Assembly (NCBI GenBank): GCA_019454145.1
Contig: CP075366.1
Coordinates: 1,467,564-1,531,563, forward strand
Source of the DNA: Fimbriimonadaceae bacterium
GTDB taxonomy: Bacteria > Armatimonadota > Fimbriimonadia > Fimbriimonadales > Fimbriimonadaceae
Direction of reading: 5' to 3'
DNA: 64,000 nucleotides
Part shown: positions 1 to 64,000 of the stretch, one piece after another
Numbering within the stretch: position 1 is the stretch's first letter
Layout of the letters: the number at the start of each line of letters is the position of its first letter
The notes under the pieces: model-generated
Told to the model about the DNA's origin: nothing
Seen by the model: the letters and a program-made list of their open reading frames with translations, nothing else
The model's database searches: none
Translations under genes and position numbers: made by a program

Positions 1-645
1 AGTGGATCTGATGTTGGGGCAAGCCCTGGCGCAGTAAGCGGAGGCTCTGCGGTGCCGTTTTCAACTCCAGCGTTTCAACAATATGCGAATGAAATTGCCG
101 CCGATGAACTGGCGCATGTCCGATTTTTAAGAGCAGCACTCGGCAGCGCGGCCGTCGATAGACCGGCAATCAATCTCTCTACAAGCTTCGACGCGGCCGC
201 GCAAGCTGCGGGCATTGGTGCAAGTTTCAACCCATTCGCCGACGAAGTCAGCTTTTTGGTCGGAGCTTTTGTTTTTGAAGATGTTGGAGTCACGGCCTAC
301 AAAGGCGCGTCCCCTCTCATCTCTAACAAAACTTATCTTGAAGCTGCCGCTGGAATTTTGGGTGTTGAAGCTTATCACGCGGGAATGGTACGAACTGTTC
401 TGTATTCGATAGGCGGTGCCGCGGTTACTAATGCACAGGCAATTTCCGATCTCCGCGATATGGCGGACGGGCCTGATGATAAAGACCAGGGAATAACTGA
501 TGGTGCAAATGCAAACATCGTTCCAACCGATGCTAATGGAATCGCATTTAGCCGCTCGACTTCAGAAGTATTGGGCATCGTCTACCTTGGAGGCTCTGGA
601 TCAGGTGGTTTCTACCCGAACGGCCTCAATGGCAACATAGCGTAA
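1..645 (+). CDS. Ferritin-like domain protein, 5' end cut by window edge
   Basis: The frame is open from base 1 to a TAA at 643-645, so the start lies outside the window; the GTG at 52 is only an internal codon. The visible 214 residues look like the Ferritin_2 / desiccation-related (PCC13-62-like) family: a helix with an E-x-x-A-D-E-L-A-H metal-ligand pattern near the start, a central helix with FEDVGVTAYKGA, and a later E-A-Y-H-A-G-M helix, as expected of a four-helix bundle. The C-terminal 60 residues are Asp/Gly/Ser-rich with a glycine-rich end. Members are usually exported and often linked to stress, but their chemistry is not established. A hairpin follows the stop. Family call fairly confident, function unknown. 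Confidence 0.75.
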   Translation, partial: SGSDVGASPGAVSGGSAVPFSTPAFQQYANEIAADELAHVRFLRAALGSAAVDRPAINLSTSFDAAAQAAGIGASFNPFADEVSFLVGAFVFEDVGVTAYKGASPLISNKTYLEAAAGILGVEAYHAGMVRTVLYSIGGAAVTNAQAISDLRDMADGPDDKDQGITDGANANIVPTDANGIAFSRSTSEVLGIVYLGGSGSGGFYPNGLNGNIA

Positions 646-652
646 GAGTTAA

Positions 653-673
653 GAAGGGCAGAAACTGCCCTTC
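653..673. terminator. Hairpin between convergent genes
   Basis: A 9-bp perfect stem (GAAGGGCAG/CTGCCCTTC) with an AAA loop lies between the stop of the ferritin-like gene and the stop of the antiporter gene on the other strand. There is no real T-tract on either side, so it is at best a weak bidirectional terminator. Confidence 0.45.
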
Positions 674-681
674 CTCTCAAT

Positions 682-1917
682 CTAAACAGAAATCAATTTG
701 AGTTTCTTCATTAGCGGCATCATCGAAAGCCCTTGCACGAGAACCGAGAATGCGACAACACCAAACGCAACTGCGATAATCTCATCCCTTCTTGGCAAAT
801 CGTTTGGCAATCCGTAAGCAAGGGCCAACGCCAAAGCACCTTTAAGTCCGCCCCAAAACAGCACATGCTGGTGCGAGCGTTCTATTTTATGCTCCGACTT
901 TGCAAAAAAAGCAGAAATCACGTATACAGAAATCGCGCGACCAATTAGAGAAGTCAAAATCGCCAAACCAATCACGTCCAAATGCTCAATCAATCCACGC
1001 GCGAGTGCTTCCTCCTGAACACCAATCAACAGAAAGATGATGGAGTTAGAAAGAAAAGCCGCGAATTCCCAAAACGCTCCGACTGCTTCTCTGCCTGCAT
1101 CGGTAATCGCTCCAATATGCCCTAGATTCCCGATCATTAGGCCAGCCACCAGTACGGCTAAAACTCCCGAGCAATGAAAATGCTCTGCAAGCAAAAATGA
1201 TCCAAATGCTGCGACCGCCGCAAATGTGAGTTCGATAAGATGCTCTTCTGTACGACCAGCCAGGTACAAGGCCAATCCCGCTACGACGGCTCCGCAGAGT
1301 ACGCCTCCTCCTATTTCACGGATGAGCGCAAAGCCAATGTAGCCAGCATCCACGTGGATACCACTGGCCCAAATGCCAAGGATGCTAAAAAGCACCGCCG
1401 CAAAACCGTCGTTGAACAAGCTTTCCGCCTCAACCAGTATTCGTAAACGGCCCTCAACCTTGAGTTCCTTGAACATTGCAATAACAGAAACCGGGTCAGT
1501 TGCAGCAATGAGCGCGCCAAAAATAAGGGCGGCGGGCAATGTCCAACCCACTAAGGCAGACATACTAAAGCCGACAATTAATGCAGAAATTCCGACCCCG
1601 ATAGAGGCGAGCACCAAAATTGGAACCGCATTCTTTTTCAGTTCTTTCCATTGCAAAAAGAACGCAGCTTCAAACACCAGCGGTGGTAACAGAACACTGA
1701 AAATTAACTCCTTGGTGAGAGGGTATCCCTCAAGAACACCTACCCATCCCATCACACCGCCAGCTATGACTAATCCAACCGTATACGGCAACCGAACGCG
1801 CCGCGCAACCAACGCGACAACTGCCGCTATGATAAGCAAGATTTCGATTCTTTCTAGGGATAGTATGACGTTCTGCAGATATCTTCTACCCGAGTTTGCC
1901 AATCCCGTTGCAAGCAC
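682..1917 (-). CDS. NhaP-type Na+(K+)/H+ antiporter (CPA1 family)
   Basis: A 411-residue polytopic membrane protein with 11-12 predicted helices. Hallmarks of CPA1 sodium/proton exchangers are visible: the N-terminal VRLPYTVGLVIAG helix, the ATDPVSV motif near residue 140, and the ND pair in LFNDGFAAVLFS near residue 168, which forms the ion site in NhaP. It lacks the long cytoplasmic RCK/TrkA tail of some homologues. It should export Na+ or K+ in exchange for protons at the inner membrane. It is monocistronic, downstream of tRNA-Val with its own possible promoter. Ion specificity cannot be read from sequence. Confidence 0.88.
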   Translation of the reverse strand: MLATGLANSGRRYLQNVILSLERIEILLIIAAVVALVARRVRLPYTVGLVIAGGVMGWVGVLEGYPLTKELIFSVLLPPLVFEAAFFLQWKELKKNAVPILVLASIGVGISALIVGFSMSALVGWTLPAALIFGALIAATDPVSVIAMFKELKVEGRLRILVEAESLFNDGFAAVLFSILGIWASGIHVDAGYIGFALIREIGGGVLCGAVVAGLALYLAGRTEEHLIELTFAAVAAFGSFLLAEHFHCSGVLAVLVAGLMIGNLGHIGAITDAGREAVGAFWEFAAFLSNSIIFLLIGVQEEALARGLIEHLDVIGLAILTSLIGRAISVYVISAFFAKSEHKIERSHQHVLFWGGLKGALALALAYGLPNDLPRRDEIIAVAFGVVAFSVLVQGLSMMPLMKKLKLISV

Positions 1918-1987
1918 TAAGCAGTACTAGGGGAGTTGAAGAAATGCGCGTTCGCTGATCATTCCGAAGGTGAAAACTGTTGACACT

Positions 1988-2016
1988 CTTATAATTCTAG
2001 TCGCTACCCACCACAA
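1988..2016 (-). promoter_or_regulatory. Possible sigma-70 promoter of the antiporter gene
   Basis: On the minus strand TTGTGG (2011-2016) and TATAAG (1988-1993) are separated by 17 bases, about 70 bases upstream of the antiporter start and just past the tRNA 3' end. Pattern match only. Confidence 0.4.
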
Positions 2017-2027
2017 CAGAGAACAAA

Positions 2028-2102
2028 TGGTGCGCGATACTGGATTTGAACCAGTGACCCCTTCGGTGTGAACGAAGTGCTCTACCACTGAGCTAATCGC
2101 GC
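2028..2102 (-). tRNA. tRNA-Val (anticodon CAC)
   Basis: The minus strand folds into a complete 75-nt cloverleaf: acceptor GCGCGAT/ATCGCGC, D arm GCTC-AGTGGTA-GAGC, anticodon arm CTTCG-TTCACAC-CGAAG, five-base variable loop GGGTC, T arm ACTGG-TTCAAAT-CCAGT, discriminator A, and an encoded CCA. The seven-base loop places CAC at positions 34-36, reading GUG valine codons. All stems are perfectly paired. Confidence 0.96.
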
Positions 2103-2175
2103 GCCGGATTCAAAACGATACCCTACGCCAAACCAACTCGCCAAGGACAAATGAACTGCACGATTTCTTAATGAT

Positions 2176-3870
2176 ATGCAACTTCAGGAGCCATTTGCCA
2201 GGTATGTATTTCTTATGACAGCCTCCTTTATTCTTGCTCTCCTGCTCAGCCAGCAAGAACTACCAAGCCAAACCTATTCCGCCTTGACTGATAAAGCATA
2301 CACGCTATACGGTGAAGGCAAATTTTCTGAAGCAGCCGATTCATTCAAAAAGGCACTTGATCTCTTCCCGGAAGATGGCCAAGTCTGGATGACCTACGCT
2401 CAAGCTTGCCTGCGCGCCGACCGCACCGCTGAAGGAATCGCGGCTGGCACAAAGGTGATTGAATTAGGCTCGTTTGGAGCAAAGGTCAAAGCCACCGCAT
2501 ATTTCGAAATCGCGGCGGGTTACTGCAAGTTGAAGGATGAAAAAAACGCTTGGAAAAATCTGGAGCTTGCCATGCAGGCAGGTTTCCGTGACCTCAAAAC
2601 CGTTCAAACTGACAGTCGCCTGGAACTCCTTCATAGTAACCCTAAATGGGAAGATTTAGCCGCAACGAAAGATGTCACAAAAATGACGCGGGATGAAGGC
2701 TGGCGATACGACACCTGGCTCTTGGATCGAGAACTCCGCCGAATTCATTTCAACCCATATATTCGAGTGACGCCGGAACAAAGAGATGGCTGGATCAGAA
2801 TCATCAATTCTGGAATACCGAATTGGAGCGATGAGAAGATTCAAGTAGAACTCATGAAGTACGTCGCAAGCTTTGGCGACGGGCATACCAATATTCGGAT
2901 TCCATCGTTGCAACGACCGAAAATACAACTCTTTTGGTTTAAGGAGGGAATCTATGTCACCGCAACCGCGCCAGAACACAAGGATATTCTCGGAGCAAAG
3001 ATTATCGCAGTTGAAGGAAAACCAGTGGAAGAGCTCGCTACATTGGCAGAACCGTTGATATGCCACGAAAATCCTCAACTCATAAAAGCTCAGGTTCCAA
3101 ACGTTATTACCAATACCACCGTTCTCAAAGGTTTGGGGCTCAATCCAAAGAGTGGCGAAGTTAACCTAACGGTTGAAACCGTGTCCGGCGATAAAGCGAG
3201 CGTGGCTCTGCCTTTAAGTGCCGATTTTCAAGTAAAGCCAGACTGGGCACTTCTCTCAACTAATTCACAAATTCTCACTTTGAAGAATCGTGTTGATCCT
3301 TATTGGTTTGAGCACATTCCAGAACTAAACGCGGTTTACTTCCAATACAATTCGGTACGAAGCAATCCACAAAATCCCTTGCCCCAGTTTGCTGAGAGTA
3401 TGTATAAATTTATCGACGAAAATAAAATTCAGCGATTGATCATTGATGTCCGATGGAACGGGGGAGGCAATACGTTTCTCAGTAAACCGTTTATTGATGG
3501 GCTGCTTGAAAGGCGGTCACTGAAGAGTTCTCCAAACCTATTTGTGATTATTGGGCGCAACACTTATTCCGCCGCTCAAAACTTTACGACAGATATTGGA
3601 CGGGCTTGCCAACCGATTTACGTAGGCGAGCCTACAGGTTCCAGCCCGAATTTTATTGGCGAGTCAATTCCCTACTCTTTGCCATACAGCAAAATGTCTG
3701 GAACTGTTTCTGACCTTTATTGGCAACGCTCGTGGCCGATGGATGACCGAATCTGGATTGCCCCGGATCTGCCTGCCACGCCGAGTTTCCAAGCATTTGC
3801 CAATGGCAAAGATCCGGCAATGGAAGCAATAAAAGCTTTTATTCAAAGCTCTGAAAAATCAGAAAAGTAA
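2176..3870 (+). CDS. TPR-containing S41 (tail-specific-like) peptidase
   Basis: A 564-residue protein with an N-terminal hydrophobic segment (residues 10-26, VFLMTASFILALLLSQQ), probably a signal peptide or anchor. TPR-like helices follow at about 34-110 (YGEGKFSEAADSFKKALDLFPED). The C-terminal half is an S41 peptidase domain: LIIDVRWNGGGNTF, then RNTYSAAQNF with the probable nucleophile Ser465, then YVGEPTGSSPNF. No clear PDZ domain separates the parts. S41 enzymes cleave periplasmic or extracellular proteins near their C-termini; the substrate here is unknown. An in-frame ATG at 2215 is an alternative start just before the hydrophobic stretch. A strong terminator follows. Confidence 0.8.
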   Translation: MQLQEPFARYVFLMTASFILALLLSQQELPSQTYSALTDKAYTLYGEGKFSEAADSFKKALDLFPEDGQVWMTYAQACLRADRTAEGIAAGTKVIELGSFGAKVKATAYFEIAAGYCKLKDEKNAWKNLELAMQAGFRDLKTVQTDSRLELLHSNPKWEDLAATKDVTKMTRDEGWRYDTWLLDRELRRIHFNPYIRVTPEQRDGWIRIINSGIPNWSDEKIQVELMKYVASFGDGHTNIRIPSLQRPKIQLFWFKEGIYVTATAPEHKDILGAKIIAVEGKPVEELATLAEPLICHENPQLIKAQVPNVITNTTVLKGLGLNPKSGEVNLTVETVSGDKASVALPLSADFQVKPDWALLSTNSQILTLKNRVDPYWFEHIPELNAVYFQYNSVRSNPQNPLPQFAESMYKFIDENKIQRLIIDVRWNGGGNTFLSKPFIDGLLERRSLKSSPNLFVIIGRNTYSAAQNFTTDIGRACQPIYVGEPTGSSPNFIGESIPYSLPYSKMSGTVSDLYWQRSWPMDDRIWIAPDLPATPSFQAFANGKDPAMEAIKAFIQSSEKSEK

Positions 3871-3875
3871 AAATA

Positions 3876-3912
3876 TTGTGGGTTCAGCTTTGTTAGAATG
3901 CTGAACCCACAA
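3876..3912. terminator. Bidirectional intrinsic terminator
   Basis: A 13-bp perfect stem (TTGTGGGTTCAGC/GCTGAACCCACAA) with an 11-base loop sits between two convergent genes. It is T-rich on the plus side (TTTATTGTTT) and preceded by A-rich sequence, so it can serve both the TPR-S41 gene and the PEP-CTERM gene. Confidence 0.85.
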
Positions 3913-3926
3913 TTTATTGTTTGCTT

Positions 3927-4766
3927 TTAGGAGTTTTTGCGCTTGCGAGCAACCAGGGCCGCAATACCAGCACCAAGAACCATCATGCTCGCTGGTTCTG
4001 GAACTGGATTGATTCCTGTAGTTTGGTAGATTTGGTTCGCGATGGTTGGAGTGATTGTCGCATACCAGTTTTTAGCACCGTACTGCTCAAATTCTCCTCC
4101 AGAAAGAACTCCCCAAATTTTGCCACTGTTATCCAGGAGCATACTTCCGCTATCGCCAGGAGCACCAAATCCTTCGTAGAATCGGGCACCGTTTGCTGGT
4201 GATGTAAATTCGTCTATCAACATGAATTGCGATTCGCCGTTGAATACTCGAGTTTGAGTCGAATTTAAAACTGTTTGCATACCGCGACGGTTATTATCAT
4301 AAAGCCAGTTTCCACCCATAGTGCCAACTTGACCGTGTCCACCGTAACCAGCTGAATCAAACTCGGTACCTAAAGTATAAACACCACTCGTGTTGAGGCC
4401 CGGCGTAAATACGTTTCTATTCCACCCACTGATTTTGAAGATTGAGACATCAACTCCCGCAAATCCGATTGCTTGAGTGATGGAGTAACTGCCGCCATCG
4501 CCAAAAGTGAATGTTCCTGTGTTGCCGGTTGTAATAACATGCTTTGCGGAAATACCCCAAGCTTGACCACCGGTTCCAATTCCAAGGAAGGTTCCAGTTC
4601 CAAACCCACCGCCAACATTGACTTTTCCAACGCCTAAAAATCGGGATGTTGCGCCAAACGCCTGCATTTCTGCATCCGTTCGACCATCCCGCCAAACAAT
4701 GGCCTGACTCATCACGGGAACAACCGCTACAACACCAACCGCAAACGCGACTAAACCTTTCTTCAT
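3927..4766 (-). CDS. PEP-CTERM-anchored trypsin-like serine protease
   Basis: A 279-residue exported protein. Residues 1-22 form a signal peptide (MKKGLVAFAVGVVAVVPVMS). The middle is a degenerate chymotrypsin-fold domain in which I place the triad at His76 (ISAKHVI), Asp106 (GVDVSIFKI) and Ser206 (GAPGDSGSMLL). Residues 255-279 are a textbook PEP-CTERM tail: VPEP, a hydrophobic helix, then RKRK. Such proteins are exported and then processed and sorted by an exosortase, not seen in this window. The start is the ATG at 4766, preceded by TTGGAGGG; a longer TTG reading from 4784 would begin inside that ribosome-binding site. It lies 113 bases downstream of the anti-sigma gene on the same strand. 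Confidence 0.82.
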   Translation of the reverse strand: MKKGLVAFAVGVVAVVPVMSQAIVWRDGRTDAEMQAFGATSRFLGVGKVNVGGGFGTGTFLGIGTGGQAWGISAKHVITTGNTGTFTFGDGGSYSITQAIGFAGVDVSIFKISGWNRNVFTPGLNTSGVYTLGTEFDSAGYGGHGQVGTMGGNWLYDNNRRGMQTVLNSTQTRVFNGESQFMLIDEFTSPANGARFYEGFGAPGDSGSMLLDNSGKIWGVLSGGEFEQYGAKNWYATITPTIANQIYQTTGINPVPEPASMMVLGAGIAALVARKRKNS

Positions 4767-4879
4767 TACTTTAATGCCCTCCAAGGCAAATCAAGTCTTG
4801 GCAACCCAAGAACAATGAGCTTAGTTTACGGCATAGCAAGAGAGAGGGTGTAAAGAACTGGTAGTTTCACTAGGAATAT

Positions 4880-5113
4880 CTACTCACAACAATCAAAACT
4901 ATCAAAAATCCTTGCCGTAAGTCCCTTGGGTAGCTCTTCGCCCGCACAGTTTTTAACAAGAATCAACATTGAATTCTCCCAACGAAACGCATTTGCGCAA
5001 CTGCCACACTCACCCAAATGTTTTTGCACCTCTTCCTGTTCTTTTGTAGAGAGTTCTCGATCCAAATACTGAGCCATGTGCTTGATTACTTCGCGACAAT
5101 CCATCTCATGCAT
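4880..5113 (-). CDS. Zinc-finger anti-sigma factor (zf-HC2-like)
   Basis: A 77-residue protein with the anti-sigma zinc-finger signature H-x3-C-x2-C in KHLGECGSCANAF (around residues 31-43) and an upstream Cys in the first helix (MDCREVIKHMAQYLDREL). This matches the ZAS/zf-HC2 domain that binds ECF sigma factors. Unlike many anti-sigmas it has no transmembrane segment, so it would be soluble, as in RsrA-type redox-responsive regulators; the extra C-terminal cysteines (DCC) fit that idea but prove nothing. Its ATG overlaps the sigma gene stop by 8 bases, so translation is coupled. Confidence 0.85.
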   Translation of the reverse strand: MHEMDCREVIKHMAQYLDRELSTKEQEEVQKHLGECGSCANAFRWENSMLILVKNCAGEELPKGLTARIFDSFDCCE

Positions 5114-5672
5114 AAGAAACTGCCTCCACTATTCCTCGGCTAACTGCCAAATCCCACAGTGCGACTTGCAGTAATTTCCTGGCTCTGTGAAGCCGAGATC
5201 GCACCGTTCCAACCGGAATATTCAATGTATCTGAAATCTCTTCGTAGCTCATCTCACCTGTAAAGTACAGCGCGCTCACTTCCCTAAACTCGCTGGGCAA
5301 ATTATCCAACGCTTGCTTGACCTCAGCGGTATCAATTTTATTGAATAGTATTTCGGCTGGATCATCAGCTCCTGCAATTCCTACTTCTCTGGCTTGCAAA
5401 TACAAATAGGGTTCTGGATCTGCATCAATTGAGACTGTTTGAACTTCTTTCTTTCCAGCCCGACGATAGAACGCATTGGTTAAAATTTTAAAGAACCATG
5501 CCTTAAAATTGGTCCCTACTGTGAAACTATCGCGACCTCGAAATGCTGAAATACTTGCTTCTTGCAGTAAATCTTCAGCCGCTTCATGGTCGCCGCTATT
5601 TAAGCGAACCGCGTAACCGTATGCCAAGCCAAGAATTTCCCCTAGCTCCCGCTCAAAAGTGGCCCTGTCCAC
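5106..5672 (-). CDS. ECF (RpoE-like) sigma factor
   Basis: 188 residues from a GTG start. Region 2 (about 20-90) includes HEAAEDLLQEASISAFRGRDSF and FKAWFFKILTNAFYRR, the core-binding and -10-reading helices. Region 4 (about 125-180) includes LPSEFREVSALYFTGEMSYEEISDTLNIPVGTVRSRLHRARKLL, the -35-reading helix-turn-helix. There is no region 3, as expected for group IV sigma factors. It is the first gene of a sigma/anti-sigma pair; the downstream PEP-CTERM protease gene could be a target by proximity, which is inference. Confidence 0.93.
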   Translation of the reverse strand: MDRATFERELGEILGLAYGYAVRLNSGDHEAAEDLLQEASISAFRGRDSFTVGTNFKAWFFKILTNAFYRRAGKKEVQTVSIDADPEPYLYLQAREVGIAGADDPAEILFNKIDTAEVKQALDNLPSEFREVSALYFTGEMSYEEISDTLNIPVGTVRSRLHRARKLLQVALWDLAVSRGIVEAVSYA

Positions 5673-5739
5673 AATCTATTCCAATGCAATTATAGAACGA
5701 ATCGTTCCGTAAATAGAAAAGCTTGGGCACATTATTAAA

Positions 5740-5773
5740 AATCCTTGTCTCAGTGAACGACAAGACAAGGATT
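5740..5773 (-). terminator. Intrinsic terminator of the TetR-S41 operon
   Basis: An 11-bp perfect stem AATCCTTGTCT/AGACAAGGATT with a 12-base loop starts 8 bases past the S41 stop. Read on the minus strand it is followed by TTTAATAAT. Confidence 0.82.
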
Positions 5774-5780
5774 CTAATTT

Positions 5781-6878
5781 CTACTTACCTATTTCGGCAG
5801 AAAGTCGCTTCAGCAAGTCGCCCAAAGCATTTCGGTAATCCTCATCAGATTCTTTGGTCATCAGAGCTTGAACCGCCATCTGTTGAGCAACTTTGAGTGC
5901 GTTAGCTGGGTCCGTGGCAACATCAGGAATTACGCCTTTGCCTTCCCAGTTAGTCTTTGAATATGGATTGATTGCCCTACCGACTGGAATGAAGCACTGA
6001 AAGTGGTCGTTTAGTCGAACATTGCCACCAGGATTTGCGCCGCCCCACGTTGGCTCGCCGATAATCGTTGCGCGTTTCAGTTGCTGCAAGTTGTACGCAC
6101 ATTCCTCAGCACCCGAACCTGTGCGTTTGCTGACAAGAACATAGACTGGTTTATCGACAAATCGTGGTGCGTTGACCGTTTCAAGCGTCCAAAAGTCAAT
6201 TGTACGATCCCCTTGGCGGAAGTAAATGCTGTTGAGATGGACTGGTTTTTCGCTAAAGAAATAGCTGCAAACCATTTGCACTCCAGCAGGATCACCACCT
6301 CCGTTTTGCCGAAGGTCAATGATCATTGCATCTGTATTACTTAAAAAATTAATCGCGGCACCCATTGGCCGTGCCACCTCGTCTGCATCCTGAAATAAAT
6401 TAAAAGAGAAATAGCCGATATTGCCTTCAAGTCTTTCTACTTTTTGAAAATTCGCATTTTGTCGGCGTACCCATTCCTCATATTCTTTGATTTCTGCTTC
6501 CGAAGGTTCTCGAGGATCTTGACGAGGAGGCAACGGATTGCTTGAATACCGGAACCGCAGGTGCGCATCAGTAACCTGTGATTTCAGAATATCGTTAACT
6601 TTTGCTGTAAATTCGACGGGATCGTCGAGTTTCTTGAACGATTCTGTTTCCATCCACTTCTTGAGCTCACGCTCAATTTTTCTTGCCGCTGTAACGTCCA
6701 CATAAATTTCATTCATTTGCGAGATGAGCTCATTTAAGGTGCTTGTTCGCATCTCAAGAGTCAATTTTTCCGCCAATGCTTCGCGAGCGTAATTAGCGGA
6801 GAGTTCCGTCGAAACAGGAATCTGCGGACTCATGTTGGTCTGCAAAATGACGGAGGCAAGCGCGATGGAATAGATCAT
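5781..6878 (-). CDS. S41 family peptidase, IRBP/CtpA-like
   Basis: A 365-residue exported protein with a short hydrophobic N-terminus. The N-terminal helical segment (EIYVDVTAARKIERELKKWM) resembles the domain before the protease core in retinol-binding-protein-like S41 enzymes. The core has NIGYFSFNLFQD, AMIIDLRQNGGGDPAG, then SKRTGSGAEECAYN with Ser255 in the nucleophile position, and IIGEPTWGGANPGG. No PDZ domain is evident. Its ATG overlaps the TetR stop by 4 bases, so it is the second gene of a TetR-controlled operon. The substrate is unknown; regulation by a TetR repressor suggests induction by a small molecule. Confidence 0.82.
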   Translation of the reverse strand: MIYSIALASVILQTNMSPQIPVSTELSANYAREALAEKLTLEMRTSTLNELISQMNEIYVDVTAARKIERELKKWMETESFKKLDDPVEFTAKVNDILKSQVTDAHLRFRYSSNPLPPRQDPREPSEAEIKEYEEWVRRQNANFQKVERLEGNIGYFSFNLFQDADEVARPMGAAINFLSNTDAMIIDLRQNGGGDPAGVQMVCSYFFSEKPVHLNSIYFRQGDRTIDFWTLETVNAPRFVDKPVYVLVSKRTGSGAEECAYNLQQLKRATIIGEPTWGGANPGGNVRLNDHFQCFIPVGRAINPYSKTNWEGKGVIPDVATDPANALKVAQQMAVQALMTKESDEDYRNALGDLLKRLSAEIGK

Positions 6879-7498
6879 CTGGTTTCTCGTTTTTCGTTTG
6901 TCAAAATTGCCGCCACTAACAAATCCACCATGGCGGCGAGTCGGGTACCGACTTCAACAGGGGAGCCCATTTCATCCGGGCTAAGTGAATATGGGATAAA
7001 TGCGTTGGTTGCCAAAAGCATGGAATCTGCCACCGCGCTTACATCACACTTTCGGAATTCTCCGGCAAGAATTCCAGATTCAATCACGCGGGCAAGCAAC
7101 TCTTTCTCACGGGCAAAAAATGCGTTTCGGCGAAGTAAATATTGAGGGCGAACAGCTTCAAAAAGTTCATCCAGGCTCATGGCGTAGGCTCTAACTCGAT
7201 CCAGCCGACCAATGACACGAACCGCAAGCACATCTTCAAGGCGGCGCTGAGAGGTCTCTTCTGAACTCGCGTACTTCTCCATTTCCGCATACACTTGATC
7301 AACAACGCGACCAATTGAGCTCAAGCCTAAATCTTCTTTGTTAACAAAATGATGATAGATGGTTCGCCGGCTAACGCCTGCTTCTCGGGCGACGTCATCC
7401 ATTGTCATCTTACGAAAACCGTAACGCGCCATCAGGCAGTCGCAAGCATCTAATATCGCCTGCGCTGTATTCAGGGCATCTACTGGAGAAGGAACCAC
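6875..7498 (-). CDS. TetR/AcrR-family transcriptional regulator
   Basis: 207 residues from a GTG start. Residues 12-60 form a classic TetR helix-turn-helix: AILDACDCLMARYGFRKMTMDDVAREAGVSRRTIYHHFVNKEDL. The rest is an all-helical ligand-binding and dimerisation domain of ordinary length. A perfect inverted repeat lies 9 bases upstream of the start, the usual place for a TetR operator, implying autorepression of itself and the overlapping S41 peptidase gene. The ligand is unknown. Confidence 0.92.
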   Translation of the reverse strand: MVPSPVDALNTAQAILDACDCLMARYGFRKMTMDDVAREAGVSRRTIYHHFVNKEDLGLSSIGRVVDQVYAEMEKYASSEETSQRRLEDVLAVRVIGRLDRVRAYAMSLDELFEAVRPQYLLRRNAFFAREKELLARVIESGILAGEFRKCDVSAVADSMLLATNAFIPYSLSPDEMGSPVEVGTRLAAMVDLLVAAILTNEKRETR

Positions 7499-7507
7499 AA
7501 AGGTATT

Positions 7508-7534
7508 TTACACAAAAACTGTGAATTTGTGTAA
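7508..7534. promoter_or_regulatory. Palindromic operator candidate for the TetR regulator
   Basis: Perfect 9-bp inverted repeat TTACACAAA-N9-TTTGTGTAA in the 57-base gap between glpX and the TetR gene. Its size, dyad symmetry and position just upstream of the regulator start fit a TetR dimer-of-dimers site. Confidence 0.7.
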
Positions 7535-7555
7535 TTACGCAATATCTTTTAGGCT

Positions 7556-8545
7556 TTAATTCCGTTTTCGGCGGTCTAATAGCGGATTGATTGCTAGCCG
7601 GTGAGTGGTTTCAATTCGACGAATCGTGTGGTTGCTTGATCGCATCACAATAGATTCTGTATACGCGCTACCATGTCGGAACCGTACGCCTTTCAATAGG
7701 TCGCCGGGAGTAATTCCAGTCGCCGCAAAAGTAACGTTGCCTCGGGCCAAATCTTGAGTACGGAACACGCGGTCAACGTCGCCTTCCACCATCTTTTCCG
7801 CCCGCTCTCGCTGACCGTCAATCGTAAATTTGAGACGAGCCTGCATTTCGCCGCCCGTGCAAAGAACTGCCGCCGCCGTAATAACTCCCTCTGGAGCGCC
7901 GCCGATTCCCATTAGGCCGTCAACCCCGCTATCTGGATCAAGAGCCGCAATCGCTACTGAAAGGTCACCATCTGGCACTAAGTGAACGCGGCATCCAGCA
8001 TCACGAAGTTCGGCAATCAATTCTTGATGCCGGGGTCGATCAAGAATCCCAATAATACACTCATCCACATCCTTGCCGAGTGCTTTCGCCATCAGCCGAA
8101 CGTTGATTCGAGCGGGAACCGTGATGTCCACCACTCCGGCGCATTCGGGGCCGACGACCAACTTTTCCATGTAGCAATCGGGGGCATGCATTAAATAGCC
8201 TTCACCTTCCACCGCCGCTGCTAAAACTGCAATCGCATTAGGTGTACCGTTAGCGCAAAGGTTGGTTCCTTCCAGTGGATCAACGGCAATCTGGATTTCG
8301 GGCCCACCTGGGCGGCCCAGCTTTTCACCGATAAACAGCATAGGTGCTTCGTCGCGCTCACCTTCGCCTATAACGATGGTTGCATCCATTTCCATGCTGT
8401 TTAGTTCGTTCCGCATGGCTTCGCAGGCAGCCTGGTCAGCTTCGTCATGCTTCCCCTTGCCTACCCACTTCGATGCCGCTAATGCCGCTGACTCAGTCAC
8501 TCGCAAAAAGTCTAAGTGTCTGTATTGATCCACGTTGATCCCCAC
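7556..8545 (-). CDS. glpX: Class II fructose-1,6-bisphosphatase
   Basis: A 329-residue cytosolic enzyme that hydrolyses fructose-1,6-bisphosphate to fructose-6-phosphate in gluconeogenesis. Family features are clear: FLRVTESAALAASKWVGKG at the N-terminus, IGEGERDEAPMLFIGE and AVDPLEGTNLCANG (lithium-sensitive phosphatase metal-site motifs), GRPGGPEIQIAVDP and GIGGAPEGVITAAA. The GTG at 8545 has no ribosome-binding site, whereas the GTG at 8533 has GGGGA six bases upstream, so the real protein may start at DQYRHLDFLRV. Some relatives also act on sedoheptulose-1,7-bisphosphate. Confidence 0.95.
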   Translation of the reverse strand: MGINVDQYRHLDFLRVTESAALAASKWVGKGKHDEADQAACEAMRNELNSMEMDATIVIGEGERDEAPMLFIGEKLGRPGGPEIQIAVDPLEGTNLCANGTPNAIAVLAAAVEGEGYLMHAPDCYMEKLVVGPECAGVVDITVPARINVRLMAKALGKDVDECIIGILDRPRHQELIAELRDAGCRVHLVPDGDLSVAIAALDPDSGVDGLMGIGGAPEGVITAAAVLCTGGEMQARLKFTIDGQRERAEKMVEGDVDRVFRTQDLARGNVTFAATGITPGDLLKGVRFRHGSAYTESIVMRSSNHTIRRIETTHRLAINPLLDRRKRN

Positions 8546-8668
8546 AAGTTGAGTTTACAAGGTTCAGAGATTTCGTGCTGGCCTAAGTGAAAGCAAGTGG
8601 GCAAATTGACCGCATTTCAATTCAGTAGTGGCAAACGATCTAGCAAAAATAGTTGCAATCCCATGATG

Positions 8669-8686
8669 TTGCGAATTATTGCGAAT
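8669..8686. repeat. Short direct repeat upstream of the PAS gene
   Basis: TTGCGAAT occurs twice with two bases between, a 10-bp period equal to one helical turn. It lies about 100 bases upstream of the PAS gene in a 205-base region otherwise without genes. It might be a regulator site; it could be chance. Confidence 0.3.
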
Positions 8687-8783
8687 ACGACAACAAAACA
8701 CTGGCAATATCGTTATTTTTGCTTTATCTCTATGAAGCCACTTTAACTTTGTGCCGATAAAACTAACAGGGAAGGTACTGGGA

Positions 8784-9407
8784 ATGGCAGGTTTGATGCT
8801 CCGGGATGCAATTGGCGAACTTAGTTCGTTGCTCCCCGTCGTACTTGGCCTTTCAATTCCGTTTTTTTCTGCGCGCAAAGTCTTAAAAGGATCAGCTACA
8901 AAATCAAGTAGCAAAGTCGAATTAGAGGCAGAGGTAGAAGCACTCAAATCCGCATTAGCTGAGGCTCAAACGGAATGTGACAGTTTGCGCTGGACGATGC
9001 AGCAGACAACTTCCATCCAAGCCGCCACACTTGAGCGTTTCCGCACCACCTTTTACGAATTGCCTCTCCCGGCTTTCACAGTGAACGATCTCGGTCATGT
9101 GATGGAGTGGAATCTTGCTGCAACCAGCTTTTTTGGACGAACCGAGCCAGAAGTGATCGACCATCCCATTTCCGATATTCTCGGCAGCAAAATTTTCCGC
9201 AACGACGCCGAAGGAATGATCTATTTAGTATTTATGGGTGTTCAGCCAAAACCAGCAGAAATAGAACTTGATATGATTGATGGCAGCACAAGAACCGTTC
9301 GATGGTTCGCCTCGCCGATTAGGAATAGTTCCGGTCAAGTGGTTGGTGCGCTAAACACCATCGGGATTTTGCCAAGATTCGACGAAGACGTTGAAGCCAG
9401 AACCTAA
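8784..9407 (+). CDS. Membrane-associated coiled-coil PAS-domain protein
   Basis: About 207 residues from the ATG at 8784, which has AGGGAAGG eight bases upstream; a GTG at 8751 would add 11 residues but lacks a ribosome-binding site. A hydrophobic stretch near the start (LSSLLPVVLGLSIPFFSA) may anchor it. A coiled coil follows (KVELEAEVEALKSALAEAQTEC). The C-terminal 120 residues form one PAS domain (FYELPLPAFTVNDLGHVMEWN, then NSSGQVVGALNTIG). There is no kinase, GGDEF or other output domain, so it probably works by protein-protein contact. Its stop overlaps the stop of the convergent MinD-like gene by 3-4 bases. Confidence 0.75.
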   Translation: MAGLMLRDAIGELSSLLPVVLGLSIPFFSARKVLKGSATKSSSKVELEAEVEALKSALAEAQTECDSLRWTMQQTTSIQAATLERFRTTFYELPLPAFTVNDLGHVMEWNLAATSFFGRTEPEVIDHPISDILGSKIFRNDAEGMIYLVFMGVQPKPAEIELDMIDGSTRTVRWFASPIRNSSGQVVGALNTIGILPRFDEDVEART

Positions 9408-10231
9408 GCCGCTGCTGTTTCTTCTTCCGGCTCGGCTGATTTTGAAAACCGATTCTTTAGGCGATCTAGCATTGATAATTCAATTGTCTCGCTGACCGCT
9501 TCTCCCATAACCGCATTTGCCGTATCCACAAGATCTTGCGAAGCATGGCAAAGTGGGTTTGATTCAGCAAACGCTTTTCGCTCAGCGCAGCATTTAGCGA
9601 CAGTCACATCGTGTCGTACTGAGCCCCAGAAATCTAGCTCTCGGCTTAAGAATTGGCCAACGATCGTCTGAACTTCTTTCGCAAGCTGACGGCCTTGAAC
9701 TGCGTTCGCAACATGATTCACTACTAGCCCGGCATGAAGCGTCGGTTTGAGTTCCCACGCGCTTTTAAGCAATGCGTACGAATCCATGAGACTCGTTGCG
9801 TCGCCAGTTGTTACAAGTAGGCATGAATCGCTCTGCTGAAGGAATGGATAAACCCGCGAACCTAATCCGGGAGCGCAATCAAAGATAACATAGTCATAGC
9901 TTTTGCCAAATTCAATGACTTGCTGGATGAGGCTCTCTACTTCCTGCTCGGACATTAACGCGAGTTCTTTCCACCCGCTCCCGCCAGAAATCAGATCGAC
10001 TCCGCTTGCGGTAGTCATCACCGCATCTCGCAGTTCACGATGATCACGAACTACATGACCAATTGTGCAGCCGAGTTCTAAGCCGAAGTACATATCGCAG
10101 TTGGGTAGCGCAAGGTTGGCATCGAAAAGAAGAACTTTCTTTTCGTCTTTGGCAATGATTGTCGCTAAACTGCATGCAAGCGCACTTTTGCCAACTCCTC
10201 CCTTTCCACTACAAACCGCAACTGTTTTCAT
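9404..10231 (-). CDS. MinD/FlhG-like P-loop ATPase
   Basis: 275 residues. The deviant Walker A motif SGKGGVGKSAL (residues 8-18), LLFDANLALPNCDMYFGL and YVIFDCAPGLG (Walker B-like) place it in the SIMIBI MinD/ParA superfamily, closest in style to FlhG/FleN and MinD. The C-terminal stretch IELSMLDRLKNRFSK could form an amphipathic membrane-targeting helix as in MinD. No minC, minE, parB or flagellar gene is near. It lies 3 bases downstream of the motif-repeat scaffold gene and is surely co-transcribed with it, suggesting that the two proteins position some envelope machine, perhaps the pilus. Partner and role are inferred. Confidence 0.82.
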   Translation of the reverse strand: MKTVAVCSGKGGVGKSALACSLATIIAKDEKKVLLFDANLALPNCDMYFGLELGCTIGHVVRDHRELRDAVMTTASGVDLISGGSGWKELALMSEQEVESLIQQVIEFGKSYDYVIFDCAPGLGSRVYPFLQQSDSCLLVTTGDATSLMDSYALLKSAWELKPTLHAGLVVNHVANAVQGRQLAKEVQTIVGQFLSRELDFWGSVRHDVTVAKCCAERKAFAESNPLCHASQDLVDTANAVMGEAVSETIELSMLDRLKNRFSKSAEPEEETAAA

Positions 10232-10234
10232 TCT

Positions 10235-11650
10235 CTAAGCACCTTTTTTCCATAGATGCGAGAATTTTTCCCAGCTACCCACCCTTTTTTGAGCACCGGA
10301 CATCATTGCAAAGCGAGCGTGTACCTCGCTGACTTCTGCATAAACTTCTCGAAGACCGTTCACCACCTCTGCAACCGACGCTGGTTCTATAACTATTCCT
10401 AAACCAACTGCCTTCGACATTCGGTCAACTGCTACCCTATCTACCGGTTCAGCAACTCGGCACAAAATCTTTCCTTCTTGGAAGCAAACTGGCAGTGCCA
10501 ATGCACGAATTGCGAGGTGGGAAGGAATCGCTTTCACGGCCCCTAAATCAAATTCATTGCTACTAGACCTCTGCTGAACCGATTGTGCGACCGCCGCTGG
10601 GTGCACGGGCTCCGACTTGGCCTGAGGCTCAAAAGTTTGTTGGGCCTGCAATAAACTTCCCAAATCATCGGCCGTCAACGGACTTGCTGGTGCACCACCG
10701 AGTGCATTTGCTTCCGCTAACAAGCGAGAAATCTCGTCGTCATCCATTGCCACCGATTCACTCGGAACAATTTCTCCCTCTGGATCGGGTTGTTCTAGAA
10801 GTGAAGCGATGTGATCCGCGCTCATAACATCTGAGTTCGATTCTGCGAGCATTGCCTCAAGTTGAGATGTATTTGTCCCTGTCTGAGCAGCAAGCTGCTC
10901 GCGTTCCTCAGATTGGTTCTCAATACTTTGGCGAACCATCGCCGCCAAATCTTCCTCAGTTAAGCTCGCAAAGTCAAAGTCGTCTTCTTCATCAACCACT
11001 TCTTCGATGGGTTCATTTGTTGCTGTAGGTGCGCTGTATTCGGCACCTTGTTCCAACGCAGCGGCAATGTCATCATCACTGATATCCGTGCTCAACATTT
11101 CAGATGGCTGTTCTGCACTCTCGAAACTAGTGGAAGAAACCTCTTCTTCAGCTTGAGGTGCGTCACTTAGATGCTGGGCTTGACTAAGGAGGGCAGCAAT
11201 CTGATCGTCTGTCATCGGCGCATCTTCATCAGTTTCGTCTACGCTGACAGTTGGTTCAGTCTCCGTATGTTCAGGAGAAGGCTCTGCCATGACTTGGTCA
11301 AATCCTTCTAACAAAGCACTTGCCTCTTCTGGAGTGATCGCATCTTCTTCGTCGTCTTCAATGATTTCTTCGGATTGAACGATTTCCGAAACAGGCTCTT
11401 CGACAACTTCTGCAATTTCTTGAGCGACTTCTTCCGTAGTCGTTTCTTCAACTACTGGCGCATCGGGTTGCGATTGAGAACGGAGTTCAGTTACTTCCTG
11501 CGTGAGCTGCTGAACTTGAGCAAGAAGTTGGCTCAAAAGCTCGGGCGTCACCGCATCAGTGGGAGCCGCTGTTGGAGCCTTTTTCACTCGTTTTGCTGCT
11601 GGCACCTTTGCCTCGGTGGTTGCAGCGTCTGCTTTTTTTCGTGCCGCCAT
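10235..11650 (-). CDS. Acidic multivalent-motif protein with C-terminal MshEN domain
   Basis: About 471 residues (ATG at 11650; a GTG two codons earlier is possible). Numbering below is from that GTG. Residues 1-35 are Lys/Ala-rich. Then seven to nine copies of a short motif, hydrophobic-[ST]-x-[DE]-[DEQ]-[IL]-[AS]-x-[LM]-L-x-[EQ], sit in acidic disordered linkers: near 36, 107 (ITPEEASALLEGF), 148 (MTDDQIAALLSQA), 192, 232, 261, 278 (MSADHIASLLEQP), 304 (MDDDEISRLLAEA) and 327 (LTADDLGSLLQAQ). The motif resembles the LSQDEIDALL signature of FliM/FliN/FliY N-termini. Residues about 374-445 look like the MshEN/GspE_N domain of pilus and secretion ATPases, some of which bind c-di-GMP. There is no ATPase domain. 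It reads as a scaffold for the neighbouring MinD-like ATPase; function unproven. Confidence 0.7.
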   Translation of the reverse strand: MAARKKADAATTEAKVPAAKRVKKAPTAAPTDAVTPELLSQLLAQVQQLTQEVTELRSQSQPDAPVVEETTTEEVAQEIAEVVEEPVSEIVQSEEIIEDDEEDAITPEEASALLEGFDQVMAEPSPEHTETEPTVSVDETDEDAPMTDDQIAALLSQAQHLSDAPQAEEEVSSTSFESAEQPSEMLSTDISDDDIAAALEQGAEYSAPTATNEPIEEVVDEEDDFDFASLTEEDLAAMVRQSIENQSEEREQLAAQTGTNTSQLEAMLAESNSDVMSADHIASLLEQPDPEGEIVPSESVAMDDDEISRLLAEANALGGAPASPLTADDLGSLLQAQQTFEPQAKSEPVHPAAVAQSVQQRSSSNEFDLGAVKAIPSHLAIRALALPVCFQEGKILCRVAEPVDRVAVDRMSKAVGLGIVIEPASVAEVVNGLREVYAEVSEVHARFAMMSGAQKRVGSWEKFSHLWKKGA

Positions 11651-11718
11651 GATCACTACAGGTTCAAAACCTAAAGAACCTACTCAAGATTGTCGGCGTA
11701 AAAACCTAATCCTCTAGA

Positions 11719-14484
11719 CTAAGTTTTTTTCTCGGAATCATCTTCTTCCGATTGGCGTTTTTTCTTCGCGGCGAGCAAGCTCCCAGCAGTCGAAATCGGT
11801 TCGTTGCTCGTAGCGGCTTTCTTTTGTTTTCTGACTCTAGCAACTTTCTGCCTTGGTTCATTCGGAGCCTGGGGCTGGCGAGCTTCGGCGCGAATTGGCT
11901 GTTCTTCTTCAATCGTTCTGCGACCGAATTTGGGTAGCGGAACCACAACCCGGCGAACCAAAACGTCAAGCGGTAATAGAACCAAAGCAATGAAGAGAAA
12001 CGTTCGCCACAAGTCACTAACTGATTCTCCGCGAATTGCTAACGGCCTAAGAGCTTCACTTGCTTTGCTGAGTTTCAGCCCTCCGCTCTGACTCGCCAAC
12101 CCTTCTAGCAATGGCAAATTTGGACGTGAACTTCTGTATTCCGGCGGATAAGGAATCGAAAATCCGTTAGCGGCAACCCGGGTTTCTCCAGCGGCAGTAG
12201 GTTCTACAACCGAAACAATATAGCTCCCAACATCTTCAGCCGCAAAGGCACCGGAAAACACGCCTGGCGCTTCTTGAGTAAGAGTTGCTTTTTGCGAATT
12301 GCCTTCTGGATCGCTGACCCGAACTTCAATCGTAGAAAGGTTCAAAGGATTACCACTACGATCTGTGGCTTTGAGATCAATTCGACCCTTGCCGCCTTCT
12401 GGCGTGACCTGCAGATCGTAATTATTCAGCGCACTTTTGCGTGTTAGACTCCTCACTGCCTGCGCCCAGAATTTTCCGAAGTCGCCCCAACTCATCCATT
12501 CTGATGCCCAGCGGTTTTGTGCATCGCTGGTGAAAGCCATCGACTTCCCTAGACCATACTGCCAGGTTGCTAAAAGTGGGTCGTCCTTCCCAGTTCGCAT
12601 TCCCACCCGAGCCAAGGGACGAGCATCAGTCAAACAATAAGCTTTGAGTGCAGGTAAACCATCAATCCCTCTTGCTGCTTCTTCTCCCGCCATCACTTTG
12701 GGGACGAAGACGCCTTCTTCAATCGCCGAACGCGACATGAGAGAAACATCTTGGGTGAATATTTGCGGCAACTTGCTGGCATCTTTCACCAAATAAAAAC
12801 GACCGCCACCGACCGCTGCCATCTGCCGCAGAAACTCGACATCTTTGCCTTCGCCAATCGCCACAGTAGAAGTTGTGATCTTGTCTGTTTTCATCCGCGA
12901 GCTAACCGCTAGCGAAATTCCGTGCTGATCGCAGTCTGCGCCATCAGCGACAAGAATAAAGTGTCGCACGCGGGAGTTCTCGTTTTTCAATGCTTTTTCA
13001 GCCGCAACAACGGATGGCTCGGCAAAAATTCCGCCTCCGCCGGGAGCAAGTTTCTTCACTTGACTCTTCACCGCACCTTTATCTGTCAGCGGCTGGATCG
13101 GTGCGATCATCTCAAACATATTCCCGCTCCCCGCAACACCTAACCTGTCATTGCGTCCAAGCAAGTCAACCGACAACACTGCCGCGTTCGCCGCGATTTG
13201 AAGCTTAGTTTGTCCCCCGACATCCTCCATCATGCTTCCCGAGGTATCCACAACGATCAGTACGGATGTGCTTGGGAAAACTTTTCTTTGGCGCACATTG
13301 AGGTCAACCGGGAGGGCCTCAGCAACCGGGGTTCCATACCAGCCACCAGGGAGAAAGCTATCCTCGCCGCCAACCATCAAAAATCCGATTCCGGAATCCC
13401 GAATCGCATTGCGAACCATTTTCATTTGCAGTTCGCTGGTGAGGGAAGCATTGAAATCGTTGAGTATGACCGCATCGTAAGCCTGCAAGTCTTCGGCCTT
13501 GATCGGCATACTGCCCGCACCCCCAAGCTCAACTGTGACGCCTTGTTCCGCAAGCGCCGTGGCTAGTTCGCGTTTAGCTGGATTCCCTTGCACCATAAGA
13601 ACCTTGGGGCGCCCTTTGACCGCCACAAATGCGGCACCTAGATTATTTCGGTTATCACTATCTTGTGCGACTTGCAAATATGCGCGATACCGATAAAATC
13701 CAGCCGACTTTATTTCTTGGTTGACAACAATCGCACTTGTCCCCGCTGGTATGGAAACCGGAACCTGGGCGACCGCTGTTCCATTGCGCTCAATAACCAA
13801 CTGGCCCGATTGAGCTACCGTCGAATCCACAATCGCCCGGAGTTCAAAAGGCTGATCCGCCGACTGCTCGCTGGGTGCTTGCAAATCAAGAACCGTAGCT
13901 TCCGCCTTGACTGTATCGGAGCCTAATGGAACGATATCCACAGCGACTCCTTCGGCGGCGATGCTTTCTACTGCACCTAGAGCATCACCTTGAGTTTCGT
14001 TTCCATCGCTTAAAACGACGATTCGCCGCCCTTTTCCTGCCGGAAAACTTGCCATTGCCAACCGCAATGCTGCGGCTAAATTACTCGCTGAAGCTTCGAT
14101 AACCGACTCAATTTTGGAAAATCCTCTCCGACCACCGGGTGAAGCTTCCATGACTGGTTGACTACCGAACGCGACCAAACCAATCTGGTCATTCTCGCCC
14201 ATTGCCGCAACCGCCTGGTTCACAAAATCAAGTGAGAGTTTTCGATCAGCTTCACTCACACTATCCGAACGATCTACAACAAAAATAGTTGTTAGCCCTT
14301 TATTTTGCTGAACCGCCTGCGGCCCCATCAAGGCCACAACTAGCGAAGCAAACAGCAACCCACGCAAGATAAACGATAAGAGCTTTCGCCCCTTGGTCAT
14401 CCCATGAACGCGAGGCCAAGTAATGACTAATCCGATGATGAGCGGAATGAGGAGTAAGCCGTAAAGAGGTTCTAGAAATCGCAT
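11719..14484 (-). CDS. Membrane protein with two VWA domains and a GATase-like domain
   Basis: 921 residues. Two N-terminal membrane helices (8-23 and 35-54) precede a first VWA domain with MIDAS DRSDS at 71-75 and a second conserved block IVVLSDGNETQGD. A GATase1-like segment (about 293-392: KVLMVQGNPAKRELA, YDAVILNDF, GFLMVGGEDSFLPGG) leads to a second VWA domain with DTSGS at 413-417 and VADGADC. A late membrane helix (WRTFLFIALVLLPLDVLV) and a charged cytoplasmic tail rich in Lys/Arg/Glu end the protein. It is the last gene of the operon; its ATG directly follows the stop of the BatA-like gene. VWA proteins of this layout associate with MoxR ATPases, probably as metal-dependent adhesion or chaperone partners at the membrane. 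Confidence 0.82.
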   Translation of the reverse strand: MRFLEPLYGLLLIPLIIGLVITWPRVHGMTKGRKLLSFILRGLLFASLVVALMGPQAVQQNKGLTTIFVVDRSDSVSEADRKLSLDFVNQAVAAMGENDQIGLVAFGSQPVMEASPGGRRGFSKIESVIEASASNLAAALRLAMASFPAGKGRRIVVLSDGNETQGDALGAVESIAAEGVAVDIVPLGSDTVKAEATVLDLQAPSEQSADQPFELRAIVDSTVAQSGQLVIERNGTAVAQVPVSIPAGTSAIVVNQEIKSAGFYRYRAYLQVAQDSDNRNNLGAAFVAVKGRPKVLMVQGNPAKRELATALAEQGVTVELGGAGSMPIKAEDLQAYDAVILNDFNASLTSELQMKMVRNAIRDSGIGFLMVGGEDSFLPGGWYGTPVAEALPVDLNVRQRKVFPSTSVLIVVDTSGSMMEDVGGQTKLQIAANAAVLSVDLLGRNDRLGVAGSGNMFEMIAPIQPLTDKGAVKSQVKKLAPGGGGIFAEPSVVAAEKALKNENSRVRHFILVADGADCDQHGISLAVSSRMKTDKITTSTVAIGEGKDVEFLRQMAAVGGGRFYLVKDASKLPQIFTQDVSLMSRSAIEEGVFVPKVMAGEEAARGIDGLPALKAYCLTDARPLARVGMRTGKDDPLLATWQYGLGKSMAFTSDAQNRWASEWMSWGDFGKFWAQAVRSLTRKSALNNYDLQVTPEGGKGRIDLKATDRSGNPLNLSTIEVRVSDPEGNSQKATLTQEAPGVFSGAFAAEDVGSYIVSVVEPTAAGETRVAANGFSIPYPPEYRSSRPNLPLLEGLASQSGGLKLSKASEALRPLAIRGESVSDLWRTFLFIALVLLPLDVLVRRVVVPLPKFGRRTIEEEQPIRAEARQPQAPNEPRQKVARVRKQKKAATSNEPISTAGSLLAAKKKRQSEEDDSEKKT

Positions 14485-16320
14485 CTATGACCTCCTCATA
14501 AAAACAAACCATTCAAAAGCGAGCACTGCCAGCATCAATGCGACGAGAGGCTTCCAAAGGTCAGAAAACCGTTCCAGTACTCGGGTTCCAGCAGTTTTGC
14601 CGCCAGAAAGAGCGATCTCGGATTCAGGTGCGATATTTGATTCCCGCTCGGAAATAAGGTTCACCAGAAAGCGCTTTGTTTCCTCACCTGATCCCACTTG
14701 ATACAAACCTGTTTGATCAAAATTCCGGAGTACATATCTCCCGTTCAGCGGCGGCACTGAAGTCTTTGTCCCAGTAGGATCAACCAGTTCCAACGGAGTC
14801 TGCGACCTTGCCGCCAAGCCAACCATTTGCCCGGTTGAGATGAGAGATAGTCCACTTGCTTCTTCCCCGACCGCAAGATCAACCAGGTTGCCGAGCAAAA
14901 CCGGGAACGAAACAGATAGGGGGAAGTCTCCGTTGAGCAAATCGAATGCAAAATAGATTTGTCGCTTGGGTGAAGTGCGTTCGGCAACCAGAACGCCTTG
15001 CCGAGTTTTGCTCAACGCCCTCGTACCTGATTTCACTTGAGCGGTGTAAACATCATCTAGATAGACATCTTGAAAGCTCACGCCATCCAGGACGCCTGTC
15101 GAAGAAGTCGTAACAATATTGGGAGAACGTGATTTGCCACCAATGGTCACGATAGAAGATGCTCCTCCTTCCCCAAAAGTGCAGACCACGGGGGCCTTCA
15201 CAGGAACTTCGGGCATCGAATCGAAAATCACAAGATCGTAAGTTCCCTGCCCAGAAGCAGTGGCAACTTCGCTGGCGGGTACTGCCAGTGCTTTATCTAC
15301 CACCACCCGCGAATCAAGTGATAGACCGGTTTCCAAAAATATGTTGCCCTTGGTAATCACCAGCACTCTGATTGCGCCACTAGGATTGCCCGGAACGTAC
15401 CGAACGTCGTCAGACTTTAGAAAACCACCCTCGCTCAATGAGGCTTTGACAATCTGAGCGTCGGATGGAAGTTGAACCGTTTTTCCGGTGATCTGCCCTG
15501 GCTGAATAGTGAGTTGCTCGGAAAACACAAGCCGGTCATCGGCATAAACGCTGACTGCTGTATTCCCGGGACGGCTTCCAAAGTTCTTGATCCCAACATA
15601 GGCTTCCAATCCCTTCGGTGTCTGTGCGGTACCTAATGCTTGTACGGCTAAGTTCTCATCTGATTCGCCTATCGCTTCGTAGAGCAGGGTGGCTTTGCCC
15701 TGGCGAATATTGTTTACTGGTTCAAAGCATCCGTCGCTGAGAAGAATAATCCGCGCTTCCTCCGTTTGACCGACCAATGCCATCGCCAGCCGCAAAGCTT
15801 CGCCGATATCTGATGGTGCTTCGCCACTTTTGAGGTTACTGATCGCGTTTTGAACCTTGGCTGATTCGTTATCTAATCCTGTAAGAACCCGAGGAGTCGA
15901 ACCAGCTTCGATCACGGCCATCTGGTCGCCCGCTTGCATAGACTGAGCGTATGCCTGAGCGCGCTTTTGAGCTTCGGCAAATCGGCTCGGCGAAACGTCA
16001 CTCGCCAACATGCTCGCCGAAGCATCTACAACCAGCACTGTGACTTGCCCCTTCAGATTTTCTTGCCGGACTTGCCATCGGGCAAGACCCCCGACCAAAA
16101 AGGCTAGTGCAAGCAACTGCAACACCCAAAGCCAGTTGAATTTCAGCTTTTGAAACAGCGAATTCGCTCGGACTTCGTCTTGACGTTCGGGCCACAAAAA
16201 ACTGGCTGGAACCACAAAGTCGCGCCGTCGCATACGCAACAGATAAAGGGCAAGGATAAATCCACCAACTGGCAAAAACCAGAGCAGACTCGCCGGTGAT
16301 TGAAAGTTCAAACCACCCAC
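14485..16320 (-). CDS. BatA-type membrane protein with VWA domain
   Basis: 611 residues. The N-terminus is the BatA domain: helix 10-28 (ASLLWFLPVGGFILALYLL), the basic loop LRMRRRDFVVPASFLW, and helix 65-80. A VWA domain follows with an intact MIDAS DASAS at 99-103 and IILLSDG. A long beta-rich periplasmic part and a C-terminal helix (587-607) complete it. BatA-like proteins occur with MoxR and DUF58 proteins in aerotolerance-type (Bat) loci. Its start overlaps the DUF58 gene by 13 bases. Confidence 0.85.
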   Translation of the reverse strand: MGGLNFQSPASLLWFLPVGGFILALYLLRMRRRDFVVPASFLWPERQDEVRANSLFQKLKFNWLWVLQLLALAFLVGGLARWQVRQENLKGQVTVLVVDASASMLASDVSPSRFAEAQKRAQAYAQSMQAGDQMAVIEAGSTPRVLTGLDNESAKVQNAISNLKSGEAPSDIGEALRLAMALVGQTEEARIILLSDGCFEPVNNIRQGKATLLYEAIGESDENLAVQALGTAQTPKGLEAYVGIKNFGSRPGNTAVSVYADDRLVFSEQLTIQPGQITGKTVQLPSDAQIVKASLSEGGFLKSDDVRYVPGNPSGAIRVLVITKGNIFLETGLSLDSRVVVDKALAVPASEVATASGQGTYDLVIFDSMPEVPVKAPVVCTFGEGGASSIVTIGGKSRSPNIVTTSSTGVLDGVSFQDVYLDDVYTAQVKSGTRALSKTRQGVLVAERTSPKRQIYFAFDLLNGDFPLSVSFPVLLGNLVDLAVGEEASGLSLISTGQMVGLAARSQTPLELVDPTGTKTSVPPLNGRYVLRNFDQTGLYQVGSGEETKRFLVNLISERESNIAPESEIALSGGKTAGTRVLERFSDLWKPLVALMLAVLAFEWFVFMRRS

Positions 16321-17195
16321 CCCTTTTTCTTGAAAGTATCCGTAATAACTTTACTGAGAGAATCGGCAGACGAAACTAGAGCGTACCGACCACCGTACTT
16401 TGCGCAGGCTGATTCAACCATTCGGTTATGTTCGGCAAGATTTTTTGCGTAAGCGGTCAATGTCGGAGAATTCGCGGTTATTTCGACTGCGGCTCCACTT
16501 TCAGCGTCAATCAACCTCAAATCGCCTTCTAATGCAGGATCAAGTTCAAACGGCGAAAGAATTTGGACAACCCAAACTTCGTGCCCCGTGCTGGTGAGTT
16601 GGCTGATCCCACGGGTGACTTCGGGATCCATTCCATCCGTGAGCAAAACTACCAGGCCAAGGCGATTCATGGATTTGGCTTGTTGGCGCAGGTGTGCCCC
16701 AACCCCTAGTTTCCCAGTTGCTGATAATGATTCGCACCAAGCACCAAGCGAAACTAGCCCTTTGCGCCCGCGCAGATTTCTTGTTCTCGTGGGTGAATCA
16801 GTTAAGCTGATCGCTTGTACTGAATCACCGCCTCGCATTGCCATCGCCCCGAACGCAGCTACAAATCGCCTAGCGGCTTGCAGTTTGTTAGGTTCGCCGT
16901 AATCCATACTTAGCGAGCAGTCCACCAAAAGGGTGAGAGGTAAGTCTTCTTCGTCTTGGTAAGTTTTGATGATTGGCTGACCCAAGCGGGCTAAGACGTT
17001 CCAGTCGATGTGCCGCAGATCATCGCCATCGCTATAATCGCGGTAGTCCTTGAATTCTAGAGAAATCCCTTTCTCACGCGAAAGACGCTCGCCGCGCACT
17101 CGCCCGCCAAAACTCTTTCGAGGATTGAGGCGCAAACGCTCCAACATTCGGAGTTCCCGAACGTCCAAGAGCGGGAGTGTCGCGGATTCTTTCAC
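16308..17195 (-). CDS. DUF58 domain protein
   Basis: 295 residues, soluble. The DUF58 signature is clear: SREKGISLEFKDYRDYSDGDDLRHIDWNVLARLGQPIIKTYQDEEDLPLTLLVD, followed by a VWA-like fold starting at LLVDCSLSMDYG. It is the standard partner encoded beside MoxR ATPases. It overlaps the MoxR stop by 4 bases upstream and the BatA gene downstream, so all three should be made in fixed ratio. Biochemical role of the family is poorly defined. Confidence 0.9.
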   Translation of the reverse strand: MKESATLPLLDVRELRMLERLRLNPRKSFGGRVRGERLSREKGISLEFKDYRDYSDGDDLRHIDWNVLARLGQPIIKTYQDEEDLPLTLLVDCSLSMDYGEPNKLQAARRFVAAFGAMAMRGGDSVQAISLTDSPTRTRNLRGRKGLVSLGAWCESLSATGKLGVGAHLRQQAKSMNRLGLVVLLTDGMDPEVTRGISQLTSTGHEVWVVQILSPFELDPALEGDLRLIDAESGAAVEITANSPTLTAYAKNLAEHNRMVESACAKYGGRYALVSSADSLSKVITDTFKKKGWVV

Positions 17196-18184
17196 ACTCT
17201 AACCGGGTCTTGATCCTTCTGTTCAACTGATTCGACAATACCATCCACCACTTGGTCAGCAGTGATGCCGTCTGCTTCTGATTCGTAATTGAGGATAAGC
17301 CGATGTCGAAGCACGCCCTTAGCGGCTCGTTTCAGGTCATCCTTGCTCACGTTAAACCGACCGCCCAGCAAGGCATAAACTTTGCCTGCCGTAACCAGAG
17401 ATTGCGCTCCTCGCGGCGAGGAACCGTACCGAACATACCGCTGGCTGATTTTTGCGGCATCCGGCCCTTCTGGGTGACTAGCAACCACCAGAGACAAAGC
17501 GAAGTCCAGTACATCGGGGCTGATTGTTACTTCCCGCGTTATCTGCCTTGCCTGAATCAAGTCCACCCCTGTTGCAACGCGGTTGATCGTCGGCATTTCA
17601 CCTGCGGTGGTTCGAGTCACAATATCCGCCAAAACTTGCTTGCTTGGATATTCCACCAGCACCTTGAAGAAAAATCGGTCAAGCTGGGCTTCGGGTAGCG
17701 GATAGGTTCCTTCTTGCTCAACTGGGTTTTGGGTCGCCATCACCATGAACGGCTCTTCGAGGGAGTACTGTTTTCCTCCGAGTGTGACTTGCCGTTCTTG
17801 CATCGCTTCCAAGAGTGAGCTTTGGGTTTTCGGCGTCGCGCGGTTGATCTCGTCGGCAAGCACAAAATTCGCAAATATCGGGCCACGTCGGAACTCAAAA
17901 CCACCCGATTGAGTGAATACGTTCGTACCAGTCACGTCGGCGGGCATCATATCGGGTGTGAACTGGATTCGGCTAAATTCCAAATCCACTGCTTCTGCCA
18001 AGCTACGAATCAAAAGAGTTTTTCCAAGGCCGGGCATCCCTTCTAGCAAAACGTGTCCGTTAGCCGCAAGCGCAACTAAAACACCTTCAACGACTTCTTC
18101 TTGCCCGACGACGACTTTACCAATCTCTTGGCGGATCGCTCCCCAAGTGTTTCTAAACCATTCCGCTGCTTCTAACCCTTTCAT
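17192..18184 (-). CDS. MoxR-family AAA+ ATPase
   Basis: 330 residues. Walker A is GMPGLGKTLLIRSLAE (around 50-60); Walker B and sensor segments are FVLADEINRATPKTQSSLLEAMQERQVTLGG and MVMATQNPVEQEGTYPLPEAQLDRFFFKV, all diagnostic of MoxR. The C-terminal lid contains RYVRYGSSPRGAQSLVTAGKV. MoxR ATPases act as chaperones that remodel or activate partners presented by VWA proteins. It is translationally coupled to the coiled-coil membrane protein upstream (4-base overlap) and to DUF58 downstream. Confidence 0.94.
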   Translation of the reverse strand: MKGLEAAEWFRNTWGAIRQEIGKVVVGQEEVVEGVLVALAANGHVLLEGMPGLGKTLLIRSLAEAVDLEFSRIQFTPDMMPADVTGTNVFTQSGGFEFRRGPIFANFVLADEINRATPKTQSSLLEAMQERQVTLGGKQYSLEEPFMVMATQNPVEQEGTYPLPEAQLDRFFFKVLVEYPSKQVLADIVTRTTAGEMPTINRVATGVDLIQARQITREVTISPDVLDFALSLVVASHPEGPDAAKISQRYVRYGSSPRGAQSLVTAGKVYALLGGRFNVSKDDLKRAAKGVLRHRLILNYESEADGITADQVVDGIVESVEQKDQDPVRV

Positions 18185-19950
18185 TTACCGCCTTTGCCTC
18201 CACTTGAACTGCCGCCACTGCTCAGCGATTCAAAGTACTCCTTGACTCGTTGCCTGTGCTTTGGCTTCACTTGATTATTGTTGACCGCTGATTCCGCACT
18301 TTTTTTGTACTGCGGCAAAACTTCTTTGTACGGAACGCTGGTTCGGCTACCCACCATAGTTGGAGCTTTGATTTCTGTGTAAGCATCAGTGCCTCGGTTT
18401 TCGTCTCTAGAACCCCGCACCGCCGTTGGATTTCCCTTGCCATCCAGAGTCATTGGGTCACCTTTTTGGTTTTCGCCCTCACCTTGGAAGGCTCCACCAT
18501 CGCGACCCCCACTCCCCGGCATTCCGTTCAACCCCATTCCGCCCGACATACCAGCCCCCATCATTCCCATGAGTTGCCGCATCGCTTCTGCATCAAGTTG
18601 TCCACTTTTGAGTTGCTCTATCATCTCTTTCATGGCTTGTCGCATAGCTTCGCGCGCCTTTGGATCTTTCATCTGCTTGGCAAGTTCTTCCATTTGCCGT
18701 TGCATTTCCTTGATTTGCTCTTCAGTGAGGGGCTCGCCGTTTTGAATCTGATCTGTGGCTTTCTGGAGCGTTTGGAGCATCTCCTGCAACTCCTTGTATT
18801 CCTTCATTTCCTGAAGTTCGCGGAGTGCCTTCATCACATCTTCCGAAAGCTGAAGTTGTTTAGAGAGTTCGTTGAGCATTTCTTGGCGTTCTTGCAATGC
18901 CTTCATTTGCTCTGCCGTAAGATTGCCGTTTTGCATCTGCTCTTGGATATTTTTTTGCTCTTGGGCAATAGCTTTGGCGAGAGCATCCTTTTGCTGTTCG
19001 CTCATGCGCATCATTTCGCTGGCCGAGTTATCCAGCCCAAGTGCTTCCATGGTCTTGGAATCCAGGTTATTGCTTGGCATTTTGTCTGCGCCAGATTTCT
19101 GCATCAGATCGCGCATAGCTTCCATTTGCATCTTGTCTAGCTTTAAATTCTGCAAATCGCCGAGTTTGCCACCTGCTTCTTCAAACTTTTCTTGCAGAAC
19201 TTTCGCTTGAATCTGCTCCATCTTTTCTGCAGTCTTTTCTAAGCGTTGCTCGGTGAGCTTTTTCGCTTCCTCAGCAAGTTTCTGCGCCTTTTGCATCGCC
19301 TGTTCTTGATTCAGCTTGCCCCGCTCCATTTCGCGGCTGAACTTGCGAAGTTCTGCGGCCAGTTTTTTCTCCGCTGCTCGGTCGCCCGTCTGATCTTCGA
19401 CTTCAAGCTGCTTGACGATTCGCTCTACCGCCGCTTGAACCTGCTCCATCTTGGATTTTTGAGCCTTCTGGTCAGTACTAAGCAGGATTTCCGACTGCAC
19501 CACCCAAACCACAGCCGCGAGAGCAAAACAACTCGCACAAGCTGCCATTTGCCAGCGACCAAATGAAAAAGGATAGATCGCCTTAGGGGTGATCTGCTGC
19601 AGGCTTTCTGCCGCATCTTGTTGCTGCACCTCAGTAAAGAGTTCTTCCGCATCCTGTTTTTGTAAAGCGGTAGCTAAGCGATCTTGGTTACCTGCCCTAC
19701 GATCAACACTTCGCGCAAGAGCTAATTCGCTGACAGGCAAAAAGAACCCAGTTACCGCTCCGAGCACTAAGCCGGCGACCACTACATAACCCGAGTTCAG
19801 AATGGGGAAATTGATGAGGAGAAAATTATCAGCAACGATCAAAGCAAATGCGAGAAACACACTCGCGAGCAATCCGATAGCTGCGTATCGCCACAGACGT
19901 AGGAATCTCACGCGTAATCCAAACTTCTTAAGATCGCCTGTAAATTTCAT
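18181..19950 (-). CDS. Membrane-anchored long coiled-coil protein
   Basis: 589 residues. Two N-terminal membrane helices (about 20-45 and 52-75) and a third near 135-155 (ACASCFALAAVVWVVQSEILL) are followed by about 270 residues of charged coiled coil very rich in Gln, Glu, Lys and Met (EQMQNGNLTAEQMKALQERQEMLNELSKQ style). A Gly/Met-rich low-complexity segment comes near 475-510, and a Gly/Ser-rich end. I recognise no named domain; similar proteins are found beside MoxR/DUF58 genes in several phyla. The coil should be periplasmic or cytoplasmic depending on whether the third helix crosses. Coupled by 4-base overlaps on both sides. Confidence 0.75.
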   Translation of the reverse strand: MKFTGDLKKFGLRVRFLRLWRYAAIGLLASVFLAFALIVADNFLLINFPILNSGYVVVAGLVLGAVTGFFLPVSELALARSVDRRAGNQDRLATALQKQDAEELFTEVQQQDAAESLQQITPKAIYPFSFGRWQMAACASCFALAAVVWVVQSEILLSTDQKAQKSKMEQVQAAVERIVKQLEVEDQTGDRAAEKKLAAELRKFSREMERGKLNQEQAMQKAQKLAEEAKKLTEQRLEKTAEKMEQIQAKVLQEKFEEAGGKLGDLQNLKLDKMQMEAMRDLMQKSGADKMPSNNLDSKTMEALGLDNSASEMMRMSEQQKDALAKAIAQEQKNIQEQMQNGNLTAEQMKALQERQEMLNELSKQLQLSEDVMKALRELQEMKEYKELQEMLQTLQKATDQIQNGEPLTEEQIKEMQRQMEELAKQMKDPKAREAMRQAMKEMIEQLKSGQLDAEAMRQLMGMMGAGMSGGMGLNGMPGSGGRDGGAFQGEGENQKGDPMTLDGKGNPTAVRGSRDENRGTDAYTEIKAPTMVGSRTSVPYKEVLPQYKKSAESAVNNNQVKPKHRQRVKEYFESLSSGGSSSGGKGGK

Positions 19951-21500
19951 GTTGTAGCCTCGATAGGTTTCGGTTGTCCGTAATACTTATTAAACATAAG
20001 ACGCCTTTTCTTCTCTCCAAAGTAATACGCTAGTCCCGCGATAATAAGCAAAATCGTAATTTTCATGACAAGCAAAATAAGCGAATCTGCCCAGGGCAAA
20101 AAGGGATTGGCCAATACCAAGAACTCCGTGACCACCTGGTTCATGCCAATATCCAAAAACATCAGTCCAACGTGGCTTAGGATAACCAGTCCCATCACTG
20201 CGGCAACTACCGTTCGGCGAGATCCGACCACTTGATCAAACCCTGGGCTGACCCACCAGCCAATTCCCAAGATCATTAAACCGAAGGCAAGCCCCCATGC
20301 GGGCAACATTAAAATTTCTAACTTGCGTATAAAAGACACCGAATACAAAGTGAGTGCATTTGTAAACGCAACCATGGCAATAAGAATCATTCCGTAGCCC
20401 AGAGAACCACTTGGTCTTCCACCGAGTATCTCCTTCCAGTTGAAAAGCTTATCTGCAAGGAACTTCCGATCTTCTGCCCGTCCAGAAGCCGCCAAAAACA
20501 TCAATATGAAAAAAATGGGAATCAGAGGCATATTCACTACCATCATCGCTATTCCTTGCCTCTGAGAAGCAGGGGGCCAAGGTATCGACTTAATTGTTGA
20601 ATAAATCGAAAAGCAATATAACGCAACCAGAATTAAGCCATGAACCCGCAAGCTTCTTGTTTCACGCGAACCGACTTTGGTGAGGGCAGAACCAGCTCCG
20701 AGTAGCAGAACTTTGACAATCGCCAACGTAGCGATACCGGCAAAAATCCAGTTCGGAACAGGTACCAAACCAACTAGAGTTGAGTAACCCAGAGTGAAAG
20801 GAGTCAAAAAAGGAACCAAACCAACTAGTGGTGGAATGGAAGTGGTGCTGCCTGCCATCCCGCCAAACATCATTGCCATTGAGGATGCGGATGCAACTGC
20901 GGCAAAAAATCCGCCTAAGATAAGAACCGCGACAACCCCGGAAATAGTGCGAACCATTGACTGAGTGTTGATCGCAATCGGCATCGCCACAGCCAAAACT
21001 ATCGCCCCATGCATCATCAAATAAAGGTATTGCTCGATAACCTGTTGCCATGTAGCTCCACCCAGCGTAACCCCTACCGCTGTGATCGGCAGGCTTAAAA
21101 ACAGGAGTAAAGCCAACTGTCGCAATGCTGCCAAATATTTGCCGACCAAAAAGTACTTGGTTGAAGCAGGCGAAGAAAATACTAGCTCGATCGATCGCAG
21201 ATCGTATTCACTAACAATCGCCGACGCACCGAGCATTGGCGCGATTAGCAAGATCATTCCTTGCAGGAATCCTACAACGATTTGGTAATAAGTTTGCAGG
21301 CTTGATTGCAGACTAGATGGTGAATTGCTTGCGCTCGATACAATCGAACCGTAGTTAGCCATCGCAACGATGACAAGGATGGAAAGATAGATTCCCCAAT
21401 ACCAAATGGTTTTGGTTGAACGAAGCTGGATGCGATACTCCTTAATAGAGGCCGCGTTTCCCCGGTAAATTCGGACTTGCTCCTTCAACCATCCATGCAT
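19947..21500 (-). CDS. ABC-2 type transporter permease, large
   Basis: 517 residues with about twelve hydrophobic helices. The N-terminal cytosolic segment (QVRIYRGNAASIKEYRIQLRSTKTIWYWG) and the loop LIAPMLGASAIVSEYDLRSIELVFSSPASTKYFLVGKYLAALRQLALLL are typical of ABC-2 permeases. It probably pairs with the smaller permease two genes upstream, with the ATPase between them. Its ATG overlaps the ATPase stop by one base (TGATG). Substrate unknown. Confidence 0.85.
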   Translation of the reverse strand: MHGWLKEQVRIYRGNAASIKEYRIQLRSTKTIWYWGIYLSILVIVAMANYGSIVSSASNSPSSLQSSLQTYYQIVVGFLQGMILLIAPMLGASAIVSEYDLRSIELVFSSPASTKYFLVGKYLAALRQLALLLFLSLPITAVGVTLGGATWQQVIEQYLYLMMHGAIVLAVAMPIAINTQSMVRTISGVVAVLILGGFFAAVASASSMAMMFGGMAGSTTSIPPLVGLVPFLTPFTLGYSTLVGLVPVPNWIFAGIATLAIVKVLLLGAGSALTKVGSRETRSLRVHGLILVALYCFSIYSTIKSIPWPPASQRQGIAMMVVNMPLIPIFFILMFLAASGRAEDRKFLADKLFNWKEILGGRPSGSLGYGMILIAMVAFTNALTLYSVSFIRKLEILMLPAWGLAFGLMILGIGWWVSPGFDQVVGSRRTVVAAVMGLVILSHVGLMFLDIGMNQVVTEFLVLANPFLPWADSLILLVMKITILLIIAGLAYYFGEKKRRLMFNKYYGQPKPIEATT

Positions 21501-22429
21501 CAGTTCAAGGCTCCCTTGGTTACCTGCATGAACAAGTCTTCAAGATCAGCTTCTTCATCCATAAACTCAATGATAGGAAAACCTGCATCAATCATCGCCT
21601 TCAGCAGCGCATGTTGATCTTCTAGAGTGCCTGTGAAATCAAACCTAAATTCATTCGGATTCAAAAACTGCGTACCTGAAACATGTTCTTTGCTATGCAA
21701 AAACATACTGGCTTCGGCCCCGCGATCCAAAAGTTTGACCTGAATTTTCTTGGCGGGAGTCAGACTGCGGACGACATCGTTTACCTTGCCGAAGGCTAAC
21801 ATTTGACCTCGTTCGATAATTCCGACTACGGTAGAAAAATCTGCAAGCTCGGGCAAGATATGGCTACTGACGATGACGATTTTGCCCATCCTCCCCAGTT
21901 CACCAATAAGTTCTTTTAGTTCAGCTCGAGCCCGAGGGTCAAGCCCACTCGCTGGTTCATCCAGTAGAAGCATAGTTGGGTTATGAACCAAGCATCTCGC
22001 TAAGCAGAGCCGTTGCTGCATCCCGCGTGAGAGCGACCGAGCGAACGCTTGTTTTTTGAAACCCAAATCTGTCAGTTCTAAAACTTCGTCAATAACCCGG
22101 GGACGATCATTAACCTCAACGCCGTACAGCGTTGCGAACATATCCAAATACTCCCAAACCTTAATGTCTTCGTAAAGTCCAAAAAAATCCGGCATATAAC
22201 CGATTTGCTTACGGATTTCCAGATCGTTGCCATCAAGCGGCCGACCGTTCAACAAAGCTGTGCCATGAGTCGGCTCAAGCAATGTGGCAAGCATTTTGAT
22301 CGTGGTTGTTTTGCCCGCACCATTTGAACCGATAAAGCCCATGATTTCGCCTGGCTCCAATGCGAAATCCACGCTCGTAACCGCCTCAAATTGCCCGTAT
22401 CGCTTTGTTAGACTTTTAACTTCCAGCAT
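21500..22429 (-). CDS. ABC transporter ATP-binding protein (ABC-2 class)
   Basis: 309 residues. Walker A GSNGAGKTTTIKMLATLLEP, Q-loop QIGYMPDFFGLYEDI, signature LSRGMQQRLCLARCL, Walker B MLLLDEPASGLDPRA and the H-loop SSHILPEL are intact. The C-terminal 90 residues (EFRFDFTGTLEDQHALLKAMIDAGFPIIEF) are the usual extension of this class. It should energise the two neighbouring permeases. The order permease-ATPase-permease is colinear with 8- and 1-base junctions. Confidence 0.94.
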   Translation of the reverse strand: MLEVKSLTKRYGQFEAVTSVDFALEPGEIMGFIGSNGAGKTTTIKMLATLLEPTHGTALLNGRPLDGNDLEIRKQIGYMPDFFGLYEDIKVWEYLDMFATLYGVEVNDRPRVIDEVLELTDLGFKKQAFARSLSRGMQQRLCLARCLVHNPTMLLLDEPASGLDPRARAELKELIGELGRMGKIVIVSSHILPELADFSTVVGIIERGQMLAFGKVNDVVRSLTPAKKIQVKLLDRGAEASMFLHSKEHVSGTQFLNPNEFRFDFTGTLEDQHALLKAMIDAGFPIIEFMDEEADLEDLFMQVTKGALN

Positions 22430-22437
22430 GCTGATTC

Positions 22438-23301
22438 CTAGTTTTCAAATCCTGTTTTTCGGTATGTCCCCAGCTTTTTCGCTGATAAGTTCAAAAAGAG
22501 CGTTCCAAACGCCAGGTAGATGCAATTGCTCACGACCAGAATTGCAATGACCGCTGGCAAAGATATCGGCTCGGGGGAATTATCTCGTAGAACTGCAAAC
22601 GCTACCATCCCCGCCGGATGCATTGCCGCAAGATATCCGATGACCGTCGGGCCAAAAACAACTGTGCTAAGGGGAATGATGATCGCTGGAACTACGAACA
22701 CAAGGCCGACAAGGATTCCCACACTTGCAAGCAAAGCCGCACTGGTAGATTTGGTCACGGATGAAATAAACACGGTTAACCCGGTCACAAAATACGACCA
22801 AACAAAAAATAGAATCGTACTGACCGGCAAACTAATGAATGGCGAAACAACACCATTTTCTGGCTCATGGCCCTGAAAAATTTTGCCCACTCCAATAAGC
22901 AGAATCATGAGAAATACAACTGCTAGCATCATCAGCACTGGCACAACCGCTCTTAGTGCTTTGCCTTTTACAATATCTAATGAGCTGAGTGGTGCCGCTA
23001 AGAGTTGCTCTAAGCTCCGACGCTGAAATTCCCCGGCAATCACTGGGCTAACCATTGCGGGCAATAAGAAAGTCGCCAACACAGGCAAGATGAACATTAA
23101 ATAACCAACTTGAATATATCTTGCAGACATGATCAAGTTACTACCAACAATCAGTAAGAGAATAATAACGCCAATGATGGAGCCGAGCTTGTTGCTACCT
23201 CCGGTCGCTGATTCTAAAGATGACCGACGCAATTGCTGCCTCACCTCAAAAAACATCGGTTTGTTGGGAATTCGGTTGACAATATTTTCAATGAAACTCA
23301 C
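22438..23301 (-). CDS. ABC-2 type transporter permease, small
   Basis: 287 residues with about six membrane helices. The segment LLPAMVSPVIAGEFQRRSLEQLLAAPLSSLDIVKGKALRAVVPVLMML is the canonical ABC-2 permease cytosolic coupling loop. Its ATG overlaps the upstream gene stop by 4 bases. Together with the ATPase and the larger permease it would form a heterodimeric exporter or a mechanotransmitting complex; substrate unknown. Confidence 0.88.
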   Translation of the reverse strand: MSFIENIVNRIPNKPMFFEVRQQLRRSSLESATGGSNKLGSIIGVIILLLIVGSNLIMSARYIQVGYLMFILPVLATFLLPAMVSPVIAGEFQRRSLEQLLAAPLSSLDIVKGKALRAVVPVLMMLAVVFLMILLIGVGKIFQGHEPENGVVSPFISLPVSTILFFVWSYFVTGLTVFISSVTKSTSAALLASVGILVGLVFVVPAIIIPLSTVVFGPTVIGYLAAMHPAGMVAFAVLRDNSPEPISLPAVIAILVVSNCIYLAFGTLFLNLSAKKLGTYRKTGFEN

Positions 23302-25142
23302 AGGCCCTCCAAAGGTTCATCGTAGTAAAAGTCCAGACCGCCGCTTGAAACGTCACTTCCAAACTGAGCGCCGAATGATTGGGGTGAGCATGAAGCTTCT
23401 ATTTTTAGCCCACTTCCTATTTTGAGCGGCCCGTTTGTACGCACTTGGAACTTCGCAGATTCACCTGGTGCAAGTTTATTAAACATCTTAGAGATACCTG
23501 GCCCGGTTAAGATTACTGAACTCAATTCAAATGGCATAGAGTTAATTACGGAGCCTTCAAGAATAAGATCATCACCTGCTTTTCGAGTTGAATACACGAT
23601 CATATCGGGGTCGTTAATTGGCAGTCGCTGATATAGCCAGAACTCCCGAAAGGCAAGGTTACTAACCGAGTAGCGAGTTGCCGAAATCCCATCGAAATCT
23701 TGAAACTGGTTGCTCACTTTGGCCATTCCAAACGGGCCTTCTTCACCCGAGTTGTTAGAACCAACGTGCTCCACACCGTTGAATTTCAGGTCATAAACCC
23801 CACTTCCTGGAAAGAACAACTGCTGAGCCGCAATCACCTGCAATTCAGCAACATGAGGGTGAGCGATGACGACTCCTCGTGCCGAGCGAGAAGCTTCTGC
23901 TTGGTAAAGTTGCCCGGCAAAGCCAAATAGAATCCCCGCAAATCCCAGTGCAATCACCGGAGCGGTAATCCAAGCAAGTTCTCCACGTTTGAGCTTTCGG
24001 AGCACCAAAAAGTTAATGGGCACGACGATCATTAAGTAGGCAAAGAGGACAAACGCGACGCGATTCCAACTCGGCATCTGAATACCAAAAATCCCGCTTG
24101 ATTCGGAATAACCATAGTAGTACGGATTCATCACGCTATCAATGATCTCACTGGTGCGTTCTGGCTCGGAATCTACTGCCAGATTTCGAGCGAGGTCGTA
24201 CATGAATGCAAATCGTCCGCCCCAATTCCTGAAATCAGCATCAAATGGATTAAATGCGATAAAGCTCACTCTGCCCGCACCCATTTGCTGGCTGACTAGC
24301 ATATTGACTCCCCCTTCACGCTTGACATAAGCGGAACCAGAGGCTTCAGTTTTAAGCAAAGTCAAATTGGGAAAAGCGACATTACTAAGGGTCTTTCCCC
24401 ATTCCAGAGCACGCCCCTGCTGTACGCCCTCGGTTCGAATGATTGGAACAATGCCTTGCCACCGTGGGTCAGCAATCACTGGGTTAAACGCACCGCCGAT
24501 AAATACCAAATGCATTCCCGAGAGAACTGCACCTTTGATTGCGTTTACCTCTGTATCAGTGAGGCGCTCGCTTCCTTCGCCCAAAAACAGAAGATCAAAA
24601 TTCTGGTATCCAATGGAACGCGTCGGTGCTAAACCTGGTTTCGCCGAGAAATCTTCAAATCCGCTTGACCAAGGTTTGTTTTGAAACTGCTTTGTATCGG
24701 TTACCCGCAACATCGCAAGGTTTCCTAATCCATCTGAAATCTGAGCAACGCGTATTGACTCTGGGCGGCTGTAAGACGACCCATTGCGCAGCTCTATTGG
24801 AATTTCGGTCTCTAGCAGTCCACGCTTAATAATCAGAGTTGGCGAACTCCAATAATTTGGAGAAGCAATGTAGAATTCACGCTGCTTTGTGGCTCCCGTC
24901 GGCATTTCCATAAATGCTGAAACCTGGGTGTCGCCAAACTTTGAAATCAGCTCTACTAATTCCGGCTTTCCATCGTTTGATATCTCAACCCGGATGGGCA
25001 GCACAGGCATACTCGAGTAGTTGCCTTGCCAGATGGGGGCGTAGGCATAACTGAGGGTATCGGCTTGCTGACCAAACGAGCAAACAGAAAAAGCTCCTAA
25101 GACAAACAGTAAAACTGCACTAAGAAACTTTTTTGCCCTGAT
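23298..25142 (-). CDS. Secreted/membrane GATase-like protein with probable ATC start
   Basis: The longest ORF with a normal start begins at ATG 25010, but the frame stays open upstream and encodes a good signal peptide (KKFLSAVLLFVLGAFSVCSFGQ). The only possible initiator after the in-frame TAG is ATC at 25142-25140, six bases downstream of AAGAGGTG. I therefore extend the gene to ATC; total about 614 residues. The mature part has beta-rich domains, a GATase1-like segment (FDLLFLGEGSERLTDTEV, GMHLVFIGGAFNPVI), then two membrane helices flanking NFLVLRKLKRGELAWITAPVIALGFAG, and a beta-rich C-terminus. It is the first gene of the ABC/MoxR/VWA operon. Alternatives: a point change of ATG to ATC, or a truncated protein from 25010. 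Confidence 0.72.
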   Translation of the reverse strand: MRAKKFLSAVLLFVLGAFSVCSFGQQADTLSYAYAPIWQGNYSSMPVLPIRVEISNDGKPELVELISKFGDTQVSAFMEMPTGATKQREFYIASPNYWSSPTLIIKRGLLETEIPIELRNGSSYSRPESIRVAQISDGLGNLAMLRVTDTKQFQNKPWSSGFEDFSAKPGLAPTRSIGYQNFDLLFLGEGSERLTDTEVNAIKGAVLSGMHLVFIGGAFNPVIADPRWQGIVPIIRTEGVQQGRALEWGKTLSNVAFPNLTLLKTEASGSAYVKREGGVNMLVSQQMGAGRVSFIAFNPFDADFRNWGGRFAFMYDLARNLAVDSEPERTSEIIDSVMNPYYYGYSESSGIFGIQMPSWNRVAFVLFAYLMIVVPINFLVLRKLKRGELAWITAPVIALGFAGILFGFAGQLYQAEASRSARGVVIAHPHVAELQVIAAQQLFFPGSGVYDLKFNGVEHVGSNNSGEEGPFGMAKVSNQFQDFDGISATRYSVSNLAFREFWLYQRLPINDPDMIVYSTRKAGDDLILEGSVINSMPFELSSVILTGPGISKMFNKLAPGESAKFQVRTNGPLKIGSGLKIEASCSPQSFGAQFGSDVSSGGLDFYYDEPLEGL

Positions 25143-25183
25143 CTAGTTCACCTCTTGGAATAACTAACAGATTCAACCCTAAG

Positions 25184-25216
25184 TTGGGTTTCAAATATGT
25201 AGATTTTTTGTATAAA
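25184..25216 (+). promoter_or_regulatory. Weak promoter candidate for the small lipoprotein
   Basis: TATAAA at 25211-25216 lies 20 bases before the ATG of the small lipoprotein. Upstream hexamers are TTTCAA at 25189 (16-base spacer) or TTGGGT at 25184 (21-base spacer). Only the -10 element is convincing. Confidence 0.3.
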
Positions 25217-25236
25217 TACGGGCATACTGGCAATTG

Positions 25237-25389
25237 ATGAAACGAACACTGTTGATTCTGTGCCTTCTCGTCCTGCCTATCTTGTCCGGCGTGCTCGTAG
25301 CTTGCGCTCCTGCTGCAGATGCTGGAACTGATACTAACGCTACCGGAACTACCGGAACCACGGAAACTCCGAAAGAAGACGGCGAATAA
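25237..25389 (+). CDS. Small 50-residue lipoprotein
   Basis: An ATG at 25237 opens a 50-residue frame ending TAA at 25387-25389. The sequence is a lysine/arginine start (MKRT), a hydrophobic helix LLILCLLVLPILSGVLVA, then Cys23 in the lipobox LVAC. The mature 28 residues are Thr/Gly/Ala-rich (two TGTT blocks) with an acidic end. This is the architecture of small outer- or inner-membrane lipoproteins of unknown role. No strong ribosome-binding site is visible. It sits divergently from the ABC/MoxR operon and convergently with the nucleotidyltransferase gene, 3 bases from its stop. Confidence 0.7.
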   Translation: MKRTLLILCLLVLPILSGVLVACAPAADAGTDTNATGTTGTTETPKEDGE

Positions 25390-25392
25390 GCC

Positions 25393-26325
25393 TTACTGAA
25401 CCCGACCGTGCCGAATCTCGGCGGATAGTGACTGCTCGCTGGTTACTTCTCCGCCGAGAAGGCACCCATCAATGTCACCTAACACGTTAATTTTTGCTCC
25501 TGGCAAAATCACACTATTTTTTATTGACTTTGCGTTTACTTCTGCTTTTGCGCCGATCACAACCATCCCACTCATTTCTGCGTTGACGCTTGCTGATTCA
25601 TCCACAACCCAGCCGCCTTTCGCGAGGAAGGAGCTTGTTTCTAAAAACGAATCCAACGTGCCAGTATCAAACCAGTTGCCTTCGTAGATTCCAGGCACAA
25701 CGACCTCGCCTTTATCAACCAATAGCTGAATCGCATCGGTAATTTCATACTCACCGCGAGCACTTGGTTTGAGTTGCGGAAGCACCCACCAGATTTCTGG
25801 CCCGAAAACATACATCCCTGCCATCGCTAGGTTTGATTCTGGTTCGGCGGGTTTTTCAACGAGCTTGACAATACGCCCGTTTTCGACATTAGCGACGCCG
25901 AACCGGCGCGGATCTTCTACTTCTTTGACTAAGTTAAGGTTCGCGGCCCCGCTTGCATTGAATTGCTCGACAAACGGAGCTAACGACTGATCGTAAATGG
26001 CATCGCCTAAATAAAGAACGAAATCATCCCCATCAACAAATTTCTCCGCGAACCCCACTGCGTGAGCTAACCCTTGCGGATCAGTTTGCCGGACGTAGCT
26101 CAGGTAAAGCCCAATTTCCGTACCGTCTCCTAGCTCTTCCCGCATGAGTTGTTCGTTCTCACCGACAACTATGCAGACATCAGTGATTCCGCAGGCTTTC
26201 ATTTGGTCGAAAGCGTAATCAAGAGTAGGGCGATTCAATATTGGCAAAAGCGGTTTTGGGATCACTTTCGTGACCGGATAAAGCCGACTCCCCTTACCTG
26301 CCGCTAAAATTACGCCTTTCATCAT
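25393..26325 (-). CDS. RmlA-like sugar-1-phosphate nucleotidyltransferase
   Basis: 310 residues. The N-terminal nucleotidyltransferase has GVILAAGKGSRLYPVTKVIPKPLLPI (nucleotide and magnesium binding), LYLGDAIYDQ, and VEKPAEPESNLAMAGMYVF. The C-terminal 65 residues carry hexapeptide-like left-handed helix repeats (AEMSGMVVIGAKAEVNAKSIKNSVILPGAKI). This matches long-form glucose-1-phosphate thymidylyltransferases that activate sugars for polysaccharide. The gene stands alone, without rmlBCD. GAGAAGGT precedes two adjacent ATGs (26325 and 26322); the second has the better spacing. Confidence 0.88.
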   Translation of the reverse strand: MMKGVILAAGKGSRLYPVTKVIPKPLLPILNRPTLDYAFDQMKACGITDVCIVVGENEQLMREELGDGTEIGLYLSYVRQTDPQGLAHAVGFAEKFVDGDDFVLYLGDAIYDQSLAPFVEQFNASGAANLNLVKEVEDPRRFGVANVENGRIVKLVEKPAEPESNLAMAGMYVFGPEIWWVLPQLKPSARGEYEITDAIQLLVDKGEVVVPGIYEGNWFDTGTLDSFLETSSFLAKGGWVVDESASVNAEMSGMVVIGAKAEVNAKSIKNSVILPGAKINVLGDIDGCLLGGEVTSEQSLSAEIRHGRVQ

Positions 26326-26382
26326 TTACCTTCTCCAATCCTTCGACTGCAAAAAGGTTAGCACGGCGGTACAGTATCAAAC

Positions 26383-27624
26383 ATGAAAAGGATTTCATTC
26401 GGTCAGTTATGCCCAAGATGGGGGTGCGCAGGATTGATCGCGTTAGCTGTTGCAGGGTGTCAACCTGAAAAGCCCGAGCCGTGGGAGACCTTCGCTGACC
26501 TCAACCAAGCTCCCTACAAACCACAAGCTGGTTCCAGTAACGCATGGGATCAATACTTTCTTGCAGCTAACCTCGCCGAAAAAGCAGTTGAGAAGTTCAA
26601 AGATCAAGCCGATTTACGCGGCAATCAGCAAACGGAATATTTAAGCCAAATTGATACTGCTCTTTCTATAGCGATAAGGGCAGGAGGAATGAACTGTACG
26701 CCTCAATTTGTTGCTCAAGACCCGTTTTTGCCCCGGCGTTCACACTCCGGCCTCAGTGCCATCGGACGAGGTCTTGAACTCAAAATTCAGAAGCTAGACG
26801 AAGAAGGAGCCGCCGATGGCTCCGCGCAATACATTCTTGCGGCACACCGCATGGCAAACCATTTGTCCGGCGGTGATGCTCAAGATGCTTTGCTTGGCTA
26901 CTGGATTGCCTCTGAAGCCAGACGGTCGTCGGTTACCTTAATTCAGCGTATGAGCGCTGGTGCACTCACCAACCTTGGGAATTCGATTCTGGCATCGCTC
27001 GATAAAGCTCCGCCGCTAAGCGCAACACTGGATAACGAGCTCAAATCCATGCTTGCGGGAGTGCAGTTTATTTCCGACGTACATCAGAAAAAAGAGTACG
27101 GATTGCTGGAAACCGCTCTTTACAAACAAGCCGATCCTGCGATTGACTTTTTGAAAAAACTCAAAGAAAAAGATCGCGTGGAATATTTCCGCGGGTTTGC
27201 GCAAGAAGCAAAAGACCGAATCGAGCATGCACGGCAAACCGCCGATATTCCTGTTATTGAACGCAAATTATTCCAAATTGATCAGGGGGCCGACCGACCT
27301 TGGAAGAGATTCGCTACCCATTTGTTTACTCCTCTTGATACGTTTCTCATTGAACGCGATCTGCACATTGCTCGATCCCGATTGTTCGCCCTGACTTGCT
27401 TGGCTCTCGCTGGTGGGAAAGCCCAGGGTTCGGCTCCATTAGCATTCAAAAACCTCCCTGCGAACGCAGATACCGACCCTTACAGCGGCAAACCGTTCCC
27501 TTATCGCGTTGCCAACCGCGAATTTAGGATTTACAGCGTAGGAATAGATGGGCGTGATGATGGTGGGGACTCAAATAGTGAAAACCGAGAACCTGACTTG
27601 CTTCTTGAACCTGCAAGAAAGTAG
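26383..27624 (+). CDS. Lipoprotein of unknown function with pseudopilin-like tail
   Basis: 413 residues. A signal peptide ends in the lipobox AVAGC (Cys26). The body is mostly helical and without a family I recognise. The last 45 residues (DPYSGKPFPYRVANREFRIYSVGIDGRDDGG) match the Gly/Asp calcium-loop pattern seen at the C-terminus of type II secretion major pseudopilins and of many planctomycete-like hypothetical proteins. The gene is divergent from the nucleotidyltransferase; its stop abuts the stop of the cyclase-like gene. No function is assigned. Confidence 0.7.
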   Translation: MKRISFGQLCPRWGCAGLIALAVAGCQPEKPEPWETFADLNQAPYKPQAGSSNAWDQYFLAANLAEKAVEKFKDQADLRGNQQTEYLSQIDTALSIAIRAGGMNCTPQFVAQDPFLPRRSHSGLSAIGRGLELKIQKLDEEGAADGSAQYILAAHRMANHLSGGDAQDALLGYWIASEARRSSVTLIQRMSAGALTNLGNSILASLDKAPPLSATLDNELKSMLAGVQFISDVHQKKEYGLLETALYKQADPAIDFLKKLKEKDRVEYFRGFAQEAKDRIEHARQTADIPVIERKLFQIDQGADRPWKRFATHLFTPLDTFLIERDLHIARSRLFALTCLALAGGKAQGSAPLAFKNLPANADTDPYSGKPFPYRVANREFRIYSVGIDGRDDGGDSNSENREPDLLLEPARK

Positions 27625-28908
27625 TTAGCCTGGTAATCCTGGCGGAACGAGAGTCGAGAGATCTTTCACGTTCAACCGCATGGTTGGTCGCCAAATCGCC
27701 GCTTCGATATCTTCCACAGAAATGCGCTCGGTTCCAATTGTATGCAACCCACCCACGTGCATTGCGGTGGCCGCACTGACCGCTAGTGTGCCTGGCTCCG
27801 CGATTTTCTGCAAGTGAGCCGCAACATCAATCACATGGGCGAAGTTCACGGCGGTAGATTCCCGACCTGGCGCAAGCACGTTGCCCGTATGAACTGCCGC
27901 TCGCATAGAAACTGGATCTCTCAGCTTATTTCGGAACGCATTGAACTCAAACAAACCTGCCTGCATCGCCTTTCCTGCGGCGATTGCCGCCGGAGCTTCG
28001 TCGAACACGCAAGTAACCCCGTCGCCTGCGGTTGAGTGGATTTTTCCGCCATGCTTGGCAACTACACTCTCAATAAACTTGTGATATTCATTCAAAGTGA
28101 ATTCAACCGCCAGATCGTCGTTCTCTGTCTTGATCTTGGTTGAACCAACGAGGTCAACGCTGATAAATGTGACGTACTTTTCGTCTTGCCGAAGCTTGGT
28201 TTGGATTTCTAGCAATTGTGATAAAAGCGCGTGGCGGTCTTCGGCGGGATCAGAAAATCCAAGTTGCTTACGATACTTTTGGAACAGAGCAAATCCCGCA
28301 CCGCCTAAAACACTGCAGAGAAGTACAGATGCGATAAATCCTTCTGGTCGCGGCCCCATCGCACCTACTGGAGTGAGTAATCCATCAAGCAAGCTAAATA
28401 AACCGTAGGTCAAGTTTGTTGCGATTGAAAGCAGTGCGCCAGCAAAAATCGCCGTCTTCAGTTTTCGCGAAACGGTTGCATTCCAAATCCCAGCCCCGAG
28501 CAAGATCATCATGAGAATGACAAAGAATCCGCCGTCCCCTCGGAACAGCGCCGCAGACCAAAATTGGGCGAATCCTGCTCCTAAACCTAAAACTCCCCCA
28601 GCGACAAGCCTTCGAGTGTCTGGGTCAAACGCTAAAAATGAATTCTTGACTTGCTCTAAAAACGAACGCTTTTGCATTCGCTCCGGGACACTTCGCATCG
28701 CCAAGCGAATGTAATCAACGGGAGCACCAGTGGCTTCTGAAACCGCGATGATTGCATCATCGTCCAGTTCGCCACCCGATTGCTCCCGCAGTCGTCCCGC
28801 AAGCACGATCATCTGTTGAATCTCTTCTTCACTCAGAGATCCATCCACTCGATGTCCAGAATTCTCTTCCGGCATCAGGTTTTCCAGTTGATCGTGATCC
28901 ACTTTCAT
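27625..28908 (-). CDS. Membrane protein with class III nucleotide cyclase-like domain
   Basis: 427 residues. The N-terminal cytosolic segment (about 25-80) is helical. Four hydrophobic helices follow between about 100 and 215. The cyclase homology domain spans 245-405. Both metal-binding aspartates appear present (FISVDLVGST and STAGDGVTCVF). The catalytic block normally reading VNxAAR reads DVAAHL (VIDVAAHLQ), so the transition-state Asn and Arg are Asp and His. It may be inactive or have altered chemistry. No dedicated partner gene is adjacent. Confidence 0.78.
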   Translation of the reverse strand: MKVDHDQLENLMPEENSGHRVDGSLSEEEIQQMIVLAGRLREQSGGELDDDAIIAVSEATGAPVDYIRLAMRSVPERMQKRSFLEQVKNSFLAFDPDTRRLVAGGVLGLGAGFAQFWSAALFRGDGGFFVILMMILLGAGIWNATVSRKLKTAIFAGALLSIATNLTYGLFSLLDGLLTPVGAMGPRPEGFIASVLLCSVLGGAGFALFQKYRKQLGFSDPAEDRHALLSQLLEIQTKLRQDEKYVTFISVDLVGSTKIKTENDDLAVEFTLNEYHKFIESVVAKHGGKIHSTAGDGVTCVFDEAPAAIAAGKAMQAGLFEFNAFRNKLRDPVSMRAAVHTGNVLAPGRESTAVNFAHVIDVAAHLQKIAEPGTLAVSAATAMHVGGLHTIGTERISVEDIEAAIWRPTMRLNVKDLSTLVPPGLPG

Positions 28909-28960
28909 GCGATTCTACTGGAAGCCAGGATGTTGGTTGCAAATCCAGGCCCGAGATCGT

Positions 28961-30124
28961 TCAATCTTTGTAAGGGTCAAACACATTTCCGCCCGCCATT
29001 GCAACTCCAATCGGCGCGAGGTGATGCAGAACTTTGACGGTTCCGGCATGATGCTCAAGAACTTCGTCCAAGCGCTTGTAGCAGTCTGGAGCTTCATCTA
29101 CGTCTGCTCCCCTCAACTCAACCTTGGCATTGCGTAGCCATTTTTGCATCGAGGCCTGCGTAACCAATCCTGGAGTTCCGCTCTTTTTGTGGCCCTTGGC
29201 TTTTGTCCGGCTCATCACGCGGCCAGCGCCGTGCACCGTTGAGTACAAAGCTTGTCGCGAACGTTCCGATTCAACTCCTTCTAAGATGACACTCGGCTCC
29301 GCCATTGTCGCCCCTACGAATCCGCGCTGACCTGGAAATGCAGGAGTCGCACCTTTTCGCACCACCCACATTTCTTCACCATCGTGGGTTTCTCGCCATG
29401 CAAAGTTGTGATGGTTATGGATGGACTCTAGCGTTTTTGCCCCCAGAATCTTAGCGACCCTTTGGCAAACCCAATCTCGCCCAGCGTACGCGTAGCGTCC
29501 AGCCAGTTCCATACAGGCAATGTATTCAGCACCCAACTCAGATCGTTCATGCAGCCAAGTGATATGGTTATGCTCATTGCCAATTCGTTTCGCTTGATCC
29601 ATGTAGTAGCTCGCAATTCCATGACCAAGGCCCCTTGAACCGAAGTGGACGCCCACCCAAACTCGATCCAACTCGTCAATCATGATGTTCACGTAGTGGT
29701 TGCCACTTCCGACGGTACCAAGTTGAGCCCTAGCCTTATCCTTTAGCGACTTCATCACTGAGTTTTCATTCCAAAGCGGATCATCAAACAACTCGTGGTC
29801 AACGTCCTCATCGTTCACCCGACCGACGCCGAAACTGATCTTTTTGAAGACGTCGTCCATGATGCCGCGAATTTTTTGGCGGACATCTTCAGCTCGCGCA
29901 TCGGTGAGAATTGCTTTGTTGCCACACGCAATGTCGTAACCAACTCCGCTCGGCGAAATTAGATCGTGATAGGCAACTACGCCGCCAATCGGCACTCCGT
30001 ATCCCACGTGATGGTCACCCATCAGCGCGAGGCGGACTGCTCCTGTTTTTTCGGCGTTCTTGATTTGCTCAAGAACGCCGCTTTGTAACTCCCCGAAGAC
30101 GGGGATTCCTTCGTATAGTTTCAT
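28961..30124 (-). CDS. rtcB: RtcB-family RNA ligase
   Basis: 387 residues from the ATG at 30124 (MKLYEG). A TTG-initiated reading from 30187 would start inside the terminator of the upstream gene, so I reject it. RtcB joins 2',3'-cyclic phosphate or 3'-phosphate RNA ends to 5'-OH ends using GTP and Mn2+. Visible motifs: MGDHHVGYGVPIGGV, the metal site GVGYDIACG (Asp64, Cys67), VGSGNHYVNI, GVHFGSRGLGHG, and YSTVHGAGRVMSRTKA, whose His298 is the guanylylated nucleophile. No archease or rtcR is nearby. Length is close to bacterial RtcB proteins. Confidence 0.93.
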   Translation of the reverse strand: MKLYEGIPVFGELQSGVLEQIKNAEKTGAVRLALMGDHHVGYGVPIGGVVAYHDLISPSGVGYDIACGNKAILTDARAEDVRQKIRGIMDDVFKKISFGVGRVNDEDVDHELFDDPLWNENSVMKSLKDKARAQLGTVGSGNHYVNIMIDELDRVWVGVHFGSRGLGHGIASYYMDQAKRIGNEHNHITWLHERSELGAEYIACMELAGRYAYAGRDWVCQRVAKILGAKTLESIHNHHNFAWRETHDGEEMWVVRKGATPAFPGQRGFVGATMAEPSVILEGVESERSRQALYSTVHGAGRVMSRTKAKGHKKSGTPGLVTQASMQKWLRNAKVELRGADVDEAPDCYKRLDEVLEHHAGTVKVLHHLAPIGVAMAGGNVFDPYKD

Positions 30125-30170
30125 TTGTTTTTTCTTGCAATGATATTCCCAGTCAAGCTGGGAAACTGTA

Positions 30171-30203
30171 AATAAAAGCGGGGTCAATTTGCTTGACCCC
30201 GCT
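30171..30203 (-). terminator. Intrinsic terminator of the poly-Gly lipoprotein gene
   Basis: On the minus strand AGCGGGGTCAA-GCAAA-TTGACCCCGCT forms an 11-bp perfect stem followed by TTTATT. It lies 25 bases past the stop of the upstream lipoprotein gene and before the rtcB start. Confidence 0.88.
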
Positions 30204-30227
30204 CACTCAATGAATAGCTTCTAGATT

Positions 30228-31043
30228 CTAGTTGCTACATCCACTTGGTGGTGGGGGCGGTCCATCTGCTTGTCGAGGGATGAAGATCGTACTTGCAAAG
30301 CTGACGGTTGAGCCTGGAATAATCGTCGGCACCGGCAACAAGCAAGCTGTTCCTGTCACCGCATAGTTCACGTTTTGGTATTTGATCGCCGCGAAGTATG
30401 CTGCTGGAACTGTGGTTGGCTTCAAGCGCAGACTAACTGCTGTGGTCTGAGTGAGGCCGTTAAAGTTTCCGACTGCATCGGAAACTGCGCCACCTACAAC
30501 GTCGCCGCCACTGTTGATAAACTCAATTTGCACTCCGGTTACTGGAACTTGAGTGGTCGTTGCCTTTAGCCGACCAGCGATTCTCGTCCCGACCGCAGTT
30601 GGCACGTAGATATCTTGCATCAAGGTTTTTGGCTGTCCACTAACCGTAGCCGAAGCAGAAACAGTTATGTAACCTGAAGGCTGGCTGTTGATCGAAAGCA
30701 AACCGCCCGAGTTGATGGTCATTACCGTTCCTGCACCTGGGCCGCTCAAAGACCACCCAGAGGCAGTAAGCACTGTTCGATTGCCGACGATATCGTAGTT
30801 AACGAACTGAATCAAGATTGAATCCCCGACTACGAGGTTCATTGGGTCAACCAAAGTTGGCCCACGGAAAAATTCAAGGTACTGACCCGCTGGCTTAGCC
30901 GCAGTCGAAGGATTCACTCCTCCGCCACCACCGCCGCCTCCGCCGCCAGTTCCGCCACCGCCGCCGCCACAGCCAAGAACAATAAGGAGAGCAATAATGG
31001 CTGCTCCCCAAATTACAAATCTGTTCGTCTTATGCGCTTTCAT
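30228..31043 (-). CDS. Poly-glycine-tethered lipoprotein with Ig-like repeat region
   Basis: 271 residues. The signal peptide (RFVIWGAAIIALLIVLGC) ends at a lipobox Cys25, directly followed by about 17 residues that are nearly all glycine with one Thr. The rest is beta-rich: a bacterial Ig/BIG2-like segment (SWSLSGPGAGTVMTINSGGLLSINSQPSGYITVSAS) and a carboxypeptidase-regulatory-like segment (GRLKATTTQVPVTGVQIEFIN). The end is Pro-rich (DGPPPPPSG). Likely a surface or periplasmic structural lipoprotein; no enzymatic motif is visible. It has its own terminator. Confidence 0.75.
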   Translation of the reverse strand: MKAHKTNRFVIWGAAIIALLIVLGCGGGGGGTGGGGGGGGGGVNPSTAAKPAGQYLEFFRGPTLVDPMNLVVGDSILIQFVNYDIVGNRTVLTASGWSLSGPGAGTVMTINSGGLLSINSQPSGYITVSASATVSGQPKTLMQDIYVPTAVGTRIAGRLKATTTQVPVTGVQIEFINSGGDVVGGAVSDAVGNFNGLTQTTAVSLRLKPTTVPAAYFAAIKYQNVNYAVTGTACLLPVPTIIPGSTVSFASTIFIPRQADGPPPPPSGCSN

Positions 31044-31050
31044 GCTTATC

Positions 31051-31464
31051 TCAATCTACTTTCAATTCAGTTCGGAAGGTCGCCGGAATCAAGTCTGAGA
31101 GCCAATAGCTCTGTCTCTCTCCGGTTTCACTTGCCGTAATAATTTCCACTTTGGTGGCATCATCCGCAAATTCTGCAAATGTTTGTCGGCACATCCCACA
31201 TGGCGTTGCACCTTCATCGGTCACGATTGCGACCGCAACCATACGTTTGCAGCCATTCGCAACCATTGTTCCAATCGCTGTTCGTTCTGCACAGACGGTT
31301 AAACCAAAGCTGACGTTTTCAACATTGCATCCAACGTAGATTTCGCCATCTGATCCGAGCACTGCCGCGCCCACTTTGTAGACGCTGTACGGTGCGTAGG
31401 CGTTCGTTCTCACTCTGCCTGCCGCTTGTACCAAAGAATCTCGTTGCTGATCAGTCAATCGCAC
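31051..31464 (-). CDS. cdd: Cytidine deaminase
   Basis: 137 residues, the size of homotetrameric bacterial cytidine deaminases. Zinc-site motifs are intact: CNVENVSFGLTVCAERTAIG (Cys and catalytic Glu in CAE) and TPCGMCRQTFAEF (the two other Cys ligands). It deaminates cytidine and deoxycytidine to uridine and deoxyuridine in pyrimidine salvage. It lies 9 bases downstream of mutS2 on the same strand, so the two are probably co-transcribed. Confidence 0.95.
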   Translation of the reverse strand: MRLTDQQRDSLVQAAGRVRTNAYAPYSVYKVGAAVLGSDGEIYVGCNVENVSFGLTVCAERTAIGTMVANGCKRMVAVAIVTDEGATPCGMCRQTFAEFADDATKVEIITASETGERQSYWLSDLIPATFRTELKVD

Positions 31465-31473
31465 TATCCTGCA

Positions 31474-33822
31474 CTATTTTAGACGTGCAATGGTAGCACC
31501 TTGCCCGCCTTCTTCGGCATCCGCATCGTTAAAAGAGACGACTTGGGAGTGGCGGCGAAGAAAATCGTGGGTCATTTTGCGCAGAATCCCTTCGCCTTTA
31601 CCGTGGACGATACGGATGAAATCCAATCCGGCAGTAAGAGCGTCATCCACAAATTTATCTAATGTCGCTTCCGCTTCTTCCGCCCTCATTTGCCTAAGAT
31701 GCAGTTCTGATTTGATGGATTGAGCTTTGCTCAGTTTGGTTTTCGTCATTCCCGCCGCACCAGAGGCGCGTTTTGTCACTACCGGGGCCGGGGCTTCTAG
31801 CGCAACAACCTGTCCCCGGTCAACATCCATTTTCATGGCTCCTGCTTGAATTGTGATCTTAGTGGGTTTTGAGCACTCCGTAACGATCCCGATCATATTC
31901 AGGTTCTTGACTTTCACTTTAGTGCCGATCTTGATCTGAACGCCAGTTTCAACTTGCTTTTCGACTGGGCGAACCTCCCGGCTTAATCCAGACCCTGCTT
32001 CTTGCAATGAGCGGAGTTTTGTTCTGGCCCCGTCAATGTCTTTTTGAGTCCCGCCTTGTTTGACTTGCGTAAATACGGCTTCGGCCTCAATCCTAATTTG
32101 CCGAAGGAGTTCATCTAGTTCGTTACTGGCTCGCTCGCCAACCCTTCGCCGAGCCGCTTCTGCTTGTTCGATTTTCCGCTCCGCTTCTTCTTCCACTTTA
32201 CGAAGCCGCGCGCTCAATCGGTCAGCTTCCGATTGTGCTTTTTGCGCTCGACGCTGAGCGTTTTCAAGCTGCTCAATCATTTGCGAGATATCTTTTTCTT
32301 GTTCGCTGAACCCTTTTTCCGCGCTTGCCAAAACGGTCGGCGGTACGCCATATCGAGATGCAATCTTGAGGGCATGGCTACTCCCCGGCGTTCCTTCCAA
32401 AAAGCGGTACGTGGGGCGCAGAGACTTGAGATCAAATTCCATGGAAGCGTTGGCAAGCTGCGGGTGATTACTCGCCAGCAACTTAAGCTCGCCGTAGTGG
32501 GTGCTCGCCATCAGGATCGCTCCACTAGACAAGAATTCTTCAATCAGGGCAGATGCAAGCGCCGCCCCTTCGCCTGGATCAGTGCCCGCCCCGATCTCGT
32601 CGAGCAATACCAACGCATTTTTTCTCAATCCCTTAAGAGCTTCCGAAATATTTTTGATATGTCCACTGAATGTGGATAGTGATTGCTCAAGCGACTGTTC
32701 ATCGCCGATATCTGCCCACAACTGGCTGAAGCAACCGAATTTCACGCTAAGCGCGGGAACCATCATTCCCGATTGAATCATCGTCGCGAACAGCCCAACC
32801 GTTTTGATCGCGATAGTTTTTCCGCCAGTATTCGGCCCAGTTATTAAAATACTGGGCGACCCCATGCCGAGTTTGAGGCTGAGCGGAACCGCGATTTCTT
32901 TACTGAGCAGCGGATGCCTGCCGCTAGAAATTTGGATGCCTGATTCTTCGCTGAGTTCGGCGACGCACCCATCAATCAGGTGACCGTATCGCACTTTTGC
33001 GAAAGCTAAATCCAGTTCAGCCGCGGTATCTAAGCCGAGGCGAATTTCCTGCGAATGCTGACCAACTTCGCCCGATAATTCTTTGAGAATGCGTTTAACT
33101 TCTGCGATTTCCGTGGCTTCGGCGGCGCGCAATTGGTTACCGAGTTCAACCACTGGTTCTGGCTCGACAAAAATTGTTTGACCGCTTGCACTTGTATCGT
33201 GAACAATGCCGCGAATCTTGCCTTTATGTTCACTTTTCAGCGGAATTACGTATCGCCCGTTGCGTTGGGTGTACACGGTGTCACTGAGATATTCGCGGGT
33301 AGAGCCACTTGTGTAGGCTTGAATCCGTTCGAGAATGCGTTTATTGGCTTTTGCTTTGTTCGACCTCGCCGTCGCAAGGGCTTGGCTCGCAGAATCCAAT
33401 ACGTAACCATCGCCATCCAGACTCTCCGCGAGGCGCGCGCCCAGGCGGTTCAGTTCCGGCAAGTAATCGGCTTTAGATCGGAGAATAGGCTGCTCTAGGT
33501 TGGAACCGAGTATGACTTTCCGTACGCCATCCATCGCCCGAAGACTTTGACCAATCTTCGCGAGTTGCGAGCCTTCTAAAACGGCCCCTTTGCTACATAG
33601 GTTCACCTCATCGCCAACCGGATGAAGTCCTTTGAGCGAAGGCAAACCCGCATCACTCAAGCGGTCGCATTCTTGAAGCAGGGCCTGAAGATTTTTGACA
33701 TCTGGCGCATGGAAGGTGGGCAGCAAGTCGCCCGCCAACTGCTCCCCGAGGGCCGATTCGCAATGACCAGCCAGCAGTTGGCGCACTTGATCCCATTCCA
33801 ATACGCGAAGGGCGTGCTGCAC
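31474..33822 (-). CDS. mutS2: Endonuclease MutS2 (with Smr domain)
   Basis: 782 residues, the normal MutS2 length. It lacks the mismatch-reading domain I of MutS. The core and clamp lead to the ABC-type ATPase: Walker A ILITGPNTGGKTIAIKT (about residue 328), Walker B ALVLLDEIGAGTDPGEGAAL and STHYGELKLLA. A coiled coil (QRRAQKAQSEADRLSARLRKVEEEAERKIEQAEA) and a C-terminal Smr nuclease domain (ELHLRQMRAEEAEATLDKFVDDA, IVHGKGEGILR) follow. MutS2 proteins act in recombination control and in rescue of collided ribosomes. Start is GTG, matching the family N-terminus. Confidence 0.96.
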   Translation of the reverse strand: MQHALRVLEWDQVRQLLAGHCESALGEQLAGDLLPTFHAPDVKNLQALLQECDRLSDAGLPSLKGLHPVGDEVNLCSKGAVLEGSQLAKIGQSLRAMDGVRKVILGSNLEQPILRSKADYLPELNRLGARLAESLDGDGYVLDSASQALATARSNKAKANKRILERIQAYTSGSTREYLSDTVYTQRNGRYVIPLKSEHKGKIRGIVHDTSASGQTIFVEPEPVVELGNQLRAAEATEIAEVKRILKELSGEVGQHSQEIRLGLDTAAELDLAFAKVRYGHLIDGCVAELSEESGIQISSGRHPLLSKEIAVPLSLKLGMGSPSILITGPNTGGKTIAIKTVGLFATMIQSGMMVPALSVKFGCFSQLWADIGDEQSLEQSLSTFSGHIKNISEALKGLRKNALVLLDEIGAGTDPGEGAALASALIEEFLSSGAILMASTHYGELKLLASNHPQLANASMEFDLKSLRPTYRFLEGTPGSSHALKIASRYGVPPTVLASAEKGFSEQEKDISQMIEQLENAQRRAQKAQSEADRLSARLRKVEEEAERKIEQAEAARRRVGERASNELDELLRQIRIEAEAVFTQVKQGGTQKDIDGARTKLRSLQEAGSGLSREVRPVEKQVETGVQIKIGTKVKVKNLNMIGIVTECSKPTKITIQAGAMKMDVDRGQVVALEAPAPVVTKRASGAAGMTKTKLSKAQSIKSELHLRQMRAEEAEATLDKFVDDALTAGLDFIRIVHGKGEGILRKMTHDFLRRHSQVVSFNDADAEEGGQGATIARLK

Positions 33823-33902
33823 ACCTCTATTTTGACAGGCCAGTCAACCTATCGTCAGGCAAGCTAAAACCGTACACCTCGACAAAGCGTTAAACTAGCT
33901 AT

Positions 33903-34541
33903 ATGCTGACTTCACTTGCGTTTCTCGTTGCCGGATCAACACTTGCCTTAACGCCAACCGACGACATCTGGATTTATGCTCACGCCAGCGACCAGACAGA
34001 CCCCTACCTTCGATTTTGGGGCAGTGAAGGAGCCAGCCTGCCCGATCCCAACTTCGATTTTTCCGGGGCCTGGTCTTGCTTGAAGTTCGATCTTTCCAAG
34101 GCGCCAAGCAAAGAATTGAAATCAGCAAAGCTGACCATTTGGTTGATTCCAGGCTCAACTATCACTCAGGATGTTGCCGACAAGTATCCGATCGAAGTCC
34201 GCATGGGAAGCACTCAGTTCACAGAAAAAACTTTTGATTTGGGCCAGACTGCTAAGGTCACACCACCTGCCAGCGAACTCGCAATCTTTGGCCTCAGCAA
34301 AGTCAAACTTTATGACAACAACGATAAGGCCACCAAAATCGAAATTGACCTAATGGCAGGCAAGAGTACTTTTGCCAAATACTTCAAAGATTCAACCGCC
34401 GCGAAGGATAAGCAGTTGGGTTTGGCCTTGACAAGCGCCATTGATCCTGCGGAAGTCGGACAATCGGGAATCTACAAAATCTATTCGCGTAATGCAGATA
34501 ATGAATTCAAGCCAAAACTTGATCTCACTTTTGCTGACTAG
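33903..34541 (+). CDS. Secreted DNRLRE/CBM96-like beta-sandwich protein
   Basis: 212 residues: a signal peptide (about 1-16, LTSLAFLVAGSTLAL) and one domain starting DDIWIYAHASDQTDPYLRFWGSEGA, then CLKFDLSKAPSKELKSAKLTIWLIPG. This is the pattern of DNRLRE domains, found alone or as modules on secreted enzymes and adhesins. No catalytic residues are evident. It is monocistronic, divergent from mutS2, with a clear terminator. The specific role is unknown. Confidence 0.7.
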   Translation: MLTSLAFLVAGSTLALTPTDDIWIYAHASDQTDPYLRFWGSEGASLPDPNFDFSGAWSCLKFDLSKAPSKELKSAKLTIWLIPGSTITQDVADKYPIEVRMGSTQFTEKTFDLGQTAKVTPPASELAIFGLSKVKLYDNNDKATKIEIDLMAGKSTFAKYFKDSTAAKDKQLGLALTSAIDPAEVGQSGIYKIYSRNADNEFKPKLDLTFAD

Positions 34542-34550
34542 CAAAATAAT

Positions 34551-34576
34551 AATTGCCCGGATAAATCCGGGCAATT
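34551..34576. terminator. Bidirectional intrinsic terminator
   Basis: An 11-bp perfect stem AATTGCCCGGA/TCCGGGCAATT with a TAAA loop lies between the convergent DNRLRE-like and RND genes. TTCTTT follows on the plus strand and ATTATTTTG on the minus strand. Confidence 0.88.
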
Positions 34577-34579
34577 TCT

Positions 34580-37500
34580 TTACTTATTTTCCGGCAGTTC
34601 GCCGATATCCATTCCGTGTAAGTCAGTTGGTTCGGCTGGCACTTGACGTTGCTTCCCTGAAATCCGGTTCATCAACTTGCCGAGCCGAGTCGAGAACTCG
34701 TCGAACAGCAAGTACGAACATGGAATGACCAGCAGGGTCAGGACCGTCGAAAGCAGTGTTCCACCAATAATCGTGATCCCAATGGTTTCGCGGAATTCTG
34801 AGCCGCGTCCAATCGCAAGTGCAACTGGGAGCATCCCGGCGAGCAATGCGAAGGTCGTCATCATAATTGGGCGCAACCGCGTCCCGCCCGATTCCACAAT
34901 CGCCTCGAACCGTTCCATTCCCCGCTCACGCAAGGTATTGGCGTAGTCCACCAGCAGAATCGCGTTTTTACCAACCAGACCAACCAGCGCGATGACCCCG
35001 ATAAATCCAACGATGTTGAAGGTTTTATCGGTGATAACCAGAGCAAGCAAGGCTCCAATCATTGCCTGCGGCTGAGCTAACTGAATAATCATCGGATAGA
35101 TCAGATTGTTAAACAGCGATGCAAGGATCATGTAGACCAGGATCAAACCAAGGCCAAGCGCACCCATCAGGTAAACGCTTTCCCGGGCTTGGGCATCCGC
35201 TTCACCAAGAGCTCGAATGCTGACTCCTTCCGGGATCATTTTCTCTTCCTTGAGCCAAGCGTCAATTTTGGCCTGGACGGAACCAGCAGCAAAGCCAGGC
35301 AACAAGCCAGCGTTAACTTGGATGACTTCTTCACGGTCGCGACGTTCGATTTTGTCAACCCCAACTCCTCGCTCAATATGTGCGACTTCGCTGAGATAAA
35401 TGGGATTGCCTTCCCGGAACGTAATTGGCACAGAACCCAAGATTTCTGGATTGTTCCGATCCTGCAAGTCCATCATCACTCGGATGTCGTACTCTTGACC
35501 GTTCACTCGGAACTTAGCGTTGTTATCGCCTTCGTAAAGGGTTCGCATCGCTCCACCCAGTTCTTGCACGGTCACATTGCTTGCCGCCATGCGTGCGCGG
35601 TCGGGAATTGCAACGAGTTCGGGCTTTCCTGGCTTTGAAGTAATTTCCGGAGTGATAACCCCTTCGATAGCTCCGCTTGCCAGTGCATCCCGCACTTTGA
35701 TCGCAGTTTGTTGGAGCAGCTCTCGGTCATCTGACTTGAACGCTAACTGGATAGCCGCACCAAATCCAAAACCACCCGCCGCAGTAACCGTGATCTTGGC
35801 TCCCGGCACGCGGTCAATTTGCTCCGTGAGTTCTGAAGCTACGTCTTGAGCCGTTACGTCCAGCGGACGAAGCTCTTTGTCATGCTTTTTCCAGAACATC
35901 ATCTTGTCTAGCAATGCGTCTTTTTCACGCAAAGTGACCGTGATTTGGGCAAACTGCACACCTTGTGAACTGGCACCGAAACCACCGGATTGCCGTCCAA
36001 CGTCGGAAACAACGTAGTCCGCTTCAGGGTGCGCCATCACGATTTTTTCAAGTCGTTTCACAACTTCTTCGGTTGATTCAACGCTGGCCCCAGGAGGCAT
36101 TTCTACGTTGATGTTTACAATCCCACCATCGCTTGGCGGAGCGAAGGAGAACTTGAAGACGTCTTCGCCTTTCCATTGGCGATACATGTTGCCAACAACT
36201 GGCGCGGCGATCATCAATCCGCAAAATGCGGCCATTCCCAAGAAGATGGAGAATTTGGGCTTTCGTGTGACAATCCAGTTGCCGACAAAAATCAGCACAC
36301 CCAGAATCACGATCTGCGGAACTAAGTTCATTCCAGTTTTGATCGCCCCAGGAATATCCGGTGCGAAACTTCCACCAATGAACATGAACAAGGCGAACAG
36401 GATTCCAAATCCGCCACCGAAGAAGTACCACTTGTGATTAAGACTCGCTCTCAACACTTTACGATAGCCGTTGGCAAATCGGTGGAATGAACCTTCAAAC
36501 CACTGCGCAAAGCGACCTTTCGGGTGCTCCCAGTCTTCGCCTTTTCGATACCATCGCGAGGCAAGCATCGGGGTGACCGTGAACGAAACAAACAGGGAGA
36601 ACAGAACTGCAATGGCGTATCCGATGCCGAGTGGCCGGAAGAACTGACCAACGATCCCACCCATAAAACCGATAGGAAGGAAGACAACTACGTCAGCCGC
36701 AGTGATTGCCAATGCCGCAAGCCCGATTTCCGCACGACCATTGATCGCTGCTTCAACCGGGTCTTCACCCATCGTCAAGTGGCGGTAGATGTTCTCAATA
36801 ACAACGATCGAGTCGTCAACCAAAACCCCAATAGCAAGGCTGAGCGCCAACATGGACATGTTGTTGATCGTGAAACCAAACATCCATAGGGCAATCAGGG
36901 TTGCAAACAAACAAACCGGAATCGCGATGCTGACGATGAGCGTTCCGCGCAAGTTATGCAAAAACGTCCAGATGACCAAACCAACGAGGAATATTCCGAA
37001 GAAAATCGCGATATTGAGGTCAAGCAAGCTTTCTTCAATGGTTTTGGATGTGTCTTGAGTGACAACAAAGTCAACGCCATACTGGGCACCCAGTTGATCC
37101 AAATAGCTGACCGTCTTCATGTTCTGCGGATTTGCAGGCGTTGGAGCAGGAAGCTTGTAAAGGTCGTTAGGTCGAGCTATCGCTTTTGAGATTTCAACCG
37201 CGTTACCCGCTTTCGCTTTTTGAATGATGATAACAACTGATTCAAGCCCATCAACTCGGCTAAAACGGCGCCGCTCCACATTGGAATCTCGAACATCTGC
37301 GATATCGCCAAGGCGAATCTTTTTATTAACTCCGCGTTGCGCTTGGTCAGAGATCGTGAGATACATATCCGAAATCTCTTCAACCGTTTCAAACTCACCT
37401 TTCACGCGAACAGTGAATTCTTCTTGACCAGACTTTAAGCGTCCCGCTGGAATATTGAGGGCCGCACGATTCACAGCGTTCTGGACATCAGCAATGCCGA

Positions 37501-38092
37501 GTCCAGAACTTAATAGAGCATCGCGTTTCAGTCGTACTTGAATCTCGCGGACATCACCACCAGAAACGAATACGGCCGCAACGCCCTTGACCCGCGCAAA
37601 CTTATCTTTCAGAACGTTTTCTGAGAGATCGCGTAACTGCCGGTTGCTGAGACCTTCGCTTTTAACCGCAAGAGTAAGAACTGGTTCGCTGCCTGTATCG
37701 AGCTTATCAATAATTGGGCGTTCCGCGCCATCGGGGAGTTCCCCAACAATGGCATCAACCTTTGATCGAACGTCATTGGAGCCGACGTTGATATCGCTAC
37801 CGATTTCAAAGTTGACAACAACGGAAGAAACACCTTCCTGACTGGTAGAAGTGACCTCACGGACGTTAGCGATGCCAGTAACGGCGTCTTCTATTTTCTT
37901 GCTAATCAGCGAGTTGATCTCGTCTGGTCCAGCGCCCGGGTAAACCGTCGTGACGGTGACAACGCCAAAGCTGACATCCGGGTTCAATTCAACCCGCATG
38001 CTTTTGTACGCGACCATCCCCATCATGATGGCGGCTGCCATCAGCATGAAGATGAAGACTGGTCGCAGAATCGCGGCTTTAGTTAAACCCAC
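34580..38092 (-). CDS. RND efflux transporter, HAE1/AcrB family
   Basis: 1170 residues. It has the AcrB-like layout of two membrane halves with large periplasmic loops. The TM4 aspartate pair that relays protons is present (AIGVLVDDSIVVIENIYRHL), as is the TM10 lysine region (VGLVGKNAILLVDYAN). It is longer than usual HAE1 proteins (about 1030-1050) because of an insert near residues 575-640 that adds two hydrophobic helices after TM7 (PQIVILGVLIFVGNWIV and FSIFLGMAAFCGLMIAAPVVG). The operon provides its adaptor and outer-membrane channel. Drug, lipid or metal substrate cannot be told; the missing metal-type methionine patterns argue against a CusA type. Confidence 0.93.
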   Translation of the reverse strand: MGLTKAAILRPVFIFMLMAAAIMMGMVAYKSMRVELNPDVSFGVVTVTTVYPGAGPDEINSLISKKIEDAVTGIANVREVTSTSQEGVSSVVVNFEIGSDINVGSNDVRSKVDAIVGELPDGAERPIIDKLDTGSEPVLTLAVKSEGLSNRQLRDLSENVLKDKFARVKGVAAVFVSGGDVREIQVRLKRDALLSSGLGIADVQNAVNRAALNIPAGRLKSGQEEFTVRVKGEFETVEEISDMYLTISDQAQRGVNKKIRLGDIADVRDSNVERRRFSRVDGLESVVIIIQKAKAGNAVEISKAIARPNDLYKLPAPTPANPQNMKTVSYLDQLGAQYGVDFVVTQDTSKTIEESLLDLNIAIFFGIFLVGLVIWTFLHNLRGTLIVSIAIPVCLFATLIALWMFGFTINNMSMLALSLAIGVLVDDSIVVIENIYRHLTMGEDPVEAAINGRAEIGLAALAITAADVVVFLPIGFMGGIVGQFFRPLGIGYAIAVLFSLFVSFTVTPMLASRWYRKGEDWEHPKGRFAQWFEGSFHRFANGYRKVLRASLNHKWYFFGGGFGILFALFMFIGGSFAPDIPGAIKTGMNLVPQIVILGVLIFVGNWIVTRKPKFSIFLGMAAFCGLMIAAPVVGNMYRQWKGEDVFKFSFAPPSDGGIVNINVEMPPGASVESTEEVVKRLEKIVMAHPEADYVVSDVGRQSGGFGASSQGVQFAQITVTLREKDALLDKMMFWKKHDKELRPLDVTAQDVASELTEQIDRVPGAKITVTAAGGFGFGAAIQLAFKSDDRELLQQTAIKVRDALASGAIEGVITPEITSKPGKPELVAIPDRARMAASNVTVQELGGAMRTLYEGDNNAKFRVNGQEYDIRVMMDLQDRNNPEILGSVPITFREGNPIYLSEVAHIERGVGVDKIERRDREEVIQVNAGLLPGFAAGSVQAKIDAWLKEEKMIPEGVSIRALGEADAQARESVYLMGALGLGLILVYMILASLFNNLIYPMIIQLAQPQAMIGALLALVITDKTFNIVGFIGVIALVGLVGKNAILLVDYANTLRERGMERFEAIVESGGTRLRPIMMTTFALLAGMLPVALAIGRGSEFRETIGITIIGGTLLSTVLTLLVIPCSYLLFDEFSTRLGKLMNRISGKQRQVPAEPTDLHGMDIGELPENK

Positions 38093-38095
38093 TCA

Positions 38096-39595
38096 CTATT
38101 CTCCTTTTTCTGTGTTCGTAGGAGATTCATCGACTGGTTTTTCTTCCTCCAGTCGGATCAGTGCCCCATCCACCAAAGTTGTATGACCCTTCACCACCAG
38201 TTGATCCCCGTCACTGAGTCCATCAACGATAGAGTCTGAGCCTTGCGAGCGAACCAGCTTTACATCACGTTTTTTCGCGACCAACTTCCCATCTGCGGTT
38301 GCCGTAGTGAAAACGTAGTTCTGATCGCCGTCCCGAATAATCGTGCTCGCAGGAATAACGAAGACGTCCTCGTTTCGTCCGATTACGACTTGACTCTTGA
38401 CGAACATTCCCGGCTTGACTTTGCCTAAGCTTTCGTTAATTGCAACTCGTACCGTGTAAAGCCTTCCTAAGTTGCTAGCGATTGGACTGATCGAAACGAC
38501 TTGTCCAGAGAACATCACGTCTCCCAGTGATGCAATTGAAGCGTCAACTGCCATTCCCGGTGAAATATTGGCAACCTCGGTTTCAGCTACTTCTGCTTCA
38601 AAAAAGACTCCACCGGTTCCAATGAGTCGAGCTACCGCTACACCTGGTGAAACCAGAGTTCCTGCTTGTAAAGGCTTGCCAGATACCTTGCCTCCCATCG
38701 GCGCACGAACTGAGAGGTCGTCAACTGCGATTCTCGCGAGTTCAACCGCTTCTTGTGCGGCTTGCACTTGAGCACGAGCACCGTTCACTCGTTCTTGAGC
38801 AACTGGATCCAGCTTTTGATTTGCCTTGTCAACCTTGAGTTGTTCTTCGGCTTGTCGAACCGCTTCTCTGGCTTGCTCAACATCTTCTGGTCGAGTTGCT
38901 TCTAAAATGATGTTGTACTGCTCAACCGCGTTTGTGTAAGCCGCCTGAGCGTTGTCATAGCGGTTTTGATCTGCCTCTAATTGCGAGGTCGAAATCGCGC
39001 CTTCTTTTTCCAAACGCTTGGAACGCTCCAAATTGCGCTTGGCTAAATCAAGATCAGACTTTGCTCGATCAACATTCGCTTTCGCTTGAGCTTTTTCTTC
39101 AGTTCGCGCACCAGCCAATGCTTTGCTTAAAGCGGCTTTTGCTTGGCGAACTCGTGATTCACTCGCCCGGACTGCGGCTGAGCTTCTTTCCGGAGCTTGC
39201 CGAGCATCAATTTCAGTTTGCCGAAGAGTTGCCCTCGCTGAAGAGAGATTCGCACTTGCTTGCGAAAGTCTGGCGTATGCTTCGCGACCTTCTTGAACTG
39301 CGATCACCTGACCAGCCTTGACAATCGAACCTTCTTGCACGTAAACGGCGGAAAGCCTGCCTGGAGCTTTCACTGAGACCGAAACATCGTCGTCGGTTAC
39401 GATCTGCCCGGTAAGTTCCAGCACCTGATCAACTGATGCTGATTGAACTCCCATAGTTGTAACAAGCGTCGCTGGATCAGTAACAATTGCTTCAACATCC
39501 TTAGCTTGCTTTTGAGCTTCTCGGTTAACACAGCCCACAAGTGCCAGAGCAAGTAGCCCAGTGCTTGCCCACACTCCAATTCGATTCATCTTCAT
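38096..39595 (-). CDS. RND periplasmic adaptor (membrane fusion protein), lipoprotein
   Basis: 499 residues. Signal peptide with lipobox LALVGC (Cys22). Lipoyl/biotinyl half-motifs (VSVKAPGRLSAVYVQEGSIVKAGQVI and VRAPMGGKVSGKPLQAGTLVSPG) flank a long alpha-hairpin rich in Ala/Arg/Glu (about 110-290). A beta-barrel and membrane-proximal domain follow (INESLGKVKPGMFVKSQVVIGRNEDVFVIPASTII). The hairpin is longer than that of AcrA, nearer HlyD/EmrA-style. It sits 3 bases upstream of the RND gene and overlaps TolC by 4 bases. Confidence 0.93.
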   Translation of the reverse strand: MKMNRIGVWASTGLLALALVGCVNREAQKQAKDVEAIVTDPATLVTTMGVQSASVDQVLELTGQIVTDDDVSVSVKAPGRLSAVYVQEGSIVKAGQVIAVQEGREAYARLSQASANLSSARATLRQTEIDARQAPERSSAAVRASESRVRQAKAALSKALAGARTEEKAQAKANVDRAKSDLDLAKRNLERSKRLEKEGAISTSQLEADQNRYDNAQAAYTNAVEQYNIILEATRPEDVEQAREAVRQAEEQLKVDKANQKLDPVAQERVNGARAQVQAAQEAVELARIAVDDLSVRAPMGGKVSGKPLQAGTLVSPGVAVARLIGTGGVFFEAEVAETEVANISPGMAVDASIASLGDVMFSGQVVSISPIASNLGRLYTVRVAINESLGKVKPGMFVKSQVVIGRNEDVFVIPASTIIRDGDQNYVFTTATADGKLVAKKRDVKLVRSQGSDSIVDGLSDGDQLVVKGHTTLVDGALIRLEEEKPVDESPTNTEKGE

Positions 39596-40935
39596 TTATC
39601 CCCTCCGTTTTTAGTTTCTTCCGGCTTTTCTTCTGTTTTGGTCGCGGGAGCTTGCGGCTCCGGGTAGTTGAGATTGTTCAAATCATCCGTGCCCACAGCC
39701 TTTTGCAAGGCGGCGTAAGCGGTTCTCAGTTGGTAGGCGGCAACCACTTCGTTCGCTCGGGCGGCTGTTAAGTCTGCTTGAGCGACGGTGACATCCAGCA
39801 GAATTCCAACCTGCTCGTCGTATCGCAAAACGGCAAGCCGATAAGCCTCTTCTGCGAAAATTCGATTTTGAACCGCTGTATCGTAAGCAGCCTTCGCAGT
39901 TGCCCACTGTGTGAGAGCGACCCTGACTTCAAAAGTCACCGCAAGTTGCAATTGTTCAAGCAAGATTTTTGCTCGTTCTTCGTTTTCACGCGCACGCTGA
40001 GTGTTGGCCTTAATCGCCCCGCTGGTAACGATCGGAATCGAAATAGTGGCCGAAGCAGTTGTTTGGCGATCTGGCTGACCAAAACCAGGATCAATATTTT
40101 GACCGTAGCCCGCCTGAACGTTCATGGTTGGCAATCCAGCGCGCTGTTCAACTTCCCGCAATTTGGTCAACGCAAGAATGGATAGGTTCGCTTGACGAAT
40201 TTCCGGTCGCTCATTGAGAGAGCCTCTCACGTAAACCAGAGGATCACGGAGTTCCGTTTCAAAAGTCGGAGAGCCAACTGGTTCAAATTCAGTGTCAATT
40301 GGTCGGGCCAGCAAGTTATTCAAGTCTTGCTTTGCAACTTTATAGTTGCCTTCTGCCTGAATCAGGTCTTGCTCCGCTTTTTTCAACTCACTTTCAACCC
40401 GAAGAACATCGAATTTAGCAACGACTTTTTCTTCAAAGCGGATTTTGATTTTTTCCAATCTTTCTTTGGTTGAAGCAACTGCGGCTTCTCGAACGCCAAC
40501 CAGTTCCTTGGTTTGAAGCGCGGCAAAAAACTTTTGCTTGACTAACCCTCGAACTGTATTCAGTTCCGCATCTCGCGCCGCCCGCAAGGCATCAGTGTTG
40601 TATTCCGCCGCATCAACCCGTAAAGAGGCAGTTCGGGAAATATCGATGATTTGCCGGACGGTCAAGTTCACCGAAGTTGAAAAATTTGAACCGTTCTGAC
40701 CAAATCCACCGCTTGTATGAGTATCTGAGTATTGCGATGTGCCGTTCAATGTTGCCGATGGTCCGAGTGCCGCCCGAGCAATCGTTTCCTGAGCGTCCGC
40801 TTCGCGAATGTTGCTTTCCGCAACGCGTACGGTAAAGGCTGAAGCTTCCGCTTGCGCCAAAGCTTCGCCCAGAGTTAGTTGAGGCACATCCTGTGAAAGT
40901 GCTACCGCCGCAAATATCAAAAAGATCCCTGTCAT
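39592..40935 (-). CDS. TolC-family outer membrane efflux protein
   Basis: 447 residues. A short signal peptide (FLIFAAVALSQ) is followed by two OEP repeats with the family patterns LTLGEALAQAEASAFTVRVAESNIREADAQ and LAVLRYDEQVGILLDVTVAQADLTAARANEVVAAYQLRTAYAALQKAVG. The C-terminal tail is Lys/Glu/Pro-rich. It should form the trimeric duct for the RND pump encoded next to it. Four-base overlaps link it to the AbrB-type regulator upstream and the adaptor downstream. Confidence 0.92.
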   Translation of the reverse strand: MTGIFLIFAAVALSQDVPQLTLGEALAQAEASAFTVRVAESNIREADAQETIARAALGPSATLNGTSQYSDTHTSGGFGQNGSNFSTSVNLTVRQIIDISRTASLRVDAAEYNTDALRAARDAELNTVRGLVKQKFFAALQTKELVGVREAAVASTKERLEKIKIRFEEKVVAKFDVLRVESELKKAEQDLIQAEGNYKVAKQDLNNLLARPIDTEFEPVGSPTFETELRDPLVYVRGSLNERPEIRQANLSILALTKLREVEQRAGLPTMNVQAGYGQNIDPGFGQPDRQTTASATISIPIVTSGAIKANTQRARENEERAKILLEQLQLAVTFEVRVALTQWATAKAAYDTAVQNRIFAEEAYRLAVLRYDEQVGILLDVTVAQADLTAARANEVVAAYQLRTAYAALQKAVGTDDLNNLNYPEPQAPATKTEEKPEETKNGGDK

Positions 40936-41195
40936 TTTTCTTCCTCCGGTGCCGCAAACGGCACACTTTCCGCTTCCAATTTCGCTAACCGCGACTTAAT
41001 TTCTTCCAAAAATTCGTTCATAACCCCAAAGGAGCAAATCATCAATCCCGGATGAACCGGGTCACGCATTACAAGTAATTTATCTCCCGCCGAGATGCCT
41101 AACTCCGCCCGAGCTTCTGCAGGAATCACAATTTGCCCGCGTTCGCCTACCGTCACAGAGCCGTAGAAGCACTCGTCAAAATTCATATTTCCCAT
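40932..41195 (-). CDS. AbrB/SpoVT-type DNA-binding regulator of the efflux operon
   Basis: 87 residues. Residues 10-55 are a swapped-hairpin AbrB domain: YGSVTVGERGQIVIPAEARAELGISAGDKLLVMRDPVHPG. The C-terminal helix (MNEFLEEIKSRLAKLE) may dimerise it. GGTGG lies seven bases before the ATG. As first gene of a four-gene operon ending in the RND pump, it probably autoregulates the operon; this is an unusual choice, since TetR or two-component systems normally control such pumps. No toxin gene is adjacent, so an antitoxin role is unlikely. Confidence 0.88.
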   Translation of the reverse strand: MGNMNFDECFYGSVTVGERGQIVIPAEARAELGISAGDKLLVMRDPVHPGLMICSFGVMNEFLEEIKSRLAKLEAESVPFAAPEEEK

Positions 41196-41219
41196 GATTC
41201 AACCACCATGCCTAAAAAA

Positions 41220-41234
41220 TCATACCATTCATAC
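41220..41234. promoter_or_regulatory. Direct repeat in the divergent efflux/DUF3187 promoter region
   Basis: TCATAC occurs twice, nine bases apart start to start (TCATAC-CAT-TCATAC), 25-39 bases upstream of the AbrB-type gene. It could bind that regulator; evidence is position only. Confidence 0.3.
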
Positions 41235-41284
41235 TTTTCACTTTCTGGGTTAAGACCCGGTAAAAAAGTGAGACAATAAGCAAT

Positions 41285-42232
41285 ATGGCCCTGCGAGTTC
41301 CGCTCTTCTCATCCTTATTCGTTTGCGCTGCAAGTCTCGTTGCGCAGACAACAGAGTTTCTACCCGTTCAAAATACACGGGGCCTAGCCGAAACGTATTT
41401 ACGACCTCTGCCGCTGATCGGTGTACTCGGCAACGGTGAGAGTCAAACCGCGTGGTCTTTGACTGTTGCGAACGAATTTCGGACGCAATTCAATACGCTG
41501 GAAGACGGAGAAACCTGGCGACTCCGCTACCTTTACCGCCAAGGGACTCCACTTGGCGAATGGCTTGTTTCTGTACCGCTGATTCACCGTGGAGGAGGAA
41601 TTTTCGATCCGTTTATCAGCTTTTGGCACAACTCGATCATCAATTTTGAAGTTCCCGACCGGGAAGCGGTGCCCTTCGGAGGCACATTTGTTCGGCTCCA
41701 CGATGGCACGCGGGTTGAACCGGGGACAGGGCTCGGAGATATCACGCTGGGCTACGGATTTCGCGCACCGGGCGCTCCGAGAGTCTTCGTAAAAATTCCA
41801 ACCGGCAATCCTAATTATTTTTTAGGGAGTGGCGGGTTTGATGCGGGAATTTCCGCTGGCGAATCCTGGCGTCTCGCGCCAAGACTGGATTTCGCTTCTC
41901 GGTTTAGCGTGACTTACCAATCACCCAGCACTCTCTGGTCGGATACAAGGCCTTGGATTCCCGCCGCAACCCTTGCCTTGGTCTACACGCCCTGGGATAA
42001 CCACACTTTTCATGTGCAATGGACAAGCGAGGAAGCTCCGGTTCGTCACGGCGATCCAGAACTTGACCGCACCTACCGAGTGATTAGCTTTGGATACACG
42101 CAAGTAACAAAAGCTGGAAACTGGACTTATTGGATTACCGAAGACGGAGACTTTCCGTGGCTGGTCTTTGATGGCGGGGCGACTATTGGAGCCGACCTAA
42201 CGTTCGGCATTCGTTTCACCGTCAAAAAGTAA
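41285..42232 (+). CDS. DUF3187-like outer membrane beta-barrel protein
   Basis: 315 residues with a signal peptide (SLFVCAASLVAQ). The mature protein starts with FLPVQNTRGLAETYLRPLP and alternates short beta strands with aromatic girdle residues to a C-terminal strand LTFGIRFTVKK. Patterns such as VSVPLIHRGGGIFDPFISFWHNSI and GLGDITLGYGF match DUF3187, a family of predicted barrel proteins. It is divergent from the efflux operon across 89 bases. A terminator follows. Function unknown. Confidence 0.75.
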   Translation: MALRVPLFSSLFVCAASLVAQTTEFLPVQNTRGLAETYLRPLPLIGVLGNGESQTAWSLTVANEFRTQFNTLEDGETWRLRYLYRQGTPLGEWLVSVPLIHRGGGIFDPFISFWHNSIINFEVPDREAVPFGGTFVRLHDGTRVEPGTGLGDITLGYGFRAPGAPRVFVKIPTGNPNYFLGSGGFDAGISAGESWRLAPRLDFASRFSVTYQSPSTLWSDTRPWIPAATLALVYTPWDNHTFHVQWTSEEAPVRHGDPELDRTYRVISFGYTQVTKAGNWTYWITEDGDFPWLVFDGGATIGADLTFGIRFTVKK

Positions 42233-42245
42233 TTCAAACATAAGA

Positions 42246-42274
42246 AAATCCCTTGCAGAAGCTGCAAGGGATTT
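42246..42274. terminator. Bidirectional intrinsic terminator
   Basis: A 13-bp perfect stem AAATCCCTTGCAG/CTGCAAGGGATTT with a three-base loop lies between the convergent DUF3187 and rpsR genes. Plus-strand continuation is ATTCC; minus-strand continuation is TCTTATG. Confidence 0.8.
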
Positions 42275-42296
42275 ATTCCATCCGAAAATGTTTGCG

Positions 42297-42725
42297 TTAT
42301 TCGCCTGCTTCTGCAGTCGCGGTTTCTTTAGTTTGTTGATCTTCGGCTTTTTCGCTACCCATATTCCGGTCGGTGCGGTCTCGGTCGCTTACCATTCGGC
42401 GGCGCGGGCCAGTATCAACTGCATCTCGAACCACGAACGGCAACAACGCCATTTCTCGTGCACTCTTGATGGCGTTGGAAATCATTCGCTGTTGCTTTGC
42501 CGTGTTACCAGTTTGTCGGCTAGGAAGAATCTTGCCTCGTTCAGTAATAAACTTTTGCAGGGTCGCAACATCTTTGTAATCAACAGTGTCGATTTTATTT
42601 ACAGTCAAAAAACTGACTTTTCGGCGTCGGCGAGGCTTACCACGACCCTCATTCCGACCGTCTGACATATCCGCGGCCATCTTATCGGCGGCGCCGTCAA
42701 AATTTTCTTGATCAAATTCGCTCAT
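42297..42725 (-). CDS. rpsR: Ribosomal protein bS18 with long terminal extensions
   Basis: 142 residues, nearly twice the usual 75-90. The S18 core is residues about 30-100: [66 protein letters not shown], with the rRNA-binding ILPSRQTG loop intact. The N-terminal extension is acidic then Arg-rich; the C-terminal 42 residues are charged and probably disordered. bS18 sits on the 30S platform with bS6. Neither rpsF, ssb nor rplI is adjacent, unlike the common operon. The zinc cysteines of some S18 proteins are absent. Confidence 0.93.
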
Positions 42726-42765
42726 TCAACGTACTCAACTATTCCTGGATGGAAGGAAAAGGATT

Positions 42766-42837
42766 ATGACACAGCTTGAACCAGAACAAATCACCCAAGG
42801 ACCCGCGGCCCAGGCACGAGGCCTAACAAAACCCTAG
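42766..42837 (+). CDS. Possible 23-residue small ORF with strong ribosome-binding site
   Basis: ATG at 42766 is preceded by GGAAGGAAAAGGATT and opens a 23-codon frame rich in Gln, Pro and Ala, ending TAG. It is divergent from rpsR. It may be a leader peptide or chance; coding is not proven. Confidence 0.3.
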   Translation: MTQLEPEQITQGPAAQARGLTKP

Positions 42838-43027
42838 CAAAAACCCTCAGGCAACACAACTAGCTTTTGCTTGTTGCACTTTCATACCAGCAAATTAGCA
42901 AGTACAAATGAACTCAGGGCGGGGAATGACCTACATAGTTGCGAGTGAATCCTCACAAGCAACGCCAGACAGCCCAAAGACCGGTGCAGGCGCCCTCCTC
43001 ACCGGACAAAGCAACCCTCCAGCCCAA
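42838..43027. other. Spacer without a supported gene
   Basis: With the small ORF and hairpin beside it, this fills a 331-base gap between rpsR and the C11-like lipoprotein gene. The right half is C-rich on the plus strand. A 68-codon plus-strand frame from 42908 runs into the neighbouring gene and looks like noise. I checked for tmRNA, RNase P RNA and SRP RNA signatures and saw none. A structured untranslated RNA is possible. Confidence 0.4.
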
Positions 43028-43049
43028 GGGCCGGCTCCCCAGCCGGCCC
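43028..43049. terminator. GC-rich hairpin between convergent units
   Basis: An 8-bp all-GC stem GGGCCGGC/GCCGGCCC with a six-base loop begins 8 bases past the stop of the minus-strand lipoprotein gene. Another small stem CCCCA/TGGGG lies between it and the stop. T-tracts are weak, so termination efficiency is uncertain. Confidence 0.5.
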
Positions 43050-43056
43050 CATTTCT

Positions 43057-44913
43057 TTATGGGGCAAGAGAAAGCCACTCATCCCACTGCGAATCAATCG
43101 CAAATTTGAGTTGAATGTAGTCTGATCGGTATGTCGCGAACGTCAGATTCGGCGAGAAATCGATAGATAAGCCGTTGCTGTTCGGCGACTGCCCATTGTG
43201 AAACTCGTAAACAACCGCTTGGCTCAGTGCAGTTCGCACATTTGCACATGCGGTTTTCACTGAAGTTGGCACATTGCCAGATAGATCGGCCTCAAACTTC
43301 AGGCACAAGTCAGTGATATCGCGGTAGTAACGGGTGCTTCCTGGAGAATAACTTTGCGCGGTTGCCCGAATATTCTGGATTTCGTTGACCATTCCTAAAC
43401 GGTTAGCCGAAAGCTCATCTCCTAGTAATGAAAGTTTGGCGGTCACGTTTGCTAGCTGATCGGTTTGCAAAACACTCTGAGTGATCTTTCTGAACTGGTA
43501 GAGATTTCCCGGCAGGGATTGTTCTTCCATTCCATCTACAAACGCCTGGGCGAGGCTGAGAGTCGAGGCATCCGGGTTATCTCGGAAGTTATCGAAGATC
43601 AAGTGGTATGGATAACCTTCCCCTGGCGGGCTTTCTTCACTGCCGACAATGTAATCGGCGTAATTTCTGGCTTCGTATGCCACTTCGATCATTTGCATCA
43701 AGCTGGCATCCCAGCCAATGATGTCGAAATGATGTCCGTTCAAGGCTTGATCCGTTTGCCAAGTTTTAATGGAGGTGCCGTATTGATCGTCGTAGCTAAA
43801 TGCCCTTGTCGGTTGCTCGTCTTCCAACCCGCGCTTCCAGCCATTACCGTGATTCCAAAGGATCAGTGCGTATCGGTCGGCAGGATAGTTAGTTTTTGCC
43901 CAAGTAATAAAATCGTTTAGAACTTGGGGACTACCCATGTCGAGAGCGTTGCCCATATTATCTTGAACATTGTTCTGCACCAATTCACTGGCTATTGCCG
44001 ATGTGTTGTCCGGTTTGACCAAATAACGGCGAACGCCATCAAATGTTGAACCTCCAAATGCAGTTTTGCTCTGCTTCCACTGAACTACAAACCGCACATC
44101 AGGGTTGCCAGCAACCTGCTCCATTTGGTTCATGTTAAGGGTGCTGAACGAATACAAGTCATTCGCCGCATTCAGGAAGACGATAATTGTCCACTTCCCT
44201 TGCGTAATAGTGCGCTGGGTGACGTTCACCACAGCAAGTCCAGAAAGCAGAGTCGAGTTAGAGTTAACTGTAACTGTTCCGTTTCCAATGCTTGTTGCAG
44301 TGAACTGCCCAGTTGAGGATACGGTTCCGATTCCGCCTTGAACAGACCAATTCAAATCCGATGGAGGCAAGAATCCGATACTGTTGCCTGCTTTCGCAAT
44401 CGCTACAAATTGATTGAGGTTTTGTTCTTTAACCGTTATGGGCGTTGGAGCAACGGTGAGGTCGGTTACTGTGGCTCCGGCGCTGAAATCCATTGACACA
44501 TTTGCTCCGCCTGACCCATTTGAACAGAGGTCAAGGATTGCTGTCGCAGTCCCTAGTGTGGAACCCGAAGCGTTTACTCCAGAATACAAGGTGGACTTGA
44601 CCATATGAATTCCAGAAGTAAGGTTGGTCAACGTAATAGAACTATTGGGGACTCCATTTCGGTTGATTGAGTCCGTTCGAATAACAAATCCATCAACATT
44701 TATGATTTGGATAACTTGAGAAGCATTTGTCGGAGACGCCCCCCATGTCGTGTTGTATGTCAAAGATCCGACTGTTGTTGCCACAGAGCAGGGGCCGAGA
44801 GCATTATTCGAAACAGATGTTCCGCCGCCTCCGCCACCACATCCAGCGATGAGTGCGATTGTGGAGCACGCAAATAGCACCGCAATGGACTTAGACCAAG
44901 AAAAACACTTCAC
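43057..44913 (-). CDS. Clostripain-like (C11) lipoprotein with catalytic Cys replaced by Ser
   Basis: About 618 residues from the GTG at 44913, giving a lipoprotein signal (SKSIAVLFACSTIALIAGC, Cys25) followed by six glycines. A longer reading from 45105 would overlap the divergent GGDEF gene and bury the signal peptide, so I reject it. Residues about 60-290 are beta-rich, including a BIG2-like segment. The C11 domain begins at WTIIVFLNAANDL. The catalytic His355 is present (ALILWNHGNGWK), but the usual FDACLM block reads GWDASLM, putting Ser404 (codon AGC, 43704-43702) where Cys is needed. It may be a pseudo-peptidase or a serine variant. Confidence 0.82.
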   Translation of the reverse strand: MKCFSWSKSIAVLFACSTIALIAGCGGGGGGTSVSNNALGPCSVATTVGSLTYNTTWGASPTNASQVIQIINVDGFVIRTDSINRNGVPNSSITLTNLTSGIHMVKSTLYSGVNASGSTLGTATAILDLCSNGSGGANVSMDFSAGATVTDLTVAPTPITVKEQNLNQFVAIAKAGNSIGFLPPSDLNWSVQGGIGTVSSTGQFTATSIGNGTVTVNSNSTLLSGLAVVNVTQRTITQGKWTIIVFLNAANDLYSFSTLNMNQMEQVAGNPDVRFVVQWKQSKTAFGGSTFDGVRRYLVKPDNTSAIASELVQNNVQDNMGNALDMGSPQVLNDFITWAKTNYPADRYALILWNHGNGWKRGLEDEQPTRAFSYDDQYGTSIKTWQTDQALNGHHFDIIGWDASLMQMIEVAYEARNYADYIVGSEESPPGEGYPYHLIFDNFRDNPDASTLSLAQAFVDGMEEQSLPGNLYQFRKITQSVLQTDQLANVTAKLSLLGDELSANRLGMVNEIQNIRATAQSYSPGSTRYYRDITDLCLKFEADLSGNVPTSVKTACANVRTALSQAVVYEFHNGQSPNSNGLSIDFSPNLTFATYRSDYIQLKFAIDSQWDEWLSLAP

Positions 44914-45013
44914 ACAAAAGCTGACGTGGAAAACCCTACCATCGTTCTCAAAATTCTCCAAAAACTGGTCTGACGCACTGCCATTTTCAATCCGATAATT
45001 TGAGCGGAGACCA

Positions 45014-46087
45014 GTGTCCGAAAACCTATTTGATAAGATTCTTAAGTGGCGATTATTGCCATTTGATAGTCCCGAGGAGCAAATCCATCGCGAGGCTATC
45101 GCCATTTCTGTTAATCAGCTCGAGACTGCAGAACGTGAGTCTTTGGTTCTTAAACGTATCGGAACTGCATTCAATCTCCACCAAACCGTTCAGCCTGCGG
45201 CACTTCATGCCGCTCATACAATTAAGGGTGCTTTGAATCTACTCAGCGTTCGAGTGTGGATTTACGATAATGGCAAATTAGTTTCTATCGCTTCCGCTCA
45301 CCAAAGCCCTTCTAAGCCTGGCTTAAAACCTGCCCAAGCTCCAGAAAAAATGTCGAACATGGCAATCTGGGAGGTCTGGGAAGACGGATTTCGGGCTTTA
45401 TTACCCCTTCACCTAACCGACCGCAATATCGGCTACCTAGAACTCATGGCTCCGCGTGAGCAAGAGAAATTTTTATTAGAACGAAGCCTCCATGCAACGG
45501 TAGCTGAACAACTCGCATTGGTTCTGCAATCTGCCCAACTCTTTGAAAGCGTTGAGCTCATGGCGACATCGGATCCGCTCACCGGGCTGAGTAACCACCG
45601 TTCGATGCAAGATTTTCTGCGTGAGCAATGCGAGGAACTCAAATCTGGTCGCAAGAATCTTGGCGTCGTCATGGTAGACGTAGACCACTTCCGCCAATTC
45701 AACGAAGCGTACGGCCATGACGCGGGAGACTTCGTTTTGAAATCGGTAGCCAATGCGCTTGCAAAAGCCGTCGGTGAAAAAGGTATGGCCGCTCGTTACG
45801 GAGGTGAAGAATTCACTCTTATCCTTCCATCGGCTGACGAACAACTCACCGAGATCGTCGCGCTTTCCGCACTTGACCACATTCGTCGCGTGGTCTACCA
45901 CCCGAAAGCAGGTGGTGAAAAGCCAATCACGGCTTCACTAGGATATTCTTTTGGCCCGCAGTGGGGAGTGCATCCGCAAAAGCTACTGAAAGTCGCCGAT
46001 AACGCGCTTTATGCCGCTAAGCACACAGGACGGAACAAGGTTTGCGGCCCTGATGACGTGCCGAAAGAGAAGCAAAACGCGGCTTAA
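45014..46087 (+). CDS. GAF-GGDEF diguanylate cyclase
   Basis: 357 residues from a GTG with GGAG five bases upstream. Residues about 40-180 form a GAF-like sensor (RIGTAFNLHQTVQPAALHAAHTIKGALNLLSVRVWIYDNG). The GGDEF domain covers about 190-350: DPLTGLSNHRSMQDFL, VVMVDVDHFRQFNEAYGHDAGD, and the active-site ARYGGEEFTLILP, which is intact. It should make cyclic di-GMP in the cytosol. An RxxD inhibitory site is not obvious before GGEEF. It is divergent from the C11-like lipoprotein. MshEN-type and PilB-type receptors in the pilus system are plausible targets. Confidence 0.92.
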   Translation: MSENLFDKILKWRLLPFDSPEEQIHREAIAISVNQLETAERESLVLKRIGTAFNLHQTVQPAALHAAHTIKGALNLLSVRVWIYDNGKLVSIASAHQSPSKPGLKPAQAPEKMSNMAIWEVWEDGFRALLPLHLTDRNIGYLELMAPREQEKFLLERSLHATVAEQLALVLQSAQLFESVELMATSDPLTGLSNHRSMQDFLREQCEELKSGRKNLGVVMVDVDHFRQFNEAYGHDAGDFVLKSVANALAKAVGEKGMAARYGGEEFTLILPSADEQLTEIVALSALDHIRRVVYHPKAGGEKPITASLGYSFGPQWGVHPQKLLKVADNALYAAKHTGRNKVCGPDDVPKEKQNAA

Positions 46088-46142
46088 ACGTAGGCGATTG
46101 GCCCCAATTCATGCCCAAGGGACCCCATCCGAGGACTTTCTC

Positions 46143-46172
46143 TTGCTGAATGAAGCAACTCCCTGCCATAAT
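46143..46172 (+). promoter_or_regulatory. Sigma-70 promoter candidate of rplU-rpmA
   Basis: TTGCTG (46143-46148) and CATAAT (46167-46172) are 18 bases apart, leaving a leader of about 43 bases before the rplU start codon at 46223. Confidence 0.55.
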
Positions 46173-46222
46173 TTTTGTTCGCGACTCTACGCCAAAGGCG
46201 CAACTCGCCTTGGAGAATTGAG

Positions 46223-46540
46223 ATGTATGTGATTGTTAAGACCGGTGGAAAACAGTATAAGGCAGCAAAAGATGAATTGCTGACCGTTGAAAAGATTAAC
46301 GGAGAAGCCGGCGATGCCGTAGAACTCGGCGAAGTAGTCATGGTCTGCGATGGCGATAAGGTCACCATGGGTAGCCCATTTGTAAAGGGCGCAAAGGTAA
46401 AAGCCACCATCGTCCGACAAGGCAAAGCCAAGAAGATCAACGGTTTCAACTACAAAGCGAAGAAAAATGTTCGCAAGCGCTGGGGACATCGCCAGCCACA
46501 AACCATTTTGCGCGTCACCGAAGTTGGTGGAGGAAAGTAA
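46223..46540 (+). CDS. rplU: Ribosomal protein bL21
   Basis: 105 residues from the ATG at 46223, with GGAG seven bases upstream; a reading from 46175 adds 16 residues that are not conserved. Family sequence is plain: [62 protein letters not shown]. It binds 23S rRNA in the 50S subunit. It is followed 3 bases later by rpmA, the standard rplU-rpmA pair. Confidence 0.97.
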
Positions 46541-46543
46541 TCC

Positions 46544-46807
46544 ATGGCACATAAAAAAGGACAAGGTTCCAGTAAAAACGGTCGCGATTCCAACAGTAAT
46601 CGCCTCGGCGTTAAGAAATTCGGTGGCGAAATCGTCAAGCCAGGCATGATCTTGGTTCGACAACGCGGCACCAAATTCCACCCAGGCGTGAACGTTGGCA
46701 TCGGTAACGACCACACCATCTACGCGAAAATTGATGGTCAAGTAAAGTTCGAAGGCCCGAAAGACAAGCGACGCATCAGCGTCTACGCTCAAGAAGTTTC
46801 GGCTTAA
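46544..46807 (+). CDS. rpmA: Ribosomal protein bL27
   Basis: 87 residues: [52 protein letters not shown]. The N-terminus reaches the peptidyl transferase centre; it begins directly with the mature AHKKG sequence, without the Prp-cleaved extension of Firmicutes. GGAGG precedes the ATG. The obg gene that often follows is absent; a strong terminator ends the unit. Confidence 0.97.
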
Positions 46808-46825
46808 GCATTCCACCGATCAAGT

Positions 46826-46862
46826 AAAAATCTCCTTCTCTTGAGAGAAGGAGATTTTTTTT
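46826..46862 (+). terminator. Intrinsic terminator of rplU-rpmA
   Basis: A 15-bp perfect stem AAAAATCTCCTTCTC/GAGAAGGAGATTTTT with a TTGA loop is followed by further T residues, 18 bases past the rpmA stop. Confidence 0.93.
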
Positions 46863-46922
46863 GTTTCCCTCTCAATAGGGGGGAAGGGTTAACTGCCAAA
46901 AAATATATATGAATCTGGGTGC

Positions 46923-46939
46923 CACGGGTGAAACCCGTG
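46923..46939 (-). terminator. Small hairpin past the GH2 gene
   Basis: CACGGGT-GAA-ACCCGTG lies 2 bases beyond the GH2 stop. There is no immediate T-tract; an ATATATATTTTTTGG stretch comes about 12 bases later on the minus strand. It could be a weak terminator or a copy of a dispersed repeat. Confidence 0.4.
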
Positions 46940-46941
46940 CT

Positions 46942-49113
46942 CTACTTAACTCTCACTAACCCAGCATCGATGTACTGACCACCCTGATTTTGGTGAACAT
47001 GAATCCGAAGCTGGTGATTTCCGGCCTTAATCCCGCCCAATTTGACTAGCTTATAAGAAGTCGTCCATCCGCCAGCTTTGAAAACCAACTTGCCGTCTAA
47101 ATAGACTTCCACATCATCATCGTGGCTGACTTTGAGATAGACTCCATCGGTTACCGTTTCTTTGATCGCAAAACTCCGGCGGAGCCAAATATCCGGCGTA
47201 TCCCATCGACTGCGGACGATTGAACCAGGTGTTTCCGGAGTGCCAAATCCGCCAATCCTTTCTGATTCACCTTTCCAAGATTTCGCCGACACCCAATCCG
47301 ACCCAGGGTTCACGGTCGTCACGAGCCACTTTTGTGCGACTTGCTCACTGGTAGGAAGCAACACTTCAATTTTTGGAGCCGGCTTGTAGACATCTTTGAT
47401 CGCCTGCGTGATGCGTTTTTCATCCATTTTCAGCATCGCACGGTCGTAAGTCATCAAGCCGTTAGTTTCGGTTTCAACGTCGGTAGTCTGTGTGTAAACC
47501 GCGCCAGAAAGCCCGTTCCCTTTCAGAATTCTCAGCTGAAACATCAAGTCGCAGAACGCATTTGTGAGTTCATCCTGAGTTTTATAGCTTTGATATCCCC
47601 AACCGGATTCTTGCCACATATGCCCAGGAATTGGTAAACCAAGGCCACCGTATTCGCCAAGCAGCAACGCCCGATTCGCATCGGGAGTGGGCGCGCCCGG
47701 CCCGGGATAAATGTGAGGATCTTTGAACGCACCTACACCCCGATCTGCCCATCCCGTAACCGCATGCGCGAGCCGAGTCTGATCGTATTTTTGAGTCCAG
47801 TCCGCCATTGCCACTGTATCGAACTGCCCCCAGCCTTCGTTGAAAACCACCCAACTAAAAATCGATGGATGATTTTTGAGTGAATCGATCATCGCCTTGA
47901 GTTCTTTTTTGAAGATCGCGGCGGATTCAGGAGTCCGCACGATATCAGGATCGTTCGGGCCGATGGAACGGTCACCGCTTGGCATATCCTGCATCACCAG
48001 CAAACCGAGCTTGTCGCAGTGGTAATACCAACGCGCTGGTTCGACCTTCACATGTTTGCGGATAAAGTTAAACCCGAGTCGCTTTTGAACTTCTAAATCG
48101 TATTTGAGAGCTTCGTCGGTTGGTGCAGTGAAGAGACCGTCGGGCCAGAACCCTTGGTCGAGCGTTCCCATTAGGAAGTACGGTTTTCCATTGAGAAAGA
48201 ACTTCTTGACTCCATCCTTATCGCGTTCGATACTGAATTTGCGGAAGGCGGTGTAGCTTTTTACTTCATCAAACACACGACCATCGTCGCCTACCAGCTT
48301 GATCTTGAGGTCGTAGAGAGTTGGTGATTCTGGGCTCCACAGTTTGGGGTTGCGAACCGTAACCTCCGTTTTGCCGAGTGCTTCCGCCCGAGCTAGCCTC
48401 TTTCCGTTTTGGAGAACTTCGACTTCGACATATCCCTTTTCTCCGTTATTCGTGGTCGGGGCGACAGTAATTTTTCCCGTGGTTGGGTCAGCGTGGATAT
48501 CCAAATCTGAAATGTAAAACGTGTCATGCACAGGCTCCATCCAAACTGTTTGCCAGATTCCGCTGGTCGGAACATAAAATATTCCGCCTGGCTTCAGGAC
48601 TTGCTTGCCGCGAGGTTGAGGGCCAGAGTCTGTTGGATCTGTGACAAAAATATCCAGTGACTGGACTTCCCTTTCACTACTCAAAGCATCGGTAATGTCG
48701 AGGGTAATCGGGTCGAATCCACCTTCGTGTTCGCCTACTATTTGACCATTGACCTCAATCCTAGTTTTCCAGTCGCTAGCTCCGATGTGGAGGAGATGAG
48801 TGCGTGCCCCTTCAAACTTGCGGAAGTTCCGATGGTAGTGAAGCGTATCACTAGGTTTCAGCGTTTTTTGAACACGCGACAGCTTAGATTCCACCGGAAA
48901 CGGCACCAAGATTTCTCCCCACTTGCCGTTGATTGCGTACTGCCAGGTTCCGTTGAGGTTCACCCACTCATCGCGAACCATTTGCGGGCGCGGGTATTCC
49001 TGGTGTACGTTTTGGGGAGTAACGGAGTCCGTCCAGCGTGTTTTCAAGGTCTGAGTTTGCCCCATTACTGGAGCCATCAGCAACAATCCGCACAACAACC
49101 GCATCCCCAACAT
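46942..49113 (-). CDS. Secreted glycoside hydrolase family 2 (beta-galactosidase/glucuronidase-like)
   Basis: 723 residues with a signal peptide (LLCGLLLMAPVMGQ). Domains in order: jelly-roll sugar-binding (VNLNGTWQYAINGKW, LHIGASDWKTRIEVNGQIVGEHEGGFDPI), Ig-like, and TIM barrel (GFNFIRKHVKVEPARWYYHCDKLGLLVMQDMPSG). The acid/base is Glu426 in WVVFNEGWG and the nucleophile Glu487 in LLGEYGG. A second sugar-binding-like domain ends the protein (WLRRSFAIKETVTDGVYLKVSHDDDVEVYLDGKLV). It hydrolyses beta-linked sugars outside the cytosol; the exact sugar is not predictable. Last gene of the arginase-kdsD-GH2 unit. Confidence 0.9.
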   Translation of the reverse strand: MLGMRLLCGLLLMAPVMGQTQTLKTRWTDSVTPQNVHQEYPRPQMVRDEWVNLNGTWQYAINGKWGEILVPFPVESKLSRVQKTLKPSDTLHYHRNFRKFEGARTHLLHIGASDWKTRIEVNGQIVGEHEGGFDPITLDITDALSSEREVQSLDIFVTDPTDSGPQPRGKQVLKPGGIFYVPTSGIWQTVWMEPVHDTFYISDLDIHADPTTGKITVAPTTNNGEKGYVEVEVLQNGKRLARAEALGKTEVTVRNPKLWSPESPTLYDLKIKLVGDDGRVFDEVKSYTAFRKFSIERDKDGVKKFFLNGKPYFLMGTLDQGFWPDGLFTAPTDEALKYDLEVQKRLGFNFIRKHVKVEPARWYYHCDKLGLLVMQDMPSGDRSIGPNDPDIVRTPESAAIFKKELKAMIDSLKNHPSIFSWVVFNEGWGQFDTVAMADWTQKYDQTRLAHAVTGWADRGVGAFKDPHIYPGPGAPTPDANRALLLGEYGGLGLPIPGHMWQESGWGYQSYKTQDELTNAFCDLMFQLRILKGNGLSGAVYTQTTDVETETNGLMTYDRAMLKMDEKRITQAIKDVYKPAPKIEVLLPTSEQVAQKWLVTTVNPGSDWVSAKSWKGESERIGGFGTPETPGSIVRSRWDTPDIWLRRSFAIKETVTDGVYLKVSHDDDVEVYLDGKLVFKAGGWTTSYKLVKLGGIKAGNHQLRIHVHQNQGGQYIDAGLVRVK

Positions 49114-49130
49114 GGGATAAGGTTACCGAC

Positions 49131-50090
49131 TCAGACGATGCCACTGCGTAGCAAATCTTTGAGAACCAACAGTCCGACTACCTTGCCATCCTCAACAACC
49201 GGCATTTCACCGATCTTTTTGGGATAGTTTTGGAACGCCTCAAAAGCATCTATCGCCAATAACCCAGGTTCAACTGTCGGCCCGCCCGAGCTCATGAGTT
49301 CTTGTGCCGAGCCACTCGTTGCCGAGTGTCCGTCCACGATCCACCGCCTTAAGTCGCCATCCGAAACGAACCCCAGCAACGCGCCTTGAGAATCAACCAC
49401 GCACGAACCGCCGGCTCCTGCTTGCGTGATCGTCCGCATAATCTCCACAACCGAAGTATCTGGTTGGGATACGGCCAAATCTTCACCCGTTCGCATCACA
49501 TCTCGGACGGTCAGGAGCAATCGGCGACCCAGCGCCCCGGCTGGGTGGAACTTGGCAAAGTCATCAGAACCGAAATTACGGGCTTCCATTGCCGCAACCG
49601 CAAGCGCATCGCTACAAGCGAGCATCATCGTTGTGCTGGTAGTCGGAGCGAGATTATTCGGGCAAGCCTCTCGATCTACACCAACGTTCAAGACCAAATC
49701 CGCTTCGCGGGCCGCTGAACTCTCGGCTCGCCCTGTCATAACGGCCGAACGGGCTCCGATTTGCCGAAATGAAGGAAATAATCTGACAACTTCATCGGTT
49801 TCGCCTGAATAGCTATAGGCCAGAACCAAGTCTTGTTCGGTCACCATTCCAAGATCACCGTGGACTGCTTCGGCCGCGTGCAAAAAGAACGAGGGAGTTC
49901 CGGTACTTGCAAATGTCGCCGCCGCCTTCGCCGCTATATGCCCGCTTTTACCGATTCCGCAGGTCACAAGCCGCCCCTTAGTTGCAAGAATCCATTCCAC
50001 CATCTGAACGAACTCAGCGTGGTTTCCATCGGCTTTCAAAAGAAGAGCCGCGGCTTCTTCTTTCAGCACTCGGGCGATTGCATCAGTCAT
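49131..50090 (-). CDS. kdsD: Arabinose-5-phosphate isomerase (KpsF/GutQ family)
   Basis: 319 residues. The SIS domain (about 35-165) has GIGKSGHIAAKAAATFASTGTPSFFLHAAEAVHGDLG and YSYSGETDEVVRL. Two CBS domains (about 200-319) follow (VRDVMRTGEDLAVSQPDTSVVEIMRTI, GFVSDGDLRRWI, LLVLKDLLRSGIV). It interconverts ribulose-5-phosphate and arabinose-5-phosphate, the first step to Kdo for lipopolysaccharide, supporting a diderm envelope. It overlaps the arginase stop by 8 bases. Confidence 0.93.
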   Translation of the reverse strand: MTDAIARVLKEEAAALLLKADGNHAEFVQMVEWILATKGRLVTCGIGKSGHIAAKAAATFASTGTPSFFLHAAEAVHGDLGMVTEQDLVLAYSYSGETDEVVRLFPSFRQIGARSAVMTGRAESSAAREADLVLNVGVDREACPNNLAPTTSTTMMLACSDALAVAAMEARNFGSDDFAKFHPAGALGRRLLLTVRDVMRTGEDLAVSQPDTSVVEIMRTITQAGAGGSCVVDSQGALLGFVSDGDLRRWIVDGHSATSGSAQELMSSGGPTVEPGLLAIDAFEAFQNYPKKIGEMPVVEDGKVVGLLVLKDLLRSGIV

Positions 50091-51069
50091 TGATCCGCTT
50101 CACCATTGTCCTCTTACCAAACAGCGAACAAATCCACTCTACCGCCGCAATGGCTGTATTAGACTTCGCATCCTCCATCGGATTCACTTCGACGAGATCA
50201 ACCCCCGCTAGGGTGTAAGCAGAACCAGAGCGAAAAAGCATTTCAAAGAGTAGTTCAGCCAATAGGTGACCCTCACGATAAGTCAAACCACCTCGAACTG
50301 CAGTTCCTGTTCCCGGGGCGAGTACAGGATCAAGCGAATCCACATCAAAGCTGATCCAAACCTTTTTTGCCCCTGTTTTGCGGAGCCAAGCATCTAATTC
50401 GTCGAGAACCCCTGGCATGCCCAAGTGGTCAATATCTTGCATTGCCCAAGCGGACTCGCCTTGAAATCCGTTGTAATGTTTGATCTCGCCTGGGTCAACA
50501 TCGCGTAGCCCAATCCACGCTACGCGATCGGTTCGCAAACCAGGATTGGGCACGATGTCTTCCTGAATCTTGTCCCAAACCTGAGGCGCTTCAGGATTAC
50601 CAGATTTCGACCCTTTGTCCAATCGGCAGAGAGCGGCGAGCGGCATCCCATGAAAATTCCCACTCGGACTCGTTTCGGGGTTGTTTAAGTCCATGTGCGC
50701 GTCTACCCAAATCACGGCAAGATCATCTTGCCCGCAAGCTTTGAGTGCTCCACTGACAGAACCGATAGAAAGACTATGATCTCCGCCTAAAACAACCGGG
50801 GTTGAGCCGTTTTTGATGCTGGTTTCAACTTGCTCAGCGAGCGCACTGTACATAGCCTGCGCTTGAGCCATTTTGGATGCATAAGAATCCGCCAAGCTGT
50901 ATTCAAGTTCAACAACATCGCCGCGGTCAGTAACGGAATGCCCTAAGTCGCGTAAATCTTTGCTCAGTTGCCGTAGCCTCAAAGCCGCTGGGCCGAGCCG
51001 ACTCCCCGGAATTTTTCCGCACAAATCAAATGGAACCCCGATCACATCCACGGAAACTTGACTTAACAT
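50083..51069 (-). CDS. Arginase family protein
   Basis: 328 residues from the ATG at 51069 (MLSQVSVDVIGVPFDLCG). A longer frame to 51321 would run antisense through the first third of pdxT, so I reject it. Binuclear manganese motifs are complete: VLGGDHSLSIGS, IWVDAHMDLNNPETSPSGNFHGMP and WISFDVDSLDPVLAPGTGTAVRGGLTYREGHLL. The S-G-N-F-H-G-M-P block is typical of true arginases, which split arginine to ornithine and urea, rather than agmatinases. No urease or other arginine genes are near. Coupled to kdsD by overlap. Confidence 0.9.
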   Translation of the reverse strand: MLSQVSVDVIGVPFDLCGKIPGSRLGPAALRLRQLSKDLRDLGHSVTDRGDVVELEYSLADSYASKMAQAQAMYSALAEQVETSIKNGSTPVVLGGDHSLSIGSVSGALKACGQDDLAVIWVDAHMDLNNPETSPSGNFHGMPLAALCRLDKGSKSGNPEAPQVWDKIQEDIVPNPGLRTDRVAWIGLRDVDPGEIKHYNGFQGESAWAMQDIDHLGMPGVLDELDAWLRKTGAKKVWISFDVDSLDPVLAPGTGTAVRGGLTYREGHLLAELLFEMLFRSGSAYTLAGVDLVEVNPMEDAKSNTAIAAVEWICSLFGKRTMVKRIND

Positions 51070-51127
51070 AAGGCTAATTCTACTTGGACTCACGACTCTC
51101 GCACGAGCCACCTGTACACTCTGTGAA

Positions 51128-51700
51128 ATGTCCAACGTCGTCGGAGTTCTCGCCATACAAGGCGACTTCCATAAACATACTGAATCTGTGATCGCGTGTG
51201 GACATCCTGCCGAAGATATTCTTGAAGTCAAAACGCCAGAAGACGTAAGCAAAATTGATCGGCTGATTATTCCAGGCGGAGAAAGCACAACCGTTGGATT
51301 ACTTCTTGAACGGTTTGGCACGGCAAAAGCAATTCAAGGTAAAACTAGTTCAGGAATGCCGATCTGGGGCACTTGCATGGGCATGATTCTGCTGGCAAAA
51401 TCGGTTGAAGACCGCAAGCAGTTCACGCTGAGTTTGCTTGACATTACAGTTCGCCGGAATGCTTTCGGAGCCCAAATCCATAGTTTTGAAGCCGAGGTTC
51501 CTTTTTCAAAGCTTGATGAACCCATTCTGGGTGTGTTTATTCGGGCACCAGTTGTCACCGAGTTTTCATCTGAAGTCGAAGTCTTGAGCAAGTATCAAGA
51601 TCAGGTGGTAGCAGTTCAACAAGGAAAGATTCTTGGAACCAGCTTTCACCCAGAACTCACTCACGATATTCGATTACATAAATATTTTCTCAACTTATAA
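51128..51700 (+). CDS. pdxT: Pyridoxal 5'-phosphate synthase glutaminase subunit
   Basis: 190 residues. GVLAIQGDFHKHTESV, the oxyanion block LIIPGGESTTVGLLLER, nucleophile Cys in PIWGTCMGMILLA, and the His-Glu pair in GTSFHPELTHD all match PdxT. It supplies ammonia to PdxS for vitamin B6 synthesis. pdxS, normally adjacent, is not in this window. It is divergent from the arginase gene with 58 bases between. Confidence 0.94.
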   Translation: MSNVVGVLAIQGDFHKHTESVIACGHPAEDILEVKTPEDVSKIDRLIIPGGESTTVGLLLERFGTAKAIQGKTSSGMPIWGTCMGMILLAKSVEDRKQFTLSLLDITVRRNAFGAQIHSFEAEVPFSKLDEPILGVFIRAPVVTEFSSEVEVLSKYQDQVVAVQQGKILGTSFHPELTHDIRLHKYFLNL

Positions 51701-51708
51701 ATAAGGGT

Positions 51709-51741
51709 GCCCCGCTCCGAGGGCGCAGAGACGGGGCTTTT
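51709..51741 (+). terminator. Intrinsic terminator of pdxT
   Basis: GCCCCG/CGGGGC forms a 6-bp stem with a 17-base loop holding minor pairing, followed by TTTTGGGGTTTT, 8 bases past the pdxT stop. Confidence 0.6.
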
Positions 51742-51829
51742 GGGGTTTTGGGGAGAAGAAAACTGTCTTGTGATTTATATGACTATTCTGGTGGAATTCT
51801 GTTCCCCTAGTCCTAGTTTTGAACCTAAA

Positions 51830-52813
51830 TCAGCGGCGATAGGTACGTCGTTCGGTATCGCCAAACATAATTGAATCTATTAAATTCCAGCCTGAGAGTG
51901 GGTCAGTTCCTCCATGCCAAGGTTTGCCCTGCCCGAAGGTCAGATTTCCAACATATAAAACAATTTCCTCGACCAAATCTGCTTCCAAAAATCGCCGGAT
52001 TGTTTCGGCTCCACCTTCTACCAAAACTCCTCGAATCCCCTTTTTGTAAAGATCAGAAAGTAAGTTAGGAATCGATACTTCTTCACGAATCCAAACTGTC
52101 TCTGCATCGTTGTTGAATACTTGCTCTGAACCAGTTAGCTTGCTCGAAGGATCAAGCACGATCCGAGTAGGGTGGTTGACAACGCCTTCAATTCGCGCGG
52201 TTAGCAACGGATCGTCCGCCTGAACGGTTCCTCTTCCGACCAGCACAGAACCACGCTCGGCACGAAGCCGATGAGCATCTAATCTTGCTTCGGGAGAGCT
52301 AATCCACTTACTGGCACCATCCAACTTTGCAAGAAAACCGTCCTGAGTGATTGCCGCTTTCACTGTTACAAACGGTCGCTCATGCACTACGGAAAACAAG
52401 AACTGCTCATGTTTCTTGCTGGCTTCCTCCGCCAGCAACCCCGATTCCACAATAACTCCTGCTTCAGCAAGAACCAGCCCTCCGCCTTTTGCTTTTGGGC
52501 TTGGGTCGGCAACCGCGAAAACTACTCGGCGAACTCCTGCCGCAATAAGGGTAAGCGAACAAGGCCCAGTTCTACCTTGATGATTGCAAGGTTCAAGCGT
52601 CACGTAAGCGGTTGCGCCTCTAGCAAGATTTCCTGCTTGCCGCATGGCCACAACTTCAGCATGGGCACCGCCAGCTGGCTCGGAAAAGCCTTCGCCCACG
52701 ATTGATTCACCTTGAACAACCACACAGCCAACGCAAGGGTTTGGTGCAGAAAAACCACTTCCGGCAAGTTCTAACGCTCGCCGCATGAACTGCTGGTCAG
52801 CTATCGTGAACAT
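51830..52813 (-). CDS. ribD: Bifunctional riboflavin deaminase-reductase
   Basis: 327 residues. The N-terminal deaminase has zinc motifs GGAHAEVVAM and TLEPCNHQGRTGPC. The C-terminal reductase starts PFVTVKAAITQDGFLAKLDGASKWISSPEARLDAHRLRAERGSVLVGRGTVQADDPLLTAR and has GVLVEGGAETIRRFLE. It performs the second and third steps of riboflavin synthesis. No other rib gene is adjacent. It overlaps the upstream small membrane protein gene by 17 bases; last gene of the pilus-aro-rpe array. Confidence 0.95.
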   Translation of the reverse strand: MFTIADQQFMRRALELAGSGFSAPNPCVGCVVVQGESIVGEGFSEPAGGAHAEVVAMRQAGNLARGATAYVTLEPCNHQGRTGPCSLTLIAAGVRRVVFAVADPSPKAKGGGLVLAEAGVIVESGLLAEEASKKHEQFLFSVVHERPFVTVKAAITQDGFLAKLDGASKWISSPEARLDAHRLRAERGSVLVGRGTVQADDPLLTARIEGVVNHPTRIVLDPSSKLTGSEQVFNNDAETVWIREEVSIPNLLSDLYKKGIRGVLVEGGAETIRRFLEADLVEEIVLYVGNLTFGQGKPWHGGTDPLSGWNLIDSIMFGDTERRTYRR

Positions 52814-53135
52814 CTTCGCCTTCTGCTGATTCAGCCTCGGCTTCGGTTTTCTTTTTGTGGTCGTTCAGACTGCCTTCAACAAATATTTGCATATTGAGTT
52901 TAGCTTGCTCTTTGAGGTCGTTTGCCGTTCTCCTCAACACAACCATCGCGCAGATAATGACCGAAATGGCAACTGCAAAAATCACCATAGAATATGTACC
53001 GAATTGGATCGCGTAGATTCGCTTCGCCTCAAACGAGGCATCTGAGCCTGGATTCATCCCGAAAAGCGGAATCAACCCTAGTAAAAGCAGTACGCCAAAA
53101 ATGAGTAATCCAGTAGTGATCGTTTTCAGCCGCAT
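52797..53135 (-). CDS. Small two-helix membrane protein
   Basis: 112 residues with two membrane helices (TTGLLIFGVLLLLGLIPLFGM and YSMVIFAVAISVIICAMVVL) and a charged, Glu-rich cytosolic tail (KKKTEAEAESAEGEDVHDS). No family recognised. It overlaps rpe by 10 bases upstream and ribD by 17 bases downstream, so it is translated as part of the array and is likely real. Confidence 0.65.
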   Translation of the reverse strand: MRLKTITTGLLIFGVLLLLGLIPLFGMNPGSDASFEAKRIYAIQFGTYSMVIFAVAISVIICAMVVLRRTANDLKEQAKLNMQIFVEGSLNDHKKKTEAEAESAEGEDVHDS

Positions 53136-53770
53136 GCTGACCTCAACTTAGAAACTCCTTCGGCGATCGAAGGAGCTTTCATTAAATAGCTGCCCGTCAC
53201 AAAATCCGTGGCGCCAGCATCATACAGCCTTTTGATAGTTGTAGGGTCAACTCCACCATCAACTTGAATGGGTAAGTCTGGTCGCAGTGCGCGGATCGCT
53301 CTGACTTTATCGATGCAGGATTCAATAAACTTCTGCCCACCCCAACCAGGGTTGACGGTCATCACCAACGCCAAATCCATGACATCCACTACTGGTTCAA
53401 GCATTTGAACCGGGGTACCAGGATTGATAGCCACCCCGGCTAACACGCCTTTTGATCTCAACGTTTGGCAAAGCCGATGAGCATGGTGATGAACTTCAGC
53501 GTGGAAGATGATTCTCTTACAGCCAGCCTGAATAAATGCATCAAAATGAGCATCTGGCGTTAGAGTCATTAAATGAGCTTCCATTGGCACGTTTGTATCT
53601 TGACCTAAGCTTTTCGCCAAATCTGCACCAAAGGTGATTGGGGGCACGAACTGACCGTCCATCACGTCCAGATGAATCCAGTCCACACCAGCTTGATCCA
53701 TTTCGCGAACCGGGTCGGCAAAATTCGCTGGATCGCAAGAAAGGATTGAAGGGCAGATATTAATCGCCAA
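53126..53770 (-). CDS. rpe: Ribulose-phosphate 3-epimerase
   Basis: 214 residues from a TTG start that has GGAGGAAG ten bases upstream, overlapping the kinase-like gene's C-terminal codons. TIM-barrel motifs are intact: ICPSILSCDPANFADPVREM, WIHLDVMDGQFVPPITFG, MTVNPGWGGQKFIE and IQVDGGVDPTTI. It interconverts ribulose-5-phosphate and xylulose-5-phosphate. Its place after aroK-aroB recalls the E. coli order aroK-aroB-damX-dam-rpe. Confidence 0.95.
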   Translation of the reverse strand: MAINICPSILSCDPANFADPVREMDQAGVDWIHLDVMDGQFVPPITFGADLAKSLGQDTNVPMEAHLMTLTPDAHFDAFIQAGCKRIIFHAEVHHHAHRLCQTLRSKGVLAGVAINPGTPVQMLEPVVDVMDLALVMTVNPGWGGQKFIESCIDKVRAIRALRPDLPIQVDGGVDPTTIKRLYDAGATDFVTGSYLMKAPSIAEGVSKLRSACG

Positions 53771-53772
53771 AT

Positions 53773-55530
53773 CTATTCTTCCTCCGGCTTTGCGGTTTGT
53801 TGTTTGATCAGTTCCCCGTCAAAGAAGATGCGGATAATGAGTTCATCTCCCACCCACCGAACACGCTCGTCAACCTGCAGACCCGGTGCCATGAGTTCTT
53901 CAAACAGCGTTTTTGTGCCCTGGTCGTCAGTCACATCAATGCGAACAAGGACATCTTGATCCAGATTGCCAGGGACAGAAAATTGAACCCGGTTTGTGTG
54001 CCATGCATCGCTATTTCTAGAACCGCCCACCCGCTCATCGCCATTGCTGACTTTAAGCCGAACACGGGTGTACCGTTCGACTTTTTTGCGCGATTCTGGT
54101 ACTTGGCTCACGATTAAGCCTTGTTCAAGCTCTTTATCGCGAACTAATTCAATGTCCGTATCGGAAATACTCAGATTGAGATCGGAGGCCAGTTTCTTTG
54201 CCTCGGCGACGGTTCGACCACGAAAATCGGGGACTTCAACGAATTTCGAGCCTTTACTGACCGTGACTTCTATGCGTTGGCCTTGACGAATATCCTCACC
54301 GGGCGCAGGATTCGTTTCAATAATTGCTCCGACTGGCTGCGCTTCGCTGACTTGTTCACGGGCTACCCGAATCATCAGCCCCATCGGCTTAAGCTCCTTG
54401 CGAGCGTTCTCAATGTTCTTACCGGTGATATCTGGAACGGTTAGTAACTTTGGCTTTTGCGAATTGAAGAAAATCCAACCGCCAACAACCAGCATAAAGA
54501 TGGTCACGATTGTATACAACAATATGGCGATCCAAATAGGAAGGCCATCTGATTCGTCGAGAGCTTGCCGTCTCTTTTCTCGTTTTGCCTTCTTTGTCAT
54601 GGCCGCATCTTGTGGTTTACCGTCTACCGCGTTCAGCTCGGGAGCAACGTCACTTGGTTCTTCTGTACTAATTGACCCAACAATCGGCCAGGTGATCTTG
54701 CGGCCAAACCGCAAAGCATCCTGAACAGCTTTGAGATCATTTAATAGGGCTGCCGCTGTGAGATAACGATTCAGCGGATTTTTATCCATGCACTTCTTAA
54801 TGATTTCATCAAGTGCATTTGGAACAGTTGCCGCTACCATACGAAGCGAAGGATAAGGGTCGCTTTCATGTTTAGCGGCGATAATGCTCGGCGTATCACC
54901 GTAATAGGGAGTTCTCCCGGCTAGTACCTGCCATAAAAGTACGCCGAGGGCATAAATATCACTCTGAGGGGTCGGCATGCCTCCAGAGGTCACTTCAGGG
55001 GCCAAATAAGGAGCCATCTGCTTGAGCATCCCGAGCGCAAGGTCTTGATCCTGACCATAAGCCGTCCATAAGCCAGGCAAAAGGAGTTTCGCTCCTTCCC
55101 CGCTTGTGCTTAAAATTGTGCGAGTAGAAATATCCCCATGGACGATTTTTGCCGAATGGAGAGCGGACATGGCATCGCAGACTTCTATCGCCATGGCAAC
55201 CGCGGCAGGAACGCTGAGGTTTGCTAGTCGCTTGAGCCGGTCTTCTAGCAAAGATCCGGGAGTGTATTCCGAAACAATGTAGTAACCATTGGTTTCTTGA
55301 TGCGCCGAAATCAGCCGCTCTACACCTGGATGGTTCACAGCTTTTAATCGGCCTACCGCCTGCTGAACTTGGTCGCCAAATCCATCTGGCCTTCTTTTGC
55401 TTCCTTCTATCGCTCGGACAAAAACGAAATTCTCAGTGCCTTTTTCTTTGGCCTTGAATAAATCAAATACGGAATCAGAACCGATATCTTCAATAATCTC
55501 GTATTTTCCGCCGATGAGTTGGCCAATCAC
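53773..55530 (-). CDS. PASTA-domain membrane pseudokinase (PknB/PrkC-like)
   Basis: 585 residues. Residues 8-270 have a protein-kinase fold (LAPEV at 176-180, DIYALGVLLWQVLAGRTPYYG, NPLNR), but catalytic residues are lost: the glycine loop reads GSDSVF, the VAIK lysine is Arg39 (FVFVRAI), HRDxxxxN reads HGDISTRT (Asn to Thr138), and DFG reads PGL (152-154). A basic juxtamembrane stretch and one helix (332-355) lead to two extracellular PASTA domains (about 363-428 and 429-500, LLTVPDITGKNIENARKEL and VEVPDFRGRTVAEAKKL) and a beta-rich end. PASTA domains bind muropeptides, so this is probably a wall-sensing scaffold rather than a kinase. Confidence 0.88.
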   Translation of the reverse strand: MIGQLIGGKYEIIEDIGSDSVFDLFKAKEKGTENFVFVRAIEGSKRRPDGFGDQVQQAVGRLKAVNHPGVERLISAHQETNGYYIVSEYTPGSLLEDRLKRLANLSVPAAVAMAIEVCDAMSALHSAKIVHGDISTRTILSTSGEGAKLLLPGLWTAYGQDQDLALGMLKQMAPYLAPEVTSGGMPTPQSDIYALGVLLWQVLAGRTPYYGDTPSIIAAKHESDPYPSLRMVAATVPNALDEIIKKCMDKNPLNRYLTAAALLNDLKAVQDALRFGRKITWPIVGSISTEEPSDVAPELNAVDGKPQDAAMTKKAKREKRRQALDESDGLPIWIAILLYTIVTIFMLVVGGWIFFNSQKPKLLTVPDITGKNIENARKELKPMGLMIRVAREQVSEAQPVGAIIETNPAPGEDIRQGQRIEVTVSKGSKFVEVPDFRGRTVAEAKKLASDLNLSISDTDIELVRDKELEQGLIVSQVPESRKKVERYTRVRLKVSNGDERVGGSRNSDAWHTNRVQFSVPGNLDQDVLVRIDVTDDQGTKTLFEELMAPGLQVDERVRWVGDELIIRIFFDGELIKQQTAKPEEE

Positions 55531-55751
55531 GATTCAACCTCTTCGTTTTGATGCTCTCCTTTAGCCGGGATGAATGCGAGGACAACCGTAGCTACCAGCA
55601 ACCCAAGTGCAAGCATCGGCACGGACGAGCCATCTAGCTGTTTGCTATAGTTTTCAGCGGTTCCCCCAAAATACGCAGTCAATGAAGCAAGGTATCCCCC
55701 GACGACGAGCACGCCCGTCACCGCCGCGACCAATAACCGAATCAGCTCCAT
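55527..55751 (-). CDS. Small two-helix membrane protein
   Basis: 74 residues: two helices (LIRLLVAAVTGVLVVGGYLASL and VPMLALGLLVATVVLAFIP) separated by a 20-residue polar loop, with a short acidic tail. No family recognised. It overlaps aroB by 10 bases and the pseudokinase start by 4 bases; this tight packing supports it as a real gene and hints at action with the pseudokinase. Confidence 0.62.
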   Translation of the reverse strand: MELIRLLVAAVTGVLVVGGYLASLTAYFGGTAENYSKQLDGSSVPMLALGLLVATVVLAFIPAKGEHQNEEVES

Positions 55752-56776
55752 ATATTTGCCAGTACCCGACGAACAAGCGCAGGGTCAATGTTATCTACAA
55801 GTTTACACTGGCCTGGTTCCAATACAAGGCTCATAGCAATACCATTGCCGGTGCTTTTTTTATCACCGAGCATCAAGGAAATCAATTGATCGAGATTTAC
55901 ATGGCTTGTTGGACAGATAGGCAACTGATATTGTTGGAAAAGTGGTTCTATATCTTGGGTTCGTAATTGCGATAATCCTAACTCGTTCGCAATTGCGACT
56001 TCCGCCACCATTCCAATTGCGATAGCTTGACCGTGAAGAAGATTTTTGTATTTGACTTGAGCTTCTAACGCATGCCCGACCGTGTGCCCAAAATTGAGAA
56101 TCGCGCGCAGGCCAGATTTTTCGGTGAAATCCTCTTCGACTACATCGCATTTAAGGGCGACACATCGGAACACGATTTCCTGCAGGTTCCGAGAGGTTGC
56201 CGTCAGGGTTTCCTGGTTAAGAATTTCTAGTAGTTCGGTATCTAATATCCAACCGTATTTGATAACTTCGGCCATTCCGTTTTGAAAATGCTCAACTGGA
56301 AGCGTTTGCAATACTGCAGGATCTATGTAAACGGCTGCAGGATTGTAGAACGAGCCAAGAAGATTTTTTCCATGGCGCAGATCAATTCCTACCTTTCCGC
56401 CGACCGAACTATCAACCATTGCGAGCAGGCTTGTTGGCACTTGCACGAATCGAACACCACGATGAACCGTAGCGGCTACAAACCCAGCGAGATCGCCCAC
56501 AACCCCGCCCCCAATTGCGAAGATCGTACCGTTCCGCAAGAAGCTGGATTGAAAAATTTGCTCTACTACCTTTTCGTACTGATCGAAGCTCTTGCTTTCT
56601 TCTCCCGCCGGAATAGTAATGAGATTTCCACTGATATTTTTCAAGGAGGGATAGCAAGCCGTCAGGTTATTATCGGTGATTACGATATCCCGGTGCGTTA
56701 CTTGCTCAAGAATCTTATCGAACTGCGTTGCACCTACTGAATAATGATCGCTTCCGGAATTAACTTTGACCTGCAC
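55742..56776 (-). CDS. aroB: 3-dehydroquinate synthase
   Basis: 344 residues from a GTG with GAGGTG upstream. NAD and zinc motifs are present: IPAGEESKSFDQYEKVV, FAIGGGVVGDLAGFVAATVHRGVRFVQVPTSLLAMVDSSVGGKVGIDL, GMAEVIKYG and LNFGHTVGHALEA. It makes 3-dehydroquinate, step two of the shikimate pathway. It overlaps aroK by 17 bases. Confidence 0.95.
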   Translation of the reverse strand: MQVKVNSGSDHYSVGATQFDKILEQVTHRDIVITDNNLTACYPSLKNISGNLITIPAGEESKSFDQYEKVVEQIFQSSFLRNGTIFAIGGGVVGDLAGFVAATVHRGVRFVQVPTSLLAMVDSSVGGKVGIDLRHGKNLLGSFYNPAAVYIDPAVLQTLPVEHFQNGMAEVIKYGWILDTELLEILNQETLTATSRNLQEIVFRCVALKCDVVEEDFTEKSGLRAILNFGHTVGHALEAQVKYKNLLHGQAIAIGMVAEVAIANELGLSQLRTQDIEPLFQQYQLPICPTSHVNLDQLISLMLGDKKSTGNGIAMSLVLEPGQCKLVDNIDPALVRRVLANIWS

Positions 56777-57278
56777 GGATCACCTCAAAAATTCCCTGGG
56801 CAACGTCTTCAATCGGCTGGTTATCTTCAACTTTCACAATGATTTCAGCCTGTTCGTAGAGATGCCTTCTCCCCGCGTAGAGATCACTCAATTTATCTTC
56901 CCAGTTTTCTGTTTGCAAGAGTGGCCTCTTGCGGTTTGACTGCCCCAACCGACTTGAAAGTAGTTCGGTCGAGACATCTAGGAATACTGTTTTGCCCAGG
57001 CGCTTAAACTCTGTCCAATTTTCGGGCTTGAGGACGATTCCGCCTCCGGTTGCTAACACCCTTTCCGCTGGTTCAAGCCCTTTAAGGATTGCGGTTTCGT
57101 GAGAGCGAAAAGCCTCTTCACCGTACAACTTAAAAAGCTGTGGGATATGCCGCCCTAATCTGTATTCAAGCATTTGATCGGTATCTTCAAACGGATAATT
57201 AAGAAGGCTGGCTAGAGCACGACCCACCGTACTCTTACCGCTTCCCATCATTCCTATGAGTATGATTCCCGATTTCAT
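56760..57278 (-). CDS. aroK: Shikimate kinase
   Basis: 172 residues from the ATG at 57278; a TTG reading from 57305 starts inside the pilQ terminator hairpin. Walker A is GMMGSGKSTVGRALA, shikimate-binding acidic DTD is in FEDTDQMLEYRLGRHI, and RSHETAILKGL and ATGGGIVLKPEN match the family. It phosphorylates shikimate in aromatic amino acid synthesis. It follows pilQ, as in Gammaproteobacteria. Confidence 0.93.
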   Translation of the reverse strand: MKSGIILIGMMGSGKSTVGRALASLLNYPFEDTDQMLEYRLGRHIPQLFKLYGEEAFRSHETAILKGLEPAERVLATGGGIVLKPENWTEFKRLGKTVFLDVSTELLSSRLGQSNRKRPLLQTENWEDKLSDLYAGRRHLYEQAEIIVKVEDNQPIEDVAQGIFEVIRAGQS

Positions 57279-57296
57279 GAGTGTAATAGAACAAGA

Positions 57297-57324
57297 CAGC
57301 GGCAACCTCGAAAGGTCACCGCTG
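57297..57324 (-). terminator. pilQ terminator with UUCG tetraloop
   Basis: The minus-strand RNA CAGCGGUGACCU-UUCG-AGGUUGCCGCUG forms a 12-bp stem (two G-U pairs) closed by the very stable UUCG tetraloop, followed by UCUUGUUCU. It lies 24 bases past the pilQ stop and ahead of aroK. On the plus strand the two wobble pairs become mismatches, which fixes its direction. Confidence 0.75.
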
Positions 57325-57348
57325 CCGTCTGCGTTGTCGGCTAAAAGC

Positions 57349-58950
57349 CTATGGAATTCCGAGTCCGCTCATCGTTTCGTCAACAATTTTTGGAGTGACG
57401 AAGATGATCAGTTCAGAACTACCAGTTTTGGTTTCTTTTCTTCTGAACAACTGACCAATAACTGGCAGATCGCTCAAGAGAGGAATTCGGCTTTGCAGCA
57501 CTGTGTCTTGCTTGGTTGTGAGACCACCAAGAGCAATTGTTTCTCCATCTTTAACTCGGACAGCAACCTGAATTGTTTGGAAGGTGAATTCCGGGAATTG
57601 GTTACCATCTGGGCTTGTTCGGAAGCCAGTGATGCTTGCGATGCTCGGTGCCAGAGTCATGGTGATTGTGTTATCACCATTGATTCGCGGGCGAACTTGC
57701 AAGGTCGAGTTAATCGTGATGTTTTGTGGTGAAACGGTTGTACTGACAATTCCGTTCGTGATTGTTTGGTTGGTGACAAATATCCATGTACTTGTACCAG
57801 CCGAAACTGTTGCTAACTGGTTGTTGAATGTGCGAACTACAGGAGCCGTGACAACTCTACCAAAACCGTTGGTCAGCAACGTTCTCAGTCGGGTTGAAAT
57901 GTTTCCTGTTGCATAGTTCAAGAACACTGGGTCAGCCGAGCTTGCAAATCGGCCCGGTGCTACACCAGCGAAGATGCCTGCTCGTTCGTAGTTCCAGTCA
58001 ATACCAAGTGCCTTATCCAAGTTTTGAGTTGTGGTGATGAATTCAACTTTAACCGTAACTTGTTTTGGAGCTTTATCAATTTGCGCCAAGATATTGAGCA
58101 AATCTTGATAGCCCTGACTGGTTCCTCGGTAAATGAGTTCGTTGGTAGCTGGATTGTAAGTCAAATCCTGCGTTCCAGGAGGCAATAGCCCTTGACCGCC
58201 ACCAGCGTTTTGACCAGAGAAGCTTGCTCCGCCGCCACCGCCGCCACCAGGTTGACCACCGCCACCGCCTGGTTGACCGCCGCCGCCACCTAACTGACCG
58301 CCGCCACCGCCACCGCCTGCGCGTTGACCGCTATTTCCACCTGGCAGAAGCAAGGAATCGTTTGCGTTATTGCCAACATTGTTAGCTGGCTCGGGACGTG
58401 AACTGCCGAACTGCTGAGGCGAACTCAAAGATGGATTTGGCTGACCCCAAACGTTTGGAGCCGAATAGTTCCGCATTTCATACAATTCTTTGTATGCGCG
58501 GTCAGGGTTGACAATCATGCCAATCGTCAAGAGTTCGTAAACATCGCGTGGATCCGCTCTCATGACCGGAATTGACCGGAAAATCATGATGTCTTTATCT
58601 GGATTAACGTTGGTATTCAACGCTTCGCGCTTAGTACCGAATCGAATAATAAAGATGCCTTCTTCGTTTCGTTCAGCATAACCGCCAGCTGCTTGGCAGA
58701 TGTACTTAATTGCACTTTCCGCCGAAGCGTCTTCAAGCGACAAGTTAATCTTTGCAAACTTGTTGTCGCCCGGCTCAAGAACAAACTGCAATCCAGTTTG
58801 CTGAGAAAGCAACCGAGTTGCCGTCATCAAATCTGCATCTTTCAGATAGAGATTTACTCGATCCTGAACTCCAGTTTGTGCAAACGCGGTAACTACTGCT
58901 CCCAAGCAGACTGTTACAGCCATTGATTTCATCAAAATTTTTCGTGTCAT
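57349..58950 (-). CDS. pilQ: Type IV pilus secretin PilQ-like
   Basis: 533 residues with a signal peptide (about 1-24, ending AFA) and a perfect GAGGAGG ribosome-binding site. An STN/N0-like domain (about 31-105, LYLKDADLMTATRLLSQQTGLQFVLEPGD) is followed by an N1-like half-domain. A Gly/Gln/Pro low-complexity insert (about 204-252) interrupts N1, and the secretin channel domain runs from about 299 to 525 (VKVEFITTTQNLDKALGIDW, VKDGETIALGGLTTKQD, LLSDLPVIGQLFRRKE, ELIIFVTPKIV). It forms the outer-membrane pore for the pilus. It lacks AMIN domains; a second STN domain is encoded by the preceding gene. Confidence 0.92.
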   Translation of the reverse strand: MTRKILMKSMAVTVCLGAVVTAFAQTGVQDRVNLYLKDADLMTATRLLSQQTGLQFVLEPGDNKFAKINLSLEDASAESAIKYICQAAGGYAERNEEGIFIIRFGTKREALNTNVNPDKDIMIFRSIPVMRADPRDVYELLTIGMIVNPDRAYKELYEMRNYSAPNVWGQPNPSLSSPQQFGSSRPEPANNVGNNANDSLLLPGGNSGQRAGGGGGGGQLGGGGGQPGGGGGQPGGGGGGGASFSGQNAGGGQGLLPPGTQDLTYNPATNELIYRGTSQGYQDLLNILAQIDKAPKQVTVKVEFITTTQNLDKALGIDWNYERAGIFAGVAPGRFASSADPVFLNYATGNISTRLRTLLTNGFGRVVTAPVVRTFNNQLATVSAGTSTWIFVTNQTITNGIVSTTVSPQNITINSTLQVRPRINGDNTITMTLAPSIASITGFRTSPDGNQFPEFTFQTIQVAVRVKDGETIALGGLTTKQDTVLQSRIPLLSDLPVIGQLFRRKETKTGSSELIIFVTPKIVDETMSGLGIP

Positions 58951-58978
58951 TAATTCCTCCTCAAAGTCCCTGAATTAC

Positions 58979-59644
58979 TTAGCGTCCGCCGCCACCAAAG
59001 CCGCCGCCGCCGCCAAAACTGCCGCCGCCGCCACCAAAGCCGCCGCCGCCGAAGCCGCCACCGCCGCCGAAGCCGCCTCCGCCGCCGCCGAAGCCGCCGC
59101 CGCCAAATCCACCGCCGCCGCCAAAGCCGCCGCCACCAAGGCCGCTACCACCGGAAACGCCGATTCCTGATGAAGTTTCAGGATTATCACCCACGCCCGC
59201 TTGATCCATCAAGATATTGAGGATTGTTTGAGGGTCACCCAGCAATTGAATTGGCGGGAAGAAGTCGCTACCCGAGTTTTGATTTCCAAATTCTGGTGTC
59301 GTAGTAGTCGGAGTGGTTACCTCTGGCTTGCGAATGACATTGAAAATGTTTCCTTCTTCGCGCCAGGTGGCATCTACTTGTTGCAAAAGCCCTCGAAGTG
59401 CGGTTTTGAACGGCACTTGTTTTAGTGAAACCGTTACAACACCTTGAACATCCGGCGCAACCGTGTAGTTCAACGAAGTAGAGCGGAACAGCACCTTGAG
59501 TGCATCCCGAATATCTGCTTGATCCAGTTCCAACGATTCAATAATGATGTTGTTGGGATCTTGCTGTGCCACTGCCGGGGCTGGTACAACCAGTAACCCA
59601 ATAACCATGGCAAGTGTCAATGCTAATCCAGCGGTTTTTTTCAT
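58979..59644 (-). CDS. STN/N0-domain protein with Gly-Phe-rich tail
   Basis: 221 residues with GAGGAA before the ATG and a signal peptide ending AVA (residue 26). Residues 33-105 are an STN (secretin and TonB N-terminal) domain: IIIESLELDQADIRDALKVLFRSTSLNYTVAPDVQGVVTVSLKQVPFKTALRGLL. A Thr/Pro linker and a second short amphipathic segment (PPIQLLGDPQTILNILMDQAG) follow. Residues 165-221 consist almost only of glycine with regularly spaced phenylalanine. It sits directly before pilQ and has no channel domain, so it looks like a detached periplasmic part of the secretin. Confidence 0.8.
   Translation of the reverse strand: MKKTAGLALTLAMVIGLLVVPAPAVAQQDPNNIIIESLELDQADIRDALKVLFRSTSLNYTVAPDVQGVVTVSLKQVPFKTALRGLLQQVDATWREEGNIFNVIRKPEVTTPTTTTPEFGNQNSGSDFFPPIQLLGDPQTILNILMDQAGVGDNPETSSGIGVSGGSGLGGGGFGGGGGFGGGGFGGGGGGFGGGGGFGGGGFGGGGGSFGGGGGFGGGGR
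58983..59150. repeat. GC-rich low-complexity repeat encoding the Gly-Phe tail
   Basis: Imperfect GCC/GCCACC/AAA-type trinucleotide repetition (plus strand CCGCCGCCGCCAAA units) underlies the Gly-Phe tail. Such tracts vary in copy number and may confuse assembly. Confidence 0.7.
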
Positions 59645-59736
59645 CTTACGTTCCTCAACGATACCTTGATTTCTTTGTTTTGTGCTTGTTTTTGCTTTCG
59701 CGATTCTTTTCTAAATTGTTTCTTATTCGACAACGG

Positions 59737-60438
59737 CTATCTTCCGCCCTCATCTCCACCGGAAGGGCCACGCCCTCCACGCCCGGAGTTTCCTCCGCCT
59801 GCAGGAGCGTTTCCGCCTCCAATTACACCAGGCAGAGTTCCCTGAAGCGGCACGGTGATTTCATCCGGCAACCGAGACGGGTCTCGGCGGAAAACGGCTT
59901 TTTCCGTATCAATAGAGATGCAGCGCCATTCTGTGCCTTCAACCGTTTGCCCGGGAACAATTGTGTCTACCCGTGTTCCTTGATCAAGCAGGGCAATGAT
60001 TGCGCCTTCGCTGACAACAACACCAGCCAATCGCCAGTTAGGAACTGGGAACCTTTGCGGTGCTGCCTCAACTGCATTTGGATCAGGGGGTTCATGTTCC
60101 ATCATGAATCCACCCGTTTGGCTCAGCAGATTTTCCAGTTGCTGTTGTTGCTCAAAAGTGCGCTCTGCAGCCAGAAGCGAGAATGCGTCGCCTCGACGAT
60201 TCCAGCTTCGACGTTCAGCAATTTGCCGAACTGTATCCATGTCTTTTGTAGCTTCAGCCAAATCAAGGCTGGTTCCCGCCTGGGCTTCAGGTCGGTACAA
60301 GTCCTTGACTTTAGCATTGACTGAACCAGTTACTGAAGGAGGGGCCGGCTCTGGATCAGTTTTACAACCACCAAGTGCGAGCACGGCGATCAAGCCAGCA
60401 ATCAATAACCCATTTTTCATAATTTGTTCCAATTTCAC
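59737..60438 (-). CDS. PilP-like pilus assembly lipoprotein
   Basis: 233 residues. Signal peptide with lipobox LALGGC; a GTG at 60438 has GGAGAAG upstream and an ATG at 60420 would start nearer the signal peptide. The central part (NWRLAGVVVSEGAIIALLDQGTRVDTIVPGQTVEGTEWRCISIDTEKAVFRRD, about 130-185) is a PilP-type homology-region beta-fold that in other species binds PilQ and PilNO. The C-terminal 45 residues are Gly/Arg/Pro-rich. Position between pilO and the secretin genes supports the call. Confidence 0.82.
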   Translation of the reverse strand: MKLEQIMKNGLLIAGLIAVLALGGCKTDPEPAPPSVTGSVNAKVKDLYRPEAQAGTSLDLAEATKDMDTVRQIAERRSWNRRGDAFSLLAAERTFEQQQQLENLLSQTGGFMMEHEPPDPNAVEAAPQRFPVPNWRLAGVVVSEGAIIALLDQGTRVDTIVPGQTVEGTEWRCISIDTEKAVFRRDPSRLPDEITVPLQGTLPGVIGGGNAPAGGGNSGRGGRGPSGGDEGGR

Positions 60439-60450
60439 TGACTTCTCCGC

Positions 60451-61215
60451 TTACCTTTCGTCTGGATTCCTTGCACCCGGAACCGCCGGGGGCTGACCTG
60501 GCGTGCCAGCAGCAGGTTGCCCTCCTGGAACTCCAGCCGCCATTTGAATGGACGGAGCGATTTTCTTACCGCGCACAAATCCAACCACCGATAAATTGTA
60601 AGTTCCCGTCATATTGGGGGATGTCCCTGTAATTACAAGACCATCTGCTACCGCAAGGTAGTTCGGCATATTTGACCAGCTTCGGATATTCTGGCTAATT
60701 TGCTCAAACGTTCCGCTTACTGTGACTTGGCCCAAATCGAAGATAACGACTGGATACGGCACGTTGGGGTAGTTGTAGTAACTCGACATGATTGTGTCAG
60801 GGTCATCCGTTGGAAACGGAACCTGAGGGCCGCTAATCACTGTGACGCCGCCCGCCTTCAATTGTCGGTTCACTGCACGTTGAACATTATTTCGGAATGT
60901 CCGTGAATCAACAGTCAGATCGTAAGGATTGACCGCAATGTTGATACCGCCAGCGGCAACGGATGCCGGAGGAGTTCTTCGAGCAACGGTAATTTGCCAC
61001 TTATCGGAAAGCTCTTTAACTGTTTGTTGAGCCAATTCGACACGCTCAATAGCCTTGTTCATTTTGGCTCCTTCCGTATCAAGTTGCTGACCCCATTCAT
61101 CGTAGGCTTTTTTATCCGCCATGTTCGGCAACCATTTTTGGAACACGCCATACGAAACACCGATTACCAAGGCCATCAGCCCAAGCATGAAAATTGCAAG
61201 TGGTGAAAGTTTCAT
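60451..61215 (-). CDS. PilO-like inner-membrane pilus alignment protein
   Basis: 254 residues. One N-terminal helix (LAIFMLGLMALVIGVSYGVF), a coiled coil (KAYDEWGQQLDTEGAKMNKAIERVELAQQTVKELSDKW), and a ferredoxin-like periplasmic domain (YPVVIFDLGQVTVSGTFEQISQNIRSWSNMPNYLAVADGLVITG). The C-terminal tail is Pro/Gly/Ala-rich. The position after pilN and the layout define it as PilO despite low sequence identity to model proteins. Confidence 0.85.
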   Translation of the reverse strand: MKLSPLAIFMLGLMALVIGVSYGVFQKWLPNMADKKAYDEWGQQLDTEGAKMNKAIERVELAQQTVKELSDKWQITVARRTPPASVAAGGINIAVNPYDLTVDSRTFRNNVQRAVNRQLKAGGVTVISGPQVPFPTDDPDTIMSSYYNYPNVPYPVVIFDLGQVTVSGTFEQISQNIRSWSNMPNYLAVADGLVITGTSPNMTGTYNLSVVGFVRGKKIAPSIQMAAGVPGGQPAAGTPGQPPAVPGARNPDER

Positions 61216-61242
61216 AGTTCTTTTCTCCTTTTCAGGCCACTC

Positions 61243-62082
61243 TTACCGGCGAGCGCCTCCTCCTGGCACATTTCCAAATCCTGGCGCAACTCCACTTGGG
61301 CCAGGGGCACCGCCACCAGAAGCAATCGTCGCTCTTGGATCTGGAGTTTGAATATCTCGACTCATGGTAACCGTCATCGTTACTTGGCTATAACCGGGCA
61401 TTGCTCCGCGTGGGCTGGTAACGTCAGTAGTTCCAAACCCGCCGATATTTAAGAAGCCTCGTGGTTCGCTTGCAGCTTGAGCGATCATTGCTTCCATTCT
61501 TGCAAGCGGATCGGATGGCAAAGGAGTCTCATCGGCTTTAATTGCCGAGCCAATTTGATCGGATTCAGTTAACGGCTGCACACTCGCATCGTCAATTTGA
61601 TAGCCAGCCCGAGTAACGGTCATTGCATCGGGAATCTTCCAAAGGGCGATCGCAAGATCGGCATATTGGCGGAACGATTCGATGTAACCAACCAGGGTAA
61701 CGCTAGAAGCACCTGGCCCAGTTGGGGTTGCACGGATACTTTCCAAGCGGTAGTAAGAAGGCACATACCGCAACACATCTCTGTACAAATCTACATATTT
61801 GCGATTGTGCTCATTCATCGCTTCCGCGAGCTTTTGGTTCTTTGTGATAATGGTCGCGGCCGCAATCTGTGCTTCTGCCTGATCAGCTGTCGCTTTAGCG
61901 TCGGCTGCCAGCTTTTGTTTTGAGATAGCGCTTTCTTTAGCGTCCGCCAGCATTTTGTCAGACGTCACCGTCATAAACACAGCAGCGAGAACGCCTAAAA
62001 CTGCCATTGCGAGCGCAACAACAACCATGCCTCTCGCCGCCCCAGCTTTAGAAACGCTTTGTGGAAGTAAGTTTAATTTCAT
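61243..62082 (-). CDS. PilN-like pilus assembly protein
   Basis: 279 residues. The N-terminus LNLLPQSVSKAGAARG resembles the PilN segment (INLLP) that binds PilM. One helix (VVVALAMAVLGVLAAVFMTV) precedes a coiled coil rich in Ala/Lys and a periplasmic ferredoxin-like domain (SVTLVGYIESFRQYADLAIALWKI). A Gly/Pro-rich tail ends the protein. Second gene of the pilus operon. Confidence 0.88.
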   Translation of the reverse strand: MKLNLLPQSVSKAGAARGMVVVALAMAVLGVLAAVFMTVTSDKMLADAKESAISKQKLAADAKATADQAEAQIAAATIITKNQKLAEAMNEHNRKYVDLYRDVLRYVPSYYRLESIRATPTGPGASSVTLVGYIESFRQYADLAIALWKIPDAMTVTRAGYQIDDASVQPLTESDQIGSAIKADETPLPSDPLARMEAMIAQAASEPRGFLNIGGFGTTDVTSPRGAMPGYSQVTMTVTMSRDIQTPDPRATIASGGGAPGPSGVAPGFGNVPGGGARR

Positions 62083-62097
62083 CTTCTCTTTAGGCCC

Positions 62098-63282
62098 TTA
62101 GAAGCAAATATGCATCCCGTTACCAATTGCCACGGCAAACTCCTGTCGATCTTGCTCGATCATTCCAGGATCACCTTTTTTCAAACTCATTGAGATGTTC
62201 TTCATAGGGTCGAACATCTGCACATCAACGCCCAACGCAGATTTCAGGAAGTTATCCAAGTTTTTCATCTGGGACGAACCTCCAGTGAGATAAATCACAT
62301 CAACGTCTCCGCCTTTATTCTTGAAATAATCTACTGATCGGCGAATTTCAGAAACCAACTCATCCAAAGCCGCCGATACCGCGGAGTAAAGCGGACTTCC
62401 GGAAGATGGAACCGGGGCAGTTTCTGCCACTGGCTCGCTGGCTTGAGTCGCTTCACTTGGATCAGCGAACGGATTGTATGACTGAACCGGGGCAGCCGCT
62501 CCGAACGGGTTAAAAGCACCAGTTGCTGCAACAGCGTTATCAGGCAAAGAAAGCTGATCTTTCTTCATCGTTTCTGCATCGGAAAGCGAAACCCCTTGTG
62601 CATCCGCGATTGCTTGCGTAAACATAAGGCCGCCCACGGGAACTTGCCGAGCCATCAGCAACCGTTCATCTTTGTAGATGTTAATGGAAGTTGTTTTATG
62701 ACCGAGCTCTGCCACACAAACTGTTTTGCCTGCCAGTTCGTTTCCGTAGCTGACTGCCACTGATCGTAGAAGTCCAAGCGGCTCTACATCCAGAGCGGCA
62801 GGTTTTCTGCCCGCTTTCTTTAAAATTTGAACGTGGGTTTCAACGCTGGAATGAGTTGCCATCGCCATGACAACATCTACGTTTTGCGCCGCAGGATCAA
62901 TCAGCGGATACGACTTGAAATCTGTTTCTACAGTGCTTTCCGCAAATGGAATATTGCGAGTGAACTCCCACGCCATGTGGTCTTTGAGTTCAGATTCGCT
63001 CATATTAGGAACTTCCAATTGTCGAACTAATACGGAACCTTGACCGGAAAGCGAGCTCACTGCATCCGGGGCAGAAGCACCGGATTCCATAATCGCTTGC
63101 TTGACCGCAACTGCGACTGCCTCAGGATCATTGATTCCAACGTGATCAACGGCTCCTTCTGGAGTTGGGGCAATCCCCAAAGCAGTGATAACGGGCTGAT
63201 TGCCCTGAAGTCGAATTTCTGCAACCTTGACCGATTGACTCCCGACATCAACTCCCAAAACGCTGTTTAACCTTTTCGCCAT
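62098..63282 (-). CDS. pilM: Type IV pilus actin-like protein PilM
   Basis: 394 residues from the ATG at 63282 (MAKRLNSVLGVDVGSQSVKVAEI). An ATG at 63324 lies between the -35 and -10 elements of the probable promoter and is rejected. ATPase-fold motifs: VLGVDVGSQSVKVAE, VCVAELGHKTTSINIYKDERLLMARQVPVGG, and VIYLTGGSSQMKNLDNFLKSALGVDV. An Ala/Pro-rich insert at about 255-305 is unusual. It forms the cytosolic base of the pilus machine, binding PilN. It is the first gene of the operon. Confidence 0.92.
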   Translation of the reverse strand: MAKRLNSVLGVDVGSQSVKVAEIRLQGNQPVITALGIAPTPEGAVDHVGINDPEAVAVAVKQAIMESGASAPDAVSSLSGQGSVLVRQLEVPNMSESELKDHMAWEFTRNIPFAESTVETDFKSYPLIDPAAQNVDVVMAMATHSSVETHVQILKKAGRKPAALDVEPLGLLRSVAVSYGNELAGKTVCVAELGHKTTSINIYKDERLLMARQVPVGGLMFTQAIADAQGVSLSDAETMKKDQLSLPDNAVAATGAFNPFGAAAPVQSYNPFADPSEATQASEPVAETAPVPSSGSPLYSAVSAALDELVSEIRRSVDYFKNKGGDVDVIYLTGGSSQMKNLDNFLKSALGVDVQMFDPMKNISMSLKKGDPGMIEQDRQEFAVAIGNGMHICF

Positions 63283-63308
63283 GCGGATTACCCGTATTCC
63301 CAGTAAGC

Positions 63309-63329
63309 GTGTAAATGTTAGCATTACAC
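63309..63329. promoter_or_regulatory. Palindrome across the pilM -10 element
   Basis: GTGTAA-N9-TTACAC is a 6-bp perfect inverted repeat that covers the -10 hexamer of the pilM promoter. A dimeric repressor site is possible. Confidence 0.4.
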
Positions 63330-63344
63330 ACTCGCCAGAGTCAA
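63315..63344 (-). promoter_or_regulatory. Sigma-70 promoter candidate of the pilM operon
   Basis: On the minus strand TTGACT (63339-63344) and TAACAT (63315-63320) are separated by 18 bases, placing transcription start about 25 bases before the pilM ATG at 63282. Confidence 0.55.
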
Positions 63345-63412
63345 CACATAAGCCCAGTGTTGACGATAAAACTGACGCATTCCATCATGCCGATGGTTAC
63401 ATTCAAAAAGTA

Positions 63413-63446
63413 AACGAGCCGCTAGTTTTTCAACTAGCGGCTCGTT
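63413..63446 (-). terminator. Strong intrinsic terminator
   Basis: A 15-bp perfect stem AACGAGCCGCTAGTT/AACTAGCGGCTCGTT with a four-base loop begins 26 bases past the stop of the last minus-strand gene and is followed on that strand by TACTTTTTG. Confidence 0.92.
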
Positions 63447-63471
63447 ATTCCGAGCAAGTTGCTATCGAACC

Positions 63472-64000
63472 TTATGGTCTTCGCAAACTTGCGGTTGTTT
63501 TAGGAGCCAACGTTTGGAAGTAAACGTCGGGAGCACCAGTTCTGGAACTGCTCCAGATCATCCAAAGCAACGGCGGTCGCCGATTGTTTGTAAACGGATC
63601 GTTTGGATTGATACGATCAAGGCTCATAAAGAAGTCACCTTCTCGACCAACCTGCTCAATCGGAACGACCTGCTCGCCAGTTTCGTGAACCAATCCAACG
63701 CGCTCGGTTCGCACGATGTTCGTGAGCAGATTTCCGTTCACATCCACACCGTCGTATCGAATTTGAATTCTAACACCTTCAAATTCAGCCGGAATGAATA
63801 GCTTGCCGGAAGCTGGGTCAACCTGAACAAAGATGTTCGGAAGAGCAGGATTCGGCGGATCACCCGGAAGTGGTGGTTGAACCGTTACTGTGAGATTTCG
63901 AGGAGTTCCGTTTGGTGCAATTGCAACCGGAGTTGGCAAGTAGACACCGAACCGCATTGAACTCATCACTGGTCGAGCCGCCGCCGCTCCATCACCTGAC
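63472..64000 (-). CDS. Unrecognised protein, 5' end cut by window edge
   Basis: The frame is open through the last base of the window, so the start lies outside; the GTG at 63969 is not needed as start. The visible 176 residues are beta-rich and Pro/Asn-rich (VQPPLPGDPPNPALPNIFVQVDPASGKLFIPAEFEGVRIQIRYDGVD) and end with MIWSSSRTGAPDVYFQTLAPK, resembling a terminal beta-propeller or Ig-like module. Position upstream of the pilus operon suggests an exported or pilus-related protein, but this is only proximity. No family assigned. Confidence 0.55.
   Translation of the reverse strand, partial: SGDGAAAARPVMSSMRFGVYLPTPVAIAPNGTPRNLTVTVQPPLPGDPPNPALPNIFVQVDPASGKLFIPAEFEGVRIQIRYDGVDVNGNLLTNIVRTERVGLVHETGEQVVPIEQVGREGDFFMSLDRINPNDPFTNNRRPPLLWMIWSSSRTGAPDVYFQTLAPKTTASLRRP

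Follow-up and report, generated by a model that had tools for sequence, protein, structure and literature searches.

A conserved gene pair of Fimbriimonadaceae encodes an FlhG/FleN-like ATPase and an acidic scaffold protein with an array of FliM-like motifs

Present knowledge of how bacteria count and place their flagella comes mostly from Pseudomonadota and Bacillus. FlhG has an N-terminal DQAxxLR helix, which stimulates FlhF. ATPases of the MinD/ParA superfamily are recruited by acidic, repetitive scaffolds in the case of the polar landmarks HubP and FimV, and in McdA/McdB, PomXYZ, and similar systems, a ParA/MinD ATPase works with a disordered or coiled-coil adaptor. HubP/FimV are linked to FlhF, and the FlhG site that takes up the FliM N-terminus also serves FlrA (PMC11236974). 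Binding of FlhG to the FliY N-terminus needs K177, R207, and F215, and substitution of R207 abolishes it (PMC12327844). The FliM N-terminal motif LSQxEIDxLL also binds CheY-P, its classical ligand (PMC5677366), with a key salt bridge from FliM Asp12 to CheY Lys119 (PMC7012829). The MshEN domain is a c-di-GMP receptor with two 24-residue RLGxx... motifs (PMC5013675).

We analyzed a window of 64,000 nucleotides, the whole stretch of contig CP075366.1 considered here, from the genome (G000) of a member of Fimbriimonadaceae (Armatimonadota), which is 2.76 Mb long, in one contig, and complete (99.6%). The initial annotation had placed two ORFs 3 bases apart, and both were found at those positions (Table 1). 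The scaffold gene lies upstream of the ATPase gene and in the same frame (TAG AGA ATG); its ORF opens with a GTG, and the ATG two codons on is the end that had been given before. On the 5′ side of the pair there is a MoxR-DUF58-VWA-VWA run, the order of which is kept across the genus. The convergent PAS-domain gene stays beside the pair throughout the genus, and its product is a possible third component of the module. Downstream, in convergent orientation, the PAS gene is followed by a gene read as glpX, also in an order kept across the genus.

Table 1. Coordinates of the gene pair, the convergent gene, and the protein features in the window
Feature	Residues	Position	Strand	Description or basis
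Scaffold protein gene		10235..11656	(-)	473 aa; GTG start, probable ATG start 11650
FlhG/FleN-like MinD-superfamily ATPase (MinD-A) gene		9404..10231	(-)	275 aa; sequence matches, tree
PAS-domain protein gene		8751..9407	(+)	Convergent to pair; N-terminal hydrophobic segment and coiled-coil
Scaffold, N-terminal coiled-coil VTPELLSQLLAQVQQLTQEVTELRSQ	36-62	11471..11551	(-)	Alignment A5; AF2 helix, block pLDDT 71-90
Scaffold, motif copy ITPEEASALL	107-116	11309..11338	(-)	Profile match, alignment, AF2 helix
Scaffold, motif copy MTDDQIAALL	148-157	11186..11215	(-)	Profile match, AF2 helix
Scaffold, motif copy ISDDDIAAAL	192-201	11054..11083	(-)	Profile match, AF2 helix
Scaffold, motif copy LTEEDLAAMV, inside conserved DDFDFASLTEEDLAAMVRQSIENQSEE	232-241	10934..10963	(-)	Alignment, AF2 helix
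Scaffold, degenerate motif copy TNTSQLEAML	261-270	10847..10876	(-)	Profile scan
Scaffold, motif copy MSADHIASLL	278-287	10796..10825	(-)	Profile match, AF2 helix
Scaffold, motif copy MDDDEISRLL	304-313	10718..10747	(-)	Profile match, AF2 helix
Scaffold, motif copy LTADDLGSLL	327-336	10649..10678	(-)	Profile match, AF2 helix
Scaffold, MshEN C-subdomain-like domain	366-440	10337..10561	(-)	Without c-di-GMP motifs
Scaffold, C-terminal cationic amphipathic helix WEKFSHLWKKGA		10238..10276	(-)	Sequence, AF2 last helix; orthologue: LLDKVKLLFRR
ATPase, C-terminal amphipathic helix SMLDRLKNRFSK		9440..9475	(-)	Sequence; conserved in genus

The scaffold protein has a basic N-terminus, a coiled-coil, an acidic disordered motif array, a domain resembling the C-subdomain of MshEN, and a C-terminal amphipathic helix. 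Its acidic chain of ~300 residues contains 26% Asp+Glu and 2% Lys+Arg. The coiled-coil is conserved in alignment A5 of the scaffolds and is predicted to be an oligomerisation helix; a loose match to the motif occurs inside it, at residue 36. The first copy of the array, ITPEEASALL, is directly followed by a conserved EGFDQVMAE. Judged from its sequence, the C-terminal helix could be a membrane-targeting sequence. There was no hydrophobic segment in the translation of the scaffold, and LysM or FimV was absent from its Pfam matches (E up to 1). The AlphaFold2 model of the scaffold, made with 7 sequences (model residue + 3 = protein residue), had a mean pLDDT of 55. The coiled-coil and all 7 array motifs were predicted as helices, with the chain between them mostly below 50 pLDDT, and the array was followed by an MshEN-like fold and a final helix. 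Given the low confidence of the model, the helices at the motifs are a consistent hint and not proof.

The acidic protein had been described as carrying a repeated motif, and the analysis bore this out, with seven clear copies, or eight with the degenerate one at 261, in excess of chance in both shuffles and controls. With a profile of FliM N-termini (15 distinct sequences taken from related genomes, MS[DE]ILSQxEIE[AS]LL), the window scaffold gave 6 matches of at least 7 bits, compared with a mean of 0.26 (maximum 2) in 1000 shuffles, and matches of at least 8 bits occurred at 9.9 per 1000 aa over all scaffolds, compared with 0.52 in 310 control proteins. The most FliM-like copy in the window scaffold was MSADHIASLL (12.0-12.9 bits). 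Between the window genome and G004, the two closest genomes, the motif cores were 89.5% identical with 0 indels, whereas linker identity was 66.7%, and 25 alignment columns held indels (Fisher p = 1.6e-5; motif boundaries were set by eye on the window sequence, which makes the comparison mildly circular). The dN/dS of the motif cores was ~0.03, at a dS near saturation, and the MshEN-like tail was 100% identical. These results show that the array motifs are under purifying selection. An origin of the repeats in chance or low complexity is ruled out by the shuffles, the 310 control proteins, and the selection test. A genome-wide search for further motif proteins with a DNA pattern returned FliM and the scaffold, with the remainder near the control frequency (14 vs 8).

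The consensus of 59 motif copies was [LM]S[DAE][DE][ED][IL]AAL[LVFI], which keeps the L1, S2, E5, I6, L9, and L10 frame of FliM ([LM]S..[ED][IL]..L[LVFI]). The likeness to FliM proposed at the outset therefore stands for the frame of LSQxEIDxLL, which is common to both, but not for Gln3 and the acidic residue 7. Position 3 is D, A, or E, compared with Gln3 in FliM, and position 7, the equivalent of FliM Asp12, is acidic in 1 of the 59 copies, compared with 14 of 15 FliM sequences. Copies nearer to FliM were found in other genera, namely, LSEDEIKALL (G017), LSEDEIAALL (G010), LSEDEIEALF (G023), and MSEDEIQALL (G011); the first two, which are the best copies, scored ~20 bits with the FliM profile, compared with 22-27 for true FliM. 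A separate element, [VL][TS]Q[EN]EID, in G003, G005, and G007 agrees with FliM through position 7 and then lacks the LL.

For the second protein of the pair, the proposal of an FlhG/MinD-like ATPase could be narrowed by bit scores, which place it closest to FleN/FlhG and not MinD. Among solved structures, the nearest were FleN (108 bits) and Geobacillus FlhG (94), followed by MinD (MinD-1, 61), and the match to the MinD equivalog TIGR01968 (NCBIfam) was 71 bits, below the cut-off of 213. The ATPase has a deviant Walker A (SGKGGVGKS) and opens at the P-loop strand MKTVAVCSGKGGVGKS, the DQAxxLR N-terminal extension being absent. Its C-terminal helix SMLDRLKNRFSK resembles a membrane-targeting sequence as far as the residues alone can indicate. 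In alignment A4, MAFFT aligned the scaffold C-terminus with this ATPase tail, the two being similar enough. In the phylogenetic tree, 13 of 14 pair ATPases clustered together (91/84), separate from another FlhG-like group, B (98/95 among its family members); the tree has several long branches, and G022 lies outside the pair group.

The residues of the FlhG binding site were mapped on the 4RZ2 chain with the numbering shifted by 8, at which all three residue types agreed. K177, R207, and F215 of FlhG correspond to K156, E186, and F194 of the window ATPase, so that two residues are kept and one is charge-reversed. The equivalents of K177 and F215 are both kept in 10 of 14 orthologous ATPases. 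At the position of R207, most of the genus carries E or Q, with R or K in G001, G008, G010, G011, and G023. Loss of R207 in the window ATPase counts against binding of the motifs by the ATPase. Co-variation of R207 with motif position 7 was rejected as inconsistent, since G001, G008, and G011 keep R/K with non-acidic motifs. In an AF2 model of an in-frame TAG-readthrough fusion, the ATPase folded well, but the model yielded no usable interface and is silent on contact with the scaffold. The ATPase is the best candidate partner of the motifs, although its binding site is altered.

Related genomes were checked for the same pair with repeated motifs. The pair, with the ATPase gene adjacent, was present in 15 of 37 same-family genomes (G000-G008, G010, G011, G017, G022, G023, and G029), and 14 of these had motifs, in 1 to 8 copies by a strict pattern; the pair was not recognised in other families of the order. 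An MshEN domain kept without motifs, the case that the initial annotation had set against its own proposal, was seen in one of the 15 genomes (G029), whereas the other 14 keep motifs. G029 has the pair and FlhA, with no motif and no FliM/N match, in a genome that is 72% complete; a coupling of its motif loss to flagellar loss was rejected on the presence of FlhA and that low completeness. The same locus is present in named Fimbriimonadaceae/Armatimonadetes genomes and MAGs, including Uphvl-Ar1 (CP021423), which is reported to be likely motile, with a complete flagellar pathway (PMC5629041).

The remark that there are no flagellar genes here holds within the window, but the genome has FliM (MSDILSQDEIESLLNSL), FliN, a fliO/P/Q/R-flhB-like run, and FlhA. 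FlhF was absent from the window genome (best TIGR03499 match of 69 bits, cut-off of 174), and neither FlhF nor FlhG was found beside flhA. CheA and MCPs were absent from the window genome and its nearest relative, G004; one lone CheW is left. The array and the FliM motif are thus retained in genomes that lack the classical CheY-P route. Most other pair-bearing relatives have CheA and MCPs. Three relatives without FlhA, FliM/N, or CheW, a set that is small and made of incomplete genomes, had no motif scaffold and no strong match to the ATPase.

An MshEN domain had been assigned to the scaffold C-terminus. Homology to the C-subdomain was upheld through a profile of 12 orthologous tails, which matches PilB N-domains (E 5e-5), whereas the window scaffold alone scored 16.8 bits, below the Pfam cut-off of 23.1, over the C-terminal half only. 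In a named genome collection, a genus-level tail profile found only the same genus plus unrelated MshEN proteins. The RLGxx... c-di-GMP motifs and the N-terminal binding subdomain were absent from 15 of 15 scaffolds; on the missing motifs, c-di-GMP sensing by the window scaffold was rejected, and the suggestion of c-di-GMP tuning via MshEN is unsupported. A paralogous pair 21 kb off consists of a 206-aa MshEN protein with RVGDFLVEKG and RFGEVLVSMG beside an FlhG-like ATPase that is more FleN-like than the window ATPase (FleN 176 bits). A relaxed RLG-type motif is present in paralogue B, and the same genome also encodes a 388-aa protein in which MshEN and MinD are fused. The split MshEN-FlhG pair of the 21-kb kind is widespread in the family. 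The pairing of MshEN with an FlhG-like ATPase is general. The window pair resembles a paralogue in which the c-di-GMP-binding half has been lost and the motif array acquired, an order of events that we infer.

We tentatively prefer, with rather less than even confidence, to read the pair as a membrane-associated docking platform with multivalent FliM-mimic helices for an FlhG-type ATPase. The scaffold would oligomerise via its N-terminal coiled-coil, would be held at the membrane by its C-terminal amphipathic helix, and would show 7-8 short helices on its disordered acidic chain. These helices would mimic the N-terminus of FliM, which FlhG-type ATPases are known to bind, and because of this imitation, they are proposed to bind the co-translated ATPase many at a time, perhaps together with the MshEN-like domain. 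The platform might then concentrate the ATPase at chosen membrane sites and/or compete with FliM for it, and this would set the site or the number of flagellar C-rings brought to completion, in a lineage without FlhF. In its favor are the recurrence of the adjacent genes in 15 of 37 family genomes, the conservation of motif cores over linkers, the best copies with scores near those of FliM, the affinity of the ATPase to FleN/FlhG, the kept equivalents of K177 and F215, the other MshEN-FlhG pairings, the presence of FliM, FliN, and FlhA without FlhF, and the three relatives that have neither flagellar genes nor a motif scaffold. The gene pair, the conserved motif array, its predicted helices, the FlhG-like ATPase with its membrane-targeting-like tail, and a flagellar gene set without FlhF, CheA, or MCPs are observed; motif-ATPase binding, membrane anchoring, and the flagellar function are the parts that we infer. 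That placement or number of flagella is controlled independently of FlhF, with C-ring assembly depending on whether the membrane-tethered scaffold or FliM captures the ATPase, is less likely than not, though a fair possibility. The ATPase orthologues of G008, G010, and G017, which are without the membrane-targeting-like tail, and the lack of the pair in over half of the flagellate family members both count against the docking platform. So do the departures of the motif from FliM at Gln3 and acidic residue 7, and G029, where the pair and FlhA occur with no motif.

There is a real, if uncertain, chance that the helices are instead generic stickers or dock elsewhere (on their own MshEN-like domain, on each other, or on another partner) in a condensate or oligomer scaffold that positions something other than flagella (a pilus or a secretion machine, for example), in which case the FliM likeness would be convergence of a common amphipathic N-capped helix. 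Any single motif copy holds little information, the layout is that of acidic stickers and spacers (26% Asp+Glu), and the MshEN-like domain is nearest to PilB N-domains; the loss of R207 and the motif-less G029, flagellate by FlhA, point in the same direction. This explanation has to contend with a density and scores of FliM-like matches far above those of the 310 control proteins, with best copies near true FliM scores in several genera, and with a linked ATPase from the very family that is known to bind FliM.

The array could also serve as a dock or sink that captures phosphorylated CheY, or a different response regulator, at many sites, which would suit the classical CheY-P ligand (PMC5677366), the CheA and MCPs of most pair-bearing relatives, and two stand-alone receivers in the window genome. 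We regard this as unlikely, because the acidic salt-bridge residue that pairs with CheY Lys119 (PMC7012829) is lost in 58 of 59 copies, and because the window genome and G004 conserve the motifs between them yet have neither CheA nor MCPs; CheY-P, a ligand suggested in the initial annotation, is accordingly disfavored. A c-di-GMP-responsive regulator acting via MshEN could be expected from the receptor function of this domain (PMC5013675) and from the RVGDFLVEKG and RFGEVLVSMG sequences of the paralogous pair, but it is highly improbable with the N-terminal c-di-GMP-binding subdomain missing in all 15 scaffolds.

The pair bears on flagellar counting and placing without FlhF, and it gives a compact prediction, namely, one short peptide against one ATPase. 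If true, the docking platform would be a novel means of tuning a MinD-superfamily switch, namely, by valency, and it could explain why a flagellate with neither CheA nor MCPs conserves the N-terminal motif of FliM.

The pair was not described in the literature searched or in family libraries. By description, it is like McdA/McdB, PomXYZ, and similar pairs in joining a MinD-superfamily ATPase to a disordered or coiled-coil adaptor; its distinguishing features are an ATPase related to FlhG that ends in a membrane-type tail, motifs like those of FliM, and an MshEN-like domain. Like HubP/FimV, the window scaffold is acidic and repetitive and is proposed to recruit a MinD-superfamily ATPase, whereas it has no LysM, FimV, or transmembrane match (Pfam), has another repeat unit, and is encoded next to the ATPase. 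With the MshEN of PilB/MshE/GspE, it shares the C-terminal subdomain (E 5e-5 to PilB), but it has neither the c-di-GMP-binding N-subdomain nor a PilB-type ATPase. FlhG/FleN with the FliM or FliY N-terminus (Shewanella, Bacillus, and Geobacillus) resembles the window pair in the FlhG-type ATPase, the membrane-targeting-like tail, the flagellate host, and a partner with a FliM-like N-capped helix. The window pair differs from these systems in the absence of FlhF and of the DQAxxLR helix, in R207, which is not conserved, and in its array of 7-8 copies, which is carried on a dedicated scaffold and not at the C-ring. The ATPase family and the adaptor logic are thus already known; what is new is that the adaptor carries an array of FliM mimics, that FlhF is absent, and that MshEN takes part in the pairing.

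Judged by gene content, the genome of the window (G000; contig C1, whole genome) and that of its closest relative, G004, are flagellate (loci L064, L194 and L197). Neither CheA nor a single MCP was found in the whole genome of G000 or in G004. Both retain a single lone CheW, and FliM in both keeps the canonical motif LSQDEIESLL.

In most orthologues of the scaffold, the acidic protein with the FliM-like motif array (L053-L063), the array is preceded by another conserved element, [ED]xxPxLLxxIxxFNA, which was apparently lost from the scaffolds of the window and G004. A [VL][TS]QEEID element is carried by the scaffolds of the same-family relatives G003, G005 and G007. In Uphvl-Ar1 (L095, CP021423; 3520-5315), an apparent frameshift divides the scaffold ORF in two, and tandem repeats adjoin it. 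The ATPase encoded beside the window scaffold has a FliM-like stretch of its own, MSEQEVESLI (residues 93-102), which lies within the folded domain and is not conserved in more distant orthologues.

Readthrough of the scaffold stop codon would yield a scaffold-ATPase fusion. The in-frame TAG/AGA/ATG junction of the window has the same layout in G004, and the gap in G003 is likewise 3 bases. The PAS gene stays adjacent to the ATPase gene throughout the genus, with an MCP gene a few kb from it in G002, G005 and G006. Tails like the PEP-CTERM-type VPEPASMMVLGAGIAALVARKRKNS are present elsewhere in G000.

Coordinates of the features
Feature	Position	Strand	Remarks
Protein with PEP-CTERM-type sorting tail	window 3927-4784	-	C-terminal end VPEPASMMVLGAGIAALVARKRKNS
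PAS protein	window 8751-9407	+	N-terminal hydrophobic segment; convergent with ATPase gene
ATPase	window 9404-10231	-	
Scaffold stop TAG	window 10235-10237		followed by single codon AGA, then ATPase ATG, all in one frame
Paralogous pair, MshEN protein and FleN-like ATPase	L066:7378-8766 (G000:C1 about 1454941-1456329)		21 kb from scaffold
Fused MshEN C-subdomain and MinD-like ATPase	L068:10266-11432		388 aa

The MshEN protein of the paralogous pair has two RLG-type c-di-GMP motifs and its gene adjoins that of the FleN-like ATPase; similar pairs occur across Fimbriimonadaceae. ATPases of G002 and G023 similar in length to the MshEN-MinD fusion group with it.
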